From positions 62,001 to 126,000 of the forward strand of contig JAPJBO010000377.1 of assembly GCA_030068145.1 (NCBI GenBank): 64,000 nt of DNA, given 5' to 3'. Source of the stretch: Diplonema papillatum (Eukaryota > Euglenozoa > Diplonemea > Diplonemida > Diplonemidae). The notes below the pieces were generated by a model. That model did no database searches and had not been told where the DNA came from. It worked only from the letters and a program-made list of their open reading frames with translations. Shown in pieces: positions 1 through 64,000 of the stretch; the first letter of the stretch is position 1, and the number at the start of each line of letters is the position of its first letter. Made by a program: the position numbers and the translations under genes.

Positions 1-221
1 CTTCTTGTGGGGGGCCAACCCTTTCGGGTCGAACGAGCCCCACAGTGCGGGCACTCTTCCGCCATGTTTGCGATCGGTCGGGAGGGGAGTTGCCGTGTGC
101 TCCTGCGGTCTTTGTATTTTTTCGTACTTGACCAACAGGCTCACCCCCCCGCACGCCAAGTCCGCCCTTCGGTATAAGTTCGTCCAGAACTTCACTCACT
201 TCGTTCACGAAGTTCTTGATC

Positions 222-2489
222 TCTCTCTCTCTCTTTCGCAAAGGGTCGCGTTGGCAGAAACGGTGAAGATAATAATTGTCACAGGGTTGGTGAAATGAAA
301 GCGGGAATTTGGAATCGAATCCCTGGACGTGAAACTAAGAGCCGACATCCGGCTGCCTCCGGGTAGCTCAAAACAGTTAAACAGCGCCCTCGGGCGTGCT
401 CACAAAACAATGGTGCAGCGCGGAGCGCTAACAATGAGATGGACGACAGGGTGGCTGGACGCACTTCCCGTAATCCTCTAGCAACGTCCTCAGACGTGAG
501 AAAATAGAAATAGGCGGACATCACGCAATGCAGAAAGGGACGCGAGGAGGCGGAATGCCTCAGCAGTCGGAACCCACACAGTCTCGAGAACACATTGGTG
601 TTCTTCCAACACGTCGCGGACCTGGCAGAGGATGAAGTTCCCGAGTTGGGTCTTCGACTTCCAATTCCTCAGACAGTTCACGGCGGGCAAGTTGTCGACA
701 AATATTCTTATTGTCGATGGCGGAGAGCGCGAAGCCGCGTACGCAATCGCAAACTTTGCCGCCGTTAATCCGACAAGGAGATGTTCTGCGGGACATCTCT
801 CCACGGTCCCCACATTGCCATGGAACCCACCAGCCAGGCTCATCCCTGCATGCTGGCGTCGGACCATGCCTCGACGAGGGTATCCCGCTGGCAAAGCGGC
901 GTGCCCCACACTGTCCACGCCCCAGATGGTGGTCCCGACGACCTTCCAGATCCAGCACGGTCATCTGTGCCGACTCAGCTGAGCAAAACAGCAGGTGCGC
1001 TTTTCTCGCCCACTCCTGTTTCAGCCTGTACGTCTTCGCCGCGAGGTCGAATTCTACCCCGAGGACGACTGGTTTCGAGCTGGGCTCGAGGACGGATTTC
1101 TCGTCGTTGACTGTCATGCGCACCTTGCGGGCACGCGGCAAAACTCGGTCGCGCACGGCGCGAAGCGCATCCGGACAGTCTTCAACGAGGGCCCAGTCGT
1201 CGTACCAGACTATCTTATCGTCCCCGGCAGGCTCCGTGATGACAAGCGCCGAGTCCTGCGCAATCACGGGCGAGAAAGACCAGCCCATCGTCAGCCGGCG
1301 CCACCTATACAGAGCCACGCCCCCGTCGAGCTTCCTTGTGCGGAGCCCGAAGAAAGCTGACGTCGACCGTCCTACTGGGAACTGGAAGAAGTAGGACTTC
1401 AGGTCAACGACATCTTCGCGATGACCTCGTCGACACGCAAGAGGCTGAACTTCGGCGGGGGCTCCATCAGCTCGTTCAGTGGGCGGCCGTCAACGATGGC
1501 CCGCGAGTGTTCGCCCTTTTCAACAGCAAAAGCCGGAAGGACGCACTTCAGCGGCTCCGAACGGGGGACGCGCTCCACAAACCCAACGCTTTCCAGCGTC
1601 TGCGCATGGCGGGCAAACGCGTCGCTCTTCCGACCCGGCACGAGAGGAGTGCCCGTCCGTTAGGAGGTCAAACAGGCCGCGCAAGCGGGCCCCGGGGCCG
1701 GCGAGGCTCCGGAGCTTGCGGCGGCACTGCCGTGACGTCTAGCGGCCTCGCAGATCTCGGGGCACCGATGCCCGGAATGAGACCTCTCGTTTCTGGTGGG
1801 AGGTACCCGAGAGGAACTGCGCAGGAGGGTCGTAGAAATGGGGGTGGAGCCGGAGGAACAGCCTCCTCCCCCTGAGCAACCTGGTCAACCCCCTGACCTG
1901 CCGAGGCGAGAAGCCGGCGTCGGGCAAGGGTTGTTTCTGTCGTGTCGGGAAACGGCTTTCGCAAAGGGTAGGATGAGCTAATTCCGAGTGCCCGGATGCA
2001 TTCGTGGATGCGCTTCCCGGGTCTTCGTGTTGTGCGGCGTTGTCAGCCGGAGGCGGGAGTAGAGCCTCCGTCGTACTCGCCAGGGGGGACCAGCCCCCAG
2101 ACGACCGTTCCATGGTCTTCAGCTCCGACCGGCTTTCTCCCCCTTTCCCGCCGGCGAACGGGGGGCCACCGGACTCGCAAGGGCTCCATACCCGCCACTC
2201 CCGGGTGGCCTTGTCGGCAGCTTCCTCAGCCGCCGCCCAGTCAGGATCCACCAGCCGACGGCTGGTCCGTGCGACCCGGCGGCGCGTGCTACCCGTGTGC
2301 ACTGGCATTTTTTCCCTAGGAGGGTATGTATGATTAGGAGGAGAAAGGAAATAAAATGAAAGCGAGAATTTGGGGAGCCCAATAAAGTACAGAAACTGTA
2401 GCTTTTAAATCGTTCCTCCTACCTTTAACTCGCACCTACTTTCCGATACCAAATAGATGCTCTATTCAAACTCTCTCCCTCTCTCTCTC
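222..2489 (-). mobile_element. Retroelement copy A (RT/RNase H family), broken fossil
   Basis: This is a shorter relative of the element at 59015-61623, in the same orientation, flanked at both ends by CT tracts. Its minus strand shows pieces of the same proline-rich leader, reverse transcriptase and RNase H coding region. The coding part is broken, with roughly half a dozen or more interruptions including internal losses, so it is a dead copy. High identity to copy B over most shared stretches suggests a fairly recent origin. The 5' region on the minus strand carries a spliced-leader exon, listed separately. The right end lies 40 bp upstream of the 3' splice site of the next host exon, antisense to that gene. 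Family assignment (DIRS/VIPER-like or other LTR kin) is uncertain because I see no recombinase or integrase. Confidence 0.8.
2380..2414 (-). other. Diplonemid spliced-leader exon embedded in retroelement copy A
   Basis: The minus strand reads AACGATTTAAAAGC followed by ACAGTTTCTGTACTTTATTG, which is the 3' 35 nt of the Diplonema SL exon as I remember it. The next minus-strand bases are GGCTCCCC. In copy B the homologous site reads AG followed by GGCTTACCCC, so the SL is joined to the sequence that follows a 3' splice acceptor. An SL RNA gene would instead continue into the SL intron with a GT donor, which is absent. This is therefore a retrocopied trans-splice junction, not an SL RNA gene. 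Upstream of the SL are about 12 unexplained bases and then the normal element end. Confidence 0.88.
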
Positions 2490-2529
2490 CAGTGAGCAGT
2501 CTTCACGCACACATTTCCCGAACGCACAG

Positions 2530-5348
2530 GCACCATTTTCTACGAGTTGCTAGGGGCTTCCTTCTCGGTATTCGGAAAGCCGGGTGATGGCGGTGTGTAC
2601 TACGGCGTTGACTTCGTGAACGACATGGTGTACACCGCCGGGCCCAATGGCGTGTGCATCGTGGACTCCTCCAATTTCCAATTCTCAAACGCGATCCCTT
2701 GCGACGAGACCGCGACCACCGGCGGGACGGCGTGGGACGTCGAGGTGGACGCCACGGGGCGGTACCTGTACGTCTGCGACGGCAGCTCCGGGCTGCGGGT
2801 TTTTGCGGAGGAGACAGACGCGCCGCCGACCGACACCCCGCAGACCGAGGCACCGGCGACGGCCGCACCGGAGACAGCAGGCCCCGAAACGAAGGCGCCG
2901 GAGACGGGTGCTCCCGCCACGAGTGCGCCAGACACGAGCGCACCCGCGACGGGTGCACCCGATACGAATGCGCCAGACTCAAGCGCACCCGCGACGAATG
3001 CACCCGATACGAGTGTGCCAGAGACGACAGCTCCTGTTACGGCGGCGCCTGATACGGGAGTGCCTGACACGGCACCGCCTGATACCGCTGCTCCGGCCAC
3101 CGTGGCACCCGACAGCGCCGTTCCCGATACCAGTGCCCCAGCGACGAGTGCACCGACGTCATCGCCTGCCACGACGAGCCCGGCTACGACGCAGCCAAGC
3201 GCTGCGCCCACGGAAGCGCCGGCCACGGACCCCCCGGCCTCTTCCGTTCCGGACACGCAGGTCCCCGGCACGTCGGCTGCCCCCGCCACCGGTGCACCGG
3301 CGACGAACGCGCCGTCCGCCGCCCCGCAGACGGTCGCCCCGGCGACCAGCCTGCCGGCGCCCCCGCCGTTCACCTTCACGCCCCCGGCGCCGCCAACGCT
3401 CGCGCCCGCCACCGCGGCCCCCAGCACCGGTGTGCCCGCGTCCTCCGCCCCCACGACACCTTCCCCCGACTCCCCGTCGCCGGCGACGCCCCCGCCGGCC
3501 ACGGGGCGGCCGGCGGTGACGGCGCCGGTGGCTACCACCGAGGCGCCGCTCACTCTCACGCCCGACACGCCGGCGCCGACGACCGCGGCTCCGCCGCTGC
3601 CGGGTTCGGCGATGTCGGAGGAGAAGGAAAAAGTGGTCGACGACGTCGCCAAGATGGCGTCCGGGATGGGCGCGCCCGCCGCGCAGAGGTTGAACGTCGT
3701 CGCGCAGCTCGAATGCAGGGTCGAAGACGTGGACCTCGAGTCGGCCGAGCCACTCGACTGGGAGTTCCACCCCTTCGGGTTCGGAATCGGGGACCACGTG
3801 CACAAGTACTTCCTCGGCGCCATCGTCTCGAATTTGTTCATTGTCTTCTTCTTCGCCTTGATCAACCACGGCCTCGCTTTTCTGTTCACCATCACCTTCA
3901 GCGTCTCGTGGGGTACCGCGCTCTTCTACGCCAGGGCCCCCGGCTTGGTGTACATACCGGTCCTCTGGTTGATGATGGGCACTGCCCTCGCCTCGTCGAA
4001 CATGGCGTTCTTCCCGTCCCGTGCGCCCGGCGCCGTCGCGTTTGCCGGCTGGGTGGGGCTGATGTACTGCTGCGCGGTGCCGCTGATCATGTGGAACGTG
4101 CTCCTCCGCCCCGGGAAGTTCTTTGCGAAGACCATGAACGACCCGAAGCTCGGGAGCCCGGAGGACTTGAAACGGGAAGCGCCCGACCGATACGACCCTG
4201 ACGCCGGGAAGACCATCCTTCGGGGATGGAAGCGGAAGATATACATCTTCGCGTTCGGCAAGCAACTCTGGTACACCGTGGACGGCGGACCCGAGTACTT
4301 CGTCGAGAAGTATGGGCTGTTTTTCGAGCAGTACCGTGACCGGTACCACTGGTTCTCGGTCGTCGAGCTGCTGCAGGTGCTGATCCTCAGCTTGCTGTCC
4401 GTCTGGCACCCGACCACCACGACGGCGTGCACCGCCCGGAACGTGATGCTGATCACCCTCCTCGCGATCATTTTCTTCATGGTCGTCGTCCTCCGCCCGT
4501 ACAACTCGATGCTCGACCAATCGATCGGGACCCTCACTACTGGGTGTATGCTCGGCGCCGTCACGATGATGACGATTTCGATCGCCATGGAGGGCAGCCC
4601 CGCCTCCGTGTCAAACGCGCTGACGGAACTTGCCGCGGTCCTCCTCATCATCGCAGCCCTCAGCATGGTTATTAAAGGCTGTTACGACATCCTGCTGTAC
4701 GGGCTCGACATCTTCCTCGGCCGGCGGAAACAGGTTTTCGACGCGTCGTACGCTTTGAAGACCGAAGTGTACGACGCCGACGCTCGTTACATGAACACCT
4801 ACAGCGGGGAGGAGTATCACGAACTGTCCCCGAAACTGCAGGAGTCGGCGTGCGGGTCGCCGAAGGACGTCACGATGGTCCCGGTGGTACGCGCTGCGTA
4901 CCCTCCGTTGGGGATGGAGGAGACGTCGCCGCGGCTGCTGCCCATTTCGGTGCCGCCGTCGCCGGCCCGGCGGCCGTCGGTGGGCGCCGTCGGGCCGCTG
5001 GACGACTCCTCGTTCCGCATGCCGCAGCCGCCGGTGTCGCCTTCGAGGAAGTACTCGAGTCAGTTCTTCTCGTTGGACGACCCCTCGCCCCGGTCGACTT
5101 ACACCCGGCGCGCTTCGAACCACAATACGGCTCTGCTGCCTGACGTCGACGCTTCCGAAGCGCCGACGTCGGACACTTCGCAGAGCGTCGGCGACGGCGA
5201 CGAAGACTACGGCTCGACCCGCAAGCGCGGGTTGCCGGCTCCGTCGCCACCCCCCGGGCCCAGCAGCCCGCGGGTTATCAAGTCCACCTTCTTCAGCACG
5301 TCGACCGCGCCGCTGCCCATTCCGCCAGTCCGCCGCCAGGGGCCCTGA
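2530..5348 (+). CDS. Multipass membrane protein with TAP-rich stalk (last exon; 5' exons outside window)
   Basis: The exon probably begins after the acceptor ACGCACAG at 2522-2529 and runs open to TGA at 5346-5348, about 939 codons. No convincing ATG opens it, so earlier exons should lie to the left. Order of parts: a beta-propeller blade-like segment with YVCDGSSGLRVF (about 2532-2805); a long Thr/Ala/Pro stalk of APxT-type repeats (about 2806-3600), probably extracellular and O-glycosylated; hydrophobic helices between about 3796 and 4740, including a loop with EQYRDRYHWFSVVELLQ and VVLRPYNS; and a Ser/Pro-rich, presumably cytosolic tail. The helix region resembles the C-terminal transmembrane blocks of protist TRP/polycystin-like surface proteins, but I cannot name the family. 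The stalk is very GC-rich. Confidence 0.8.
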
Positions 5349-5473
5349 AAAAACCCCCCCCTTCCGTCGCTCAAAGGACCGACACATGGCGCAGATGGGA
5401 CGGTGTCAAAACACACATCCATTCCAAGCAAGTTCTTGCAATCCCCCCCGCGGCTGGTGCCCGTTTCCAGGGC

Positions 5474-5875
5474 TGGACTCTTCGTTCCGCATGTCGCCTT
5501 CGAGGAAGTATTCGAGTCAGTTCTTCTTGTTGGACGACACCTCGCCCCGGTCGTCTTACGCCCGGCGCGCTTCGAGCCGCAACACGGCTCTGCTGCCTGA
5601 CGTCGACGCTTCCGACGTCGGACACTTCGCAGAGCGTCAGCGCCGGCGACGAAGACCACGGGTCGACCGGCAAGCGCGGGTCGCCGGTCCCGTCGCGGCC
5701 CCGGGCCCAGCAGCCCGCGGGTCATCACGCCCACTTTCTTCAGCACGTCGACCGCGCCGCTGCCCGTTCCGCCCGCCGCCAGGGGCCCTGAAATGCCCCC
5801 CCTTCCGTGGCTTCAAAACCGACCACCAGGGTTTGCGGTGTCGAGCACATATTCATTCCAAGGATGCTTCCAAGC
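5474..5875 (+). pseudogene. Decayed tandem duplicate of the 3' end of the preceding membrane-protein gene
   Basis: This repeats the last roughly 330 coding bases and part of the 3' flank of the upstream gene (compare about 5008-5440), including the SSF, SPSRKYSSQFF and NTALLPDVDAS peptides and the GGGGCCCTGA stop context. It lacks a 15-bp stretch after the SSFRM codons, and the frame shifts after DASDV, so it no longer encodes the original tail. The duplicated flank includes the ACATxCATTCCAAG string. Whether it is transcribed as an extended 3' UTR is unknown. Confidence 0.8.
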
Positions 5876-5910
5876 TGTTCCCCTCGGCTCAGGTTGATCG
5901 AGGGTGACAT

Positions 5911-6052
5911 CCATTGCACTTATCGGTGGATTTCTTGGCTCTGCGATGAAGACCGCGGCCAGACGAGATAGTCAATGGGAATTGTCAGGTCGTCGAACGC
6001 ATTAGCGGGCTGGGCGCCCGTGCCCATCAGCAGATGTGAATATTCCCGGGGT
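5911..6052 (+). rRNA. 5.8S rRNA-like sequence (diverged or pseudogene)
   Basis: The segment follows the conserved 5.8S order: CGGTGGAT, CTTGGCTC, GATGAAGACCGC, GAGATA, GGGAATTGT, TCGAACGCA and a GC-rich 3' part ending in TATTCCCGGGG. Several universal positions differ (for example the AATTGCAGAA element), so it is either a fast-evolving euglenozoan 5.8S or a decayed copy. No 18S 3' end lies upstream, which makes a normal rDNA unit unlikely. At 6204-6225 a stretch resembling the 28S 5' end (CCTGACCTCG) follows, with low confidence. Confidence 0.65.
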
Positions 6053-6265
6053 CAGCTTCAAATGCAAGCCTCCCCCGGAGCGAACCTACTGGACTGGTCG
6101 TCAGAGCAGCGAGCAAGAGAGCGAGATGCTTGCGTTGAGAAGGTGAGCCGCGGCATCGTCAGTAGTGAGAGGGTAGCTGGACACCGTCTCTTTCTCCTGT
6201 AGGCCTGACCTCGTTGCGCGGGATCAATAGGGACTGCAGGGTCGTACGTACTCCTACGTCAGAGA

Positions 6266-6327
6266 CGTCGGATCGAAGATGATCAGATACCGTCGTAGTC
6301 CACTGCTGCAAACGATGCCGGGAAGAC
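6266..6327 (+). pseudogene. 18S rRNA fragment out of normal order
   Basis: GAAGATGATCAGATACCGTC followed by GTAGTCCACTGCTGCAAACG matches the universally conserved 18S segment around GATTAGATACC...GTAGTCC, with CTGCAAAC as in trypanosomatid 18S. Only about 60 nt are recognisable, and they lie downstream of the 5.8S-like sequence, opposite to the 18S-5.8S-28S order. This is a scrambled rDNA fragment, not a working gene. Confidence 0.7.
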
Positions 6328-6707
6328 GTGGCTAAAAAACGCGCGCAGGCCCATGCCGCTGGGTTTGCTCGCTTACGGTATCGCATTGCATCCATCCCAC
6401 GATTCTTCTGCACGCGTCTCCGTCCCTCGAAAATGTATTCAAACAGACGATTCTCCGCTTCGGCGAACATGCGTCTGAGCGGTGGAAGACTGAGGATTTT
6501 GGTGTTTGGTCAATGGACCTTCAATGCGAGCGACTGACGATTTCCAAAAATCGTCTAGTCTCGTGAGGTTCACACTTCAAAGGCATGGATTGAATTTTGG
6601 AAAAACAGGTCGTTCAAATGAAACTCTCACCGACCTCAGCTGTTGAAGATCTACGCGCTAAACTGAAGCATATCACTCATGATGCTCCTAGTAACGGCGT
6701 ACTTCAT

Positions 6708-6767
6708 AAGTACGTCTACCGGCCTCTGCGCAAGTGGCGACTTGCGCAGAGGCCGGTAGACGTACTT
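6708..6767. repeat. 28-bp perfect inverted repeat with 4-nt loop
   Basis: The arms 6708-6735 and 6740-6767 are exact reverse complements around a GGCG loop. No coding sequence is nearby. It could be a fold-back transposon remnant or a structured-RNA stem. Confidence 0.85.
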
Positions 6768-8151
6768 CGCCAGTAGTCGTTGCCAGGAATTCATCGTGGC
6801 CATCGTAACACCGCACTCGCCACCTGAGCCACACCTGTTTTGTATGCAACGTCCCGCATAGAATGGAAGCGGCAGGACCTTCCCTCGCCCTCCTTCTCCC
6901 ACCTGTCTGCGTGAAGATCCACAAGAACGATCAACGCCCTGCGTTGCATCGCGTTTCCCGTCTTCCCCGCCTGAGAACCTGGAGAAGAAAAAGAGGGGAA
7001 AGAAAGCTGAACTCAACCAACTTCTGCTGGTAGGGAAGACCTGCCTGAAGAAATCAACTGCCTTCGGTGGGCTACTCGTGACACTTGCTGTCGTCGGGGG
7101 GGGAGCGACACCAGCCCTTTTACCAAAGGACGTTTGCGGATTTAATGTCAGACGTGGTCTTCGGGTCCTTTTCCTGTCCTTTTGGACCATCCTCGGGTGT
7201 TTTCGACCCCGGGGAACCTCGCTGAGGGCGTATGACCCAAGAATTGGTGAACCACCAGTAAATGCGGGGGGGAGAGAGAAAAGAGAAAACACCTACCAAA
7301 ATCTGTTTCTGTACAATTCTCAACCAAGAGCCTCCCTCCAAAGCCAAACCAGCCCCTCGGCGTGGAGAACACAACAGCCCAGCACATCCCCATTTTATGC
7401 TGATATGAGAACGCGAAGGATACGATCGCTCTCTATTTTTCTAGCGTTATTTCTGTCTGTTCTGTCAGGGGTTTTTGAAAGCGCAGGTGGCAGTAGTTGA
7501 CTAGCTCACGATTGCGGGAGCCGGAAACCTGGAACAGGCCCTCGAACTAACCGCAGAGGGCCAAACCACGCACTCACACACTCGCACAATGTGCTGACAC
7601 TGCCGACTCCAGGACTGGGGCAGCCTCGAATCCTTCCTTCGACGTTCTTGCAGGGTATACCGAGAGTCCAGATTGCAGTGACTTTTCTATGAAGTCACGA
7701 AACTCGCTTTTGATCTGCGTGCCGATCAGAATGAGTTACCTCTTCGCGTATCTCCCAATGTCGCGGTTGCCAGGCCGCAACGGTTCGTGGATTTGTTGCA
7801 TTCGTGTGACTATCAGGCCTTCGACTACCCTGAGCAACGCACTATTAACGGTTGAATGCCGGAGATCTGTCAGGAGCACAACGCCGAGAAAGTCAAAACG
7901 AGGGACCGTGCAGCCAGGCCACCCGCAGCCGCCGTTGGGGCATCCGCCGTAACCTAGAAGGCAACTATGCGTGGACACACTCTCGCCAAGAGGGGGGGTG
8001 CCACGTTAAAACGAGTCCGCAACGCTCACACACTGGACGACCACCGCAAACGGAGCTTTTCATCGAAGCCCACCGTGGTCATATTCACGTTGTGTCTTCT
8101 CGACGGAAAGAGCCAGGCAGGACTCCCTCACGATAACGCACCATCTACCTC

Positions 8152-8302
8152 AACACACGCCTGCCAGGCGGTCTCGTCCGTCAGTCAGAACGCCCCCGGC
8201 TGCGCCACCATCGGTGCAACAATCATCTTTGAATCATCTTTGACTGGGCCGCGGCTCGCTCCGCGCCCACGACGTAACGACTTACGCCCGCCGTAGTAGT
8301 AC
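8152..8302 (+). repeat. Dispersed repeat R1, copy 1
   Basis: About 150 bp, nearly identical to 58851-58995, starting CAACACACGCCTGCCAGGCG and ending at GTAGTAGTACG. Both copies are followed within 30 bp by GCGACCGG. A short internal duplication (ATCATCTTTGA) is present only here. Confidence 0.85.
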
Positions 8303-9111
8303 GCGACCGGATACTTTAGAGAGTTAGCTCTTCCTGAAACTCCGGGGTTTAGAGTTAAGAACACCGAAAGCGCTCGAACCCCCAAAAGAACATGGGAGAA
8401 GTGCCGACAACCACAACCGTTGCGAATAAACGAAACCCTCCTTGCCGAGAGCCATCTATCCTGGAGTTTACGGCAAACTTTTTCACTCTAGAAACAAGCA
8501 TTTGTGTGGACGAGTTGGTTGCTTTTCAGCCGGGTGTCGCAGAAACCCTGTCAATTTGGCGCAAAAAGCGATTTCATTCTGGGGAAAAAAAAGAGAAGAG
8601 CCATTCCGAGTCGCATAAGCGACTCACTCTGTTCTGTCACTCCGTTTCGTTTGCCGGTTTTTTTGTTTTGGTTGTGAAAAGGATTGCCAGTCGACCGTGG
8701 GGAGCCCAGAGCCAAGTTCAAGGCAGTTGTGAGACCGTCGCGGCCTCTTATGCTGCCCGCTGGCCTGCCTGCACCTTTGGAGCTGGCACTGCGCACCCCG
8801 GGGAAGGTTTTCATGTTTACCCTTCTGCTCGCCCTCGCTGTCTCTTCTGTCGTCCTCTCGTGGGCAAGCGAGTGTCATTCGTTCCGTTTGTAGGAGGTTC
8901 GTCCGGCTTCGAAGGGAATTTCTTCTTGGTGTCGGTCGTAACACTTACAAACCTGGCTAGCCGTAGTTAAAGTGTATAATCATACCTACACCCCTCATAC
9001 TACCCGCCTCACAGCCTGAATGGTCAACCGAGACCCTAAAATACCGAACCTCTAAACCACACAAAACGCGGTCCATAATTGGTGGCCCCGCCGAGGGTTT
9101 CAGGGACATTT

Positions 9112-9255
9112 CTTTGTATAAGCACCTGCTTTGCAGGAAAGTTGCGACAATTTCATAGGAGGTAAATGGAGGCATAATGTGGGGTACTCATCAGCATGCC
9201 GATGACCATTGGCGCAACAATATTCCAGTCTCATAGGAGGTAGATGTGCTAGCTT
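9112..9255 (+). repeat. Dispersed repeat R2, diverged partial copy
   Basis: It begins TTTGTATAAGCACCTGCTTT and contains GGAGGTAAATG, like the longer copies at 19734 and 47286, then diverges. Bases 9172-9206 recur at about 58129-58163. Confidence 0.6.
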
Positions 9256-10371
9256 ACGCGTTGTTTACGCATGTTTCGCTTGACAGTGCACAGCCCAACT
9301 CCGGAAGCGTTCTCAAAGCAAGACACCAGTTTGGGGATCCGACCGGGTCCACACGACATCTCGAAATACTCCTTTTAACCCTTCCCAACCAGGGCGGAGG
9401 ATATCTCGGACCTTTGATTAGCTACCGACGACCCCCCCATACGCCTGCAGAAAGCCCCTCCGTTTCTTTTCTCGCTATCAATGAAAAGACATGCCACGAA
9501 GTTTGTCAGATGAACAGATTAGATTACATGGGGCCCGGGCCCCAAGCTACACTGGGGCCTTCTTTGTTTTGTCTACGCAATGTACGCAATGTGTACGCGT
9601 AGCTGGTCGGCTTTGAGGTCGAACTTGCAAAATAGTCCTTCAACCAACGATACCCGGGAATACCCGCGAGGCTGCTGCTTTCGTCGGGGCTACCGGTGTC
9701 CAGTTTCTTGCATGCTGTGAGAGGAGCAACGCACTCGCCGCTGTCCGCCAGCCTCCTATCCCTGCCCCATGTATGAACAATGGGCAGTGCAGGGATGCAC
9801 GGAGAAATCGCTTCCACCATATAGGACTCGATGTTGTTTTTTTCATCAAAACTACACAGTTCTCTTTTTTTCCTTCGGCAGGAAAAGTTGAGGGCTTCTT
9901 TGAGTTTATGCTGCGGGAGTCGGAATTTGAATGATACGAAGATAGGACTGACCCCGCTCCTACGCGAAAAGATACGCTCAGCCCGCTCAACCGTCCCGGG
10001 AACCAGTGTAAACACTCATGCCAACCTGGCACAACCTCCAACTTAGATGGTGGAGGGTCAATCGATGAGAATTTTGCTCTCATTTTCTGTCTCTGCGGCT
10101 CCTTCTTTTTTGGAACTGATTCTGTTTTCTGTGTCTTCGATGCAGGACTTGGGCTCCATACTTGGTGCACAACCTTCTGCTTCTTTCACACCTACCAGCC
10201 AGTCCTGTGGCCAATATACGTGGCTGCTGGGATTAGGTTCACTAATGATGATGCCTGGGAGCTCTCGGGATATATAGTCCCCGCACTCTCTAGTTTTTTG
10301 TGTTGCAACCGCGTCCGAGTCGCGTAGGCATGCAAACACACTACGCTCGACTCGGCGGGGGGGAGGCCGCT

Positions 10372-10482
10372 TAGTGGTCAAACGATTCGCATTATCGCAT
10401 ATTATCACATGCCGATTATATGCGATATTCTTTGTGCGATAATGCGATAATTATTATCGCATGCGAATCGTTCGACCACTAT
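10372..10482. mobile_element. Palindromic MITE-like element
   Basis: The left end TAGTGGTCAAACGATTCGCA and the right end TGCGAATCGTTCGACCACTA are inverted repeats with one mismatch. The interior is AT-rich with repeated ATTATCGCAT strings. It has no coding capacity, and I could not see a clear target-site duplication. Confidence 0.6.
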
Positions 10483-13400
10483 GCCTAGGGGGGGGGGCTG
10501 TGCGTGGCTTCACACGCAGCGAATCTGCATTCGCTTTTTGTGTCTCGTCTGCGGGTCTTTCACGGTGACGTTGTCCCGCTCAGCCTCGTTGTTGGGAACG
10601 CCGGTCTAGCAGTCGGAGCGGACACGCGAGCACGAAACCAGCAAGGTTGCGCGCTGCCTTTGTTGTTATTTTAGGCGGCATACGCATTGCATTCACTCAG
10701 GGGTTAAGTTAGGATTTTCTTTTTAGCTCTATTCCCGGTTTTCCCGGTTTTTGCCTGTCAGCGCTGCACTGCGGTTCGGACGCGTTCCCGGCCCTCATTC
10801 GCATCCCCGGGGCCATGTTTCCGGCCTGCGGCGGCATCGGCCTTCGGCCGCGCCTCCTTGCCCTACACATGTAGCCGCCATTTCACCAGCGATGCTGCAA
10901 CGTGGTAACACCATGCCGCTGCGCCCAAGCGTGCCCGCTCAGTTGCAAAACAGAGAACGGGAGAAGCCTACAGGTGCAACAAGTAAACTGCAAGTCAGGG
11001 GAGGAAACAGCAGAGACCCAAACAGGGAGGTAGACGATGGCTTCGGAATCTTTGTTTACGTGTAGCAATACCGCTGGTCATCAGATCCACCAGCTCTTTT
11101 CACAACTCTTTCTCAGGGTCATGGCGTGTTCTTGGGCAGCTTTGAGGTCTTCGAGAGACGTATATGCAAGCTTTCTTTCCCCAGAAGTAAAGGTCTCTAC
11201 GTACGAGGAAAGAACGTCATTTGGAATGCCATCCGCGGTGCAGAATAGTAGTGCACTGCAGCAGTGCAGTGTAGTAGTGAACAAGCCGGTTCCGGGCTGG
11301 GGCGAATTCCACTTTTTTTTTTTTTCCAAAACCGGGTTTAGCCGAAAGCCGGTTTTGGAAACCGGAAAACCGGCCCTAACTTAAACCCTGATTCACTTCG
11401 TGTCTCGTCCGCGGGTCATAGTATTCCAAGACTTTGTCCCATCCAATCCAGCTACCGGTATTTTGAAAAATTGATTGACCGCACAAGTGCTGTAATAATC
11501 CTGTGCCAAAAAAGCCTGAACCAGCTGGGGAGTTTGGAACAGGATTCTTGCGGTTCAGCAGCTTTGCCATATAAAATTTCGACATCGATCCAGGGTTGGG
11601 AGGGTCGATGTTGAACGCATCCATAAAGACCAAATGAGGTGACATTTGTTCGTGGTTGATTCTCTCAGCTTCCTGCCGCCAGCTGGTACGGAAGTTCTCG
11701 AAGTTGCAATGGGCCTAAGTAGAAGGGGGTACCAAAAAGTAGTATTTGCGCAGCGTGCTGCATGAAACTTCCCAAAGCAGGCGAGTTCCGCTCGTGCGCA
11801 CACACAAAACCATTTTTCAATATACGGTATTGAGATGCCGCTCTGGCGGCCGGTGGCGGTTGCCACCGCGACCCCCCACCCTTTCTTTCAATTGGTAGTA
11901 CGCTATCTCCGTCAATCGAACAAAAGAAACGAAAGCAAAACCGAAAGACAAAAAGACTCCCAGCCTCCACGGCCGACCGGAGACTGTAAATTACCTCGAA
12001 TTGCTTTTGTGAAACACCGACCTTAACCGCAAATAACGCAACACAAAAAAGTCGGAGGGACTCAGGCGCAATTCCGTCCGATACCTTGGAGCGCGAAACC
12101 AGTTTCGACAAGAACGATAACGATAATCATAGCAGGGTGATCGAAATAAGTACACAGGGGTGTGGAAAGTCGATCTCTACCCGGCACGCACAAAGCAATC
12201 TAGAACGACAGTCATAATATTGTCTAGTCCATGAGCGTTGTCCCGATGCCCAAACCATGACGCGTGCATGGAGTGCCCCACCGGTCTAGAAGGAAGACTG
12301 AGCCCCAGACTTGAAACCCAGTTGGTGCAAAAAGTGACGGGAAACGCCAAGTACGGTCAGGAATCTGGAAAAACGAGTCCCGTATTGGCACTGGCTGACC
12401 ACAGGATCAAGAAGGAACGACGACATTTTCCGGGTCAACGACGACCTAAAAATGGAGGCTCGCAGGCATAAACCATTTCCGCAAATTGGCCATCCGGAAA
12501 ATGCCAGATCAGCTTGGGTTTCAGATCAGAAATGGTCTCAAGACCCAAAGTCCCAGGAAACCGAGCAAAATGCTATCTATCCCCACGCAGTGTGGTTGAC
12601 ATTCGTACAGTTCGCTGTGAAAAGGAAGAAAACGTAGCGCGAAATTATTCATGATCACGTGACCAGTACTCACGTTCGACGATCGTGATAGCATGGCCTC
12701 CTTCTTATTTGGTGGAACCGTACTTTTGTCTCAGCTGCTTTCATGCCATCGTCCAATTATTCGCACATGTGATGTTCTTGTGAACTCGCACGCATTTTTT
12801 CCTTTCGTGAGACCCATCGTACCTTCGGCCGAACCATTGGAGACACCGACCTCAAATGGTGCTATGCTCTCGCACAGTCCAGAAGAAGTCTCTGCTTGCA
12901 AGCTACGGTAGTCAAAGAGGCCACGTGAAGTGGGAGTGGCCTAAGTGGCTTGAAATCGCGAACTTGAGCGAGGTACGCTATTGTCCTGGATAGCGACGCG
13001 GAGACAGCAGGCGCAGGGGGCAGGTCTTGCTTTACTTTTCTCTTGGTCTTCATCGAGACCCGCCCCCGGCATCCCGACTGTCCAATCACTGTCGAGAAAG
13101 TTTGCGCCTATTGTGATGGGGTGCCCCACGAAGCCTCATACACACCACGACTACAACACGAGGATGCAGCCCTGCTTAGGTGTGCACTCAGCCATCAGGC
13201 CATTGGCTGCTAAGCACCCCCCGACCAGCAAACAGTCCGCTTGAACCTCCGTTGACGTGCTCTGTGCCCTATACGGCTCACGACCGCTGACACACAGTGG
13301 GTTTGGTTATGTCCACTCTACGTAGCTGTGGCCATGCCTCTCGGCGTTGGTGGGGAGTCATGCTGATCTGCTGCCGGCGGCAGCCTCGAGTATCTCAAAG

Positions 13401-13556
13401 CAGGCGCAGAGCAAGAGCAAGGAGATGTTTTGAGGGAGAGAAGCTCTGGTTGCAGTTGTGTTCGTAGCCGGAAAGTATTAGTCTGCCGACAGCCAATCCA
13501 AAACGGGCCCCCGCGTCGCGTGTAAAGCTTCTGCACCACCAAACCACACACAAGAC

Positions 13557-13558
13557 AG
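13557..13558 (+). promoter_or_regulatory. Probable SL trans-splice acceptor of UBA1
   Basis: AG at the end of CACACACAAGACAG is the last acceptor-like AG before the GC-rich leader and would give a 40-nt 5' UTR after the SL. It resembles the cis-acceptors of this gene. Inferred from position only. Confidence 0.45.
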
Positions 13559-13598
13559 GCGAAGCACGGGGGGGGAGGAAGGGCGTGTGAACGGGAAG

Positions 13599-16500
13599 AT
13601 GGACGCCATGGAGGTAGATGGCCAACCGGACAAGGGGTTTGACGAGCAGCTGTACAGCAGGCAGGCATACGCGATAGGTGCCGATGCTCAAGTACGCCTG
13701 GGAAGGACCGACGTGATGGTGTGCGGTATGACCGGATTGGGTCTAGAGCTTGCGAAGAACATCATTCTCACGGGTATGTAGCTTTCCCTCTGCACCATGC
13801 GCATGCTAGCATCAAACATGCATGGGACAGACAGTGCTGCCTAAGCATTAACCTGAGCTTCTCTGTGTTCCCTCGTCCGTAGCAGTGCTCTACAGGGGGT
13901 TTGCGTGCGTGTCTGTGTGCCTAAAATTGGGGATCCTTGGACTCAACCCTGCAAAAAACCCGCGAACCGCAGGCGTCCGATCGGTAACCCTCGTGGACTC
14001 GGAGCCGGTGTCCTTCGCGGACTTGTCGTCTGGGTTCTACTTCACGAAGGACGACGTCGGTATGAACCGGGCGCGTACCTCGCGAAGCTGCAGGAGCTGC
14101 ACAAGTACGTCAAGGTAACGAAGCTGCCGCGCGAGACGCTGACACCAGAGGACCTGTCGCAGTGGAGGGCCGCGTCGGTGGACGCGCACCCGCAGTCGCA
14201 GCAGGTCGTCGTTTTTGTCGACAAGCTGACGACTAGCCTGAAGCCGCTGAACGTGGCTTGCCGGGCGCACGGCAGAGACCTCTAAAAAATAATGAAAGTG
14301 TTCACCAAAGAAACAACCCACATCCACCTAGCCTGTATGTATGAGAACCCGCGCAGCAAGAGTCACCCGGAAACCCTAAAAACCAAGCAACTCAACCCTG
14401 CAAACCCTCGTGGACTCAGAGCCGGTGTCCTTCGCGGACTTGTTGTCTGGGTTCTACTTCACGAAGGACGACGTCGGTATGAACCGGGCGCGTACCTCGC
14501 GAAGCTGCAGGAGCTGCACAGTACGTCAAAGTGACGAAGCTGCCGCGCGAGACGCTGACACCGGAGGACCTGTCGCAGGGCCGCGTCGGTGGACGCGCAC
14601 CCGCAGTCGCAGCAGGTCGTCGTTTTCGTCGACAAGCTGACGACGTGCCTCAAGCCGCTGAACGTGGCTTGCCGGGGGCACGGCAGAGACCTCTACAAAT
14701 TATGAAAGTGTCCACCAAAGAAACAACCCACACCCACCTAGCCTTAACTGCTGTATGAGAACCCGTGTAGCAAGAGTCACCCGGAAACCCTAAAAACCAA
14801 GCAACTCAACCCTGCAAAAAACCGCGAACCGCAGGCGTCCGATCGGTAACCCTCGTGGACTCGGAGCCGGTGTCCTTCGCGGACTTGTCGTCTGGGTTCT
14901 ACTTCACGAAGGATGACGTCGGTGTGAACCGGGCGGACGCGTGCCTCGCGAAGCTGCAGGAGCTGAACAAGTACGTCAAGGTGACGAAGCTGCCGCGCGA
15001 GACGCTGACACCGGAGGACCTGTCGCAGTGGAGGGCCGCGTCGGTGGACGCGCACCCGCAGTCGCAGCAGGTCGTCGTTTTCGTCGACAAGCTGACGACG
15101 TGCCTCAAGCCGCTGAACGCGGCTTGCCGGGCGCACGGCGTCAAATTCATCGCGTGCGAGAGCCGCGGGCTGGCCAGCTGCATCTTCGTCGACAACGGCC
15201 CGCAGCACACCGTCTACGATCCCGACGGCGAGGAGATCAAGACCCTCCTCGTCGTCGCTGTCGGTGCCCAGATCCAGGTATGGGTTCGGACCGCTGTTTC
15301 GCCGCGCCCTTGCCAATACTCTCCCCATCCTTTCCCCACCGTTCCTTTCATTTCTTTTACATAAGCGCCAGCTTGGAAGGAAATGCTCGACGATGCTGCC
15401 TGACAAAGAACAGAAGGGATCCCAAGTACTGTAACTACCGAACGACGTGTTGAACGGACGTGAGGTCATGCGGGTCTACCCCCTACACGACAAATCACAG
15501 AAACACAACAGGTCAAAGTCCTGAGTGAAAAAACAACACACGGTGGTGTAAGCGAAGAACAAATCAGATTGTGTTTGTATTGTATTTCGCCCCTCTACCT
15601 CTATATCTCCTCCCTTCCATTGGGAGTCGAGTATCTTTCTACACACATCGTCTTCGATACGGCGCTCTTCGGGATCGTCATGGGGATCATCACACACACT
15701 AATCGAAGAAGCAAATGTCGAGCCAAAAGGTCCATGCAAATGGTGTAGAGCGCATGCGGTGTGTAAACTGAATCACCTCGGGTACGAGCGCGTGTGGACA
15801 GACAGTTGCGAGGAGGCAGCTTTTATGTAAGGAAAACAACACACGAATCTGAACCCCACAAGTACAAGGTCGAAAGGCACCAACATCTGTACGCCCGTAT
15901 AGGATCGTCAACACAAAAAAACGAAACTACACACAGGTGCACGACGACAATCGACACGAGCTCTCCGACGGCGACACGGTGATGTTCACGGACCTGCCCA
16001 ACTTCCCGGAGCTCCACAACACCTCGTTCGACGCCCCGAACCCGAATTTGGTCCAAGTCAAGGTGACAGGACCGTTCACGTTCACCCTCGAGAAGGACGG
16101 GGTATGCCTTTTCGCTTCAGCACGGCGCGGGCATTTTGATGTGGCTTTTCGTCTTAGTTTGTCCATGTGGCATACTACCGGCATCTTTTTTTTGTACGAG
16201 CGATTCTGTAGGTTGCCCTACATGTCATCATGCAATTCTTACAACCTCTTTCCTCCAGGGCAGTACCCACATCGAATTTCGAATAGTATGATGCTAGACA
16301 ACGTCGTTGTCTCCTTTAAAGAGGTGTTTAGTTCAGCTAATCCCGAGCAAAGCCGCGGCAGGACCAAACCGGATCAGTCATTTGTTTATTTGTTTGTATG
16401 GTTAAGAAGACGACTGCACACAAAGATAGCTCAAAGCATTTGCCAAATAACACGAAAAGCCTCTAGGCAAAAATCGTTTTCACAGTTCTTTTTTCGGAGA

Positions 16501-19500
16501 AGGATATGTTAACCTTGCGCATTTCCAACAAAACGATTCTCTTGCTCTTGGGTTCTCCCTGTCAACCTGTTTGTACGTGCCGGGGGAGGATTCGCCTGCT
16601 AGTGGATGATGGTGAGTGAATATGCTCGTCAGGCCAATCTTCTCCCAAAGACGCTGCCAGCGTTCTCTTTCGTGTTTACAATGCATGTTTATTGTTACCA
16701 CGAAAAATCCGCAGAAACCGTTCGACTGCACGCGTTACAAGTACGTGCGGGGCGGCTACGTGACGAAGGTGCGGCAGCCAGCGCAGATGGTGTTCCGCAG
16801 CCTCGAGGACTCGATGCGCGAGCCGGAGTTCCTGCTCACCGACTTCGCCAAAATGGACGCACCGGGCACGCTGCACCTTCTGTTCCTCGCCCTGCACGAG
16901 TTCCACAAGGCGCACAACCACATGCCGGGCCCCCACAACAACGATCACGCCGACGAAGTCGTCGGGCTCGCACGAGAGCACAAGAAGAGCTTCCCCGACT
17001 TTAACCTCGATGAGCCCCTCATCCACTCTCTTGCGAAGGTATCTATGCTTGCTTACAAGGCACCTGCTGTTGTTCATTTTGTTTTGTCGAGACATGGCAC
17101 TGGCATGATGGCACTGTTTTTTACGTAAGCTTGCAATCAATGAGCGAACCAACACCATACTGAGAAAAAATAAGATCATATCACCGGTTGAGATGGTTTA
17201 GATGTCTGCGCTTTACATGGAAATTCCGAAGACAACCCAGGCGAAGCGGAAAGATATCCCGCCACCATGCACACCAATGCGGGGCCTGCATTCTCGTTTT
17301 GTAGCCGTGTTGTGCATACGGCGACTTGGTGGCCTGGTCAACCTCCTCATCACTACACGGGCACAACCCCTTTCGCGACCTAGTTTGGACAGTCGGGAAC
17401 AGGTTGACTTTCGAACGTGGTCGCCGTTTCTCAGAGTGCTTCTCTCCGAGCTTTGTCCACCCATCGCTGTCATTTGGTCGTGTCGGTTTGTATGTCAAAT
17501 ATGTATCCACTCGACCTTGCAGCTTACAGGCCAACGGGTTGGATCGAGCTGGGTTCTTGTTCAGACACGTGGAAGCATTATTGTCTCGCTGCCGTTTATC
17601 ATCGGAACAACAACACAGGTTTCCTCCGGCAATCTGAACCCCATGGCCACAATGGTTGGTGGCTTTGCTGCCCACGAGGTGCTGAAGGCGGCCTCCGGGA
17701 AGTTCACACCCATCAACCAGTGGTTCTACTTCGACGCCCGGGAGTGCTTGCTTAACCCCGCACCCTCGCCGGAGACGTGCCAGCCGCAGAACAGGTTTGC
17801 TCTTCTCCACCGGGGAGGGGATGAGTTCTGAACTGGACAGACGCCTCAACTGGAAGCCTCAGAAGCTGGTGTTCAAAGAGGGTGCGTCACGATCAAAAAC
17901 GCGTGTAGTTTTACACGGGGGTGAGGTACCCCTGTGCAAAGTGACTACACTGTTGTCTACAGTGCCCCCGTGTTTAAGATGGATACCCCCCTTGATTAAG
18001 ATGGATACCGCCAAAACCCGAGTTTTTTATCCATCTTATGCACGGGGGGAGCTAGGTACGCATTTATTTAGCACACGGCAGAGAGGTGAGCACGTCGTGT
18101 CGGCTGGCAGACTTTTGCCCAGCATACCCCGGCAACACACCGGGCAGCCATCCCAGGTCGGAAAGCCTTGGAACATAATTTCACTGAGGAAACCCTGCAC
18201 TGGTGCACACAAAACACAACCCGCGCTCGTTCCGACGGCCGCGGCAAAAGCCCCGAAAGCGCACTGAAAACTTCCCCCGCATAAACCTCGTGGGAAACGT
18301 TTTCTTTCTGGAAATAAAATGCACAACACACACAGCCGCTACGACGGCGAAATTGCGGTGTTCGGAACCGAGTTCGTGCAAAGGCTGCAGACGGCGAAGA
18401 TGTTCGTGGTCGGCTCCGGCGCGCTTGGCTGCGAGTTCCTCAAGAACTTCGCGATGATGGGCGTCGGCTGCTCTGCGGAGGGCGCAGTCATCGTGACTGA
18501 CATGGACGGCATCGAGAAGAGTAACTTGTCGCGCCAGTTCCTTTTCCGCCCGAAGGACATTGGCCAACTCAAGTCGAAGGTAGCGGCGGAGGCAGCGAAG
18601 GCCATGAATCCCGATCTCTCCGTCAAATACCTCACCGAAAAGGTGTGTTGCCGCCTGGCCCTTTAAATCAACTGACAGAACCACCAGGTCTCGAACCGTA
18701 CAGTGAAGGCTCTGAACCCGTATACCAAAAGCAAGAGATAGAGGCTGCAAATTGCTGCGAGTATTGCGCCCGGAAGGTGCGCCCTGAATTGCCCGGCGCC
18801 TCGTTTGGTATTGGGCGACAATTTCGCAAGAGCAACTTTCGCCTGTGATACTGTCTTGGGTGCGAGAGGTGGACCCGAATGCCACTGGTCTACCGAACAG
18901 GACTGATGGCCGCTGACATCTGTTGTGTCTGTTCAAACCGCCGCTCATCATTCTATCTATCAACCAGTCCAAATCGTGTTTTTCTAGTTTTTTCTCGCTG
19001 CTGCGCCTGCCAGATTGTCATCGGCCGGATGCCCTCGTGCACCCAACGCAAAAGATACACAAAACACCCAGTCCCGATGCTTTCGTCCCACGTTTCCACC
19101 ACGAACCTTGTCTGATCGCACACCCTCCACACCAAGAGATCGACGAACGTCCTTTTTTCGAACCAATTCAACGTCGCAGGTGGCGCCTGAGACCGAAAAC
19201 GTGTTCGATGACAGTTTCTGGGAGTCGCTGGACGCCGTCACCAACGCGCTGGACAACATCCAGGCGCGACTGTACGTCGACTCGCGGTGCGTGTATTACC
19301 ACAAGCCGCTGCTGGAATCTGGCACCCTCGGGTCGAAAGGCAACGTCCAAGTCGTCATGCCGCGGCTCACGGAGGCCTACGGCACGAGCAGGGACCCCCC
19401 CGAGAAGACGTTTCCCGTCTGCACCCTCAAGAACTTCCCCAACGCCATCGAGCACACGATCCAGTGGGCCCGCGATTCCTTCGGAGGTACGCTCGATTTA

Positions 19501-22500
19501 TTTTCTCCACTCTCTCCTTGAATAAACAAAAGAGGCTTTTCATTTCTGAGACGACCTCTAATTTTTTGAACGTTCCGTCGGGGGCCCGAGTACCCCCCCC
19601 CCCAGTGCTGATGCTAAGGCCCCTAAACTCGGCATCGTTGTCAGCCGGACGGCAACGAGGGGTGGGTGGGTACCCCCCCCCCCCTAAACACCCGGTGGTT
19701 TCCTCAGCAGCGGCCAAGAAAAAAAAAATTTTTTTTTGTATAAGCACCTGCTTTGTAGGAAATACTTGAGGAGGCTGCCAGTTGCAAAAGATCAAAGGAG
19801 GTAAATGTGCTGTAGCCCACACGAAACACAGGTGAATCTGGGTTCAGTGGCGGGCGTAAGCGTTCAACAAAAAAGACCCAGTTTGTAGTTGTATTGTTTC
19901 TCCCCCTCTAGCCTCCTTCGAAGTAAGCACAAGGCAGTCCCTCGAGTGTTTTTTGGCCCAAATCCTTCAAAAAAGCACTCGAAAAAAAATTTTTGACCCA
20001 CTTTTTCCACCATTTCACCTTAGAGAATTTAGCTAAGGTGGGTCCCACAGTAGGTCCACAGTGGGTTGCACCAGGAGGGGGGGGGGGGGGGGGTAGGGGG
20101 GGGGTACCCACCCCCACCCAGGGTTAGCAACTTCGTTTTGGGTCTCAGGCTTAGTATCAGCACTGCCCCCCCCCCCCTTTCAAGAGCGAAACATGAGACG
20201 AAGAACGAGGTGCACACAACACCGCGGTGAAAAAAACACAGGGGGCTAGTCCCTCAAGGTTTCATTCCCCACTTTGGGAGCCGTACACTCCGCTCTTTAC
20301 AACTTTCTATTTTCTATTTTGCATCCCTTTCCTAGACGACATCTTCCTCGAAGAAGACTTGATGCTAGCATCAACCATGCATGAGAGGCAGTGCTCTGCC
20401 TAAACAATAAACTAAGATTTCCCCCCCTGGTCAGCGGTTCCCCTTGATTTCTCGATTCCTCACGGATATCCTCAATGGACGATGCATCGAAGTGGTTTCG
20501 CGGCGCTAGTCTCGCAGACCTGCGACCGCGGTGTCGCGCAGCGCGACGCCGCGGGGCGCACGACGCGTAACCCGTACCGGCTTGTCCTGTGTGCACTCGC
20601 GCGCCTGCCAAAATGTAACCTCATGAACGTGAACTTGAGCCAGTCCACATACCCTCTAAACGACCGACGGTTGCACTCTACTTGTCTGCATCTGTGTGTA
20701 CGTGAAAACGTGGAAACATTGTTGCGGACCACGCGCCAACGCGAACTCGAAAGCTTTCTTCAGTGTAGTCGCTGTCCTCGGTACCAGAATCACGGGGATG
20801 CTCCGGCTTGAGCAGCGACGTTATCCAGGGTTCTTCTAGGCTTTGCAAGCCGAGGCATGGTCCCGCACTGAGTAGAGCCAGGTCGGGGTTGAGATCGTTC
20901 AGATCTTGTGCGGCACCGCGCCTCAAGCGTGTGCGTGTCCCATCCGACTGTCGGTTTCGCGTGGTGTGAAGTCTTTCCTTTTAGGGACGCTAGCAGTCAA
21001 CGTATGGTATCCCGTCCAGCTTTTCGCCTTTCGGAGGACCTTGTCCCTGGCGTACGGCCACGTCGAATGCACTGGGCAGATGGCTCTCATCCATCTTTTT
21101 CCCTGAGCTCTCTCCACAGGTGCATCCCGTGTCCAGCACCTCCCCTTCCGGTTCATTCTTACGCCTTCTGAGTGCCACGTACGTAGCCTGTCTTTGAACT
21201 TGAAGACGGAGCTATGCCTTTTTTGACGTCCTCAGTTCCTTGCGTATCGCGCTGGCACGTCTGTTGTACAGCCCCCCAGTCCGACAAAGGGGATCGCCAG
21301 ACCCTCAGAAGGAAAACGTAAGCAAGGCAGGTTATCCTTGCGAAGTCCTCGACAGATACAAGCGTTCTCACAGGACAGTATGACCCTCCGGTCGTCTACT
21401 ATCTTATCAAGGAGGTCGTCTATGGCGTCCATCCCGCGCACGCGGACTTGGCTCCTAAAGACATCATCCAGTACCTTGGACTGAACGGTGTCGCATCTCT
21501 GAATCTTCGTCGGAATGCAAGTATTCTCCTTGCTCAGTTCAGCCAAAGCACAACACGTTGGAGAAGAAGCAGTCCAGTTCACTGCGACGATCACCGGCGT
21601 AGTTTTGTTTTGACTGGGCCTGGTCCATATCAGCGATTTGTATGCGTCGGATTGGTCCAGCTCGGCTTGCGATATCTACACCAGTGCTGTAGCCGTCGCG
21701 TTGTTGATACCCATGAGTGAGATAGGCGTCAGAATCCTGGTCGCAGTGTCGCAGTGTTTGTGGGATGGGCGTCGTCATAGCCACGGCGTTTCTCTCCCGT
21801 ACGACGATACACCGTCGTATCGGGATGAACTGTTCCCCTGACAGGTCGGCGCTGTAAGAGGACCTTCGAGCCAGCCTTGCGCATGGATCTCATCGACGTC
21901 AGTCTCCTTGCAACCTTGGCGAAGTCTCTCCTTTCGGGTCCGATCACCTCGGTCCGATGGGAGCGTGTCGCTGCGGTGCGTCCATCTCCGCTTTCTTTGT
22001 TCCCCGGGTCTGGGTAAATGAATCGGTCATGTGCCAATGGAAATGCAAAAGTCAAGACCGTTCCTCTCCCATGGACTCGTATGCGCTCGATCAAATGGTC
22101 AAGGTAATCGGGAAGACACGATGGTGAAATACAAAAAATGCAATCGAGGAAAGCTATCGGTCGTAAAGATACGATCGAGGACTGCCCCTTTGAAAGCTGA
22201 AGAATGAATAGAATGGGCGGGAGAAGTGCAACCAGTCAATGCGAGGCGGCCATCTGGCCCAGTTGCCAGGGTTGACTGTCTGAAATAAACGGGGACACAA
22301 CGCTCCAACCAAATTCGATAACTCCGACAGCAACTGAGTGCAAAGGTTGCACAGAGTGTACCCACCCCTCCCAACGATTTCACGACAAGCGAGCAGAGCG
22401 ACTCATCATCGAAGTGACCGAAGCAGAAAATGACGACAAATCGAGCTTCGATGTCCGTATTGTCGCACACGAACCACGCCATCAGGCAGCAAGTTGAAGG

Positions 22501-25388
22501 GGCTCGGAGGCTCACGCATTACTCTCACCTCGTGTACCACCGTTCAGCACACAGCGCATAGGACCTCTTCCCATATTGCCAGAAGTCACCCGAAGACTCT
22601 AAACCCCCGGAGTCTCAAGCGAGCTTTCACTCTAATAATATCATACTATCCTGTAAATCTTTCGCAGTCGTCGCTGACCTCTCATGTCACTCTACCTGTG
22701 CGTAGGTTGCTCGTAGGTCCAGAGTCCGCCAAGAGCTGTGTTCGTCCAGAGCCTCCTTTGGCAGAAGACCAAAAAGTGAGGATTTTCCAAACTTGTGTCT
22801 CTTCGTTGTGCGGGTTGTCGCCAACAAGGATAGACCAGATAGGCGTCGTCCTCTTTCCAGACTCTCAGGCTGCTCGTCGCTCGCGCATGCAGCGCACTGG
22901 TACGAGTCATGTGTCACCGCTCGATAAACTTTAATAGTCTGTTTTCAGGATCCACCGGTTTGACCCTTGGGAAGGCAGGTGCCTGCAGACGCGTTTGCAG
23001 ACGAATTTCGGAAAACTGTACGTGCATATGCAGACGGCCGACTGTCAGGTGGCTTCCGACCATCGTTGTCAGTCCCAGCATTGGCTGTCGCGGTGCGAAG
23101 CATCTTTCAGCGTCACACGGCAAACACACATGGGTCAGTGACTACTCGAAACTGTCGTGTTGGGCTCCCTTCATTATTCCTGGTCCGCACGTCCGCATGA
23201 AGGATACCCGAGCAGGCTGACCTGCAGGCTGACAGAGGTTGCGGAGAAGTCATTCAACGCATTTCATTCGGACCCGGAGCATACCGGAGGCCGCTCATAA
23301 TAGCCCGGAAGCTGCGAAACTGCCCCTTCTTGCTCACGGATGTACTTTCTCGATTTTCCTCTATTACTTGGTCGACGAACATGTGGGCAGTGTTCTGCCC
23401 GAACGTTAGACTAGCATCCTCATCCCTTTCCAAACGCGTAGGATTCTTCACATCTGCGCCGCGTGATGCGAATGGCTACCTGACGGACGATACGTTCCTG
23501 GCGATGCTTGAGAAGGAACCCAGCACGCGCACGAGCACCCTGCAAACGATCAAAGACATGCTCATCACCGAAAAGCCTTCGAGCTTCGCCGACTGCGTGC
23601 GGTGGGCGCGCGCGCGGTTCGACGAACTGTTCTGCAACTCGATCAAGACCCTCCTCTACAACTTCCCGCTCGACACCGTCACCAACTCCGGCGAACTGTT
23701 TTGGAGCGGCGCGAAGCGGCCCCCTACACCTCTTGAGGTATCCAGTTTTTTGCCCGTTTTTATTCGTAAACTCGAAAGAGAACGCCGGCAGCGTGTTTGG
23801 GAGGAGATCAGCCAAACGATCACGGTCACTTACTAACAGGCCAACTTCCCCCGGCAGTACAAACAAACATCGCGCCTATTCTTTGTCGTAGTAACAATGC
23901 TTTGTAAACACGAAAAAGAACGCTGGCAGCGTGTTTGGAAGAAGTTTAGCCTAACGATCATATTCACTCGCTATCAATCACTAGCAGGCCAATCCTCCCC
24001 CGGCACGTCCAAACAAAACATTCACGCGCGTTTTGGGCATCGACCCGCTTGTCGGGTGTGTCTCGGACACCTTCTTTACCTCCAGCTTCTGAAGGCGGGG
24101 CTCCAGTACGGTCAGACCACGACCTAAAGCCACCCGGTGACTCTGAGCCTCGCCCTCCAAAGTTTCAAGCGAAGCTTTCCGACCGATAATAAACCTGAAC
24201 AGTTCGACGCGTCCGACCCGACCCACGCTCTGTTCGTGCATTCAGCAGCAAACCTGCGAGCCTTCTTGTTCAAGATCCCAGGGTGCACGGACATGGGCAA
24301 GGTGATGCAGGAGGCGGCCAGCATCCCCTCGATACCGTTCGTTCCGAAGAAGGTGAAGATCCAGGTCGAAGAGAACGAGAAGGTCGAGGCTAGCAACGTC
24401 GACGCTTCGCCCGAGGAACTCGAGGCGCAGCTGCCGCCCAGGTCGTCCGTCCCGCAGGGGTTGGCGGAAGCCGAGTTCGAGAAGGACGACGACACGAACT
24501 TCCACGTCGACTTTATCACAGCCTGCTCAAACCTCCGCGCCCGCAACTACGCCATCCCAGAGGCAGACCGCAACAAGACCAAGCAGATCGCTGGGAAGGT
24601 ATGTCCAGAGACGCACAAGAAACCCTCCCCAATGGCCATACGAAGGGCCGTACGAAAAACGCGCTAAAATTTTTAGCAGTTCCCTGCCCCTCGATATAAC
24701 CAGCCCGGATGGCCGAAGATGCAGATTCTGTTTTTAAATCCGGGTTCTGGTGTCGCGGTCCGCGGCTTTATCCTCGTACCAGGATCCTGGTACGAGGATC
24801 CTCGTACCAGGATTCTCGTACCAGGATTCTCGTACCAGGATCCTCGTACCAGGATGTGCAACGGCGGTTCAAGAAGGCAGTACGCTATTAGTGCGTACTC
24901 GTTTTCCACCCCCACCGAAGATGCAGATTTCCGGACACGAGATTTCAATATCGTGTCCGGATTGCGACTATCGCTACCCGCAACGCAACTCTATATACCT
25001 CGAACAAGGACGTGTACCGGTGGTTCAAGAAGGCAGTGCGTACTCGTTTTCCACCCCCACCGAAGATGCAGATTCATTTTTGTGCCCGGTTTGCGACTAT
25101 CGCTGCCCGCAACTTTATATACCTCGAAAAAGAACGTGTAGCGGTAAGTGCGCTGTCAGTGCGTACTCGGTTTCTTATCCCCACCGAAGGTGCAGGTTCT
25201 TTCCGACTATACGCTGCCCGCAATTTATAGTGCAAGCTTGGGTAACGGTGGTTCAAGAAGGCAGTACACTGCCAGTGTGTCGGACTCCCGATGCATTCAA
25301 TCCAGCATCTCGTCTTTCTGAATCGTCCCGGGGCATGTTTTGTCCCAAAATGTGTTGTAGCTGAGCCCGTTTTTAACAGTATCAGACA

Positions 25389-25419
<31 letters not shown>

Positions 25420-26696
25420 TTCTTCTTCTTCTTTTTGGAGGTTCTGGGGGTTTGAGTCCAGAACATGCTTGGAACACCAAGGAACACCCTAGAAACTGAA
25501 TCAGTACAACGCGTCTCTCAAAACGCGTCGCGTTAGTTCCGTGGAATATGATCATAATTTGCTACCTTCCACCGCACCCGTAGATCATTCCCGCCATGGT
25601 CACAACGACGGCGCTCATCACCGGCCTTGTTTGCCTGGAAGTGTACAAGGTGCTGCAGAAGGGGAAGAAGGTAGACGACTTCAAAAACGCGTTCGTCAAC
25701 CTGGCGATCCCGTTCGTCACTCTCAGCGAACCCATGGGGGCCCCCGAGGTGTCGTATGGACCGAAGGACAAGCCGATCAAGTGGACACTGTGGGACCGCT
25801 TCGACATCGACGAAGGAAAGGACATCACGCTCCAGCAGTTGCTCGACCTGTTCGAGTCGAAATACAACCTGGAAGTCTCCATGGTATGCCGCAGAATTCT
25901 TTGCCGCGAAGTCCCGCTGTCAGAACCGATGTGACGAATCACACGGAGACTTGGACATCCTGCACTCTCAAGCGAACTTTCACTCTTAAACGGACTGCTG
26001 CTCGGAAAAGTGGCGCGCCCGTGTTGTCGCGCCTGCCTGGTCTGCCCAAGGACGGGTAGGAATCACCTTTTCGTGCGACAACCAGCAACTGCCTCCTTCA
26101 AGAGCAGACCCGTAACCATATAGCCCTTTCTTGCTCTAAGAGAACCCTTTCATCAACGGGTCACACGGAGACCCTAAACCCCCGGAATTTCAAGCGAACT
26201 TTAACTCTAAAAAACACTCCCCGTCTCACCGTATATGTCGCGCCTGCCTGGTCTGCCCACGGTTTGAGGAAGGACGGGTAGGAATCACCTTTTCGTGCGA
26301 CAACCAGCAACTGCCTCCTTCAAGAGCAGACCCGAAACCATATAGCCCTTTCTTGCTCTAAGAGAAGCCTTTCATCAACGGGTCACACGGAGACCCTAAA
26401 CCCCCGGAATTCAAGCGAACTTTAACTCTAAAAAACACTCCCCGTCTCACCGTATACCGAACGAAGCTTAACCTCAACCAAACACGCAGCTTTCGGCAGG
26501 GCCGACAATTCTGTACACATTCTTTCAGAAGCAGTCTGAGAAGTCGAAGCGGCTGAAGATGAAAATGGCAGACCTTGTCGAGATGGTGTCCAAGACGAAG
26601 ATCGGAGACAATGTCCGATTCATCAACATCGAGATCTGCGCCGACTACAACGGTGAAGCTGCCGAAGTGCCGTCCGTGCGCTACAAGTTCCGTTGA
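13599..26696 (+). CDS. UBA1: Ubiquitin-activating enzyme E1, 11 exons, complete
   Basis: E1 adenylates ubiquitin with ATP, forms a thioester and passes it to E2 enzymes, in cytosol and nucleus. Exons: 13599-13773, 14835-15277, 15937-16101, 16715-17038, 17619-17794, 18336-18642, 19180-19486, 23442-23737, 24203-24598, 25584-25883, 26490-26696. They total 3096 nt, and phases agree at every junction. The modelled 1031 aa is close to yeast and human E1. The inactive adenylation half carries GMTGLGLE. The active half has the ATP loop GSGALG (about 454-459) and [19 protein letters not shown]. The catalytic cysteine is about residue 611 in [10 protein letters not shown]. The C-terminal ubiquitin-fold domain ends VPSVRYKFR. 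The start is ATG 13599 ([10 protein letters not shown]). Introns of 381 to 3955 nt hold repeats, and intron 1 holds two decayed copies of exon 2. Confidence 0.96.
13801..13857 (+). repeat. Dispersed repeat R3, partial copy in UBA1 intron 1
   Basis: GCTAGCATCAAACATGCATG and the following CAG(A)CAGTGxTCTGCCTAA core recur at 20356-20420 and 58651-58712. This copy has small insertions. Confidence 0.65.
13973..14285 (+). pseudogene. Decayed upstream copy 1 of UBA1 exon 2
   Basis: Nearly identical to the first half of the true exon 2 (14835-15277), including its own acceptor GAACCGCAG and the [21 protein letters not shown] codons. It lacks five bases after AACCGGGCG, which breaks the frame, and it stops matching after the CRAHG codons, replaced by AGAGACCTCTA. 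Splicing into it would truncate E1. Confidence 0.88.
14404..14693 (+). pseudogene. Decayed upstream copy 2 of UBA1 exon 2
   Basis: Second tandem copy. It has lost the first roughly 30 bases including the acceptor, shares copy 1's five-base loss and the AGAGACCTCTA ending, and has further small losses (for example after CTGTCGCAG). Copies 1 and 2 are therefore related to each other more closely than to the functional exon. Confidence 0.86.
14776..14816 (+). repeat. Dispersed 55-nt motif, copy upstream of UBA1 exon 2
   Basis: GTCACCCGGAAACCCTAAA then a diverged second half, ending about 20 bp before the exon 2 acceptor at 14834. The duplicated copy at 14362-14402 precedes decayed exon copy 2. 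Confidence 0.7.
19734..19945 (+). repeat. Dispersed repeat R2, long copy in UBA1 intron 7
   Basis: About 210 bp homologous to 47286-47513: TGTATAAGCACCTGCTTTG, GGAGGCTGCCAGTTGC, GTGCTGTAGCC, TTTGTAGTTGT and CTTCGAAGTAAGCACA blocks in order. No coding potential. Confidence 0.8.
20260..20420 (+). repeat. Dispersed repeat R3, copy in UBA1 intron 7
   Basis: It matches 58560-58712 through CTCAAGG, TTTCTATTTT, CGAAGAAGACTTGATGCTAG and GAGAGGCAGTG. Its left end (CACAGGGGGCTAGTCCCTCA) resembles the right end of R2, so R2 and R3 may be parts of one longer element. Confidence 0.7.
22584..22634 (+). repeat. Dispersed 55-nt motif, full copy in UBA1 intron 7
   Basis: AGTCACCCGAAGACTCTAAA, CCCCCGGAGTCTCAAGCGAG, CTTTCACTCTAA in order. 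It lies about 800 bp from the exon 8 acceptor. Confidence 0.85.
24129..24185 (+). repeat. Dispersed 55-nt motif, copy immediately upstream of UBA1 exon 9
   Basis: GCCACCCGGTGACTCTGAG, then AAGTTTCAAGCGAAGCTTTC. It ends about 17 nt before the acceptor CTGAACAG (ending 24202), one of the closest placements of the motif to a splice site. Confidence 0.75.
24774..25285 (+). repeat. Palindromic cluster and small satellite block in UBA1 intron 9
   Basis: 24774-24850 is a run of overlapping CCTGGTACGAGGATCC palindromes. It is followed by about four units of the satellite that fills 29059-34012 (GGTTCAAGAAGGCAGT, GTGCGTACTCGTTTTCCACC, CGAAGATGCAG), with spacers longer and more diverged than in the main array. 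Confidence 0.85.
25389..25434 (+). repeat. CAT/CTT trinucleotide microsatellite
   Basis: About 11 CAT units pass into CTT units within UBA1 intron 9. Confidence 0.9.
26025..26457 (+). repeat. 218-bp tandem duplication in the last UBA1 intron
   Basis: Two near-identical units (26025-26235 and 26236-26457), each starting TGTCGCGCCTGCCTGGTCTG and ending CTCACCGTATA. Each contains one full copy of the 55-nt motif. The second unit has about ten extra bases (CGGTTTGAGG). Confidence 0.9.
26159..26213 (+). repeat. Dispersed 55-nt motif, reference copy
   Basis: Consensus in blocks: GGTCACCCGGAGACTCTAAA, ACCCCCGGAGTTTCAAGCG, AACTTTCACTCTAAA, often preceded by GAACCC and TTGCCAAC. Full or clear copies on the plus strand: 22584, 25937, 26159, 26380, 36394, 40076, 44904. 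Diverged or partial: 14362, 14776, 24129, 34199, 42700, 45135, 46841, 48950, 49755, 52217, 58313. One is on the minus strand at about 8331-8362. Short complementary runs (GTC/GAC, CTC/GAG, AGTT/AACT) could form three small hairpins. In the modelled introns that hold it near their 3' end, it finishes 15-60 nt before the acceptor. Confidence 0.85.
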
Positions 26697-29058
26697 GCCA
26701 AGGCCCGAACTGACCGACACGGGAGTTGCGGCTCACCCAAGCACTCCACCTCTGCGTCAAGGCGGGCTTCCATTTCCCCTCCGTACGCCCCGTCTCCGGC
26801 AGCTAGAGTTGCTGTTTTCACCGAGGAGGCTGCCACCTACTCATGCTGTCCTTGCAGCGGGGAGGGAAGAAGCTCGCTCGAAATTTCCGAACACCCCACC
26901 TACTACGCTCTCTCCCCTGCTCGTGCCGCAAGGAAAAGCGTTGCGAACGAGGGGCTGGTCGGAAACCCGGAGGTTGAAGTGATTTTATTCCTCCTTGGCA
27001 ACACCCGCGAAATCACCCCCCGTACCCGTACCCCCCGGCTATCCTCCAACCGATCCCCCCCCCCCTGGGGCGGGGGTGAGGTTCGAATACCCCAGCAAAG
27101 GAAGCGACCACCAGGCTAACTACCGACGACTTCCTCACGCCCACTTCCCGAAACCGAAAGCCCGTGTTCTTTTTTAGCTGCCAGAAAAAAAAAACAAAAA
27201 AAAAAAAAAAAACAAGGGATTGAGTTGCGGCGTCCCAGTTTCCAATACCGGGTTGGAAAAAAAAATGCGGGGGATCCATCCCAGGATGGAACCCCTGGGC
27301 CTGAACACTTTGCTGCACTCCAGTGTATCTAACTCCTGTGCACCACCGTGCTGCACTAAGAAGAGCTGACGGGAAAACCGGGGATAGAGCTTCAAAGAGT
27401 TTCTAACTTAACCCCTCTGATCAGGGCTTACGCTCCGTTTTCGGCCTCAGAGAAAATATGTGTGGTCCACATGTGGGCGCTTGAGGTTCGAGGGACAAAA
27501 AACCTCTCCCCCCTATGTGCAGCGGGCAAAAAAATAGCCTCACTGCTGGACTTGGCGGCACCTGGCTGTGCCGTCCTTGGCGACTTGTGGACCTAGACTC
27601 CCCTGCATGTGTACCAACCTGTGGCAAGCACATGTGGGGGAAGAAATAAACCAAAATCCACATGTGGTACCTGTGGATCCACACGTGGAAGCACACGTGG
27701 GGAAATAAAATCCGAAAATATTTAACGTGTGGAAATCCACACGTTCCACACGCGGGGCGTACGCCCTGCCTCTGATTAAACAACTTTACGGAACAAAAAA
27801 GAAACAAAAGAAAAAATAAATAAATAGGAAAGAAAGAAAGAACTGCTACCTCAATAAAAGTACGCGGCCCAAGGCGACGATAGATAGTCTGTAGAAGGCC
27901 GTTTGCTGGGTTGCCCTGGAGCTGCACGGAACGCTACCTCCCCCCCGCCCCAAAAGAAATTGTTGCAGGAAACACAAAAAACGAAACAAATGTCGGAAAC
28001 CTATCAAGGTTGTTGGGGGCTCTGCTTGAGGCGTCGTATTTGTGTCTGTAGCATGGATGGGCCTCGGCCTACGAGGAGTCGCCAGTGGCTCTACGTTACG
28101 GCTCCAGTCCAGCTCCAGCGGTGGGGGATGGGAGGTGGCACCGGAAAAAATAATAACAAAACAAAACGAAGAAAATTGGAAGCAGTCTGTAGAGATTGAT
28201 GGGATCTCTTCGGGACTCTCCTTGCCTCTCCGGCAACCCCTCCTCCTCTCCCCTTGTCTCCTTTCTAGAACAGGACAATTTCGTCCTCAGATTCTGCTTT
28301 TTCTTCTTCTTCTTCTTCTTCTTCTTTTTTTTCTTTTTTTAGGCAACTTGACGAGTTGTGTTCAGCGGTACAGCAGAGCCGCGTGCCTACGAGTCCAGTA
28401 CCGATTCCCGAAGGAGAACAAACCAGCGGGGCTTGGCTCGAACTAAGCTCAGTGCTGCCGATTCAACGGAGCCGAAATTGATGAATCCACGACGGACGGG
28501 ACAACACCGCGACCAGGAAGCTCGTACGAGCGATTCTGCTCATCCCGGGAACAAGCACTCGGCGTTTGTGAAGAGTCGCCCAGAGGACCTACAAGCCAAC
28601 TTTCACTGTCAAGCCACGACTGAAATGAATGGCAGCAGCGCTTTGCGGGCGCAAAAAAGTGGAAAGCGCGTCCGAAAAGGATTCAGAAGATCTGTCCTCT
28701 CGGGCTAGGTTCTGTTCTTCTTTCGCCCTTTTCCTTTCTTCTTCTTTTTTCTTTTTTTGTTTTGCTTCTCTTTTCGTTTCTTTTTGCGTCTTCTTTTCTT
28801 AACTGTTGATCCTATCCCTTTGTTTTTTTCTTGTTGGTGCGAGACGCATTTGTTCGGTCATCGTTTCCCATTGATCGCACATCACCGAATTGCAGGCAGC
28901 CGCACGCGTTTCCTGACGGCCACAAGCCAACTGGTGGCTCGGGCATCCGTCAGCACCTCAGTGGTGCCGTCACGGGTCGGAAACGAAGAAGAGGCTCCGA
29001 ATACGAAGCGCCAAGGTACACCGCCAGCCGACCAAACGAAGGAGACTCAAAACTTGAT
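26697..29058. other. UBA1 3' flank and gene-free spacer
   Basis: 26697-26990 is GC-rich and may be UBA1 3' UTR. 27180-27215 is an A-rich run. 27460-27760 is dense in CACATGTGG/CACACGTGG palindromes. 28295-28340 and 28737-28830 are T/CTT-rich. No gene was recognised on either strand. Confidence 0.6.
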
Positions 29059-32000
29059 TCACACGCTGTACGCTATCAGTGCGTACTCGTTTTCCACCCC
29101 CCACCGAACTATCCTCGTGCAAGGATTTGTATAACGGCGGTTCAAGAAGGCAGTGCGCTATCAGTGCGTCCTCGTTTTCCACTCCCACCGAAGATGCATT
29201 TTTCATGTTTGTCACTATGCCCAGTTTCCGACTCATCTGGCATTGCTGTCCGCAACTTGATCCTCATGCAAGGATTTGTATAGCGGCGGTTCAAGAAGGC
29301 AGCCCGCTATTAGTGCGTACTCGTTTTCCACCCCCACCGAAGATGCAGAATTCATTTGTCACTATGCCCAGTTTCTGACTGCTCTGGTATTGCTGTCCGC
29401 AACTTTATCCTCGTGCAAGGATTTGCGTAACGGCGGTTCAAGAAGGCAGTACGCTATTAGTGCGTACTCGTTTTCCACCCCCACCGAAGATGCAGTTTTG
29501 TTTTTGTCACCATGTCCAGTTTCGACTGTTCTGATATTGCCGTTGCAACTTAATCCTCGTGCAAGGATTTGCGTAACGGCGGTTCAAGAAGGCAGTGCGC
29601 TATTCGTGCGTACTCGTTTTCCACCCCCACCGGAGATGCACTATCGTTTTTTGGTCTAATTTCCGACTACTTCTGATTCAAGTATTTGTAACGGCGGTTC
29701 AAGAAGGCAGTACGCGGTACGTGCGTACTCGTTTTCCACCCCCACCGAAGATGCAGCTTTGATTCTTGACTGTTCTGGTATCGCAGTCCGCATTATCCTC
29801 GTGCAAGGGTTTGTAAAACGGCGGTTCAAGAAGGCAGTACGCTATTAGTGCGTACTCGTTTTCCACCCCCACCGAAGATGCAGTTTTGTTTTGTGACTAT
29901 GTCCAATTTCGACAGTTCTGGTATTGCTGTCCGCAACTTGATCCTCGTGCAAGGATTTGTGTAACGGCGGTTCAAGAAGGCTGTACGTTATCAGTGCGTA
30001 CACGTTTTCCACCCCCACCGAAGATGCAGTTTTGCCACCATGTCCAGTTTCGACAGTTCTGGTATTGCTGTCCGCAACTTAATCCTCGTGCAATGATTTG
30101 TGTAACAGCGGTTCAAGAAGGCAGTACGCTATTAGTGCGTACTCGTTTTCCACCCCCACCCGAAGATGCAGAATTCATTTGTCACTATGCCCAGTTTCTG
30201 ACTGCTCTGGTATTGCTGTCCGCAACTTTATCCTCGTGCAAGGATTTGCGTAACGGCGGTTCAAGAAGGCAGTACGCTATTAGTGCGTACTCGTTTTCCA
30301 CCCCCACCGAAGATGCAGTTTTGCCACCATGTCCAGTTTCGACAGTTCTGGTATTGCTGTCCGCAACTTAATCCTCGTGCAATGATTTGTGTAACAGCGG
30401 TTCAAGAAGGCAGTACGCTATTAGTGCGTACTCGTTTTCCACCCCCACCCGAAGATGCAGAATTCATTTGTCACTATGCCCAGTTTCTGACTGCTCTGGT
30501 ATTGCTGTCCGCAACTTTATCCTCGTGCAAGGATTTGCGTAACGGCGGTTCAAGAAGGCAGTACGCTATTAGTGCGTACTCGTTTTCCACCCCCACCGAA
30601 GATGCAGTTTTGTTTTTGTCACCATGTCCAGTTTCGACTGTTCTGATATTGCCGTTGCAACTTAATCCTCGTGCAAGGATTTGTGTAACGGCGGTTCAAG
30701 AAGGCTGTACGTTATCAGTGCGTACACGTTTTCCACCCCCACCGAAGATGCAGTTTTGCCACCATGTCCAGTTTCGACAGTTCTGGTATTGCTGTCCGCA
30801 ACTTAATCCTCGTGCAATGATTTGTGTAACAGCGGTTCAAGAAGGCAGTACGCTATTAGTGCGTACTCGTTTTCCACCCCCACCGAAGATGCAGAATTCA
30901 TTTGTCACTATGCCCAGTTTCTGACTGCTCTGGTATTGCTGTCCGCAACTTTATCCTCGTGCAATGATTTGTGTAACAGCGGTTCAAGAAGGCAGTACGC
31001 TATTAGTGCGTACTCGTTTTCCACCCCCACCGAAGATGCAGTTTTGTCACCATGTCCAGTTTCGACAGTTCTGGTATTGCTGTCCGCAACTTAATCCTCG
31101 TGCAATGATTTGTGTAGCGGCGTAACGGCGGTTCAAGAAGGCAGTACGCTGCGTACTCGTTTCCACCCCCACCGAAGATGCAGTTTTGTCACCATGTCCA
31201 GTTTCGACAGTTCTGGTATTGCTGTCCGCAACTTAATCCTCGTGCAATGATTTGTGTAGCGGCGTAACGGCGGTTCAAGAAGGCAGTACGCTGCGTACTC
31301 GTTTTCCACCCCCACCGAAGATGCAGTTTTGTCACCATGTCCAGTTTCGACAGTTCTGGTATTGCTGTCCGCAACTTGATCCTCGTGCAATGATTTGTGT
31401 AACGGCGGTTCAAGAAGGCAGTCCGCTATTAGTGCGTACTCGTTTTCCACCCCCACCGAAGATGCAGTTTTGTCACCATGTCCAGTTTGGTATTGCTGTC
31501 CGCAACTTGATCCTCGTGCAATGATTTGTGTAACGGCGTAACGGCGGTTCAAGAAGGCAGTACGCTATTAGTGCGTACTCGTTTTCCACCCCCACCGAAG
31601 ATGCAGTTTTGTCACCATGTCCAGTTTCGACAGTTCTGGTATTGCTGTCCGCAACTTAATCCTCGTGCAATGATTTGTGTAGCGGCGTAACGGCGGTTCA
31701 AGAAGGCAGTACGCTGCGTACTCGTTTTCCACCCCCACCGAAGATGCAGTTTTGTCACCATGTCCAGTTTCGACAGTTCTGGTATTGCTGTCCGCAACTT
31801 GATCCTCGTGCAATGATTTGTGTAACGGCGGTTCAAGAAGGCAGTCCGCTATTAGTGCGTACTCGTTTTCCACCCCCACCGAAGATGCAGTTTTGTCACC
31901 ATGTCCAGTTTGGTATTGCTGTCCGCAACTTGATCCTCGTGCAATGATTTGTGTAACGGCGTAACGGCGGTTCAAGAAGGCAGTACGCTATTAGTGCGTA

Positions 32001-34012
32001 CTCGTTTTCCACCCCCACCGGAGATGCAGTTTTGTCACCATGTCCAGTTTCGACAGTTCTGGTATTGCTGTCCGCAACTTGATCCTCGTGCAATGATTTG
32101 TGTAACGGCGGTTCAAGAAGGCAGTACGCTATTAGTGCGTACTCGTTTTCCACCCCCACCGAAGATGCAGTTTTGTCACCATGTCCAGTTTGGTATTGCT
32201 GTCCGCAACTTGATCCTCGTGCAATGATTTGTGTAACGGCGTAACGGCGGTTCAAGAAGGCAGTACGCTATTAGTGCGTACTCGTTTTCCACCCCCACCG
32301 GAGATGCAGTTTTGTCACCATGTCCAGTTTCGACAGTTCTGGTATTGCTGTCCGCAACTTGATCCTCGTGCAATGATTTGTGTAACGGCGGTTCAAGAAG
32401 GCAGTACGCTATTAGTGCGTACTCGTTTTCCACCCCCACCGAAGATGCAGTTTTGTCACCATGTCCAGTTCTGGTATTGCTGTCCGCAACTTGATCCTCG
32501 TGCAATGATTTGTGTAACGGCGTAACGGCGGTTCAAGAAGGCAGTACGCCATTAGTGCGTACTCGTTTTCCACCCCCACCGAAGATGCAGTTTTGTCACC
32601 ATGTCCAGTTTGGTATTGCTGTCCGCAACTTGATCCTCGTGCAATGATTTGTGTAACGGCGTAACGGCGGTTCAAGAAGGCAGTACGCTATTAGTGCGTA
32701 CTCGTTTTCCACCCCCACCGGAGATGCAGTTTTGTCACCATGTCCAGTTTCGACAGTTCTGGTATTGCTGTCCGCAACTTGATCCTCGTGCAATGATTTG
32801 TGTAACGGCGGTTCAAGAAGGCAGTACGCTATTAGTGCGTACTCGTTTTCCACCCCCACCGAAGATGCAGTTTTGTCACCATGTCCAGTTTGGTATTGCT
32901 GTCCGCAACTTGATCCTCGTGCAATGATTTGTGTAACGGCGTAACGGCGGTTCAAGAAGGCAGTACGCTATTAGTGCGTACTCGTTTTCCACCCCCACCG
33001 GAGATGCAGTTTTGTCACCATGTCCAGTTTCGACAGTTCTGGTATTGCTGTCCGCAACTTAATCCTCGTGCAATGATTTGTGTAACGGCGGTTCAAGAAG
33101 GCAGTACGCTATTAGTGCGTACTCGTTTTCCACCCCCACCGAAGATGCAGTTTTGTCACCATGTCCAGTTTCGACCGTTCTGGTATTGCTGTCCGCAACT
33201 TGATCCTCGTGCACGGATTTGTGTAACGGCGGTTCAAGAAGGCAGTCCGCTATTAGTGCGTACTCGTTTTCCACCCCCACCGAAGATGCAGTTTTGTTTT
33301 TGTGCCTGTGCCCAATTTTGACAGTTCTGGTATTGCTGTCCGCAACTTGATTCTCGTGCACGGATTTGTGTAACGGCGGTTCAAGAAGGCAGTGCGCTAT
33401 CAGTGCGTACTCGTTTTCCACCCCCACCGGAGATGCAGTTCTGTTTTTGTGAACATGTCCAGTTTCGACTGTTCTGATATTGCCGTTTGCAACTTAATCC
33501 TCGTGCAAGGATTTGTGTAACGGCGGTTCAAGAAGGCAGTACGCTATTCGTGCGTACTCGTTTTCCACCCCCACCGAAGATGCAGTTTTGGCACCATGTC
33601 CAGTTTCGACAGTTCTGGTATTGCTGTCCGCAACTTGATCTTCGTGCAATGATTTGTGTAACGGCGGTTCAAGAAGGCAGTACGCTATGAGTGCGTACTC
33701 GTTTTCCACCCCCACCGGAGATGCACTATCTATACAAATTTTGGGTCTAATTTCCGACTACTTCTGATTCACGTATTTGCAACGGCGGTTCAAGAAGGCA
33801 GTACGCTGTCTGTGCGTACTCGTTTTCCACCCCCACCGAAGATGCAGTTTGTTTTTGTCAACATGTCCAGTTTCGACTGTTCTGATATTGCCGTTTGCAA
33901 CTTAAACCTCGTGCAAGGATTTGCGTAACGGCGGTTCAAGAAGGCAGTACGCTATTAGTGCGTCCTCGTTTTCCACCCCCACCGAAGATGCAGATTTTGT
34001 TTTGGTGACCGG
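29059..34012 (+). repeat. Satellite array, about 35 units of about 140 bp, with higher-order repeats
   Basis: Each unit has GTAACGGCGGTTCAAGAAGG, an AGTACGC...GCGTACT hairpin, TTTTCCACCCCCACCGAAGA, TGTCCAGTTTCGAC, GGTATTGCTGTCCGCAAC and CTCGTGCAATGATTTG. Units are 130-155 bp at the edges and more uniform in the centre. Between 31189 and 32035 a 423-bp three-unit block is repeated almost exactly, and 280/420-bp blocks follow to about 33060. The long open frames through the array exist on both strands and change with each unit, so I treat it as non-coding. Confidence 0.96.
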
Positions 34013-34029
34013 ATTCCGATTGTTCTGAT

Positions 34030-35890
34030 ACGGTTAGCCAATTCACCTACCCCCCTGAAAGCGACTTCAGCTCGATTCCGCGTCGATTACGCCGGCGGCT
34101 TTGTCCTCGTGTGCTGTTGCATGTTCGTCTCGAGGTTAAGAAATGGCAGTGTTTGCCTGAAACGCGAGGGAACGAACGAAGATATGCCGAAGACACCGCT
34201 GAGGAGACATGCATAATCTCCTAACCGAGCTTGTTACTCTAAAAGGCCACGGAGAGTCCGATAACACACCAACAGAGGTCGTGTTGTGCTCTCCTCTACA
34301 TGTGGTACTACGTATGGTATGCTGTAGAGCTACGTGCTACTACATGCTATCCTCTCCATACCGTAGTAGGTATATGGTATGTGGTGTACTGCTACTACGT
34401 GCTGTGCATCTACATCCTATCCTCTACGTGTAGTACTACGTGGTATACGGTGTACTCCTCTGCTACGTGGTGCTATGCATCTACGTGCTGTGTGGTATCC
34501 TCTACACGTGGTATGTAGGTGGTGTACTCCTCTGCTACGTGGTGCTATGCTCTACGTGCTGTGTGGTGTATCACCTACACGGTGTATGTATGTATGTACT
34601 CCTCTGCTACGTGGTGCTATGCTCTACGTGCTGTTGGTACTACACAGTACACCTCTACGGTATGTGGTATGCTGTACTGCTACATGCTCTACGTGCTGTG
34701 CATCTACATGCTATCCTCTCCCGTAGTACACCTCTGCGTATGGTATGCTGTACATACTATTCCCTCGTGGTGTATGCATCCGTGCTACTACATAGATACC
34801 ATACTAGTGTGTGTGTATGCTGCACCCGCTATTCGGGCAGGTGCACGCTGTACACAGCACATCGTAGTATGTGGTATCACGGTATGCAGTGTGTGGTACT
34901 CCGTAGGCTCAGGTGATACTACGCAGCAGCAGCAGCACGTGCTGATACTACTACGCAGTACTCTCTGTGTGTGTGTACTCGCCGTACGGGCACAAGGTAA
35001 GCGTGGGCATGCGCAGCCCGCGCGCATCTCCCGCTCCAGGCCAGGTGAAGCCCTGCGGGCTAACGCTCCGCGCGCTGGGCGCGCGACTCCGCGCAAGCGC
35101 GCACTCAGTGCGCGCTCTCGGCGGCTCTCTCCTCCCGTCGTTCACCTCCTCGCACATCACTCTCTCAGGGCATCCACAGGTACAGCGGGTGCTGGTGGGT
35201 GGTGGTATGGTATAGGCATACAGTCCATCTACCGGGGTGTGCTGCTGGTACCGTGGATCCCTGCTGGTCCAACCCTGCTGACCCCCTGTATACCCTGGAT
35301 CTACCCCGATATCCTACCCCCGATCTGACCAGGTGGCATGAGGAGATATATATACTACGCGCGCGCGCGTAGGCCGCAGACACAAGCGTTTCTTGGTCCG
35401 CGGTCCTGGGATCTGGGGTCTGGGACCTGGATCCCGGTAGGTGGGCCATTTGGGGCCCTGTATTGGGTACCTATATCACCACGTAGCAGTGCACTACATA
35501 CCACCACCACTACACGGTTGATGCCGTATAGAGGGGATACGGTATGCTGTAGTGCATACCACAGTGTACGTAGGTGGTGCATTCCTGCTCCACATAGGGT
35601 ACCAATACCGGTAGATGGGGTGGTTGCCCACCTCAGCACCTCAGCACCATAATGGGGTCACCTACACACACAGTATGCACTCGCTGTGGAGTGCGTGTAT
35701 ACACACACTACCGAATTAGCTGGAGACTTCAGAATACCTGAATCTCCAGCTAATTTAACTCCAAAAGATACGCGGCAGCCAATATAATTATTCACGGCAG
35801 TACTTTGCTCAATAGAAGGATAACCGTAAATAACTCAGGGTCCATGGAGCTGGTAGGGGGAAAAGGCTGAACATAAAGGATACCTCGGAG
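34030..35890. other. Low-complexity DNA between satellite and SET gene
   Basis: 34034-34090 matches one end of the element at 50774-50915. 34280-34960 is cryptically repetitive DNA built of CTACGTGGTGCTATGC, CTACGTGCTGTG and CCTCTGCTACG variants. 35010-35130 is CG-rich (GCGCGC-rich). 35713-35754 is a 17-bp imperfect hairpin (TTAGCTGGAGA arms). No gene was recognised. Confidence 0.6.
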
Positions 35891-35896
35891 TTAGCG

Positions 35897-37497
35897 ATGT
35901 TGGTGGACTGCGAAGGGAAGCAAGTGCCGCCGGAGAAGGTGAAGAACCGCTCTGTACTTTCGGGTACCGACGACGTGCCGCTGGAGATTGTCGATGTGGA
36001 GGGCAAAGGCAAGGGCCTGTTCAACGGCCCGCGGTACTGCATCGAGAACGAGGTCGTGTGGACTGAGAGTGGCATCCTCATCAGCGCCACTGAGCGCGTA
36101 AGTGGCCGCTTTGAAGATGCTAACACGTCCGCTGCCATCGCTGCTCTCGACCTCCAGGTCTGCGCCGTTTCTGTTTGACACTTGACTTTTGACAGTGTCA
36201 ACCCGATACCATTTTGATCAATGGCTCCAACCGAAGCTACCTTCACTCTATACAACGTCAGAGTCACAATCTCACTTGACAAGTGGCCCACATGGCTGAT
36301 CACTTGCGTTCACTGCAGTCACAATGCCTTCTTCAGAAGTTGCAACTCGGTAATGACGTGGCAAGTGACTCTAAGAGAACCCGATGTAACAAAGGTCACC
36401 CGGAGACCCTAAAATCCCGGAATCTCAAGCAAACTTTGTGTCTAAATAACGCCCACGAACCGCAAAAACAGGGCTTCGACCCGGGTCCCGCCGGCACGCG
36501 CAAGATGCTGGACGCGTACGCGTTCTCCGTTCCGGGCGCGGACGCCTCAGCGCTGTACGACGTGATCTCGAGGGTGAACCACAGCTGTGCGCCGAACTGC
36601 GTGGTGGAGGTGGCGGGCGACGGCACCGCGTCCCTGCGGGCGGTCGCGAAGGTGCCGAAGCACACGGAGTTCACCGTCAGCTACTGCAGGGTCGCCCACG
36701 GGTGGGGCAGGGAGGAGCGGCGGCGGGCGCTGAAGGCCATCAAGAGCTTCTGGTGCAACTGCCCGTGGTGCTCAGCCCCCGGCGAGGACCCGTTCGACGG
36801 GCACCCCACGGACGCCCAGCGTACGTTCCTCCGCGGGAACCGAGAGCAGGTAGTCCAGTTCTCTCTATCACACGACCCTGAGTCGGGCGTGGCGCGGTCA
36901 TTGGAGGAGTACATCGCCGGGCTCCACGCACTGGGCGAGCTCGTGGGTTACGGGCACTGGACCTGCGCCTTTGCAGCGCGGGGCTTGCTCATCAATTCGA
37001 CGGCGGCCCTCGAAGAGCTGAAGGACCCCGCCTGGGCCACGATCACCCTCGTCCTGGTCGACTACTTCCTCCAGTGGTGCGTGGCCGGCCGGGTGTACCT
37101 CCCGGCCGACCACCAACCGTCTTGGCTGGTCCAGCTCCTGTACGCGGCGTGCCACCAGTTGCTGCTATTCTCGTGCGAGACGTCGCTCACGTTCTTTTCG
37201 CCCGCGGTGCAGCAAATCGCGCTCCGCACGCAGGCGACCGTCGAGCGGGCATACCACTTCATCCAAAAGTGGCACGCTCTCAGCTACGGCCCCATGCACG
37301 CGGACTCGCTCGAAATCACGTCGTTCCTGCGCTCGCAGGGCGTCGACTACGCGCAGGGCGACCCGTCCTTGGCTATCGGATCCATCGACGCAGCGCCGCT
37401 GCAAACAATAAGCGTGAACGACTCTTCCCTCGCCATTGTCCGGAGGCACACGCAGCGGCTCGTCAAGGAGCTGCGGAAGGGGACGTGGAAGCCGTGA
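35897..37497 (+). CDS. SET-domain lysine methyltransferase, two exons
   Basis: Exons 35897-36157 and 36472-37497 join in phase 0, giving 428 aa. The protein probably transfers methyl groups from S-adenosylmethionine to lysine. Visible SET elements: VEGKGKGLFN (start of SET), RVNHSCAPNC at about 121-130 (the pseudoknot NHSC motif), HTEFTVSY, and a post-SET CNCPWC at about 182-187. The long C-terminal half (WHALSYGPMHADSLEITSFL and others) is helical and could match the TPR-like tail of SMYD proteins, but no MYND finger is inserted. ATG 35897 is the first in frame. The single 314-nt intron (GTCTGC...AAAACAG) carries the 55-nt motif at 36394-36450. Whether the target is histone or not cannot be told. 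Confidence 0.88.
36394..36450 (+). repeat. Dispersed 55-nt motif in the SET-gene intron
   Basis: Near-consensus copy (GGTCACCCGGAGACCCTAAA, ATCCCGGAATCTCAAGC), ending 21 nt before the acceptor at 36470-36471. A preceding CTCTAAGAGAACCC matches the flank of the copies at 26159 and 26380. Confidence 0.88.
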
Positions 37498-39526
37498 ACG
37501 TGCGGCACGTGCTCCAAAACGCTGCTTCCGTTGGCATGTCGTTGCTTCGTAGGTGCGCTGTTGGAAGTCTTTGCTCATCGATGGTCGATTTTCGCTCCAT
37601 GATGATGTGTTCTCCGTCACTGATGATCGAAATGGCAGCCGAGGCTACCGAAGCGCCTGACATCTTGTGCGAACCGTGTCCCGCGTTCTCGCCCAGTGAA
37701 TGTTCTTTTCGCGCAGTCGATGGCCACGCTTGAGCCTAGATTAGTTTCTTCTCTCAAGATCTCTCTGTCTTCAGTCTGTCGAGGTCGCTCTGTCTTCACT
37801 CTGTCGAGATCACTCTGTCTTCACTCTGCCTTCGTCGCGCGGGCGATCCGTGTGCTCGGGCTCATAGATGTTGCGCCGCGCCAAACGAAAAGTGCGGACA
37901 ACACTCCTCCCTTGCCATTCTTCGAAGGCGCACACAGCGACAGGAGCTCGAGAGAATGCCGTCCCTGATCGCCCCCTCACCTGCGCACGACTGGACCAAT
38001 GCGATTCCTTCTGTCTTCTGTCCCCACCTACTATGGCGAAACAGCACTGCATGTTCTCTTGCCGCAGCAAGCAACGGGACACGTTCTTAAGAATCACGGA
38101 ACCACGGAACATCGTACATTGCCTCGTGTTTCCTGCCGCGCCACGAAAGAAGATGAGTGGGTGCAGGAAGCTCTCCCCACCAAGATCTCAAGCAACGTTA
38201 GAGCAAGAGGTGGTGCCGCTAGAGGCATCCTTGCACCTCACTTTCCTCATCTCGCATTCCCACTGCGCCCCTTCACGCGCTGTTGTTCCTATACTTTATG
38301 TTCACGGGCACCCCTTCTTTCTCTGATTGTGACACTTCACCTCAAAGAGACACTCGTCGCATCTGAACGCGTTCAGAATGCGTCCACGTCTCCGCTGAAG
38401 GCATCCCGATCAAGGCATTAGTTTTTCCATGCTGACGTGCTCAAGCTGTAGTGCTTCTCTCAATGCACACGCGTATAAATATGCACGTTCGGATGTATGC
38501 TGTGTGTGCGCAAGAACGGTGCAAAAACCGGCGCGGCAGCGTCTGTTGCGGCCAGAGTGGCCGCAAAAGCCCACCGGTGGCCAACATCGACTTAGCGAGA
38601 AAGATTCCCGAACATTGAAAGAAAAGTTCTGTGTTTGCCCAAAACCCCGCACAATAATTCACAACAAATTTGTTTCGAACCTGACTTGCCAAAGAAAGCA
38701 AGTAAAGTGTACACGAAAGAAGCCAATGCATGCTCCCCCCCCCCCCCAATGTTGGCACCCTACCTTGTTTTTTTGTTTTTTTGTTTTTTTGTTTTTTTGC
38801 TGTTTTTTTGCTCTGGAGGTTTGTGTTTTTTTGCCCTGGTGGTCTGCTGGTGCACTCTTGCTGGCTCGGGTGAGCCAGGGTCTTCCACATGCAGGCCAGC
38901 GGTCTGGTGAGGTGGCATTTCGAGTACTTATCAGAAGCTTTTGAAGCAGTCTGCAGAACTATCAGGATTGTTGAGCAGTAGCTGAATGGGCTTGGCAGGC
39001 AGAATGTGAAAAGCTGGGCGTTTTTTGGTGGCCTAGGTGCAGTGTAGCAAGGTTCGGCCGGGCGTGTGCACGAGTATTTGGGTTCACCAGGAGGGCCTTG
39101 TTTTTTGTTTTTTTGCGTTTTTTTGTTTTTTTGTTTTTTTGTTTTTTTGCTGTTTTTTTGCTCCAGGATTCGTTTTTTTGCCTACATTGCCCCCCCCCCC
39201 CCTAGGGCTATGGTGGCTGCATACGGCTGCATACGCGTATGCGCCCAAACCTGCATACGCATACGCATACGCATACGGCGCTGCATACGGCTATGCATAC
39301 GTATGCATACGGCTATGCATGTGGCTGTGACTTCTCTGGCAATGCACCTCCTTCGTCCAGGACGAAGGGGGAGTCGAAAAGGATACTTAAAAGCAAAGTT
39401 TCGTGAGAGTCGACGGAACCTATGTCCGCCGCAACCCGGGGTACACGGGCAGTGTGTTCACTCCCGTAAGCCGACGAGCCGCGCTCCGATGAGGCAACCG
39501 AAGCTGGTTGTCTCAGGATCTGCTGA

Positions 39527-39588
39527 GCAACGGGCTGGCGGAAAGGCCCGCCACGTGGTGCGGGCCTTTTCCGCCAGCCTGTTGTAGG
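39527..39588. repeat. 24-bp near-perfect hairpin
   Basis: The arms CAACGGGCTGGCGGAAAGGC... and its inverted partner differ by one base and one extra A, around a CACGTGGT-type loop. Nothing nearby explains it. Confidence 0.8.
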
Positions 39589-40075
39589 CTGTCGTGCGTC
39601 ATGAAGCATGCTCGTTCAGTGCTTCGAGCTGGCGTTCGACGTCGTCGGGGAAAAAGCGAGGCAGACATTGACCGTGGCATGCATCCTCATCGACCTGCTT
39701 TCTACTTACCAGTTCATTGCATTGTTACACGGTGAGGTCCAGTCTCAGAAACTGCCGTCAAAGAGGGCGCGAGTCACACCTAAAAAGCGTGTGACACCCG
39801 CTTTTTCAACTCCAGCTTTAACTCCAGTTTCTGGGGCTCTGGACTCCACCGTCTTCACTCATAGGCCCGTCACGCAGCAGCCAGAAGGCCGGGCTGGCCT
39901 CACACAGCCCCACCTATGCATACGTATGCAGCCGTATGCGTATGCATATTTTCAAATCTGCATACGCATACGCATACGCATACGTATGCACGTATGCAGC
40001 CAGCCCAGCCGGGCCCCCCCCCCCCCCCCAAACCCACCCAGTATGTATTAGCTTCAAAATAACCCATTCGACGAC

Positions 40076-40131
40076 GGTCAGCCCGAGACTCTAAAATCCC
40101 GGGTTCTCAAGCGAACTATAACTCTAAAAGG
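40076..40131 (+). repeat. Dispersed 55-nt motif upstream of the His/Gln-tract gene
   Basis: GGTCAGCCCGAGACTCTAAA, ATCCCGGGTTCTCAAGCGAA. By analogy with the other genes it hints that 40132-40308 is the end of an intron. Confidence 0.85.
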
Positions 40132-40189
40132 AACAGGAAAGAAGGGTGGCACAGGGCGGACAGAGCGAACAACGGACAGAGGGGCGGGG

Positions 40190-40285
40190 GGGCGTGTGTG
40201 TGGGTGTGCGCGTGCGCGTGCGTGTGTTAGCGTGTGTGTGTGTGTGTAGTCACACACACACACACACACGCACGCAAACACGCAT
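40190..40285. repeat. GT/CA dinucleotide palindrome
   Basis: A (GT/GC)n tract meets a (CA)n tract at about 40249-40250, so the two halves are reverse complements and could extrude as a cruciform just upstream of the 40309 gene. Confidence 0.85.
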
Positions 40286-40308
40286 ACTAAACCCGCCCCG
40301 CGCTCCCC

Positions 40309-41661
40309 ATGGGCTTCCCAGCTCACCAGCAACCCTTTGCCACTGTCCTGCTGAACGGGGTGAAGACGCTGCGGTGCTCGTTGCCGCTCGACGTAGGGGA
40401 TGTGACTTCAGCGGAAAGCGACGTCGATCCGCTTTTCGCCGAAGTGTTCCGCGGAAGCGACCACGTCCTGCGCACGGTGTTTTTTTCGCCAAACGTGGTC
40501 CCGAAGGACAACGTGCAATGGGTCGGAACCCTCGTCGTGTCGCTCGATGCGGCGCCGAATGCGAACGACTCGCAGACGATGGAGTACTACCCGCATTTGA
40601 GCCACATCGTCGACCTCGGCTGCCTCAAAACCAGGCGGCAGAACCTGAAGACGGAGACGGCTCTTCCGGGCCCGATCGTCAAGGTGTCCGTCTCTGTTAA
40701 GTGCCGCGTGATCGACCCGCAGCAGAGGATGATCACGAGCGACGAGCTGAACCTCATAAACGAGACGAAGTCTATCCTCGAGGACAATGCCGTCAACCCG
40801 CGACGAGGCGCGATGCCCGCCCGCGTCGTCGAATCGGTCGCCCGCGGAAGGGCGAGCTACAAGAAGGTCATCGGCCCGATGGAGCTCTCCTGGACCGACT
40901 TCATCTCCAGGCACACTTCGGTGTTCCACGTGTTTCAATACACTCAGCAGGAGATCAAGGACCGAGGCATGCAAGACATCGGCATGATCGACGAGTTGAG
41001 AATGGTGCTGCGGCCTCAGGAGCGTGTTCAGCTCACTGAGCAAGAGACACAAGTCGAAGCTCGCTTAAAAGAGTACATCATCGACCTTCTGTCCGCCGAG
41101 GGGGACCTCGAGTGCTACGAGCTGCTGTCTCGGCTGTCCGAAGACGCGGAATTCGTGTTCTACCTGGCGCCGTCGTTCTCTTTGCTGATGCGCTTCCTGA
41201 ACAGGCACCGCGAGATCTTCTCGTGGACGACCGACCCGGGGTCGCCCACCCGCGTGTCGATGGCTGACCCTGCGCTCGTCCGGTGGCCAAAGAAGACGAA
41301 GGTCCGAAAGAATGCTGCCGCTCGCAACAAGCAAGCCGCCCAGCCGACAGCCCCTTCGGGTAGTCAACCCACCGTCGAGGTAGGTTGGCCCGCGTGGCAA
41401 CACCAGCACCAGCACCAGCACCAGCACCAGCACCAGCAGCACCAGCAGCACCAGCACCAGCACCAGCAGCAACAGCAGCAGCAGCAGCAGATGCACCAGC
41501 ATCAACTGCAGCACCACCAATTCCACGCGCCCCACCCGGGGCAGTACCAGGCGTCGCAGGCTTCGTTCCAAAGCGAAACCGCTTCTGCTCGGCTCGAGCC
41601 TTCCCAGGTTTCTCCCTCCGAGCATGAGAGCTACGAGATGGACTACGCGTACTATCCGTGA
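40309..41661 (+). CDS. Unrecognised 450-aa protein with His/Gln tract
   Basis: The frame runs from ATG 40309, with TAA in frame 21 bases upstream, to TGA 41659-41661. I do not recognise the family. The body is strongly coding-like (GC-rich third positions). Two helical stretches, around LSWTDFISRHTSVFHVF (40890-40940) and KEYIIDLLSAEGDLECYELL through LLMRFLNRHREIFSW (41065-41226), look like two short winged-helix modules of LOTUS/OST-HTH type, which would suggest RNA binding; this is a guess. A basic patch (PKKTKVRKNAAARNK) precedes a tract of HQ and Q (41395-41520) encoded by CACCAG/CAGCAG repeats. TACTAAA and TTCCCAG just around the ATG could be a branch point and acceptor, so the real first exon may lie upstream. 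Confidence 0.75.
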   Translation: MGFPAHQQPFATVLLNGVKTLRCSLPLDVGDVTSAESDVDPLFAEVFRGSDHVLRTVFFSPNVVPKDNVQWVGTLVVSLDAAPNANDSQTMEYYPHLSHIVDLGCLKTRRQNLKTETALPGPIVKVSVSVKCRVIDPQQRMITSDELNLINETKSILEDNAVNPRRGAMPARVVESVARGRASYKKVIGPMELSWTDFISRHTSVFHVFQYTQQEIKDRGMQDIGMIDELRMVLRPQERVQLTEQETQVEARLKEYIIDLLSAEGDLECYELLSRLSEDAEFVFYLAPSFSLLMRFLNRHREIFSWTTDPGSPTRVSMADPALVRWPKKTKVRKNAAARNKQAAQPTAPSGSQPTVEVGWPAWQHQHQHQHQHQHQQHQQHQHQHQQQQQQQQQMHQHQLQHHQFHAPHPGQYQASQASFQSETASARLEPSQVSPSEHESYEMDYAYYP

Positions 41662-41699
41662 CGTGGCAACTGGCCGTCCGGAACTCACGTCCTCTTGCA

Positions 41700-41905
41700 G
41701 CGCCGCGGCTGCCGCAGCTCCTCTGCAGAAGCCATGCGGCGCGTGGCAGCCAGCAGGAGCGGCAGAGCCAGCACACGCGCCCGCATTTTAACACCACCGG
41801 CTCCACGAGTCGCCTACCCGTGCAATACCGAGTGGACCTCCGCTGGACCAGATGGACTACATGTACTATCTGTGACGTGGCCAAAAATGGCCGTCCGGAA
41901 AAACG
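41700..41905 (+). pseudogene. Decayed duplicate of the 3' end of the His/Gln-tract gene
   Basis: AGATGGACTACATGTACTAT then TGTGACGTGGCC repeats the true gene end (MDYAYYP stop, 41636-41675), and the following CGGCCGTCCGGAA.CGTCCTC is also duplicated. Upstream, CAGCAGGAGCGGCAGAGCCA aligns loosely with the Gln-rich coding region. The frame is lost. Confidence 0.7.
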
Positions 41906-43246
41906 CGTCCTCCGTGCATATAAGCCGATCTTTGAGTGAGCCCCTCCGAAGAAAGGTCTATCACACTCGCGTCCTCCGTGCTAAGCGTGTCCACGGGGAC
42001 AACAGCTTCGCTACGTCGCCCGTGTTGCTGAGCATATTGGACCACCGCGAAGCACGACGATGACGCGAGGCCGATCGCCGGGCCATTCTTCAGAACGCGG
42101 CTGCCAGTCTCCAGCCCAGGAAGCCGGAAACATGGTACACTGCCTCCCTTTGAGCCTCCTCATGAGGTTCTCTTGTCATCAGCACCAAAGGGAACATTTC
42201 CGGAGTTGGGCTTGCACTGATAACCCCATCAACCACCTTTTTGTTAAATGATGCCGGCCGCACGTTCGAGTCCCACAATGCACATCACTGCACGTGCCTG
42301 CACGCATTCCACCTGTACACCCACCCCCTCGCGACACCGCACAAAGCAAGGTCTCCAGTAAATTCCTTTTTGATCGTCGATCAAAATTAGCGGGCCCAGC
42401 TGCCCCCCCTGCCAGAGACAGGAACAATGACCGAAGAGGGGCAGCAAAAAGAAATGATGCGCAATCCGTGGCTCATGGCCGCACCGACAAACGAGATCCC
42501 AGGAAGTGCCGCTCGCCAGATACTTGTTGATTCCGGAACACGAGCTCGTGATGCTTCCACCGCGGGATCCTCTGCAGCGAGTGCTGCCAAGTACACTATG
42601 GTTTATTGTATGTACGCTTACCACCTCCATGCCTTCTACATACCCGTGTAGATGCGCGGCTCTATCTATGAAGCACCCGACGTGCGTACAAAAAGGCTAC
42701 AACCCGGAGACATTAAAGCCCCGGAGTCAAGCTAACTATACTGGCTCCGGCAACGACCCACTCTCGAGTCTGACGGTTGTTGTCACTCCAAATAGAAGAG
42801 CCCCACACACACCCCCCCACCTCCTCCCCGCCAACGTTTTGCCTCCCCCGCCGGTGCGGCTGTTCTACCCAAGCCTGTCCCCTGTCCAAAACCTGCTCAC
42901 ACGCTGTGTTGCCGTTTTGTTCGAGACAGGCGCTCACTGTTCCGCAAGTTGCACTTTTTGTTCGAGTAAAGTGCTGACGCGCATTTTCAACGTTTCGATC
43001 CATCACACCACATGTCAGATTGATGGGTTGCGAATATCATGCATGCCGGCAAATCACTTTATCGCTCGATCGTTATGCTGAGTGATTCGCTTGATATTCG
43101 CCTTTTTTGCAACGCAAAGGAAGACAACTAAATGCATTAAAGCAAGTCGTCTTCTGCTTTCTTTGGACGAAGTGAGTACCTGCGTCTTGCATTGCAGTGG
43201 AATATTCACAGTCCAGACTACCGCGATGCGTGTGTGGCACACACCA

Positions 43247-43381
43247 TGAGCCGGTCCATCCCCTCTTGATAGACCGAAGAATACAGCACCGGGCAATTCG
43301 ATGCAGCTCTAGGGACTGGGAATGGACCTGATAGAAGCAGGCACTTCGATGCAGTTTCAAGAGATAGGGATGGACCGGCTC
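43247..43381. mobile_element. MITE family 1, complete copy
   Basis: Inverted ends GAGCCGGTCCATCCC and GGGATGGACCGGCTC enclose about 105 bp with GATAGACCG and TTCGATGCAG repeats. It is flanked by ACACCA at 43241-43246 and 43382-43387, a probable 6-bp target-site duplication. No coding capacity. Confidence 0.8.
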
Positions 43382-43825
43382 ACACCACATGTATTTGGCA
43401 AGCAAGCCAACAGTTGCCACCGCACGGCCACGGACCAGAAAGAAAAAAAGGTTCCGCTTCACTTCCGTTTGCGAGGCATCATACGACGTTTCGCAGCACC
43501 ATCCGCACACCCGACACCTGCACCGAACAGATAACGAAATAATGCAAAGACCAGCGGCGGGAAGCCCGGGTGTAGACTGCGAACAAAACACACATGGTTA
43601 CATTGGTACATCAAAAGGGTAGTTCAACAGATTGACGTACGCCCTGCAGCAAATTGTTCGGTAGCATTTCCAGTTTCACTGGAGTGCCTTTCCCGGCGAG
43701 CTACGTGGGAACTTAACAGAAAGTGTATAACACTACTCTTTCCACACGCAGCCGCTGCTCACGGCTTTTACCACCTGGGCGGCCCTGAGTGCAGAGGATT
43801 AATCGACTACTAGCCGTGACATGTG

Positions 43826-43885
43826 TAATTGTCATCCCCCAAATTGCAAAAAATTGCCGAGGGGTGACAATTCCACAAGTCGCGG
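43826..43885. repeat. Imperfect hairpin with AATTGTCA ends
   Basis: AATTGTCATCCCCCAAATTG and AATTGCCGAGGGGTGACAATT are imperfect inverted arms around a short A-run. Related GTCATCC strings follow to about 44000, so it may be a decayed fold-back element. Confidence 0.5.
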
Positions 43886-44903
43886 TGCAAAGAGACAGTC
43901 TTCTGTTATCCCGTGTGTAATACGAGTAACATTTGCAACCGTCATCCTACGTTTGGGATAGTACCCCCTCCAGGGGTCACAATTTCAAACGTCATCCTGG
44001 GGGGCGACAGCACCGTAGATAGACAGCCCTAAAAGACCCCTGGTTTGCCGAAAAAAGGGGCCCCCAGCAGCCCAAAACTAGAAACCTGGTCCAAAAATGC
44101 TCGGGAAATCCAAAATAACTGGTCGGATGCTCGTTTAGGCTGACATAATGGCTTCAGAATGCAAAAACAAGACAGAATCACCTCCCACAAGGCGATTCCT
44201 GAGTCAGAGAACTTAATGTCGCCGCTCTGAATAATCAACTATTCCTAGCGCCTTTCCTCCGCGCTTCGTACGGATGGTGTGCAACTTTCGGGTCTGTCCA
44301 TTTCTATATGGGTACAGACACTCAAAGAAAAAGAACCTGTCGGAATAAGAACGAAAGAAAGAAAAAGAAGAAACCCAAAAAAAAAAAAAAAATGAAACCG
44401 TCTTTATCGGAGCGAACGAGCTCTGGAAACCACCACGAGTGTCGCAAACGCGCACATTTGTCCTTTCTTCTTCTTTCGAAGAATAAACCAAACCTACGCA
44501 TTTCTTTGATCGCAGATCTTAAAAGTATCATTGTATCCGACGAATCCTGAACACCTGGAAAATGTTGATTCCCCTGGCCGCTGTTCTGAGATAATGAATT
44601 TTCACCCTCGCATTGCACGGTGAAAACGAACCAGCAGACAAAACCAGCGAGGAAACCTGTAGGAGACAGTGGCTGAGACTTCTTGAGTTTGTGCCTCCAC
44701 TATTGCGGGAGTCTAGTGAACCGATCGTGCCCGAAAGCGGAGCAGACTCATTCCCCCCTTGTGAGAAAAAGTCTAAAATGGTGACGCTAATGGCCGAAAC
44801 CACCACCTATCGACAACAAAGGTACACACCAATCTCTTATCCCGTGTACCTACCACCCTTAAGAAAACGCAGAGCAAAAAGAATATCTTCCCATGTTGCC
44901 AAC

Positions 44904-44960
44904 GGTCATCCGGAGACTTTAAACCCCCGGAGTTTCAGGCGAACTTTCACGCTAAAAAAA
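44904..44960 (+). repeat. Dispersed 55-nt motif, copy with no known exon downstream
   Basis: ACGGTCATCCGGAGACTTTA then CCCCCGGAGTTTCAGGCGAA, preceded by CCCATGTTGCCA as at 22570. It runs into an A-tract. Confidence 0.85.
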
Positions 44961-47285
44961 AAAAAGACGAAGCATCAACCATCCTCGTTTAAACCGTCAA
45001 GAGCTGCGACTTGACTATTCTCCCAGGGTGATTTCGCAGCGGCCCAGGGGTCTCCATCCACTTTGCCCAAAATGAACCCAAGCGACAGAAGTTGTACCGT
45101 CGAAATCAAAGAACAAGCTGCGCCATGTGTCGCGAGGTCACCCAGGGAGAGACTCTAGTAAACACGGAGTTTCAAGTGAGCGTTTCAATCTAACGCTCCC
45201 AGTGGAATTACGACGAGTGGTTCCAGGGTATCCATGCCTCCTGTTATGGACCACCGCGCTGAAACAGAAGCAGAAGTGGCACGATCCCATTGTTTACGAA
45301 GGCAACCGTTCGAGTGCAGATATTTCCACCAATTTCTTGCGAGAAAGAACGGGTGGAGGGGTTAGCGGGACAGGTATATTCACGACGAGGTCTGAAGATA
45401 TGCGTACCCCTAGGAAGGAAGCAGTCCGACGGACGATTCCCTTCACCGTGGAGTCAAGCCGGTGTCAAAAAAAGAAGCGGCGCGCCTGAATTGAGCCAGT
45501 CTACCCGCATTTTCTGGAACTGCATCGAATTTCCTGCTGCTGTTTTATCACAGTTGATGCAGATTATCGCCACAGATTCTTTGCATTCTAACCCAAACCA
45601 ATAGCCAGCTCACAGGTGAACCGGCTCAGAGCTGAGTCCTTCCCGAAAAGCGGGTACAAAGCGTGCGCATAATGACACCCGAAAAACGCGTTGTGTCTCC
45701 CCGCCTTTTTAATTCCAGCTTTTCTAAGGCCGGAATCCAAGGGTGTTCGCCAGCGTTGAGGTACAGCGTTGCTGGGGGCAAACCCACACTACACACTTAA
45801 AGAAACCGAACCACAGAAGGTCTACTTGAAGCTATCGCAAGCCAAAACAAAAGTTAAGAGCCCTTGCCGCCTTCCACGCGAACTACACGAATTTTGAGGG
45901 GTGGGAGTGCTGCTTCAGAGTCTGGCCGGGTTTGTCGGCAAGTTCGGTATTCATACTCTTGAACCTCTTGGATGCGAGTGAAGCAGAAGAGGGTGTCCAA
46001 GAACTAGTCCCCGATATTGTCCCAAAGCGGCGTCTCCCACACCACCGCATCTGCAACATGTAACCTCGCTGGAGTGCAAGGTGTCGCACGTTGGGTAGAA
46101 CACGCACTGTTCCCCGGCATTGTCCTATTCGGTCCGATAGGCTCCTCGGGAACGGGGACGTCTTTCCACTTCACCCGGGTCAAGTCCAGATCCTCCTTGG
46201 TGGGTGCGGGCATTTTGCGTTTCCTTTTTTGTTCGTGCGCACTAGCGGAACTCACCTGCAATAAAGTACGTAAGTTAAGAAGAAGTCCGCCCGGGGTGGC
46301 AACAGCCAAACGGGCCTGTGCCTGCGCGCTTGAGTCGCAGTCTACATTGGTACCCCCGAAAACCGAAGGAACGAAGTAAGCAAGAACTCCGCACAAACTA
46401 CGCGGGAACTACGCAATGCGGGGGCTTGATTCTCCATATGCAGCTGTGAGTGTCTAAACAGGGCTTATATAACTGGCCTCTGCGGCAAAAGAAAGTCCAG
46501 CACACTTACGCAGGAACTCCGCGATACGGGGGTTTCGGGGGTACCGTACATGCTTCTCGAGGGGATGTTTCCTGTGCTCCCGTGTCGGAGTTGCTTCGGC
46601 GGCGAGGGCTACCTGACGAACAAAAGACTTCTTTTTGAGCAGAATCCCCCGTCCTTCTTCTCTCGACCCCGTTTTCACATCTCTTCCAACCCCCGACCTC
46701 AACGGTCAAGTGCAGACCTTATGAAACCCAGTCCTTTTGAACCTCAAGTACGCGAAACCTGGGGATAAGCCTGCCGCCACCTGGATAACTGCAGCCACCA
46801 CAGAAAAAAAAAAAAAAAAAAAAAAAAAACCAACTTCATGACACTCTAAATAAAAACCCGGAGTTCAAGCGCTTTAAGAGAAAACAAGCAACCACGAGGA
46901 TTCCGCGTTGTCATACCCCGTTTGGCACCCCCCTTCGCCCTTTTTTCTTCTTTTATTTGCTTCACATCAATTACAGCTGGTATTGCAATGTATAAAAAAA
47001 GATGGTTGACTGAGCTTAACCAGCAACAGAAACGCAATGACAAGATGTAAATCATAATACACAATACTCCCCCCCGCCCTCACACACACACACACACACA
47101 AGCGAATGCTGGGGCTGGGGGCTACCCGCAACATCTTTCAAATCGAAGCAGTCGTGCTCAAAAAGGACGTAACATCGGGTCCGAAGCTCGTTCGGAGCTC
47201 CGGCTAGAAAGGAAGATTAACTCGCAAAGTGCCGCCATCTGCCCTCGCAACATTGCGGAGACCGCGGGGTACGTATCCAAGTAGA

Positions 47286-47513
47286 GTTTTGTATCGGCAC
47301 CTGCTCTGTAGGAAATACTGGAGGAGGCTGCCAGTTGCGAAATATCAAAGGTGGTAAAAATGTGCTGTAGCCGCACGCGAAACACAGGGAAATCTGGGTT
47401 TAGTGGCGGGGCGCAAGCGCCCAACGAAAACAGACCCGTTTTGTAGTTGTGTTGTTTTCTCCCCCGCTAGTCTTCTTCGAAGTAAGCACAGGGGGCAGCC
47501 CCTCAAGTATTTT
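47286..47513 (+). repeat. Dispersed repeat R2, long copy
   Basis: About 228 bp, homologous to 19734-19945, ending CAGGGGGCAGCCCCTCAAG. Confidence 0.85.
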
Positions 47514-47590
47514 GAGTGCGTGCTGCACAAACAAATGTTGAGTTCAATACTGAGCGTCGCACCTTGAGGAAGTGATGCAGAACGTATACT

Positions 47591-47765
47591 GAGCCGGTCC
47601 GTCCCTATCTCTTGAAACTACATCGAAGTGCCTGCTGTTTATCACAGTGAATCACGGTCCACCACGGTCTATCAGGTCCATCTCTAGTCCCTAGAGCTGC
47701 ATCGAGTTGCCCGGTGCTGTATTCTTCGGTCTATCACGGTCTATCAAAAGGGGATGGACCGGCTC
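47591..47765. mobile_element. MITE family 1, second copy
   Basis: GAGCCGGTCCGTCCC and GGGATGGACCGGCTC ends with a longer interior of TGATAGACCG/CACGGTCTATCA repeats. TATAC occurs at both flanks (47585-47589 and about 47768-47772), a plausible target-site duplication. Confidence 0.75.
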
Positions 47766-49965
47766 ATATACAGCCGGTTCGGGCGCACCAACGAGCTTCA
47801 AGACCAGGCGCCACAAGGCGGTGCCTGAGATCCAGGCTAACTAGTCTACCACCCTGCAAAGAAAAACCGAGACAGAGAAAGCACAGAGCTCGAGACCTCG
47901 CAATACCGACTCTTCTAACGCAGAAGAAGAGATCCGTAAAACGTCCTTGCCCCGAAATTTAAGGGCAACCCTATGCCGAAAACCACCATCCCGCCGCCAA
48001 CAGCTACCTCTGAGTGTAAGCTCAGACGTACACACCGTTGTCGCTTGAGAGCGGGGGAGGATGGATGTGCACCAACAAACAGTGGCAAGGTTCTCATCTT
48101 TGAAAAGAGCCCTGACCAACGGCAACTCTCCTGACAAGGGGACTCCTAAGTACTTTAAAAAAGACATTCGGCGCCAAGTTAAGGAGACACATCATCTGAA
48201 ATAGCCTCGTGGTAGCATTTTTTCAATGCTCACGTGTCTGTCATTCGCATGCTGAGTACACAGTGTAGCACAAGGATGAACGGCCCGCACGCAAAGCCAC
48301 GATTGAATACTCAGATTCGAAATACATTCCTCGCTTTTTCTACAGTAGTGCGGTTGTACTGGAGAACATTTCGGGCACAACGGCAGCGCACGAAGGATAA
48401 AACGAATCCAACGAGAGAGGGGTTATGCCCTATGCACGCGAAGAGCAAGACTCTATTACCGTTCACCGTTTTCGCCATCATTGCGTAGTTGAAGCTGACC
48501 GTTACCTCGTTTGGTGCAAGACCCGAACCCCGGAAGTGTTCCGTTTACTTCCCCTCCTGTCGCCTCATCGACCAGACCCAACGAGCAGCTAGTACAACTA
48601 CGACGGTGCCAATCAGCGAAAGCCACTGTAGTCACCTCAGTCTACGAAAACAATACCGGGGACGCGTCACGAGCCACACGAAACAGAGCGAGGGCATCCT
48701 TGCGACAAGGCAACAGTGCCATGCTTCCCTGGGCTTCCCGGAGACAAAGTTTCGAGATAGGCTAAAAAGCCGTAGGCACAGCGTGCTCAGAATTCCTATC
48801 CTGACACGATAAACAGGGGCAAAACAAGGGGAAAGTAATCGACCGGTATGTGGCGAAAAAGCATGAACCAGCCAAAACGACAGGCTTTCTTACCCACTTT
48901 TTGTTTCCAGAATCAAAGCCAGCGAAAAGGACCCCATCCCCGTCTCAACGGTCAACCGGAGACTCAAACGATAAAGAAGGCTTATTCAAACTCGAAACAG
49001 TCTAGAAACAGGAAAAAAAATAATGGTAAAGGAAAAATCGATCAACCGGCACGCACAAACAAAACGAAGCGCCTGTCTTGTTCTCCTTCTGTCCGCGATG
49101 TACGGGCTTTCTGAAGTTTCCAAAAGTTAATTGAACACCCGCGCGGAGCGCGACACTGTTCACACGCCCCTTTTTAGCAGTACATTGGTACCGACGGGAA
49201 CATTTCCGGACGGTTGCACATGAAAACCTACGGAAAAGTGCTAATACTGGAGATACCCCCCAGAGTGGTGCATACCCTGTACAGAAACTTTTGTCTTATC
49301 GTTTTCATCACCGTCGGTCAGTTGACGTAGGTTCGCGGCGTTCCGTTGTCCATGTGAAGCCTCAACTCCGGAAATGTTCCCCACGATGTTATTATTCACG
49401 GGGTTGCCTACCCTACCTTTCCGCCGCTCTGCAAGCAAAGGCCCAAGGCTGCTGCTTCCGGGAACCGTTAGCAATGCTCATCTTTCACATGCAAAAGAAA
49501 AAAGGAGGAAAACAGGAAGGGAGTCTTAGGGATAAAAAAAGGAAAAAAAAAAAAAAAGAAGACCGCTTTGTCGGTTGCACCAAAACCTTCGGGATCGCCG
49601 GCAAGGATAAAAAAGCGCAGAAAAAACGATGCTGAAGGCAACTGTGTACGTTGACTCCGTACTGGCTATTGCGGAAGGAGCCATAAACGACCGTAACAGA
49701 TACTGCTCGTAGCAACGTTTGCATGCAAACAAAGAAGAAGACTATTTTGCCGTAAAGTCGGAGACTTTCAGATCCCGGGAGTGTCAAGCAAACCTTCCCT
49801 CCAGGGTACTAGCTTTGAGGGGTGTTCTCTGGTTCGAAAAGCCAGTTTCTGCCGATGGCTGACACACGGGGCAAGTTTAAAAACATTGCTGGCGTCAATC
49901 GTCTAGCTCTTTTTGCTCGTTTTGTTAACTTGTCATGACCGTACGTAGCCGTGAACCTCGCTTCG

Positions 49966-50200
49966 CTCTCTCTCTCTCTCTCTCCCTCTGCTTCCCTCTC
50001 TCTGTCTCTCTCTCTCACTCTCGGAAAAGGTCGCGTTGGCAGAAACGGTGAAGATGATAATCGTCACAGGGTTGGTAAAATGAAAGCGAGAATTTGGGGT
50101 AAGCCCTGTTTACTAGACTCACGGTTAAAAGAAGCTGGCCGCACAAGGTTTACCTGGTCATCGCACCCACTTTCCGATGGCAAATAGATCTATTCCAACT
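49966..50200 (-). mobile_element. Short terminal remnant of the retroelement family
   Basis: The left end of copies A and B (CT tract, GGTCGCGTTGGCAGAAACGG, GTCACAGGGTTGGT) is joined directly to their right end (TAAGCCCTG, CACTTTCCGATG, AAATAGAT) through one copy of the TGAAAGCGAGAAT string that occurs at both edges of the full elements. The coding interior is absent. It looks like a solo-terminal form, possibly made by recombination between the two repeated strings. The minus strand retains the AAACAG-GGCTTACC acceptor. Confidence 0.75.
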
Positions 50201-50482
50201 CGGAAACGGTCCGCGCAGTATCGATGGCAATGAGAACACACGCAGATATGGCTGAGAAGAAGCCCAGGGACTGTTAAGGCGTGACTACCCCCCCCCCTGT
50301 GCCACAAAGCTGCACCCTTTGACTTGTTTTGATGTGCCCCTCTTTACCTCTCTCTTTCCCTCTCTTCGGGTGCACCGAGCGAAAAAAGGCTCACTTTTGG
50401 GTGGCCGGCAATCATTCGATTGACACGGGTAGCACTATCACAACCGATCGGACATGTCCGCAGCAGGGAAGGGGTGGAGGGA

Positions 50483-50977
50483 CATTAGGAGCACTTCCCA
50501 ATGCGAGCACTCAACAGAACTTCACCCGAGCAACTGCTGCTGTCACACTGCAATCTACTGCTGGGTCCCTGCTCGGCACTTGTTGCACATTCTGATCCAA
50601 CCATACAATAGGTCCCACAGCAAAGTCCAAATGTTAAAGAACGTACCATCAGAGCAATGCGAACACTCAAACAGAACTTCGCCCGAACAACTGCTGCTGT
50701 CACACTGCCATCTACTGTTGGATCCCTGCCCCTCACTTGTCGCACGATCTGATCCAACCATACAATAGGACTGAGCCAATTCACCTACCCTCCCTGAAGA
50801 CGACCTGAGCTCGATTCCGCGGCGATTTTTCGCTCGATCGCGCTCACGAAGCTCGATTCCGTTTGCAAGGCTCGACAAAAATATTGATCGGGCAGGGGGT
50901 GAATTGTCAAGGACCTGCAGCGAAGTCCAAACGTTTAAGAGCGTCCCACCAGGGCAATGCGAACACACGCCGCACTC
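50483..50977 (+). repeat. 162-bp tandem repeat, about 2.3 units
   Basis: Units at 50483-50644 and 50645-50773 share CAATGCGAGCACTCAACAGA, CAACTGCTGCTGTCACACTG and GATCCAACCATACAATAGG. A third partial unit resumes at 50919 after a nested insertion. Confidence 0.85.
50774..50915. mobile_element. MITE family 2 nested in a tandem repeat
   Basis: The ends CCAATTCACCTACCCTCCC and GGGCAGGGGGTGAATTGTC are imperfect inverted repeats, and AGGAC occurs on both sides (about 50766-50770 and 50918-50922). It interrupts the 162-bp repeat exactly where the other unit is continuous, which defines its ends. A fragment of the same family lies at 34034-34090. Confidence 0.7.
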
Positions 50978-53152
50978 CAGAGATAGATAGCGTAAAACAG
51001 GGTGTGGCGCGCTCTTGATCTTGAAAAAAGTTTGGGGTTCAGCTTCTGAGGCTAGCGTTCGCCGTGTGTACGCACGGAGCTATCCACAATACTTGCACAG
51101 TGGCCCCCCCACCCGTGAAGTGAAAGATGCCGGCTACCCCCCTCCCTTTGTACCTCCCTACGGGTTCCTCATCATGAACAACCTGGCCCATACCGATCCA
51201 ACGAGCAACTCCTTCTTTTCTTCGTCTTATCCTATTCTTGAATCCCTTATGTATGCGAATACTGCACGGGGATCGTCGACCTACCCCCCTTGAGTTCGTG
51301 CCTGCGGTTGCGGGGGTCGAAACACGTTCTAACGAGTCGCCGCAGCTTGCTCAGACACAGTTGTACGAGCCTTCTCCCGGAGATGGATCCTGTGTTCTCG
51401 TAGCATGAGAGGTCAGCTTGTGGCGACCTACGAAGCCGCTTGTCCAACCGTTCACACCTGTTTGCAGACAAACACAGTGCAGATTGAACCGGTGCGGTGT
51501 TGAGCACATAGTCATTCCCAGAAAGACTTGCGGGACATGCCTGCTGTGTGAAGCGTTTACTGCAGAAAAACATTTTCCACCGAATATCACGCAGCCACCC
51601 AAAAGCGGGCGTTTTAAAGTTGCAGCGCCAACCCTTTTCGGAAACGGACCTCTTCTCCCAGGCTTCGTCATGTCCAGCGATTTTCCAGCGGACATCAGTC
51701 ACCACGAAGCAACAGGATCCCACCCCATTTTTTTTCAGTCGTCGTTCGAGATCAAGTGTCTTGTTCTCAGGGAAGCGCAGTTCGATTCTGAAAAGACACG
51801 ATGTCCTAACCGATGGATACCACCGTGTCCGTTCTTGCGTGTTCCCACACTCAAGATCCAACTACAACGAGGAAGGCAGCGACAGCTGCCACGGCATTGT
51901 GCTTAGGTGAGCCTACGGTAATGGAAAATGTCCAACACCGCGAACAAGAGGCACGGCTTGAGCTCCCGGCATCCTCGGTCCTAAAGGTAGGTCCGCTAGG
52001 TCTACCTCGGCGGCCGGGGGCGCGGCGCACTCGTTCTGCGCGCGAATCGATCGCCCATTCAACGTGAACCCGGAGGGCGGGGGGGTGGGGTGGAGGTTAT
52101 TTTCTTCGTTCGAGCTCGTTTCGTGGTTCGCCTGGGTGACCCAACCTCAGACGGGTCCGAATCCCCGCGTGGAACCCCTGTAACAACTACGAATAGAAGT
52201 GAAAAAAACTTGCCGAGAGTCACCCGGAGACTTTAAAACCTGAAACGACTCCAACCCACTCAAAACCCGGGTTCTTAGAAACGAAGATAGTCTTGAAATG
52301 GCCGAAGTTGTAGCTCGCCAACGAACCTCGCATGGCTGATCCTTCACAAAGTCTCGGAGGTAGACACGACGCTTACCATAAGTCTTCTTTTTCTTTTACA
52401 CCCCCCAAAGGTAGCACAGATTGAGAATTCAAGGTTTTCTCTTTCTCTCTTTTTGCCCCCCCCCCCGACGGTCGGAATATTGTTTTCTTCGATTTCTCTC
52501 TTTTTCCTCTCCCCCCATCTCCCAACGTTTCTGCGTAGCTGAAACTGATTCTGCTCCCCGTATCGCTTCTTTCCTTTTTTTTTTTTTTTTTTTGGCTTTG
52601 TTTTTCTTTTCCCTTCTTGTTTTCTCCGTTTCCTTGTCTTCTCGATCGCTACTTCTTTCTTCCAGGTTTTTAAAGATGAAACAACAAAAGCCCAACGAAG
52701 AAGAAGTTAAAGTTGGCAACAACAGGCTTTCCCTGGTACCTGATCGACAGCCCAACGAAAAAAACGAAAACATGTGCGCAGTGCCATCGGCACGGCATCC
52801 GGTTGCACGCGGCTGCATCAGGCTTCGGCAGTGATTGGCAAGCACGCGCACGGCCAAAGAGTGAGCGGCAGTTTTAACGTTGTGTCTACGTGGCCAACCT
52901 CGTGAGGTGGCGAGCCGAGTGTACGCGTTGCGAAAGATGTGCGCGCTGCGACAACAACCAATTTTGGAAATATACCGGGTGTCCTTTTTGCAATCCCGTC
53001 TCGGGTGTTCTTTCGACTCTGTGGGGCCGTCCAACAGGTCACAGATTGTTAGCCGTGCGCGCATCAGTGGGCTAGCGGAGGCCAGTAGGAGCTGGCACCC
53101 CCGGAACCAGCACGAGACACACAAGAGTCCCTACTCGACGATAATCTTCGTG

Positions 53153-53290
53153 GGCGTAAGCCGGTCCATCCCCTCTTGATAGACCGTGATAGACCGAAGA
53201 ATGCAGCTCTGGGCTATTCGATGCAGCTCTAGGGGATAGGGATGGACCTGATAGACCGTGGTGGGACCGTGATTCACTGTGATAGAACAT
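53153..53290. mobile_element. MITE family 1, right-truncated copy
   Basis: It begins AAGCCGGTCCATCCCCTC and continues with GATAGACCGTGATAGACCG, but no right inverted end follows. Confidence 0.7.
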
Positions 53291-53400
53291 TTCTTTTGGG
53301 AACCCTACTGATCACCACAAGCACGCACCATGCTGAACTTCACAAACACACAAAAGGTGAAAGACACCAATCTGTACGCCATACGGGATCGTCGGAAACA

Positions 53401-53715
53401 CAAATAAACACGAGGGGAACCTGGCGTGGGTTGAGCTTCTTTGCGCCACGCACACAGCCAGGCATGGTTGGGCCGTGCCTGCTGGCTCTTCGGGTCGCGG
53501 CGGTCGCATTGACGGTTACTGTTGACGTGCAGCCTTTGCAGATCTCGCTCGGCCAGTCGGCGGGCGCGCGCGTGGGTTTCACAGGTGACGCCGCGGCGTG
53601 CAACCTGACCGTCGGCATGTCCGCCAGCGACGACATCTGGGCTCTGACGATCCGACCGCCGACGACTGCACAGTTTCGTACGGGCGCTATTCTGCACGAA
53701 GGAGAGTACGCGCGA
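53401..53715 (+). pseudogene. Decayed tandem copy of the first exon of the polycystin-like gene
   Basis: From ACACGAGGGGAACC onward it repeats 53885-54255, including the CACACAG acceptor, the ATG (53464) and the LLALRVAAVALTVTVDVQP signal-peptide region. It lacks an internal segment (the VTGAGLSAADCAR codons), and after EGEYA it runs into unrelated sequence with a quick stop. It could still provide an alternative trans-spliced start for a short secreted peptide, but decay is more likely. Confidence 0.82.
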
Positions 53716-53965
53716 TCGCACTTCTAGTAGAAACGCTCCCAGGATGTTGGGTGAAACAGAGTTGCACACCTCTGGTTTTATGCACCGCAAAATATCAAAC
53801 AGGCGAAAGAAAAAGACCCCCGCCAAACAGTGAGGAACGGCCCGCAAGAGGGGCCGTCGATTGAAAAGAGGACACAAAGAAAGACGCGAGGGGAGCCCAC
53901 TATAGTGTGGATGCGTCAACGCGGCGTGGGTTGAGCATTTAGAGCGACGCGCACACAGCCGGGCA

Positions 53966-56900
53966 ATGGCTGGGCCGTGCCTGCTGGCTCTTCGGGTCGC
54001 GGCAGTCGCGTTGACGGTTACCGTCGACGTGCAGCCTTCGCAGATCTCGCTCGGGCAGTCGGCGGGCGTGAAGGTCACGGGGGCGGGGTTGTCGGCGGCG
54101 GACTGCGCGCGCGTGGTTTTCACAGGCGATGCCGCGGCTTGCAACCTGACCGTCGGCATGTCCGCCAGCGACGACATCTGCGCGATGACAATCCAACCGC
54201 CCACGACTGCACAGTTTCGCACGCGCGCCCTGCTGTACGAAGGAGAGTACGCGGTGTGCTACAAAGCGGCGTCCGAAGCAGAGTACTCGCAAGTCGCCGG
54301 GTCCGAGTTCGCCGTCGTTCGCACAGGCCCGGCGGTGCCGCCGGTGGTGGCTGGGTGGGACTGGGAGGCGGCGGCGACCGCGACCGCGCCCGTGGTTGTC
54401 GAGCTGCACTTTTCGGGGGAGGGCCTCAGCGCCCTGCGCGCGTCGGCGGACCGGGTGCTGGTCGTTAAGGAGGACCAGCTGCCCCTCGGGACCGAGGGCT
54501 GCGACGTGCCGGCCGGGCACTACTCCGTCGCCGTCAACGCGACCGTCGACGGCCCCATCCAGCGCTCCGGGCTCACGCGGACCCGCTACTCGTGGGACAA
54601 CCCGGCGCTTAACGACGCGCGCAGCGCCCGAAACTACACGATATGCTACGCGCCGTGCCCCGGGAGGTCTGTCAACGGCACGTCCGCTGACGGCTGCCTG
54701 CCGCTGGAGGTGGTCGGCCGGCTCGAGGCGCCGGTGCGGAACGAGCCGCCGGTTGTGTACATGGCGGACGACTACTTCGCGGCGCGGCCGTGCAGCGAGG
54801 TCGCGATCTTCGCCCGCCCGCCGTCGGCGGGACGGGCGCAGGAGGAGATGGAGTCGCCGCTCGGCTGGCACCGTCAGACGGTGTCCGTGTTCATCGCGTA
54901 CGCGCCGCCGCCCGCGGCGGCGCCGTCCGCCGACGCGTCGTGCGGAAACTGCTCGTTCCGCGAGCCCGAGATCACCGAGTACCACCAGCTCCGCCACTCG
55001 TTCACGGGGCTCGGCGAATACCGCTTTTCTCTGTACGCCGTCGACTCCGGGGGAACCGCGCTCGACGGATCGGACACCACCGCCGTGTACACGTTCACCC
55101 TCCTCATCGTCGGCAGCAACACGGCACCCGTTTTCGAAGCCGTGCCGCACACGTCGGCCGTCGTCGGTCCGTCCGGCGGCCGGATCCAAAGCCTGCCCGT
55201 AGTGGTCGGTGATGTGCTGGCGGGCACGGAGCCGTGGGAGCAGCATCAAGACGTGTACTGGGTGGTCACCGTTGTCGGCGGCTGGTCGTCGTATCGGTCC
55301 ATTTTCGCGTCGAACCTCGCGTTCAACCAGTCGACTCGGTCCATCGAGGCGACGTACGCCGTGAACAGCAGGACGCTGCCGGTGGACGTCCCGCTGGTGC
55401 TGACCGCATTTGACGACTTGGTGGTCGGACCCTTCAACGACCCCGTGTGCGGGGAGAGCGCGCGGCGCGCGAACCTGACCATACGAGTCCACCCGCCCAA
55501 CCAGCCTCCTCGGCTGGGCTGGATCGGCGACACGACGCTGCTGGGCTACGAGCTGTTCCCGTTCACCGCCATGCGCGCCCGGCCGTCCGTCGGGCCGCCC
55601 CACGAGGTCGCGGTGCAGACGCTGCTCCCGCCGCGCATCGACATCGACCTCGTCAGCGCCACCTTTTTCGCGGTGAAGGTGTGCTCAGCCATCGATGTCC
55701 GGAACAAAGCTTCCGACGGTGCGCAAAAAAACGCCAACGAAGCCAGAAGTGTTAAAATATACAGAAACCCCCCGGTAGAAGAGTTTGTACTTTATATACA
55801 CGCGAAGGAGAATGCACAACTTCTTTGGTCGGTGTGGGCGATGCCATTCTCGAGGCCTGCGACCAAAAAAAATATGCCACGGTCGTATTGCACGCTCTAC
55901 CGCCACCGCTCACAGAGGCAGGTCTTGAAGCAGAATGAGGGATGCGTGAGGACACCTCTGTGTTCTGAACTGTTTAGTTTTCCCAGAAGTTGGACGGACT
56001 CTTTTTCTGACCAGGAAACACCGTTCTTATCTTCTGTAAACACACCCCCACCCGCAAACCCCCACAGCCTAACTTCACGTTGGACGGGCAGCTCACGTAC
56101 ACGATAGCCGGAAACACGCTAAGCAGCCCGCCATCCTCTGTTAGCTTCAACATAACGTTGATGTATGCATTTTGAATCGAAAGTTTTCTCACGCGGTCCG
56201 TGGTTTCCCGTGCGACACTTTCGAGTGTGTAACACCTTTGCATAATAAGGGCAATGCTCACACCAGGATCATTCAACAGGGTCCTTCCCGCCGACAGTTT
56301 CAAGTGCGTTCCCTTGACTTTTTAGGCTCTGTGAGCCACCTGGCGCACGCGGCGGCGTAGAGCCTGCCTCGTTTCTTTCGACTTGGCAGGTCGTTTGGTA
56401 CCGTCGACCACGCGCGTGCTCGCACGTGATGCAGAAAAAGGAGTCCCACACACGTGAGGCTCGAAATCTTCTTGTGGAACAGGAAGCAGGCGCAAACCAA
56501 AAGCAAGACCGTAATACGTGAAGATCCGTGCGTGTCCCTCTAGGCAGGCAGACGACCCACCAGTTCTCGGAAGATTTGACATGTGGTGCCACGCCTGAAA
56601 CTTTCACCTGGGGCGCGGCGTGCTGTTTGGCAATGTCGTCAAGTTGCTCTGTTTCATCCTTCACTCCCCCGTTGCAACACAGAGACGACGGCGGCACTGC
56701 TGAGGGAGGCATCGACACGGTGTCGGTCAGGCTGGTTATCTACATCGTGGAGTACTACAAGCTGACAGTGACCCCGCAACAGGTTGCCTTGGGTTCGAGC
56801 TTGTCGGCGCAGGTGTCCGGCGGGCTGGCTTACTCCGCGCACGAGATGTATTACGTGTGGACCAACAGCAGCGGCTCGACGAATGTGACGGACTTCGTCA

Positions 56901-59900
56901 CTCGGCACTCGCAGGTGGCCGCTGACGTTGTCCTGCTCGCGGGGCCGCGCGGAAGGGCGCCGATGGCCAGCGCCGACCTGCCGGTGGGGACCCACACCAT
57001 CTTCACCCTCATCTTCCTCGACACATCCGTCGACTTCGACTCCCTCGAGGCCTTCGGGGCCAGCGCATGCCCTTCGGGTTCCGCTGTCGGGGTCGGGTAC
57101 GACGGCCCGTGCTACCTGGCGGAGGTGGTCAACGTTACTTTGTCTTCGAAGCCGCTTGCCGACTTCCTCGCCTCCGCGACGACAGCGGCACTCGACGACA
57201 AGGTGCCCCCCACCTCCGGATTCGCAGCGGTCACCCTCGCTTCGAAGCACATCGCTGCGCTCGGACGCGCTGATACCGCGTCTTCTCTGCGTAGCTCGCT
57301 TGCCAATTCGATCCTTGCGGTATACCCACCTTTCCAAACTCAGCTTTTTGACAAGAAATCCCACCCGCCGCCGGGTACTGCTTTGCGTGACCTTAACAGG
57401 TGGGTTTCAGGTCCCCCCGCAGTGGTCATGGGGGGGCCTTCACGTGGCGACACTGTTGACCGCACCTTAATGGAGTCGCGGTCGCCGATCCCCCAACCGC
57501 CAGCATCATGTACTTGATGCGACGCGGAACAAGTGCTGACAGCACCGCCCGGCGAATAGAGGGCCTTAAAAGTGGCAAATCGACCGCTTTTTAGCAGCCA
57601 ATGGCCTGATGGCTGAGTGCACCCGAGCGGTATGCAGCGCCAGCTACAAAAGCGCAGGCCTAGTATTTCTTAGCCGCCCAAAGACACCTTTCCAACCTGT
57701 TTCTTGGGTGTGGGTGGCTTGAGCTGCAGTTTTCATGCCGTAAACCACCATTTCAGGTAGCTCGTCGCATGTCTCTAGCGTCAATTAATGTGACCGACCA
57801 TGTGGCAAACGGCCTGGTGGCTATCCAGAGCCTGACACTGCCAGCACCCGACGAAGCCGCAGTAGTGCTGCCTTCCGTATGCACTTCTTTTTTTACACGG
57901 GTTACAAAAAACACCAAGACTGGACTGAATATGTTGAAAACTGGCACTCATAAGTTTGGGTTTGTAGCACGAAGGGGAAATGCTGTGTGCGCGGAGGGCC
58001 GTCGCTGTGCTGACGTGCACGTCGCTCGTCAAAGCTGGGCATAGGAGCGATGGAACCCATCGAACCACCGGTAGCGGGTTTACTCCGCAGTCTCCCCCCC
58101 AGGGTAACGATTGCATCGCCGCTGCTGGCATAGTGTGGTATTCATCAGCATGCGCATCAAGAACACACACAAAGCAGCGCCGTGAGAGAGACTGCTTCTA
58201 AAAAAGCGAACAACCCCGAGGCGGTAAGAGAAGTCGCGTTGCGAACGCCCAGTCCGGTTGCATGACGGTCGTGAGACCATCACACCCTCCCCATTTGACT
58301 GCCCGCAGTCTCAACGGTCAACCGGAGACTCTCACGCGCCGATTTCTCAAACCTCCCGCACTGCACAGAGCGGTTCATTTGGTGGCTATCTACGCGGGAA
58401 GGTGCCTTTTGGGCCCAGTTGGATAGCAATGCTCCCACCTCGATTCAACTCCGTGGCCTTAAACCCGCGGGGTCGAGGTGGACACAATTGACCAAGATAA
58501 GAACCAACGCTAGCAATAGCAAGCGGTGTGTGGATGAAACAGGGCCATCGAGTGATAGCACGCCACCGCCCCCCTCAAGGGTTCATACCCACCTGCGGAG
58601 TCTTACAGTCCCTGCGACCCTTTTCTATTTTCCACTTTCTTCGACGAAGACTTGATGCTAGCATCAAACATGCATGAGAGGCAGTGTTCTGCCTAAACAT
58701 TAAGCCCGTAACAGCTGGAACGATGCCGTGCCTGAATACCCGCACGACGTACCCTTTGTTCAGTGGGAGTTGAGATTCTCCGTCAAGATGCTAGCCGCCG
58801 CCATAGGGCGGGCTATTGCCAAAAGAAGGAGAGCCCGCGAAACAACGTGTCAACACACGCCTGCCAGGCGGTCTCGTCCGCCAGTCAGAACGCCCCCGGC
58901 TGCGCCACCATCGGTGCAACAATCATCTTTGACAGGGCCACGGCTCGCTCCGCGCCCACGGCGCAACGACTTGCGCCCGCCTTAGTAGTACGGGATAGTA
59001 GTGGGGCGACCGGTCTCTCTCTCTCTCTCTCTCTCGGAAAAGGTCGCGTTGGCAGAAACGGTGAAGATGATAATTGTCACAGGGTTGGTGAAAGGAAAGC
59101 GAGAATGTGGAATAGAATCCCTGGACGTGAAACTAAAGGAGCCAACATCCGGCTGCCTCCGGGTAGCTCAAAACAGATAAACAGCGCCCTCGGGCGTGCT
59201 CACAAAACAATGGTGCTGCGCGGAGCGCCAACACTGAGATGGACGACAGGGTGGCTGGACGCACTTCCCGTAATCCTCTAGCAACGTCCTCAGACGTGAG
59301 AAAATAGAAATAGGCCGACATCACGCAATGCAGAAAGGGACGCGAGGAGGCGGAATGCCTTGCCTGTATGGGTCTCGTGTCCATACGTCCGCTAATTGCT
59401 CAGCGGTCGGAACCCACACAGTCTCGAGAACACATTGGTGTTCTTCCAACACGTCGCGGACCTGGCAGAGGATGAAGTTCCCGAGTTGGGTCTTCGACTT
59501 CCAATTCCTCAGACAGTTCACGGCGGGCAAGTTGTCGACAAAGATTCTTATTGTCGATAGCGGAGAGCGCGAAGCCGCGTACGCAATAGCAAACTTTGCC
59601 GCCGTTAATTCGGCAAAGAAGATATGCTGCGGGATATCTCTCCACGGTCCCCACATTGCCATGGAATCCACTAGCCAGGCCCATCCCTGCATGCTGGCGT
59701 CGGACCATGCCTCGACGAGGGTATCCCGCTGCTGCATGTCGAACGTGACCCACCGGTTCCCCGACAGACGCCGCCTCACCCCAGCAAGGAAAGGAAGGAC
59801 GTCGTCGCTCACTCGAACCAGCGACTCCCAGCCCAGGGTGCCTGTTAGGACCTGATGCGCCAGTGTCCCCATCCACGCAAGCACCGGGCTCACTCTGCAA

Positions 59901-62900
59901 AGCGGCGTGCCCCACACCGTCCACGCCCAGATGGCGGTCCCGACGACCTTCCAGATCCCGCGCACGGTCATCTGTGCCGACTCAGCTGAGCAAAACAGCA
60001 GGTGCGCTTTTCTCGCCCACTCCTGTTTCAGCCTGTACGTCTTCGCCGCGAGGTCGAATTCTACCCCGAGGACGACTGGTTTCGAGCTGGGCTCGAGGAC
60101 GGACTTCTCGTCGTTGACTGTCATGCGCACCTTGCGGGCACGCCGCAAAACTCGGTCGCGCACGGCGCGAAGCGCATCCGGACAGTCTTCAACGAGGGCC
60201 CAGTCGTCGTACCAGACTATCTTATCGTCCCCGGCAGGCTCCGTGATGACAAGCGCCGAGTCCTGCGCAATCACGGGCGAGAAAGACCAGCCCATCGTCA
60301 GCCGGCGCCACCTATACAGAGCCACGCCCCCGTCGAGCTTCCTTGTGCGGAGCCCGAAGAAAGCTGACGTCGACCGTCCTACTGGGAACTGGAAGAAGTA
60401 GGACTTCAGGTCAACGACGACTGCGTACGACTTCGACATCATCTTGGCGATGACCTCGTCGACACGCAAGAGGCTGAACTTCGGCGGGGGCTCCATCAGC
60501 TCGTTCAGCGGGCGGCCGTCAACGATGGCCCGCGAGTGCTGTTCGCCCTTTTCAACAGCAAAAGCCGGAAGGACGCACTTCAGCGGCTCCGAACGGGGGA
60601 CGCGCTCCACAAACCCAACGCTTTCCAGCGTCTGCGCATGGCGGGCAAACGCGTCGCTCTTCCGACCCGGCACGAGAGGAGTGCCCAACAACTTCCGTCG
60701 GAAGGAGTGCCCGTCCGTTAGGAGGTCAAGCAAGCCGTGCAAGCGGGCCCCGGGGCCGGCGAGGCTCCGGAGCTTGCGGAGATCGATCGGCGGCACTGCC
60801 GTGACGTCTAGCGGCCTCGCAGATCTCGGGGCACCGATGCCCGGAATGAGACCTCTCGTTTCTGGTGGGAGGTACCCGAGAGGAACTGCGGTAGGAGGGT
60901 CGTAGAAATGGGGGTGGAGCCGGAGGAAAAGCCTCCTCCCCCTGAGCAACCTGGACCTTCGCGACTTCAACCCCCTGACCTGCCGAGGCGAGAAGCCGGC
61001 GTCGGGCAAGGGTTGTTTCTGTCGTGTCGGGAAACGGCTGTCGCAAAGGGTAGGATGAGCTAATTCCGAGTGCCCGGGTGCATTCGTGGAAGCGCTTCCC
61101 GGGTCTTCGCGTTGTGCGGCGTTGCCAGCCGGAGGCGGGAGTAGAGCCTCCGTCGTACTCCCGCCAGGTCCTTCAAGTCTGCAGTCGGCCAGGGGGGACC
61201 AGTCCCCAGACGACCGTTCCATGCCGGTCTTCAGCTCCGACCGGCTTTCTCCCCCTTTCCCGCCGGCGAACGGGGGGCCGCCGACTCCCCGGGCTCGCAA
61301 GGGTTCCATACCCGCCACTCCCGGGTGGCCTTGTCGGCAGCTTCCTCAGCCGCCGCCCAGTCAGGATCCATCAGCCGACGGCTGGTCCGTGCGGCCCGGC
61401 GGCGCGTGCTACCCGTGTGTACCGGCATTTTTCCCGGAGGGTAGTGTATGATTAGGAGGAGAATGGAAATAAAAATGATAAAAATGAAAGCGAGAATGTG
61501 GGGTAAGCCCTGATTATTAGAATCACGGTTAAACGAAGCTAGCGCACAAGGTTTGCCTGATCTCGCACCTACTTTCCGATACCAAATAGATGCTCTATTC
61601 AAACTCTCTCTCTCTCTCTCTCTTAAACTAAGTTTTCCCCCCGCCGTTGTCCCACCCGCACCCGCACCCTCAGAGCGCGATGCTTGCTGCGATCACGTCG
61701 CTTGACATCATCGCTGCGTTCAATTACCGGCTGTGGCAGTCGTGCTGCAGCACGGCGGCCGTCCCGGCCGGGTGCGCGTCGCACGCGGACTGCGACGCGT
61801 CGTGCTGCGGGGCCCGGAGCTCTTCCAACGAGCTGCTGCGCCTCGCCAACGGCACGATGCAGGCCGCGAACGCGCTGATCGACGCCGCCGCCGACGCAAA
61901 GGCGCCGGAGCCGTGGCGCAGCCCCGACGAGAAGACGGCCGGGCTGTCAGACACGTCGCTGGCGTCCAGGCGGTCGTCCGCGCAGCTGATGGCGATGCTG
62001 GTCAACACGCTGCACGAGCAGGCCCTCGACGTGTGCAAGGCGCAGCTTGACGCTGTCGACGCAAACGGCACCGTCGAGCGGGGGCAGGGTGTCAGGGATC
62101 CGGAGCCGTACACGTCAGCGCTGTCCGCGATGACGGTCCACGTGTCCGGCAGCCACCGAAACGCGTCGATTTTCGCGCCAGACACGGCGTTCCTCGCCTC
62201 CTTCGCCGACGACGGGCTCGCGCCCATCCGCGTCACGGTGCCGCGGGCCGCCGCGATGGGCGGCGACGGCGGCCCGCACGTGTGCCGCGCGTTCATCGCG
62301 TTCTTCGACGTGCTGCTGTTCTCGGGGAACGGCGATCCGGCTGCGACGCCGTTCATGCCCGTGGTGTCCGCGAAGCTCACGGCAGTAGACGCGGCGCTCG
62401 CCGTGTCGCGTGCGCCGCAGCCCGCGTCGGTTCCGCTGTCCGTCAGCTTCGCGCCCCGCGAGCTGTCTAGCCTGTGGACCTCCTACGCAGTCCTGCAGTG
62501 GAACCACAGCAACGCCCAGTGGAAGCCCGCCGGCGCGCGGGTGTCGAGAAACGCGTCGGAGGTTGTCGTCGGAGGGTCGTTCGACCTGTTCTCGGTGCCT
62601 CCCTCCCCGTCTCCCCTCGGCCGAACGGCGTTCCAAACCGCCCCGCCGCCGACCTCGGCCACCCGCGAGTATTCGCGGGCGGCGCCGGCGAGGGGGTTCG
62701 CGGCCCTGCAGAGCGGCACGGCGGCGCTCACCGCGCCGGTCATCGGCGTTTCGGGGTTCGCGCCCGCGGACGACCGGTGCCTGGCGTGCGTCGTGATGCC
62801 CGTGTTCTGGGGGTCGTTCTCCGTGCTGCTCGTGTTGTCGGTGGTGTGGCACAGCAGGGACCGCAGGACCTACGAGGCAGGGTCGGTGCCCATCGAAATC

Positions 62901-64000
62901 GACCACAGAACGGACCTCGTGCAGCTGGTGGCTGTCACGCACATGTGGCTCGCTGTGTTCAGCACGCTGCCGCAGACGCTGGGTTTCTACAACCGGACGC
63001 ATCGCGTCGTGACCCTTGGCACCTTCTTCGTCAGCACCCTCGCCATCGCCGGGCTCTTCTACGAGAACGAACAGCTCGTCTACTCGTGGGAAGCCACGTA
63101 CGACTGGGCCAAGGTCCTCTACGGCGGCCTCCTCACGTGCTTCGTGGCCGAGTTTCTCGCGGTGCTGATCCTCGTGCTCTTTTGCTCAGGACCCCTACGA
63201 CCGAGCGTCGTCGAGAAGGCCAAAGAAGCCGACGAAGGCGAGCGGCGAACCCAGCACAAGCGCATGAAATACATGCCCGCGAGTCAAAACAGTATGCCCT
63301 CGACTTGGTCAGTTGTTCAGTTCGAGCCCCGAGAGAGAGGTCGCCTTTTCTTTATTCTACGTGGGCCTGGTTCTCAAAGTGCGACGTATTGTTGGAGTCT
63401 TGAGCCGAGTGCCGGATAGAGAAGCTGACAACCTCCCTCGGTCTATCCGTCCCCCGAAGGATCCCGCCCCACCCAACCTTCGGAGATGAGTCACAGGACC
63501 CAAAAGCAGCGTGTCGGAAACTGAAAGCCGACGGGCGAAAGTAACAAAAGGGCTGTCAGCCGTTACCTACTTAAAGCCCTCAACTTGAACACACACGCGC
63601 ACGGCACGGTTTGATCTCGCTGGCCGGCACCGCAGGATTTCACGGAAAGGTGCAGCTTCATCGATCCTTCGCAGATAGGACAAAAGTACTCACACAACAA
63701 ACAACCAGTAGCGTTTTCCCAGCGCCGCTTTTCTCCTGACCCCCCCTGTCTCCGACCCGGTCTACAACACGTGCACACACGCAGGAATTCGGGTGCGGTT
63801 GGCGTACTTTTTGTTCATCGTCTTCGGCGCCGGCAGCACAGGGCTCGTGTTCTTCTTGACGAGCAACTACACCCAAACCGCGCAAGACGAGCAGTACCTG
63901 TTCACGTGCGTGTTCGCGGTGCTGGTCCAGGCCTTCGGCATCGAACCGCTGCGCGCCGTGTTGTTGTACAGAAGCGGCACCTGCGAAGGCGGCACGTACG
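53966..64000 (+). CDS. Polycystin-1-like membrane receptor/channel, 5' part, six exons in window
   Basis: Exons: 53966-55678, 56068-56162, 56683-57319, 57757-57876, 61674-63291, 63785 to beyond 64000; phases fit at each junction, about 1466 codons so far. ATG 53966 opens a hydrophobic signal-like N-terminus, with an ACACAG trans-splice candidate 8 bp upstream. The large extracellular part has repeated ~LTVTxQQ(V/I)xLGxS beta domains and a REJ-like region. A GPS-like segment (VLQWNHSNAQWKPAGARVS...GSFDLFSV) lacks the usual cysteines and HL(S/T) cleavage site, so autocleavage is doubtful. After TM1 (CVVMPVFWGSFSVLLVLSVV), THMWLAVFSTLP...RTHRVVTLGTFF and later VLVQAFGIEPLRAVLLY match the polycystin-1 helix pattern. 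No PLAT domain is seen after TM1. Likely a plasma- or flagellar-membrane protein; the ligand is unknown. Confidence 0.85.
58560..58712 (+). repeat. Dispersed repeat R3 in intron 4 of the polycystin-like gene
   Basis: Homologous to 20260-20420, with CGAAGACTTGATGCTAGCAT and GTTCTGCCTAAACATTAA. Confidence 0.75.
58851..58995 (+). repeat. Dispersed repeat R1, copy 2
   Basis: Nearly identical to 8152-8302 and directly followed by the CT tract that borders retroelement copy B. Confidence 0.85.
59015..61623 (-). mobile_element. Retroelement copy B (RT/RNase H family) inside a host intron
   Basis: About 2.6 kb, bounded by CT tracts (59014-59033 and 61604-61623) and lying antisense in intron 4 of the polycystin-like gene, its right end 50 bp from the exon 5 acceptor. 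The string (A)TGAAAGCGAGAATGTGG occurs near both ends of the interior. The coding frame looks essentially whole over reverse transcriptase and RNase H, but no gag-like, integrase or tyrosine-recombinase part is seen, so it may be non-autonomous or of an unusual type. The minus strand has an acceptor (AATCAG before GGCTTACC, near 61510) upstream of the frame. High similarity to copy A suggests recent activity of the family. Confidence 0.85.
59321..61318 (-). CDS. Reverse transcriptase-RNase H frame of retroelement copy B
   Basis: 665 codons; the first in-frame ATG is at 61309. Residues 1-200 are a proline/arginine-rich leader without recognised domain. The RT region spans about 260-430, with VVDLKSYFFQ (Asp 303) and the catalytic WYDDWAL (about 369-375). 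RNase H spans about 535-650, with WSDAS (Asp 540), FFAELTAA (Glu 570), FVDN (Asp 595) and QLADVWTRDP (Asp 644). The YDDW and ADVWTR forms are closest to DIRS/VIPER-like and other LTR-kin enzymes as I recall them. Fossil status: one long frame, possibly intact over these two domains. Confidence 0.82.
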   Translation of the reverse strand: MAGMEPLRARGVGGPPFAGGKGGESRSELKTGMERSSGDWSPLADCRLEGPGGSTTEALLPPPAGNAAQREDPGSASTNAPGHSELAHPTLCDSRFPTRQKQPLPDAGFSPRQVRGLKSRRSRLLRGRRLFLRLHPHFYDPPTAVPLGYLPPETRGLIPGIGAPRSARPLDVTAVPPIDLRKLRSLAGPGARLHGLLDLLTDGHSFRRKLLGTPLVPGRKSDAFARHAQTLESVGFVERVPRSEPLKCVLPAFAVEKGEQHSRAIVDGRPLNELMEPPPKFSLLRVDEVIAKMMSKSYAVVVDLKSYFFQFPVGRSTSAFFGLRTRKLDGGVALYRWRRLTMGWSFSPVIAQDSALVITEPAGDDKIVWYDDWALVEDCPDALRAVRDRVLRRARKVRMTVNDEKSVLEPSSKPVVLGVEFDLAAKTYRLKQEWARKAHLLFCSAESAQMTVRGIWKVVGTAIWAWTVWGTPLCRVSPVLAWMGTLAHQVLTGTLGWESLVRVSDDVLPFLAGVRRRLSGNRWVTFDMQQRDTLVEAWSDASMQGWAWLVDSMAMWGPWRDIPQHIFFAELTAAKFAIAYAASRSPLSTIRIFVDNLPAVNCLRNWKSKTQLGNFILCQVRDVLEEHQCVLETVWVPTAEQLADVWTRDPYRQGIPPPRVPFCIA

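What the first reader, a model, noticed from the sequence alone, without database searches (positions are those of the whole stretch)
2371..2420. Retroelement copy carrying a spliced-leader exon at a trans-splice junction
The minus strand has 35 nt of the diplonemid SL exon fused to GGCTCCCC. In copy B (near 61510) and the short remnant (near 50110) the same place reads CAG followed by GGCTTACC, a normal 3' splice acceptor. So the family's RNA is trans-spliced, and a trans-spliced RNA was copied into DNA. Unexpectedly, the element's own outer end sequence lies upstream of the SL, which simple retroposition does not explain; template switching or gene conversion into an existing copy may be needed.
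Basis: partly seen in the sequence, partly recalled or inferred. Interest (0 to 1): 0.92.

Follow-up and report, generated by a model that had tools for sequence, protein, structure and literature searches.

The report
Spliced leader caught inside retroelement copies
In a marine single-celled diplonemid, a family of jumping genetic elements carries in some DNA copies a piece of RNA leader that can only have been added after transcription, and those copies suggest how the element may regrow the end that RNA processing cuts off.

Summary
Window 2380-2414 (minus) matches exactly 35 nt of this genome's 39-nt spliced-leader (SL) exon, fused to the element where sister copies read CAG|GGCTTACC. The genome has 609 SL-like sites, 93 of them SL-RNA-gene-like. 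Eight places join the SL to this family's acceptor: six distinct junctions, one present three times. So trans-spliced RNA of this family was copied into DNA.

The element resembles VIPER: split direct repeats A1-ORFs-B1-GAG-A2-B2, mostly in GA tracts; one longer copy read in full has Gag-like, recombinase-like and reverse-transcriptase ORFs. The window's copies A and B look like deletion derivatives; the 50.1-kb remnant is a solo A-B unit, like T. cruzi SIRE.

This offers a source for the unexpected outer end upstream of the SL: the internal A2, or another copy's A-B unit, keeps a spare of what trans-splicing removes. Of six junctions, four have 15, 42, 46 or 126 nt of A next to the SL, one a second family's end, one unrelated sequence. 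Template switching is the best reading; later DNA recombination is not excluded, captures may number only two, and the recombinase is identified by motif alone.

The parts
2380..2414 (-). 35 nt of the 39-nt SL exon inside copy A, joined to GGCT at 2376-2379
2415..2428 (-). 14 nt of unknown origin between outer A1 end and SL in copy A (the SL's AACC is missing)
2429..2470 (-). Outer 42 nt of repeat A (TTTGAATAGAG...GGTGCGAG) upstream of the SL in copy A
2471..2473 (-). GAG at the target/element boundary of copy A, beside a GA-rich tract
313..2379 (-). Copy A body, frames broken (partial RT match 560-1318, 22.7 bits, below the Pfam cut-off of 29.6)
238..312 (-). Copy A terminal repeat B, followed by a GA tract; no A2-B2 present
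61482..61603 (-). Copy B repeat A1, unspliced (94 nt up to and including the acceptor CAG at 61510-61512, 28 nt after it); GAG at 61604-61606
59321..61318 (-). Copy B ORF, 665 aa, reverse transcriptase (RVT_1, 38 bits, E 1.8e-9); RNase H-like stretch by eye only
59036..59110 (-). Copy B terminal repeat B ending GCGACCTTTTCC, then GAG (59033-59035) and a GA tract
50023..50198 (-). Solo A-B unit (SIRE-like remnant) with acceptor CAG at 50106-50108; preceded by GAG (50199-50201) and the end of a second, related-looking repeat family

Best explanation
The thing is a family of VIPER-like (DIRS-order) retroelements of Diplonema papillatum with split direct repeats A1-ORFs-B1-GAG-A2-B2. SHOWN: the repeat plan; GAG between B and A and at the outer ends; GA-type flanks at most A starts; the SL joined at one acceptor inside A; in one 3.8-kb-class copy (L088) three ORF regions in the order Gag-like, recombinase-like, RT. 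INFERRED: element RNA is trans-spliced at that acceptor, losing the outer 94 nt of A1 (CAG included) and the GAG end. The internal B1-GAG-A2 keeps a spare. During reverse transcription the cDNA normally realigns on A2 through the 28 nt of A that lie after the acceptor, so the outer end is rebuilt and the SL is lost. In rare products the enzyme copied the SL to near its 5' end and then jumped into an A-B template, leaving outer A + SL + body; these could still be integrated at GA tracts. Copy A in the window is an old product of that kind.
For: The SL joins the same acceptor at 8 of 8 places holding the SL|GGCT string, none with the SL intron. Outer A lies upstream of the SL with different breakpoints: 15 nt (C11), 46 nt plus CC (C287 = C1444 = C1561, same flank), 42 nt plus 14 nt filler (copy A), 126 nt (C159); all four follow a GA tract. 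In C159 the join falls in ACCAAC, six letters shared by SL and element, and the upstream 126 nt equals that element's own A2 and first letters of B2, 126 of 126. B1-GAG-A2 was read in C11, C16, C159 and L088; 219 B-GAG-A junctions exist genome-wide, tandem B2-A1 joins included. Of 37 distinct A starts (A1, A2 and solo together) in L001-L087, 24 follow AGAGAG, 7 a B end, 3 AAGAAG, and one each GGAGAG, GAGGGA, AAATGG. The recombinase-like ORF of L089 has the expected residues at spacing 3/22/9. Acceptor-to-next-B-A distances of 58 places I could pair fall 30, 13 and 11 in the 2.3, 2.4 and 3.8-kb bins, 4 outside; SL copies C11, C16, C159 give 2331, 2330, 2334. The nearest non-SL body is 99.7-99.9% identical for the five subfamily-I junctions.
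Against: C16 has unrelated sequence upstream of the SL and C349 a second family's end. In C11 the outer letters (GTATC) differ from that copy's own A2 (GCATC). C159's 126 nt also equals A2 of at least four other loci, so the donor is not unique. Only C11, C16 and C159 were seen to have an A2; the C287 type is broken off about 890 nt into its body, C349 shows one B and then GA to the contig end, and neither window copy has A2. C287 and copy A have 2 and 14 extra letters instead of clean microhomology. The recombinase has no significant Pfam, NCBIfam, PHROG or PDB sequence match and the fold prediction failed (pLDDT 42.8). No RNA data were seen.
Confidence: 0.62

Rival explanations
1. SL-headed cDNAs were inserted first; their outer A end was acquired later by gene conversion or recombination with resident A-B units (DNA-level origin of the chimera).
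For: A units are abundant (699 acceptor sites) and near-identical, so conversion is easy; family-to-family swaps exist, e.g. C11's 3' end, where A2 runs into what looks like a second family's B.
Against: Needs conversions that each stop beside the SL and reach the GAG at the GA tract; A1-to-A2 distances of C11, C16 and C159 are ordinary.
Confidence: 0.2
2. Nested insertion: an SL-headed element inserted by end joining into a resident solo A-B unit or GA tract, and the upstream A is simply the old resident.
For: C11 has a partial A unit just upstream; C349 is preceded by a second-family unit.
Against: The remaining half of a resident A-B unit was not seen beyond the 3' GA tract of C159 (1,095 nt) or C11 (1,297 nt); C349's contig ends too soon to tell.
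Confidence: 0.1
3. One SL capture in subfamily I made a master copy that was later recopied, the 5' ends being rearranged each time; copy A (subfamily II) is a second capture. Captures would number two, not six. Compatible with the best explanation.
For: Five of the six distinct junctions are in near-identical subfamily I; the tree hardly resolves them.
Against: Letters before AACG differ among them (TATCC, GCGCC, TTCACC, TCACCACC, GTGCCACC). The tree needs 5 label changes, but 87 of 500 shuffles do as well, so it says little.
Confidence: 0.3
4. Assembly artefact or an inserted SL RNA gene fragment.
For: C287, C1444 and C1561 have the same flank and may be one locus assembled three times.
Against: The SL ends exactly at the donor and the element starts exactly at the acceptor at 8 of 8 places, without SL intron letters; other families also show the SL joined directly to their sequence.
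Confidence: 0.03

Closest known systems
VIPER (T. cruzi, C. fasciculata and others) and its short form SIRE
   Same: Split direct repeats A1 ... B1 A2 B2; ORFs Gag-like, YR, RT/RH; short form equal to A2-B2 (PMC6681497, passages). No target-site duplication (PMC12278014, passages; only a likeness, not settled here).
   Different: Diplonemid host; GA-type targets with a GAG boundary; two shorter size classes, the window's type without YR; SL retained at an internal splice junction. The passages read mention no SL-bearing VIPER copies. No sequence relatives outside D. papillatum were returned (capped candidate lists).
DIRS1-like and Ngaro/PAT elements
   Same: Model in which the ends match internal copies, giving a circle that recombines at a 3-bp junction without duplication (DIRS1-like, PMC3266345, passages).
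   Different: Here the A1 outer end would be removed by trans-splicing, and copies record an SL between outer end and body. DIRS1-like repeats are inverted, not split direct.
SL-tagged retrogenes of dinoflagellates (relict DinoSL)
   Same: An SL in genomic DNA marks a retroposed trans-spliced RNA (PMC6050394, passages).
   Different: Here, in 4 of 6 junctions, the element's own sequence lies upstream of the SL.
Elements reported in the D. papillatum genome paper
   Same: That paper mentions ORFs resembling TATE, a YR element (PMC10161547 and PMC12278014, passages).
   Different: The passages read do not describe this family, split repeats or SL-bearing copies; its supplements were not read.

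Membership tests
VIPER-like YR retroelement (DIRS order) | Split direct repeats A1 ... B1-A2-B2 | tested here: met
   3' ends of C159, C16 and L088 read in full; C11 has B1-A2 but a hybrid B2. Of 11 further A2 pieces, 8 run A2-B2, 2 lack B2, 1 runs into another body. 219 B-GAG-A junctions, tandem joins included. Window copies A and B lack A2.
VIPER-like YR retroelement (DIRS order) | ORF order Gag-like, YR, RT/RH | tested here: inconclusive
   Three ORF regions in that order in L088, but Gag-like rests on position and a sub-threshold zinc finger (16.5 bits, cut-off 27), YR on motif, RNase H on reading by eye. L088's YR frame is broken; L089 and many other stretches have an open frame of 350 codons. 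The window's copies lack YR.
VIPER-like YR retroelement (DIRS order) | Tyrosine recombinase catalytic residues | tested here: inconclusive
   332-aa ORF with R184, K221, K273, R276, H298, Y307, spacing 3/22/9; comparison with lambda Int spacing is recalled. No significant profile hit.
VIPER-like YR retroelement (DIRS order) | No target-site duplication; recombination at a short shared sequence | tested here: inconclusive
   GAG shared by the B1-A2 junction, the termini and GA-type targets; in a GA tract a duplication cannot be excluded.
VIPER-like YR retroelement (DIRS order) | RT/RH groups with VIPER in a tree | not tested
   RVT_1 match only; homolog searches returned only D. papillatum proteins (11 and 13 rows).
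SL-tagged retrocopy | SL exon joined to an AG acceptor position, no SL intron | tested here: met
   8 of 8 places.
SL-tagged retrocopy | SL at the 5' limit of the inserted DNA | tested here: not met
   4 of 6 distinct junctions have the element's own A upstream, 1 a second family's end; only C16 has unrelated sequence there.

The most novel reading that the evidence does not exclude
In an organism that trans-splices its mRNAs, split direct repeats act as an outron repair system: each replicating RNA loses the outer A1 with its recombination end, A2 (which runs 28 nt past the acceptor, perhaps enough to realign) restores it, and SL-bearing copies are fossilised misfires of that step. The A1-ORF-B and solo A-B forms would then be the two resolution products of recombination between the two GAG sites, which would explain SIRE-like units.
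Probability: 0.4. Interest if true: 0.82.

Novelty: new variant of a known kind. Interest (0 to 1): 0.66.

Why it matters
How tyrosine-recombinase retroelements rebuild their ends is, to my knowledge, a model resting mainly on repeat anatomy. A host that replaces the RNA's 5' end with a known tag gives a natural label: the SL records where the cDNA ended and what it was joined to. It also suggests a reason for the A repeat to span the splice acceptor, and points to a VIPER-like family outside kinetoplastids.

Tried and rejected
Nested insertion as the general cause: the missing half of a resident A-B unit was not seen in the 3' flanks read for C11 and C159. Segmental duplication of the SL copies: from the GA tract on, the 3' flanks of C11, C16 and C159 share only 53-180 nt, besides short dispersed-repeat matches elsewhere. 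A1 = A2 identity within elements as proof of restoration: 8 of 11 pairs identical, permutation p 0.0002 (the pair with L097 was dropped because L097 holds only the outer part of A before another body), but subfamily structure explains most of it, so it is only consistent. Structure prediction on a gene-model protein that lacks the stretch with R184: pLDDT 42.8, discarded. Tree of 23 body rows: SL copies not one group, but little support and 87 of 500 shuffles as low. In one search much of the printed output was GA-tract matches and the middle was cut; one search's output was cut by my script. Genome search for the Phage_integrase family did not complete.

Literature: 'spliced leader' + 'retrotransposon' + 'template switching' gave 0 papers; 'diplonemid' + 'spliced leader' + 'retrotransposon' 4, 3 listed; 'spliced leader' + 'retroposition' + 'relict' 4; 'tyrosine recombinase retrotransposon' + 'spliced leader' 3; 'outron' + 'retrotransposon' + 'trans-splic' 4; 'Diplonema' + 'retroelement' 2; VIPER/SIRE and split-repeat searches. 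SL-bearing YR elements were not seen in the listings or in the passages read (PMC10161547, PMC6681497, PMC3266345, PMC6050394, PMC12278014; PMC4006747 and PMC4395405 gave nothing of use). No paper was read whole; the library holds open PMC papers only.

Full report
What is in the window. The window is contig C377:62001-126000 of a 271-Mb assembly. That it is Diplonema papillatum is inferred: the homologs of copy B's ORF, up to 96% identical over the whole query, are named DIPPA_ gene models, and one of those lies on a contig of 247,050 bases, the length of C287. On the minus strand three copies of one repeat family lie at about 2473-238 (copy A), 61606-59033 (copy B) and 50201-50020 (short remnant). 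Copy A holds an exact 35-nt SL stretch at 2380-2414.

The SL is genuine. The published SL exon is 39 bp with a 75-nt intron, in 110 gene copies forming a repeat unit with 5S and U2 (PMC10161547, passages; no letters shown). Here 93 places carry the SL followed by the same GT-starting stretch, most in regular arrays; 5 of 6 fetched read TTAACC|AACGATTT and the sixth CCAACC|AACG, so the exon is AACC+35. SL sites in all: 609, reversed control 0. Thus roughly 500 SL sites lie outside SL RNA genes; the two counts use different patterns and mismatch limits. I looked at 30 of the 609. In the 28 of these that are not SL RNA genes, C is at -1 in 28, C at -2 in 25, A at -3 in 21, but A at -4 in only 9: copies usually start one letter short of the 39-nt exon. 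SL in DNA outside SL genes is therefore common here and not special to this family; one other family has 71 SL places.

SL copies of this family. The exact 28-mer with SL|GGCT occurs at 8 places: C11, C16, C159, C287, C349, C377 (copy A), C1444, C1561. Copies with changes in those 28 letters would be missed. C287, C1444 and C1561 share their flank and count as one. So there are six distinct junctions, all at the position where other copies have CAG|GGCT. The unspliced form is abundant: 699 acceptor sites at up to 3 mismatches (A1, A2 and solo together) and 261 with element body behind them (A1 type).

Anatomy. The 3' ends of C159 and C16 read B1 ...GCGACCTTTTCC-GAG-TTTGAATAGAG... A2 ...CAGGGCTTACCCCACATTCTCGCTTTCATTT-CACCAACC... 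B2 ...GCGACCTTTTCC-GAG-(AG)n; C11 has B1-GAG-A2 and then a hybrid B2. The same plan is in L088 on contig C1. There are 219 B-GAG-A junctions (2 mismatches or fewer), which include tandem B2-A1 joins such as L046, L052 and L056. Of 37 distinct A starts in L001-L087, 24 follow AGAGAG, 7 a B end, 3 AAGAAG, and one each GGAGAG, GAGGGA and AAATGG. Distances from acceptor to the next B-A junction, for the 58 places I could pair from the listed part of the results, fall 30, 13 and 11 in the 2.3, 2.4 and 3.8-kb bins, with 2000, 2286, 3797 and 7340 outside. One 3.8-kb-class copy read in full, L088, has a Gag-like region, a recombinase-like region (frame broken) and an RT region like copy B's by eye. 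The recombinase ORF in L089 (332 aa from its ATG) shows R184, K221, K273, R276, H298 and Y307, the arrangement I recall for tyrosine recombinases, but no library matched it significantly. A genome search with a 143-aa piece gave 134 matched stretches, with 150 of 328 candidates scored, many in an open frame of 350 codons; two stretches per copy are common, so copies are fewer. Copy B has only a Gag-like remnant by eye and the RT ORF (RVT_1), so the short classes look like deletion derivatives.

The upstream puzzle. Between the GAG target boundary and the SL lie 15 nt of A in C11, 46 nt of A plus CC and the SL's ACC in C287, 42 nt plus 14 unexplained letters in copy A, and 126 nt (all of A and CACC) in C159. 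C349 has a stretch of a second GA-flanked family up to ...CCTGTATGTG, then CCACC-SL; C16 has unrelated sequence. In C159 the join sits in the shared letters ACCAAC and the 126 nt equal the element's own A2-B2, but also that of at least four other loci. In C11 the outer letters differ by one from its own A2. So the donor is an A-B unit of the family, not provably the same element's. The C287 type is broken off about 890 nt into its body and C349's contig ends in its GA tract, so their own A2 could not be checked.

Mechanism. In the published DIRS1 model the ends match internal copies, giving a circle that recombines at three letters (PMC3266345, passages). VIPER has split repeats in the order found here, and SIRE equals A2-B2 (PMC6681497, passages). 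In this family trans-splicing would remove the outer 94 nt of A1; A2 holds the spare, and A extends 28 nt past the acceptor, perhaps enough for a spliced RNA's copy to realign. I infer that correct realignment drops the SL and that jumps from the SL's end give the SL copies. This is inference from DNA; conversion after insertion remains possible (rivals). The number of SL captures is at least two, because copy A belongs to another subfamily (about 77% to subfamily I, up to 90.3% to its own) while the five others are 99.5-99.9% alike in body.

The remnant and the short forms. The 50.1-kb unit is a solo A-B unit preceded directly by GAG and the end of the second family. Recombination between the two GAG sites, or between A1 and A2 or B1 and B2, would give A-ORF-B (copies A, B) and solo A-B; I cannot tell which.

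Verdict. The class of element is known; an SL caught between outer end and body of such an element was not seen in the searches I made.

Noticed in passing
Genome, e.g. L001, L005, L016, L019, L027: Another family, SL|GCTGCTCACGCGGCC, has 71 SL places at up to 3 mismatches and no exact AG|GCTGCTC counterpart (AG|CTGCTC was not tested). Several copies share upstream sequence that stops at different points before the SL.
   Followed up: partly
L001-L030: DNA copies of the SL mostly start at its second letter: A at -4 in 9 of 28, A at -3 in 21, C at -2 in 25, C at -1 in 28; perhaps the cap-proximal letter is not copied.
   Followed up: partly
window 5915-6043: 5.8S rRNA-like stretch, 47 bits against a cut-off of 42, beyond a partly duplicated gene end (5035-5158 and 5492-5615).
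   Followed up: no
window 29091-34000: Tandem array of units about 140-147 nt apart sharing GTGCGTACTCGTTTTCCACCCCCACCGAAGATGCA.
   Followed up: no
L035 upstream of SL, L069 after B2, window 50200-50380 (minus): A second GA-flanked repeat family ending GACCTTTCCCGAG or similar, with an apparent swap to this family at CACC in L068.
   Followed up: partly
L046, L047 (contig C8): Tandem elements sharing one B-GAG-A junction, as expected if integration uses GAG of an existing copy.
   Followed up: partly
L096, L098: Two copies end at A2 without B2, running straight into the GA tract.
   Followed up: no
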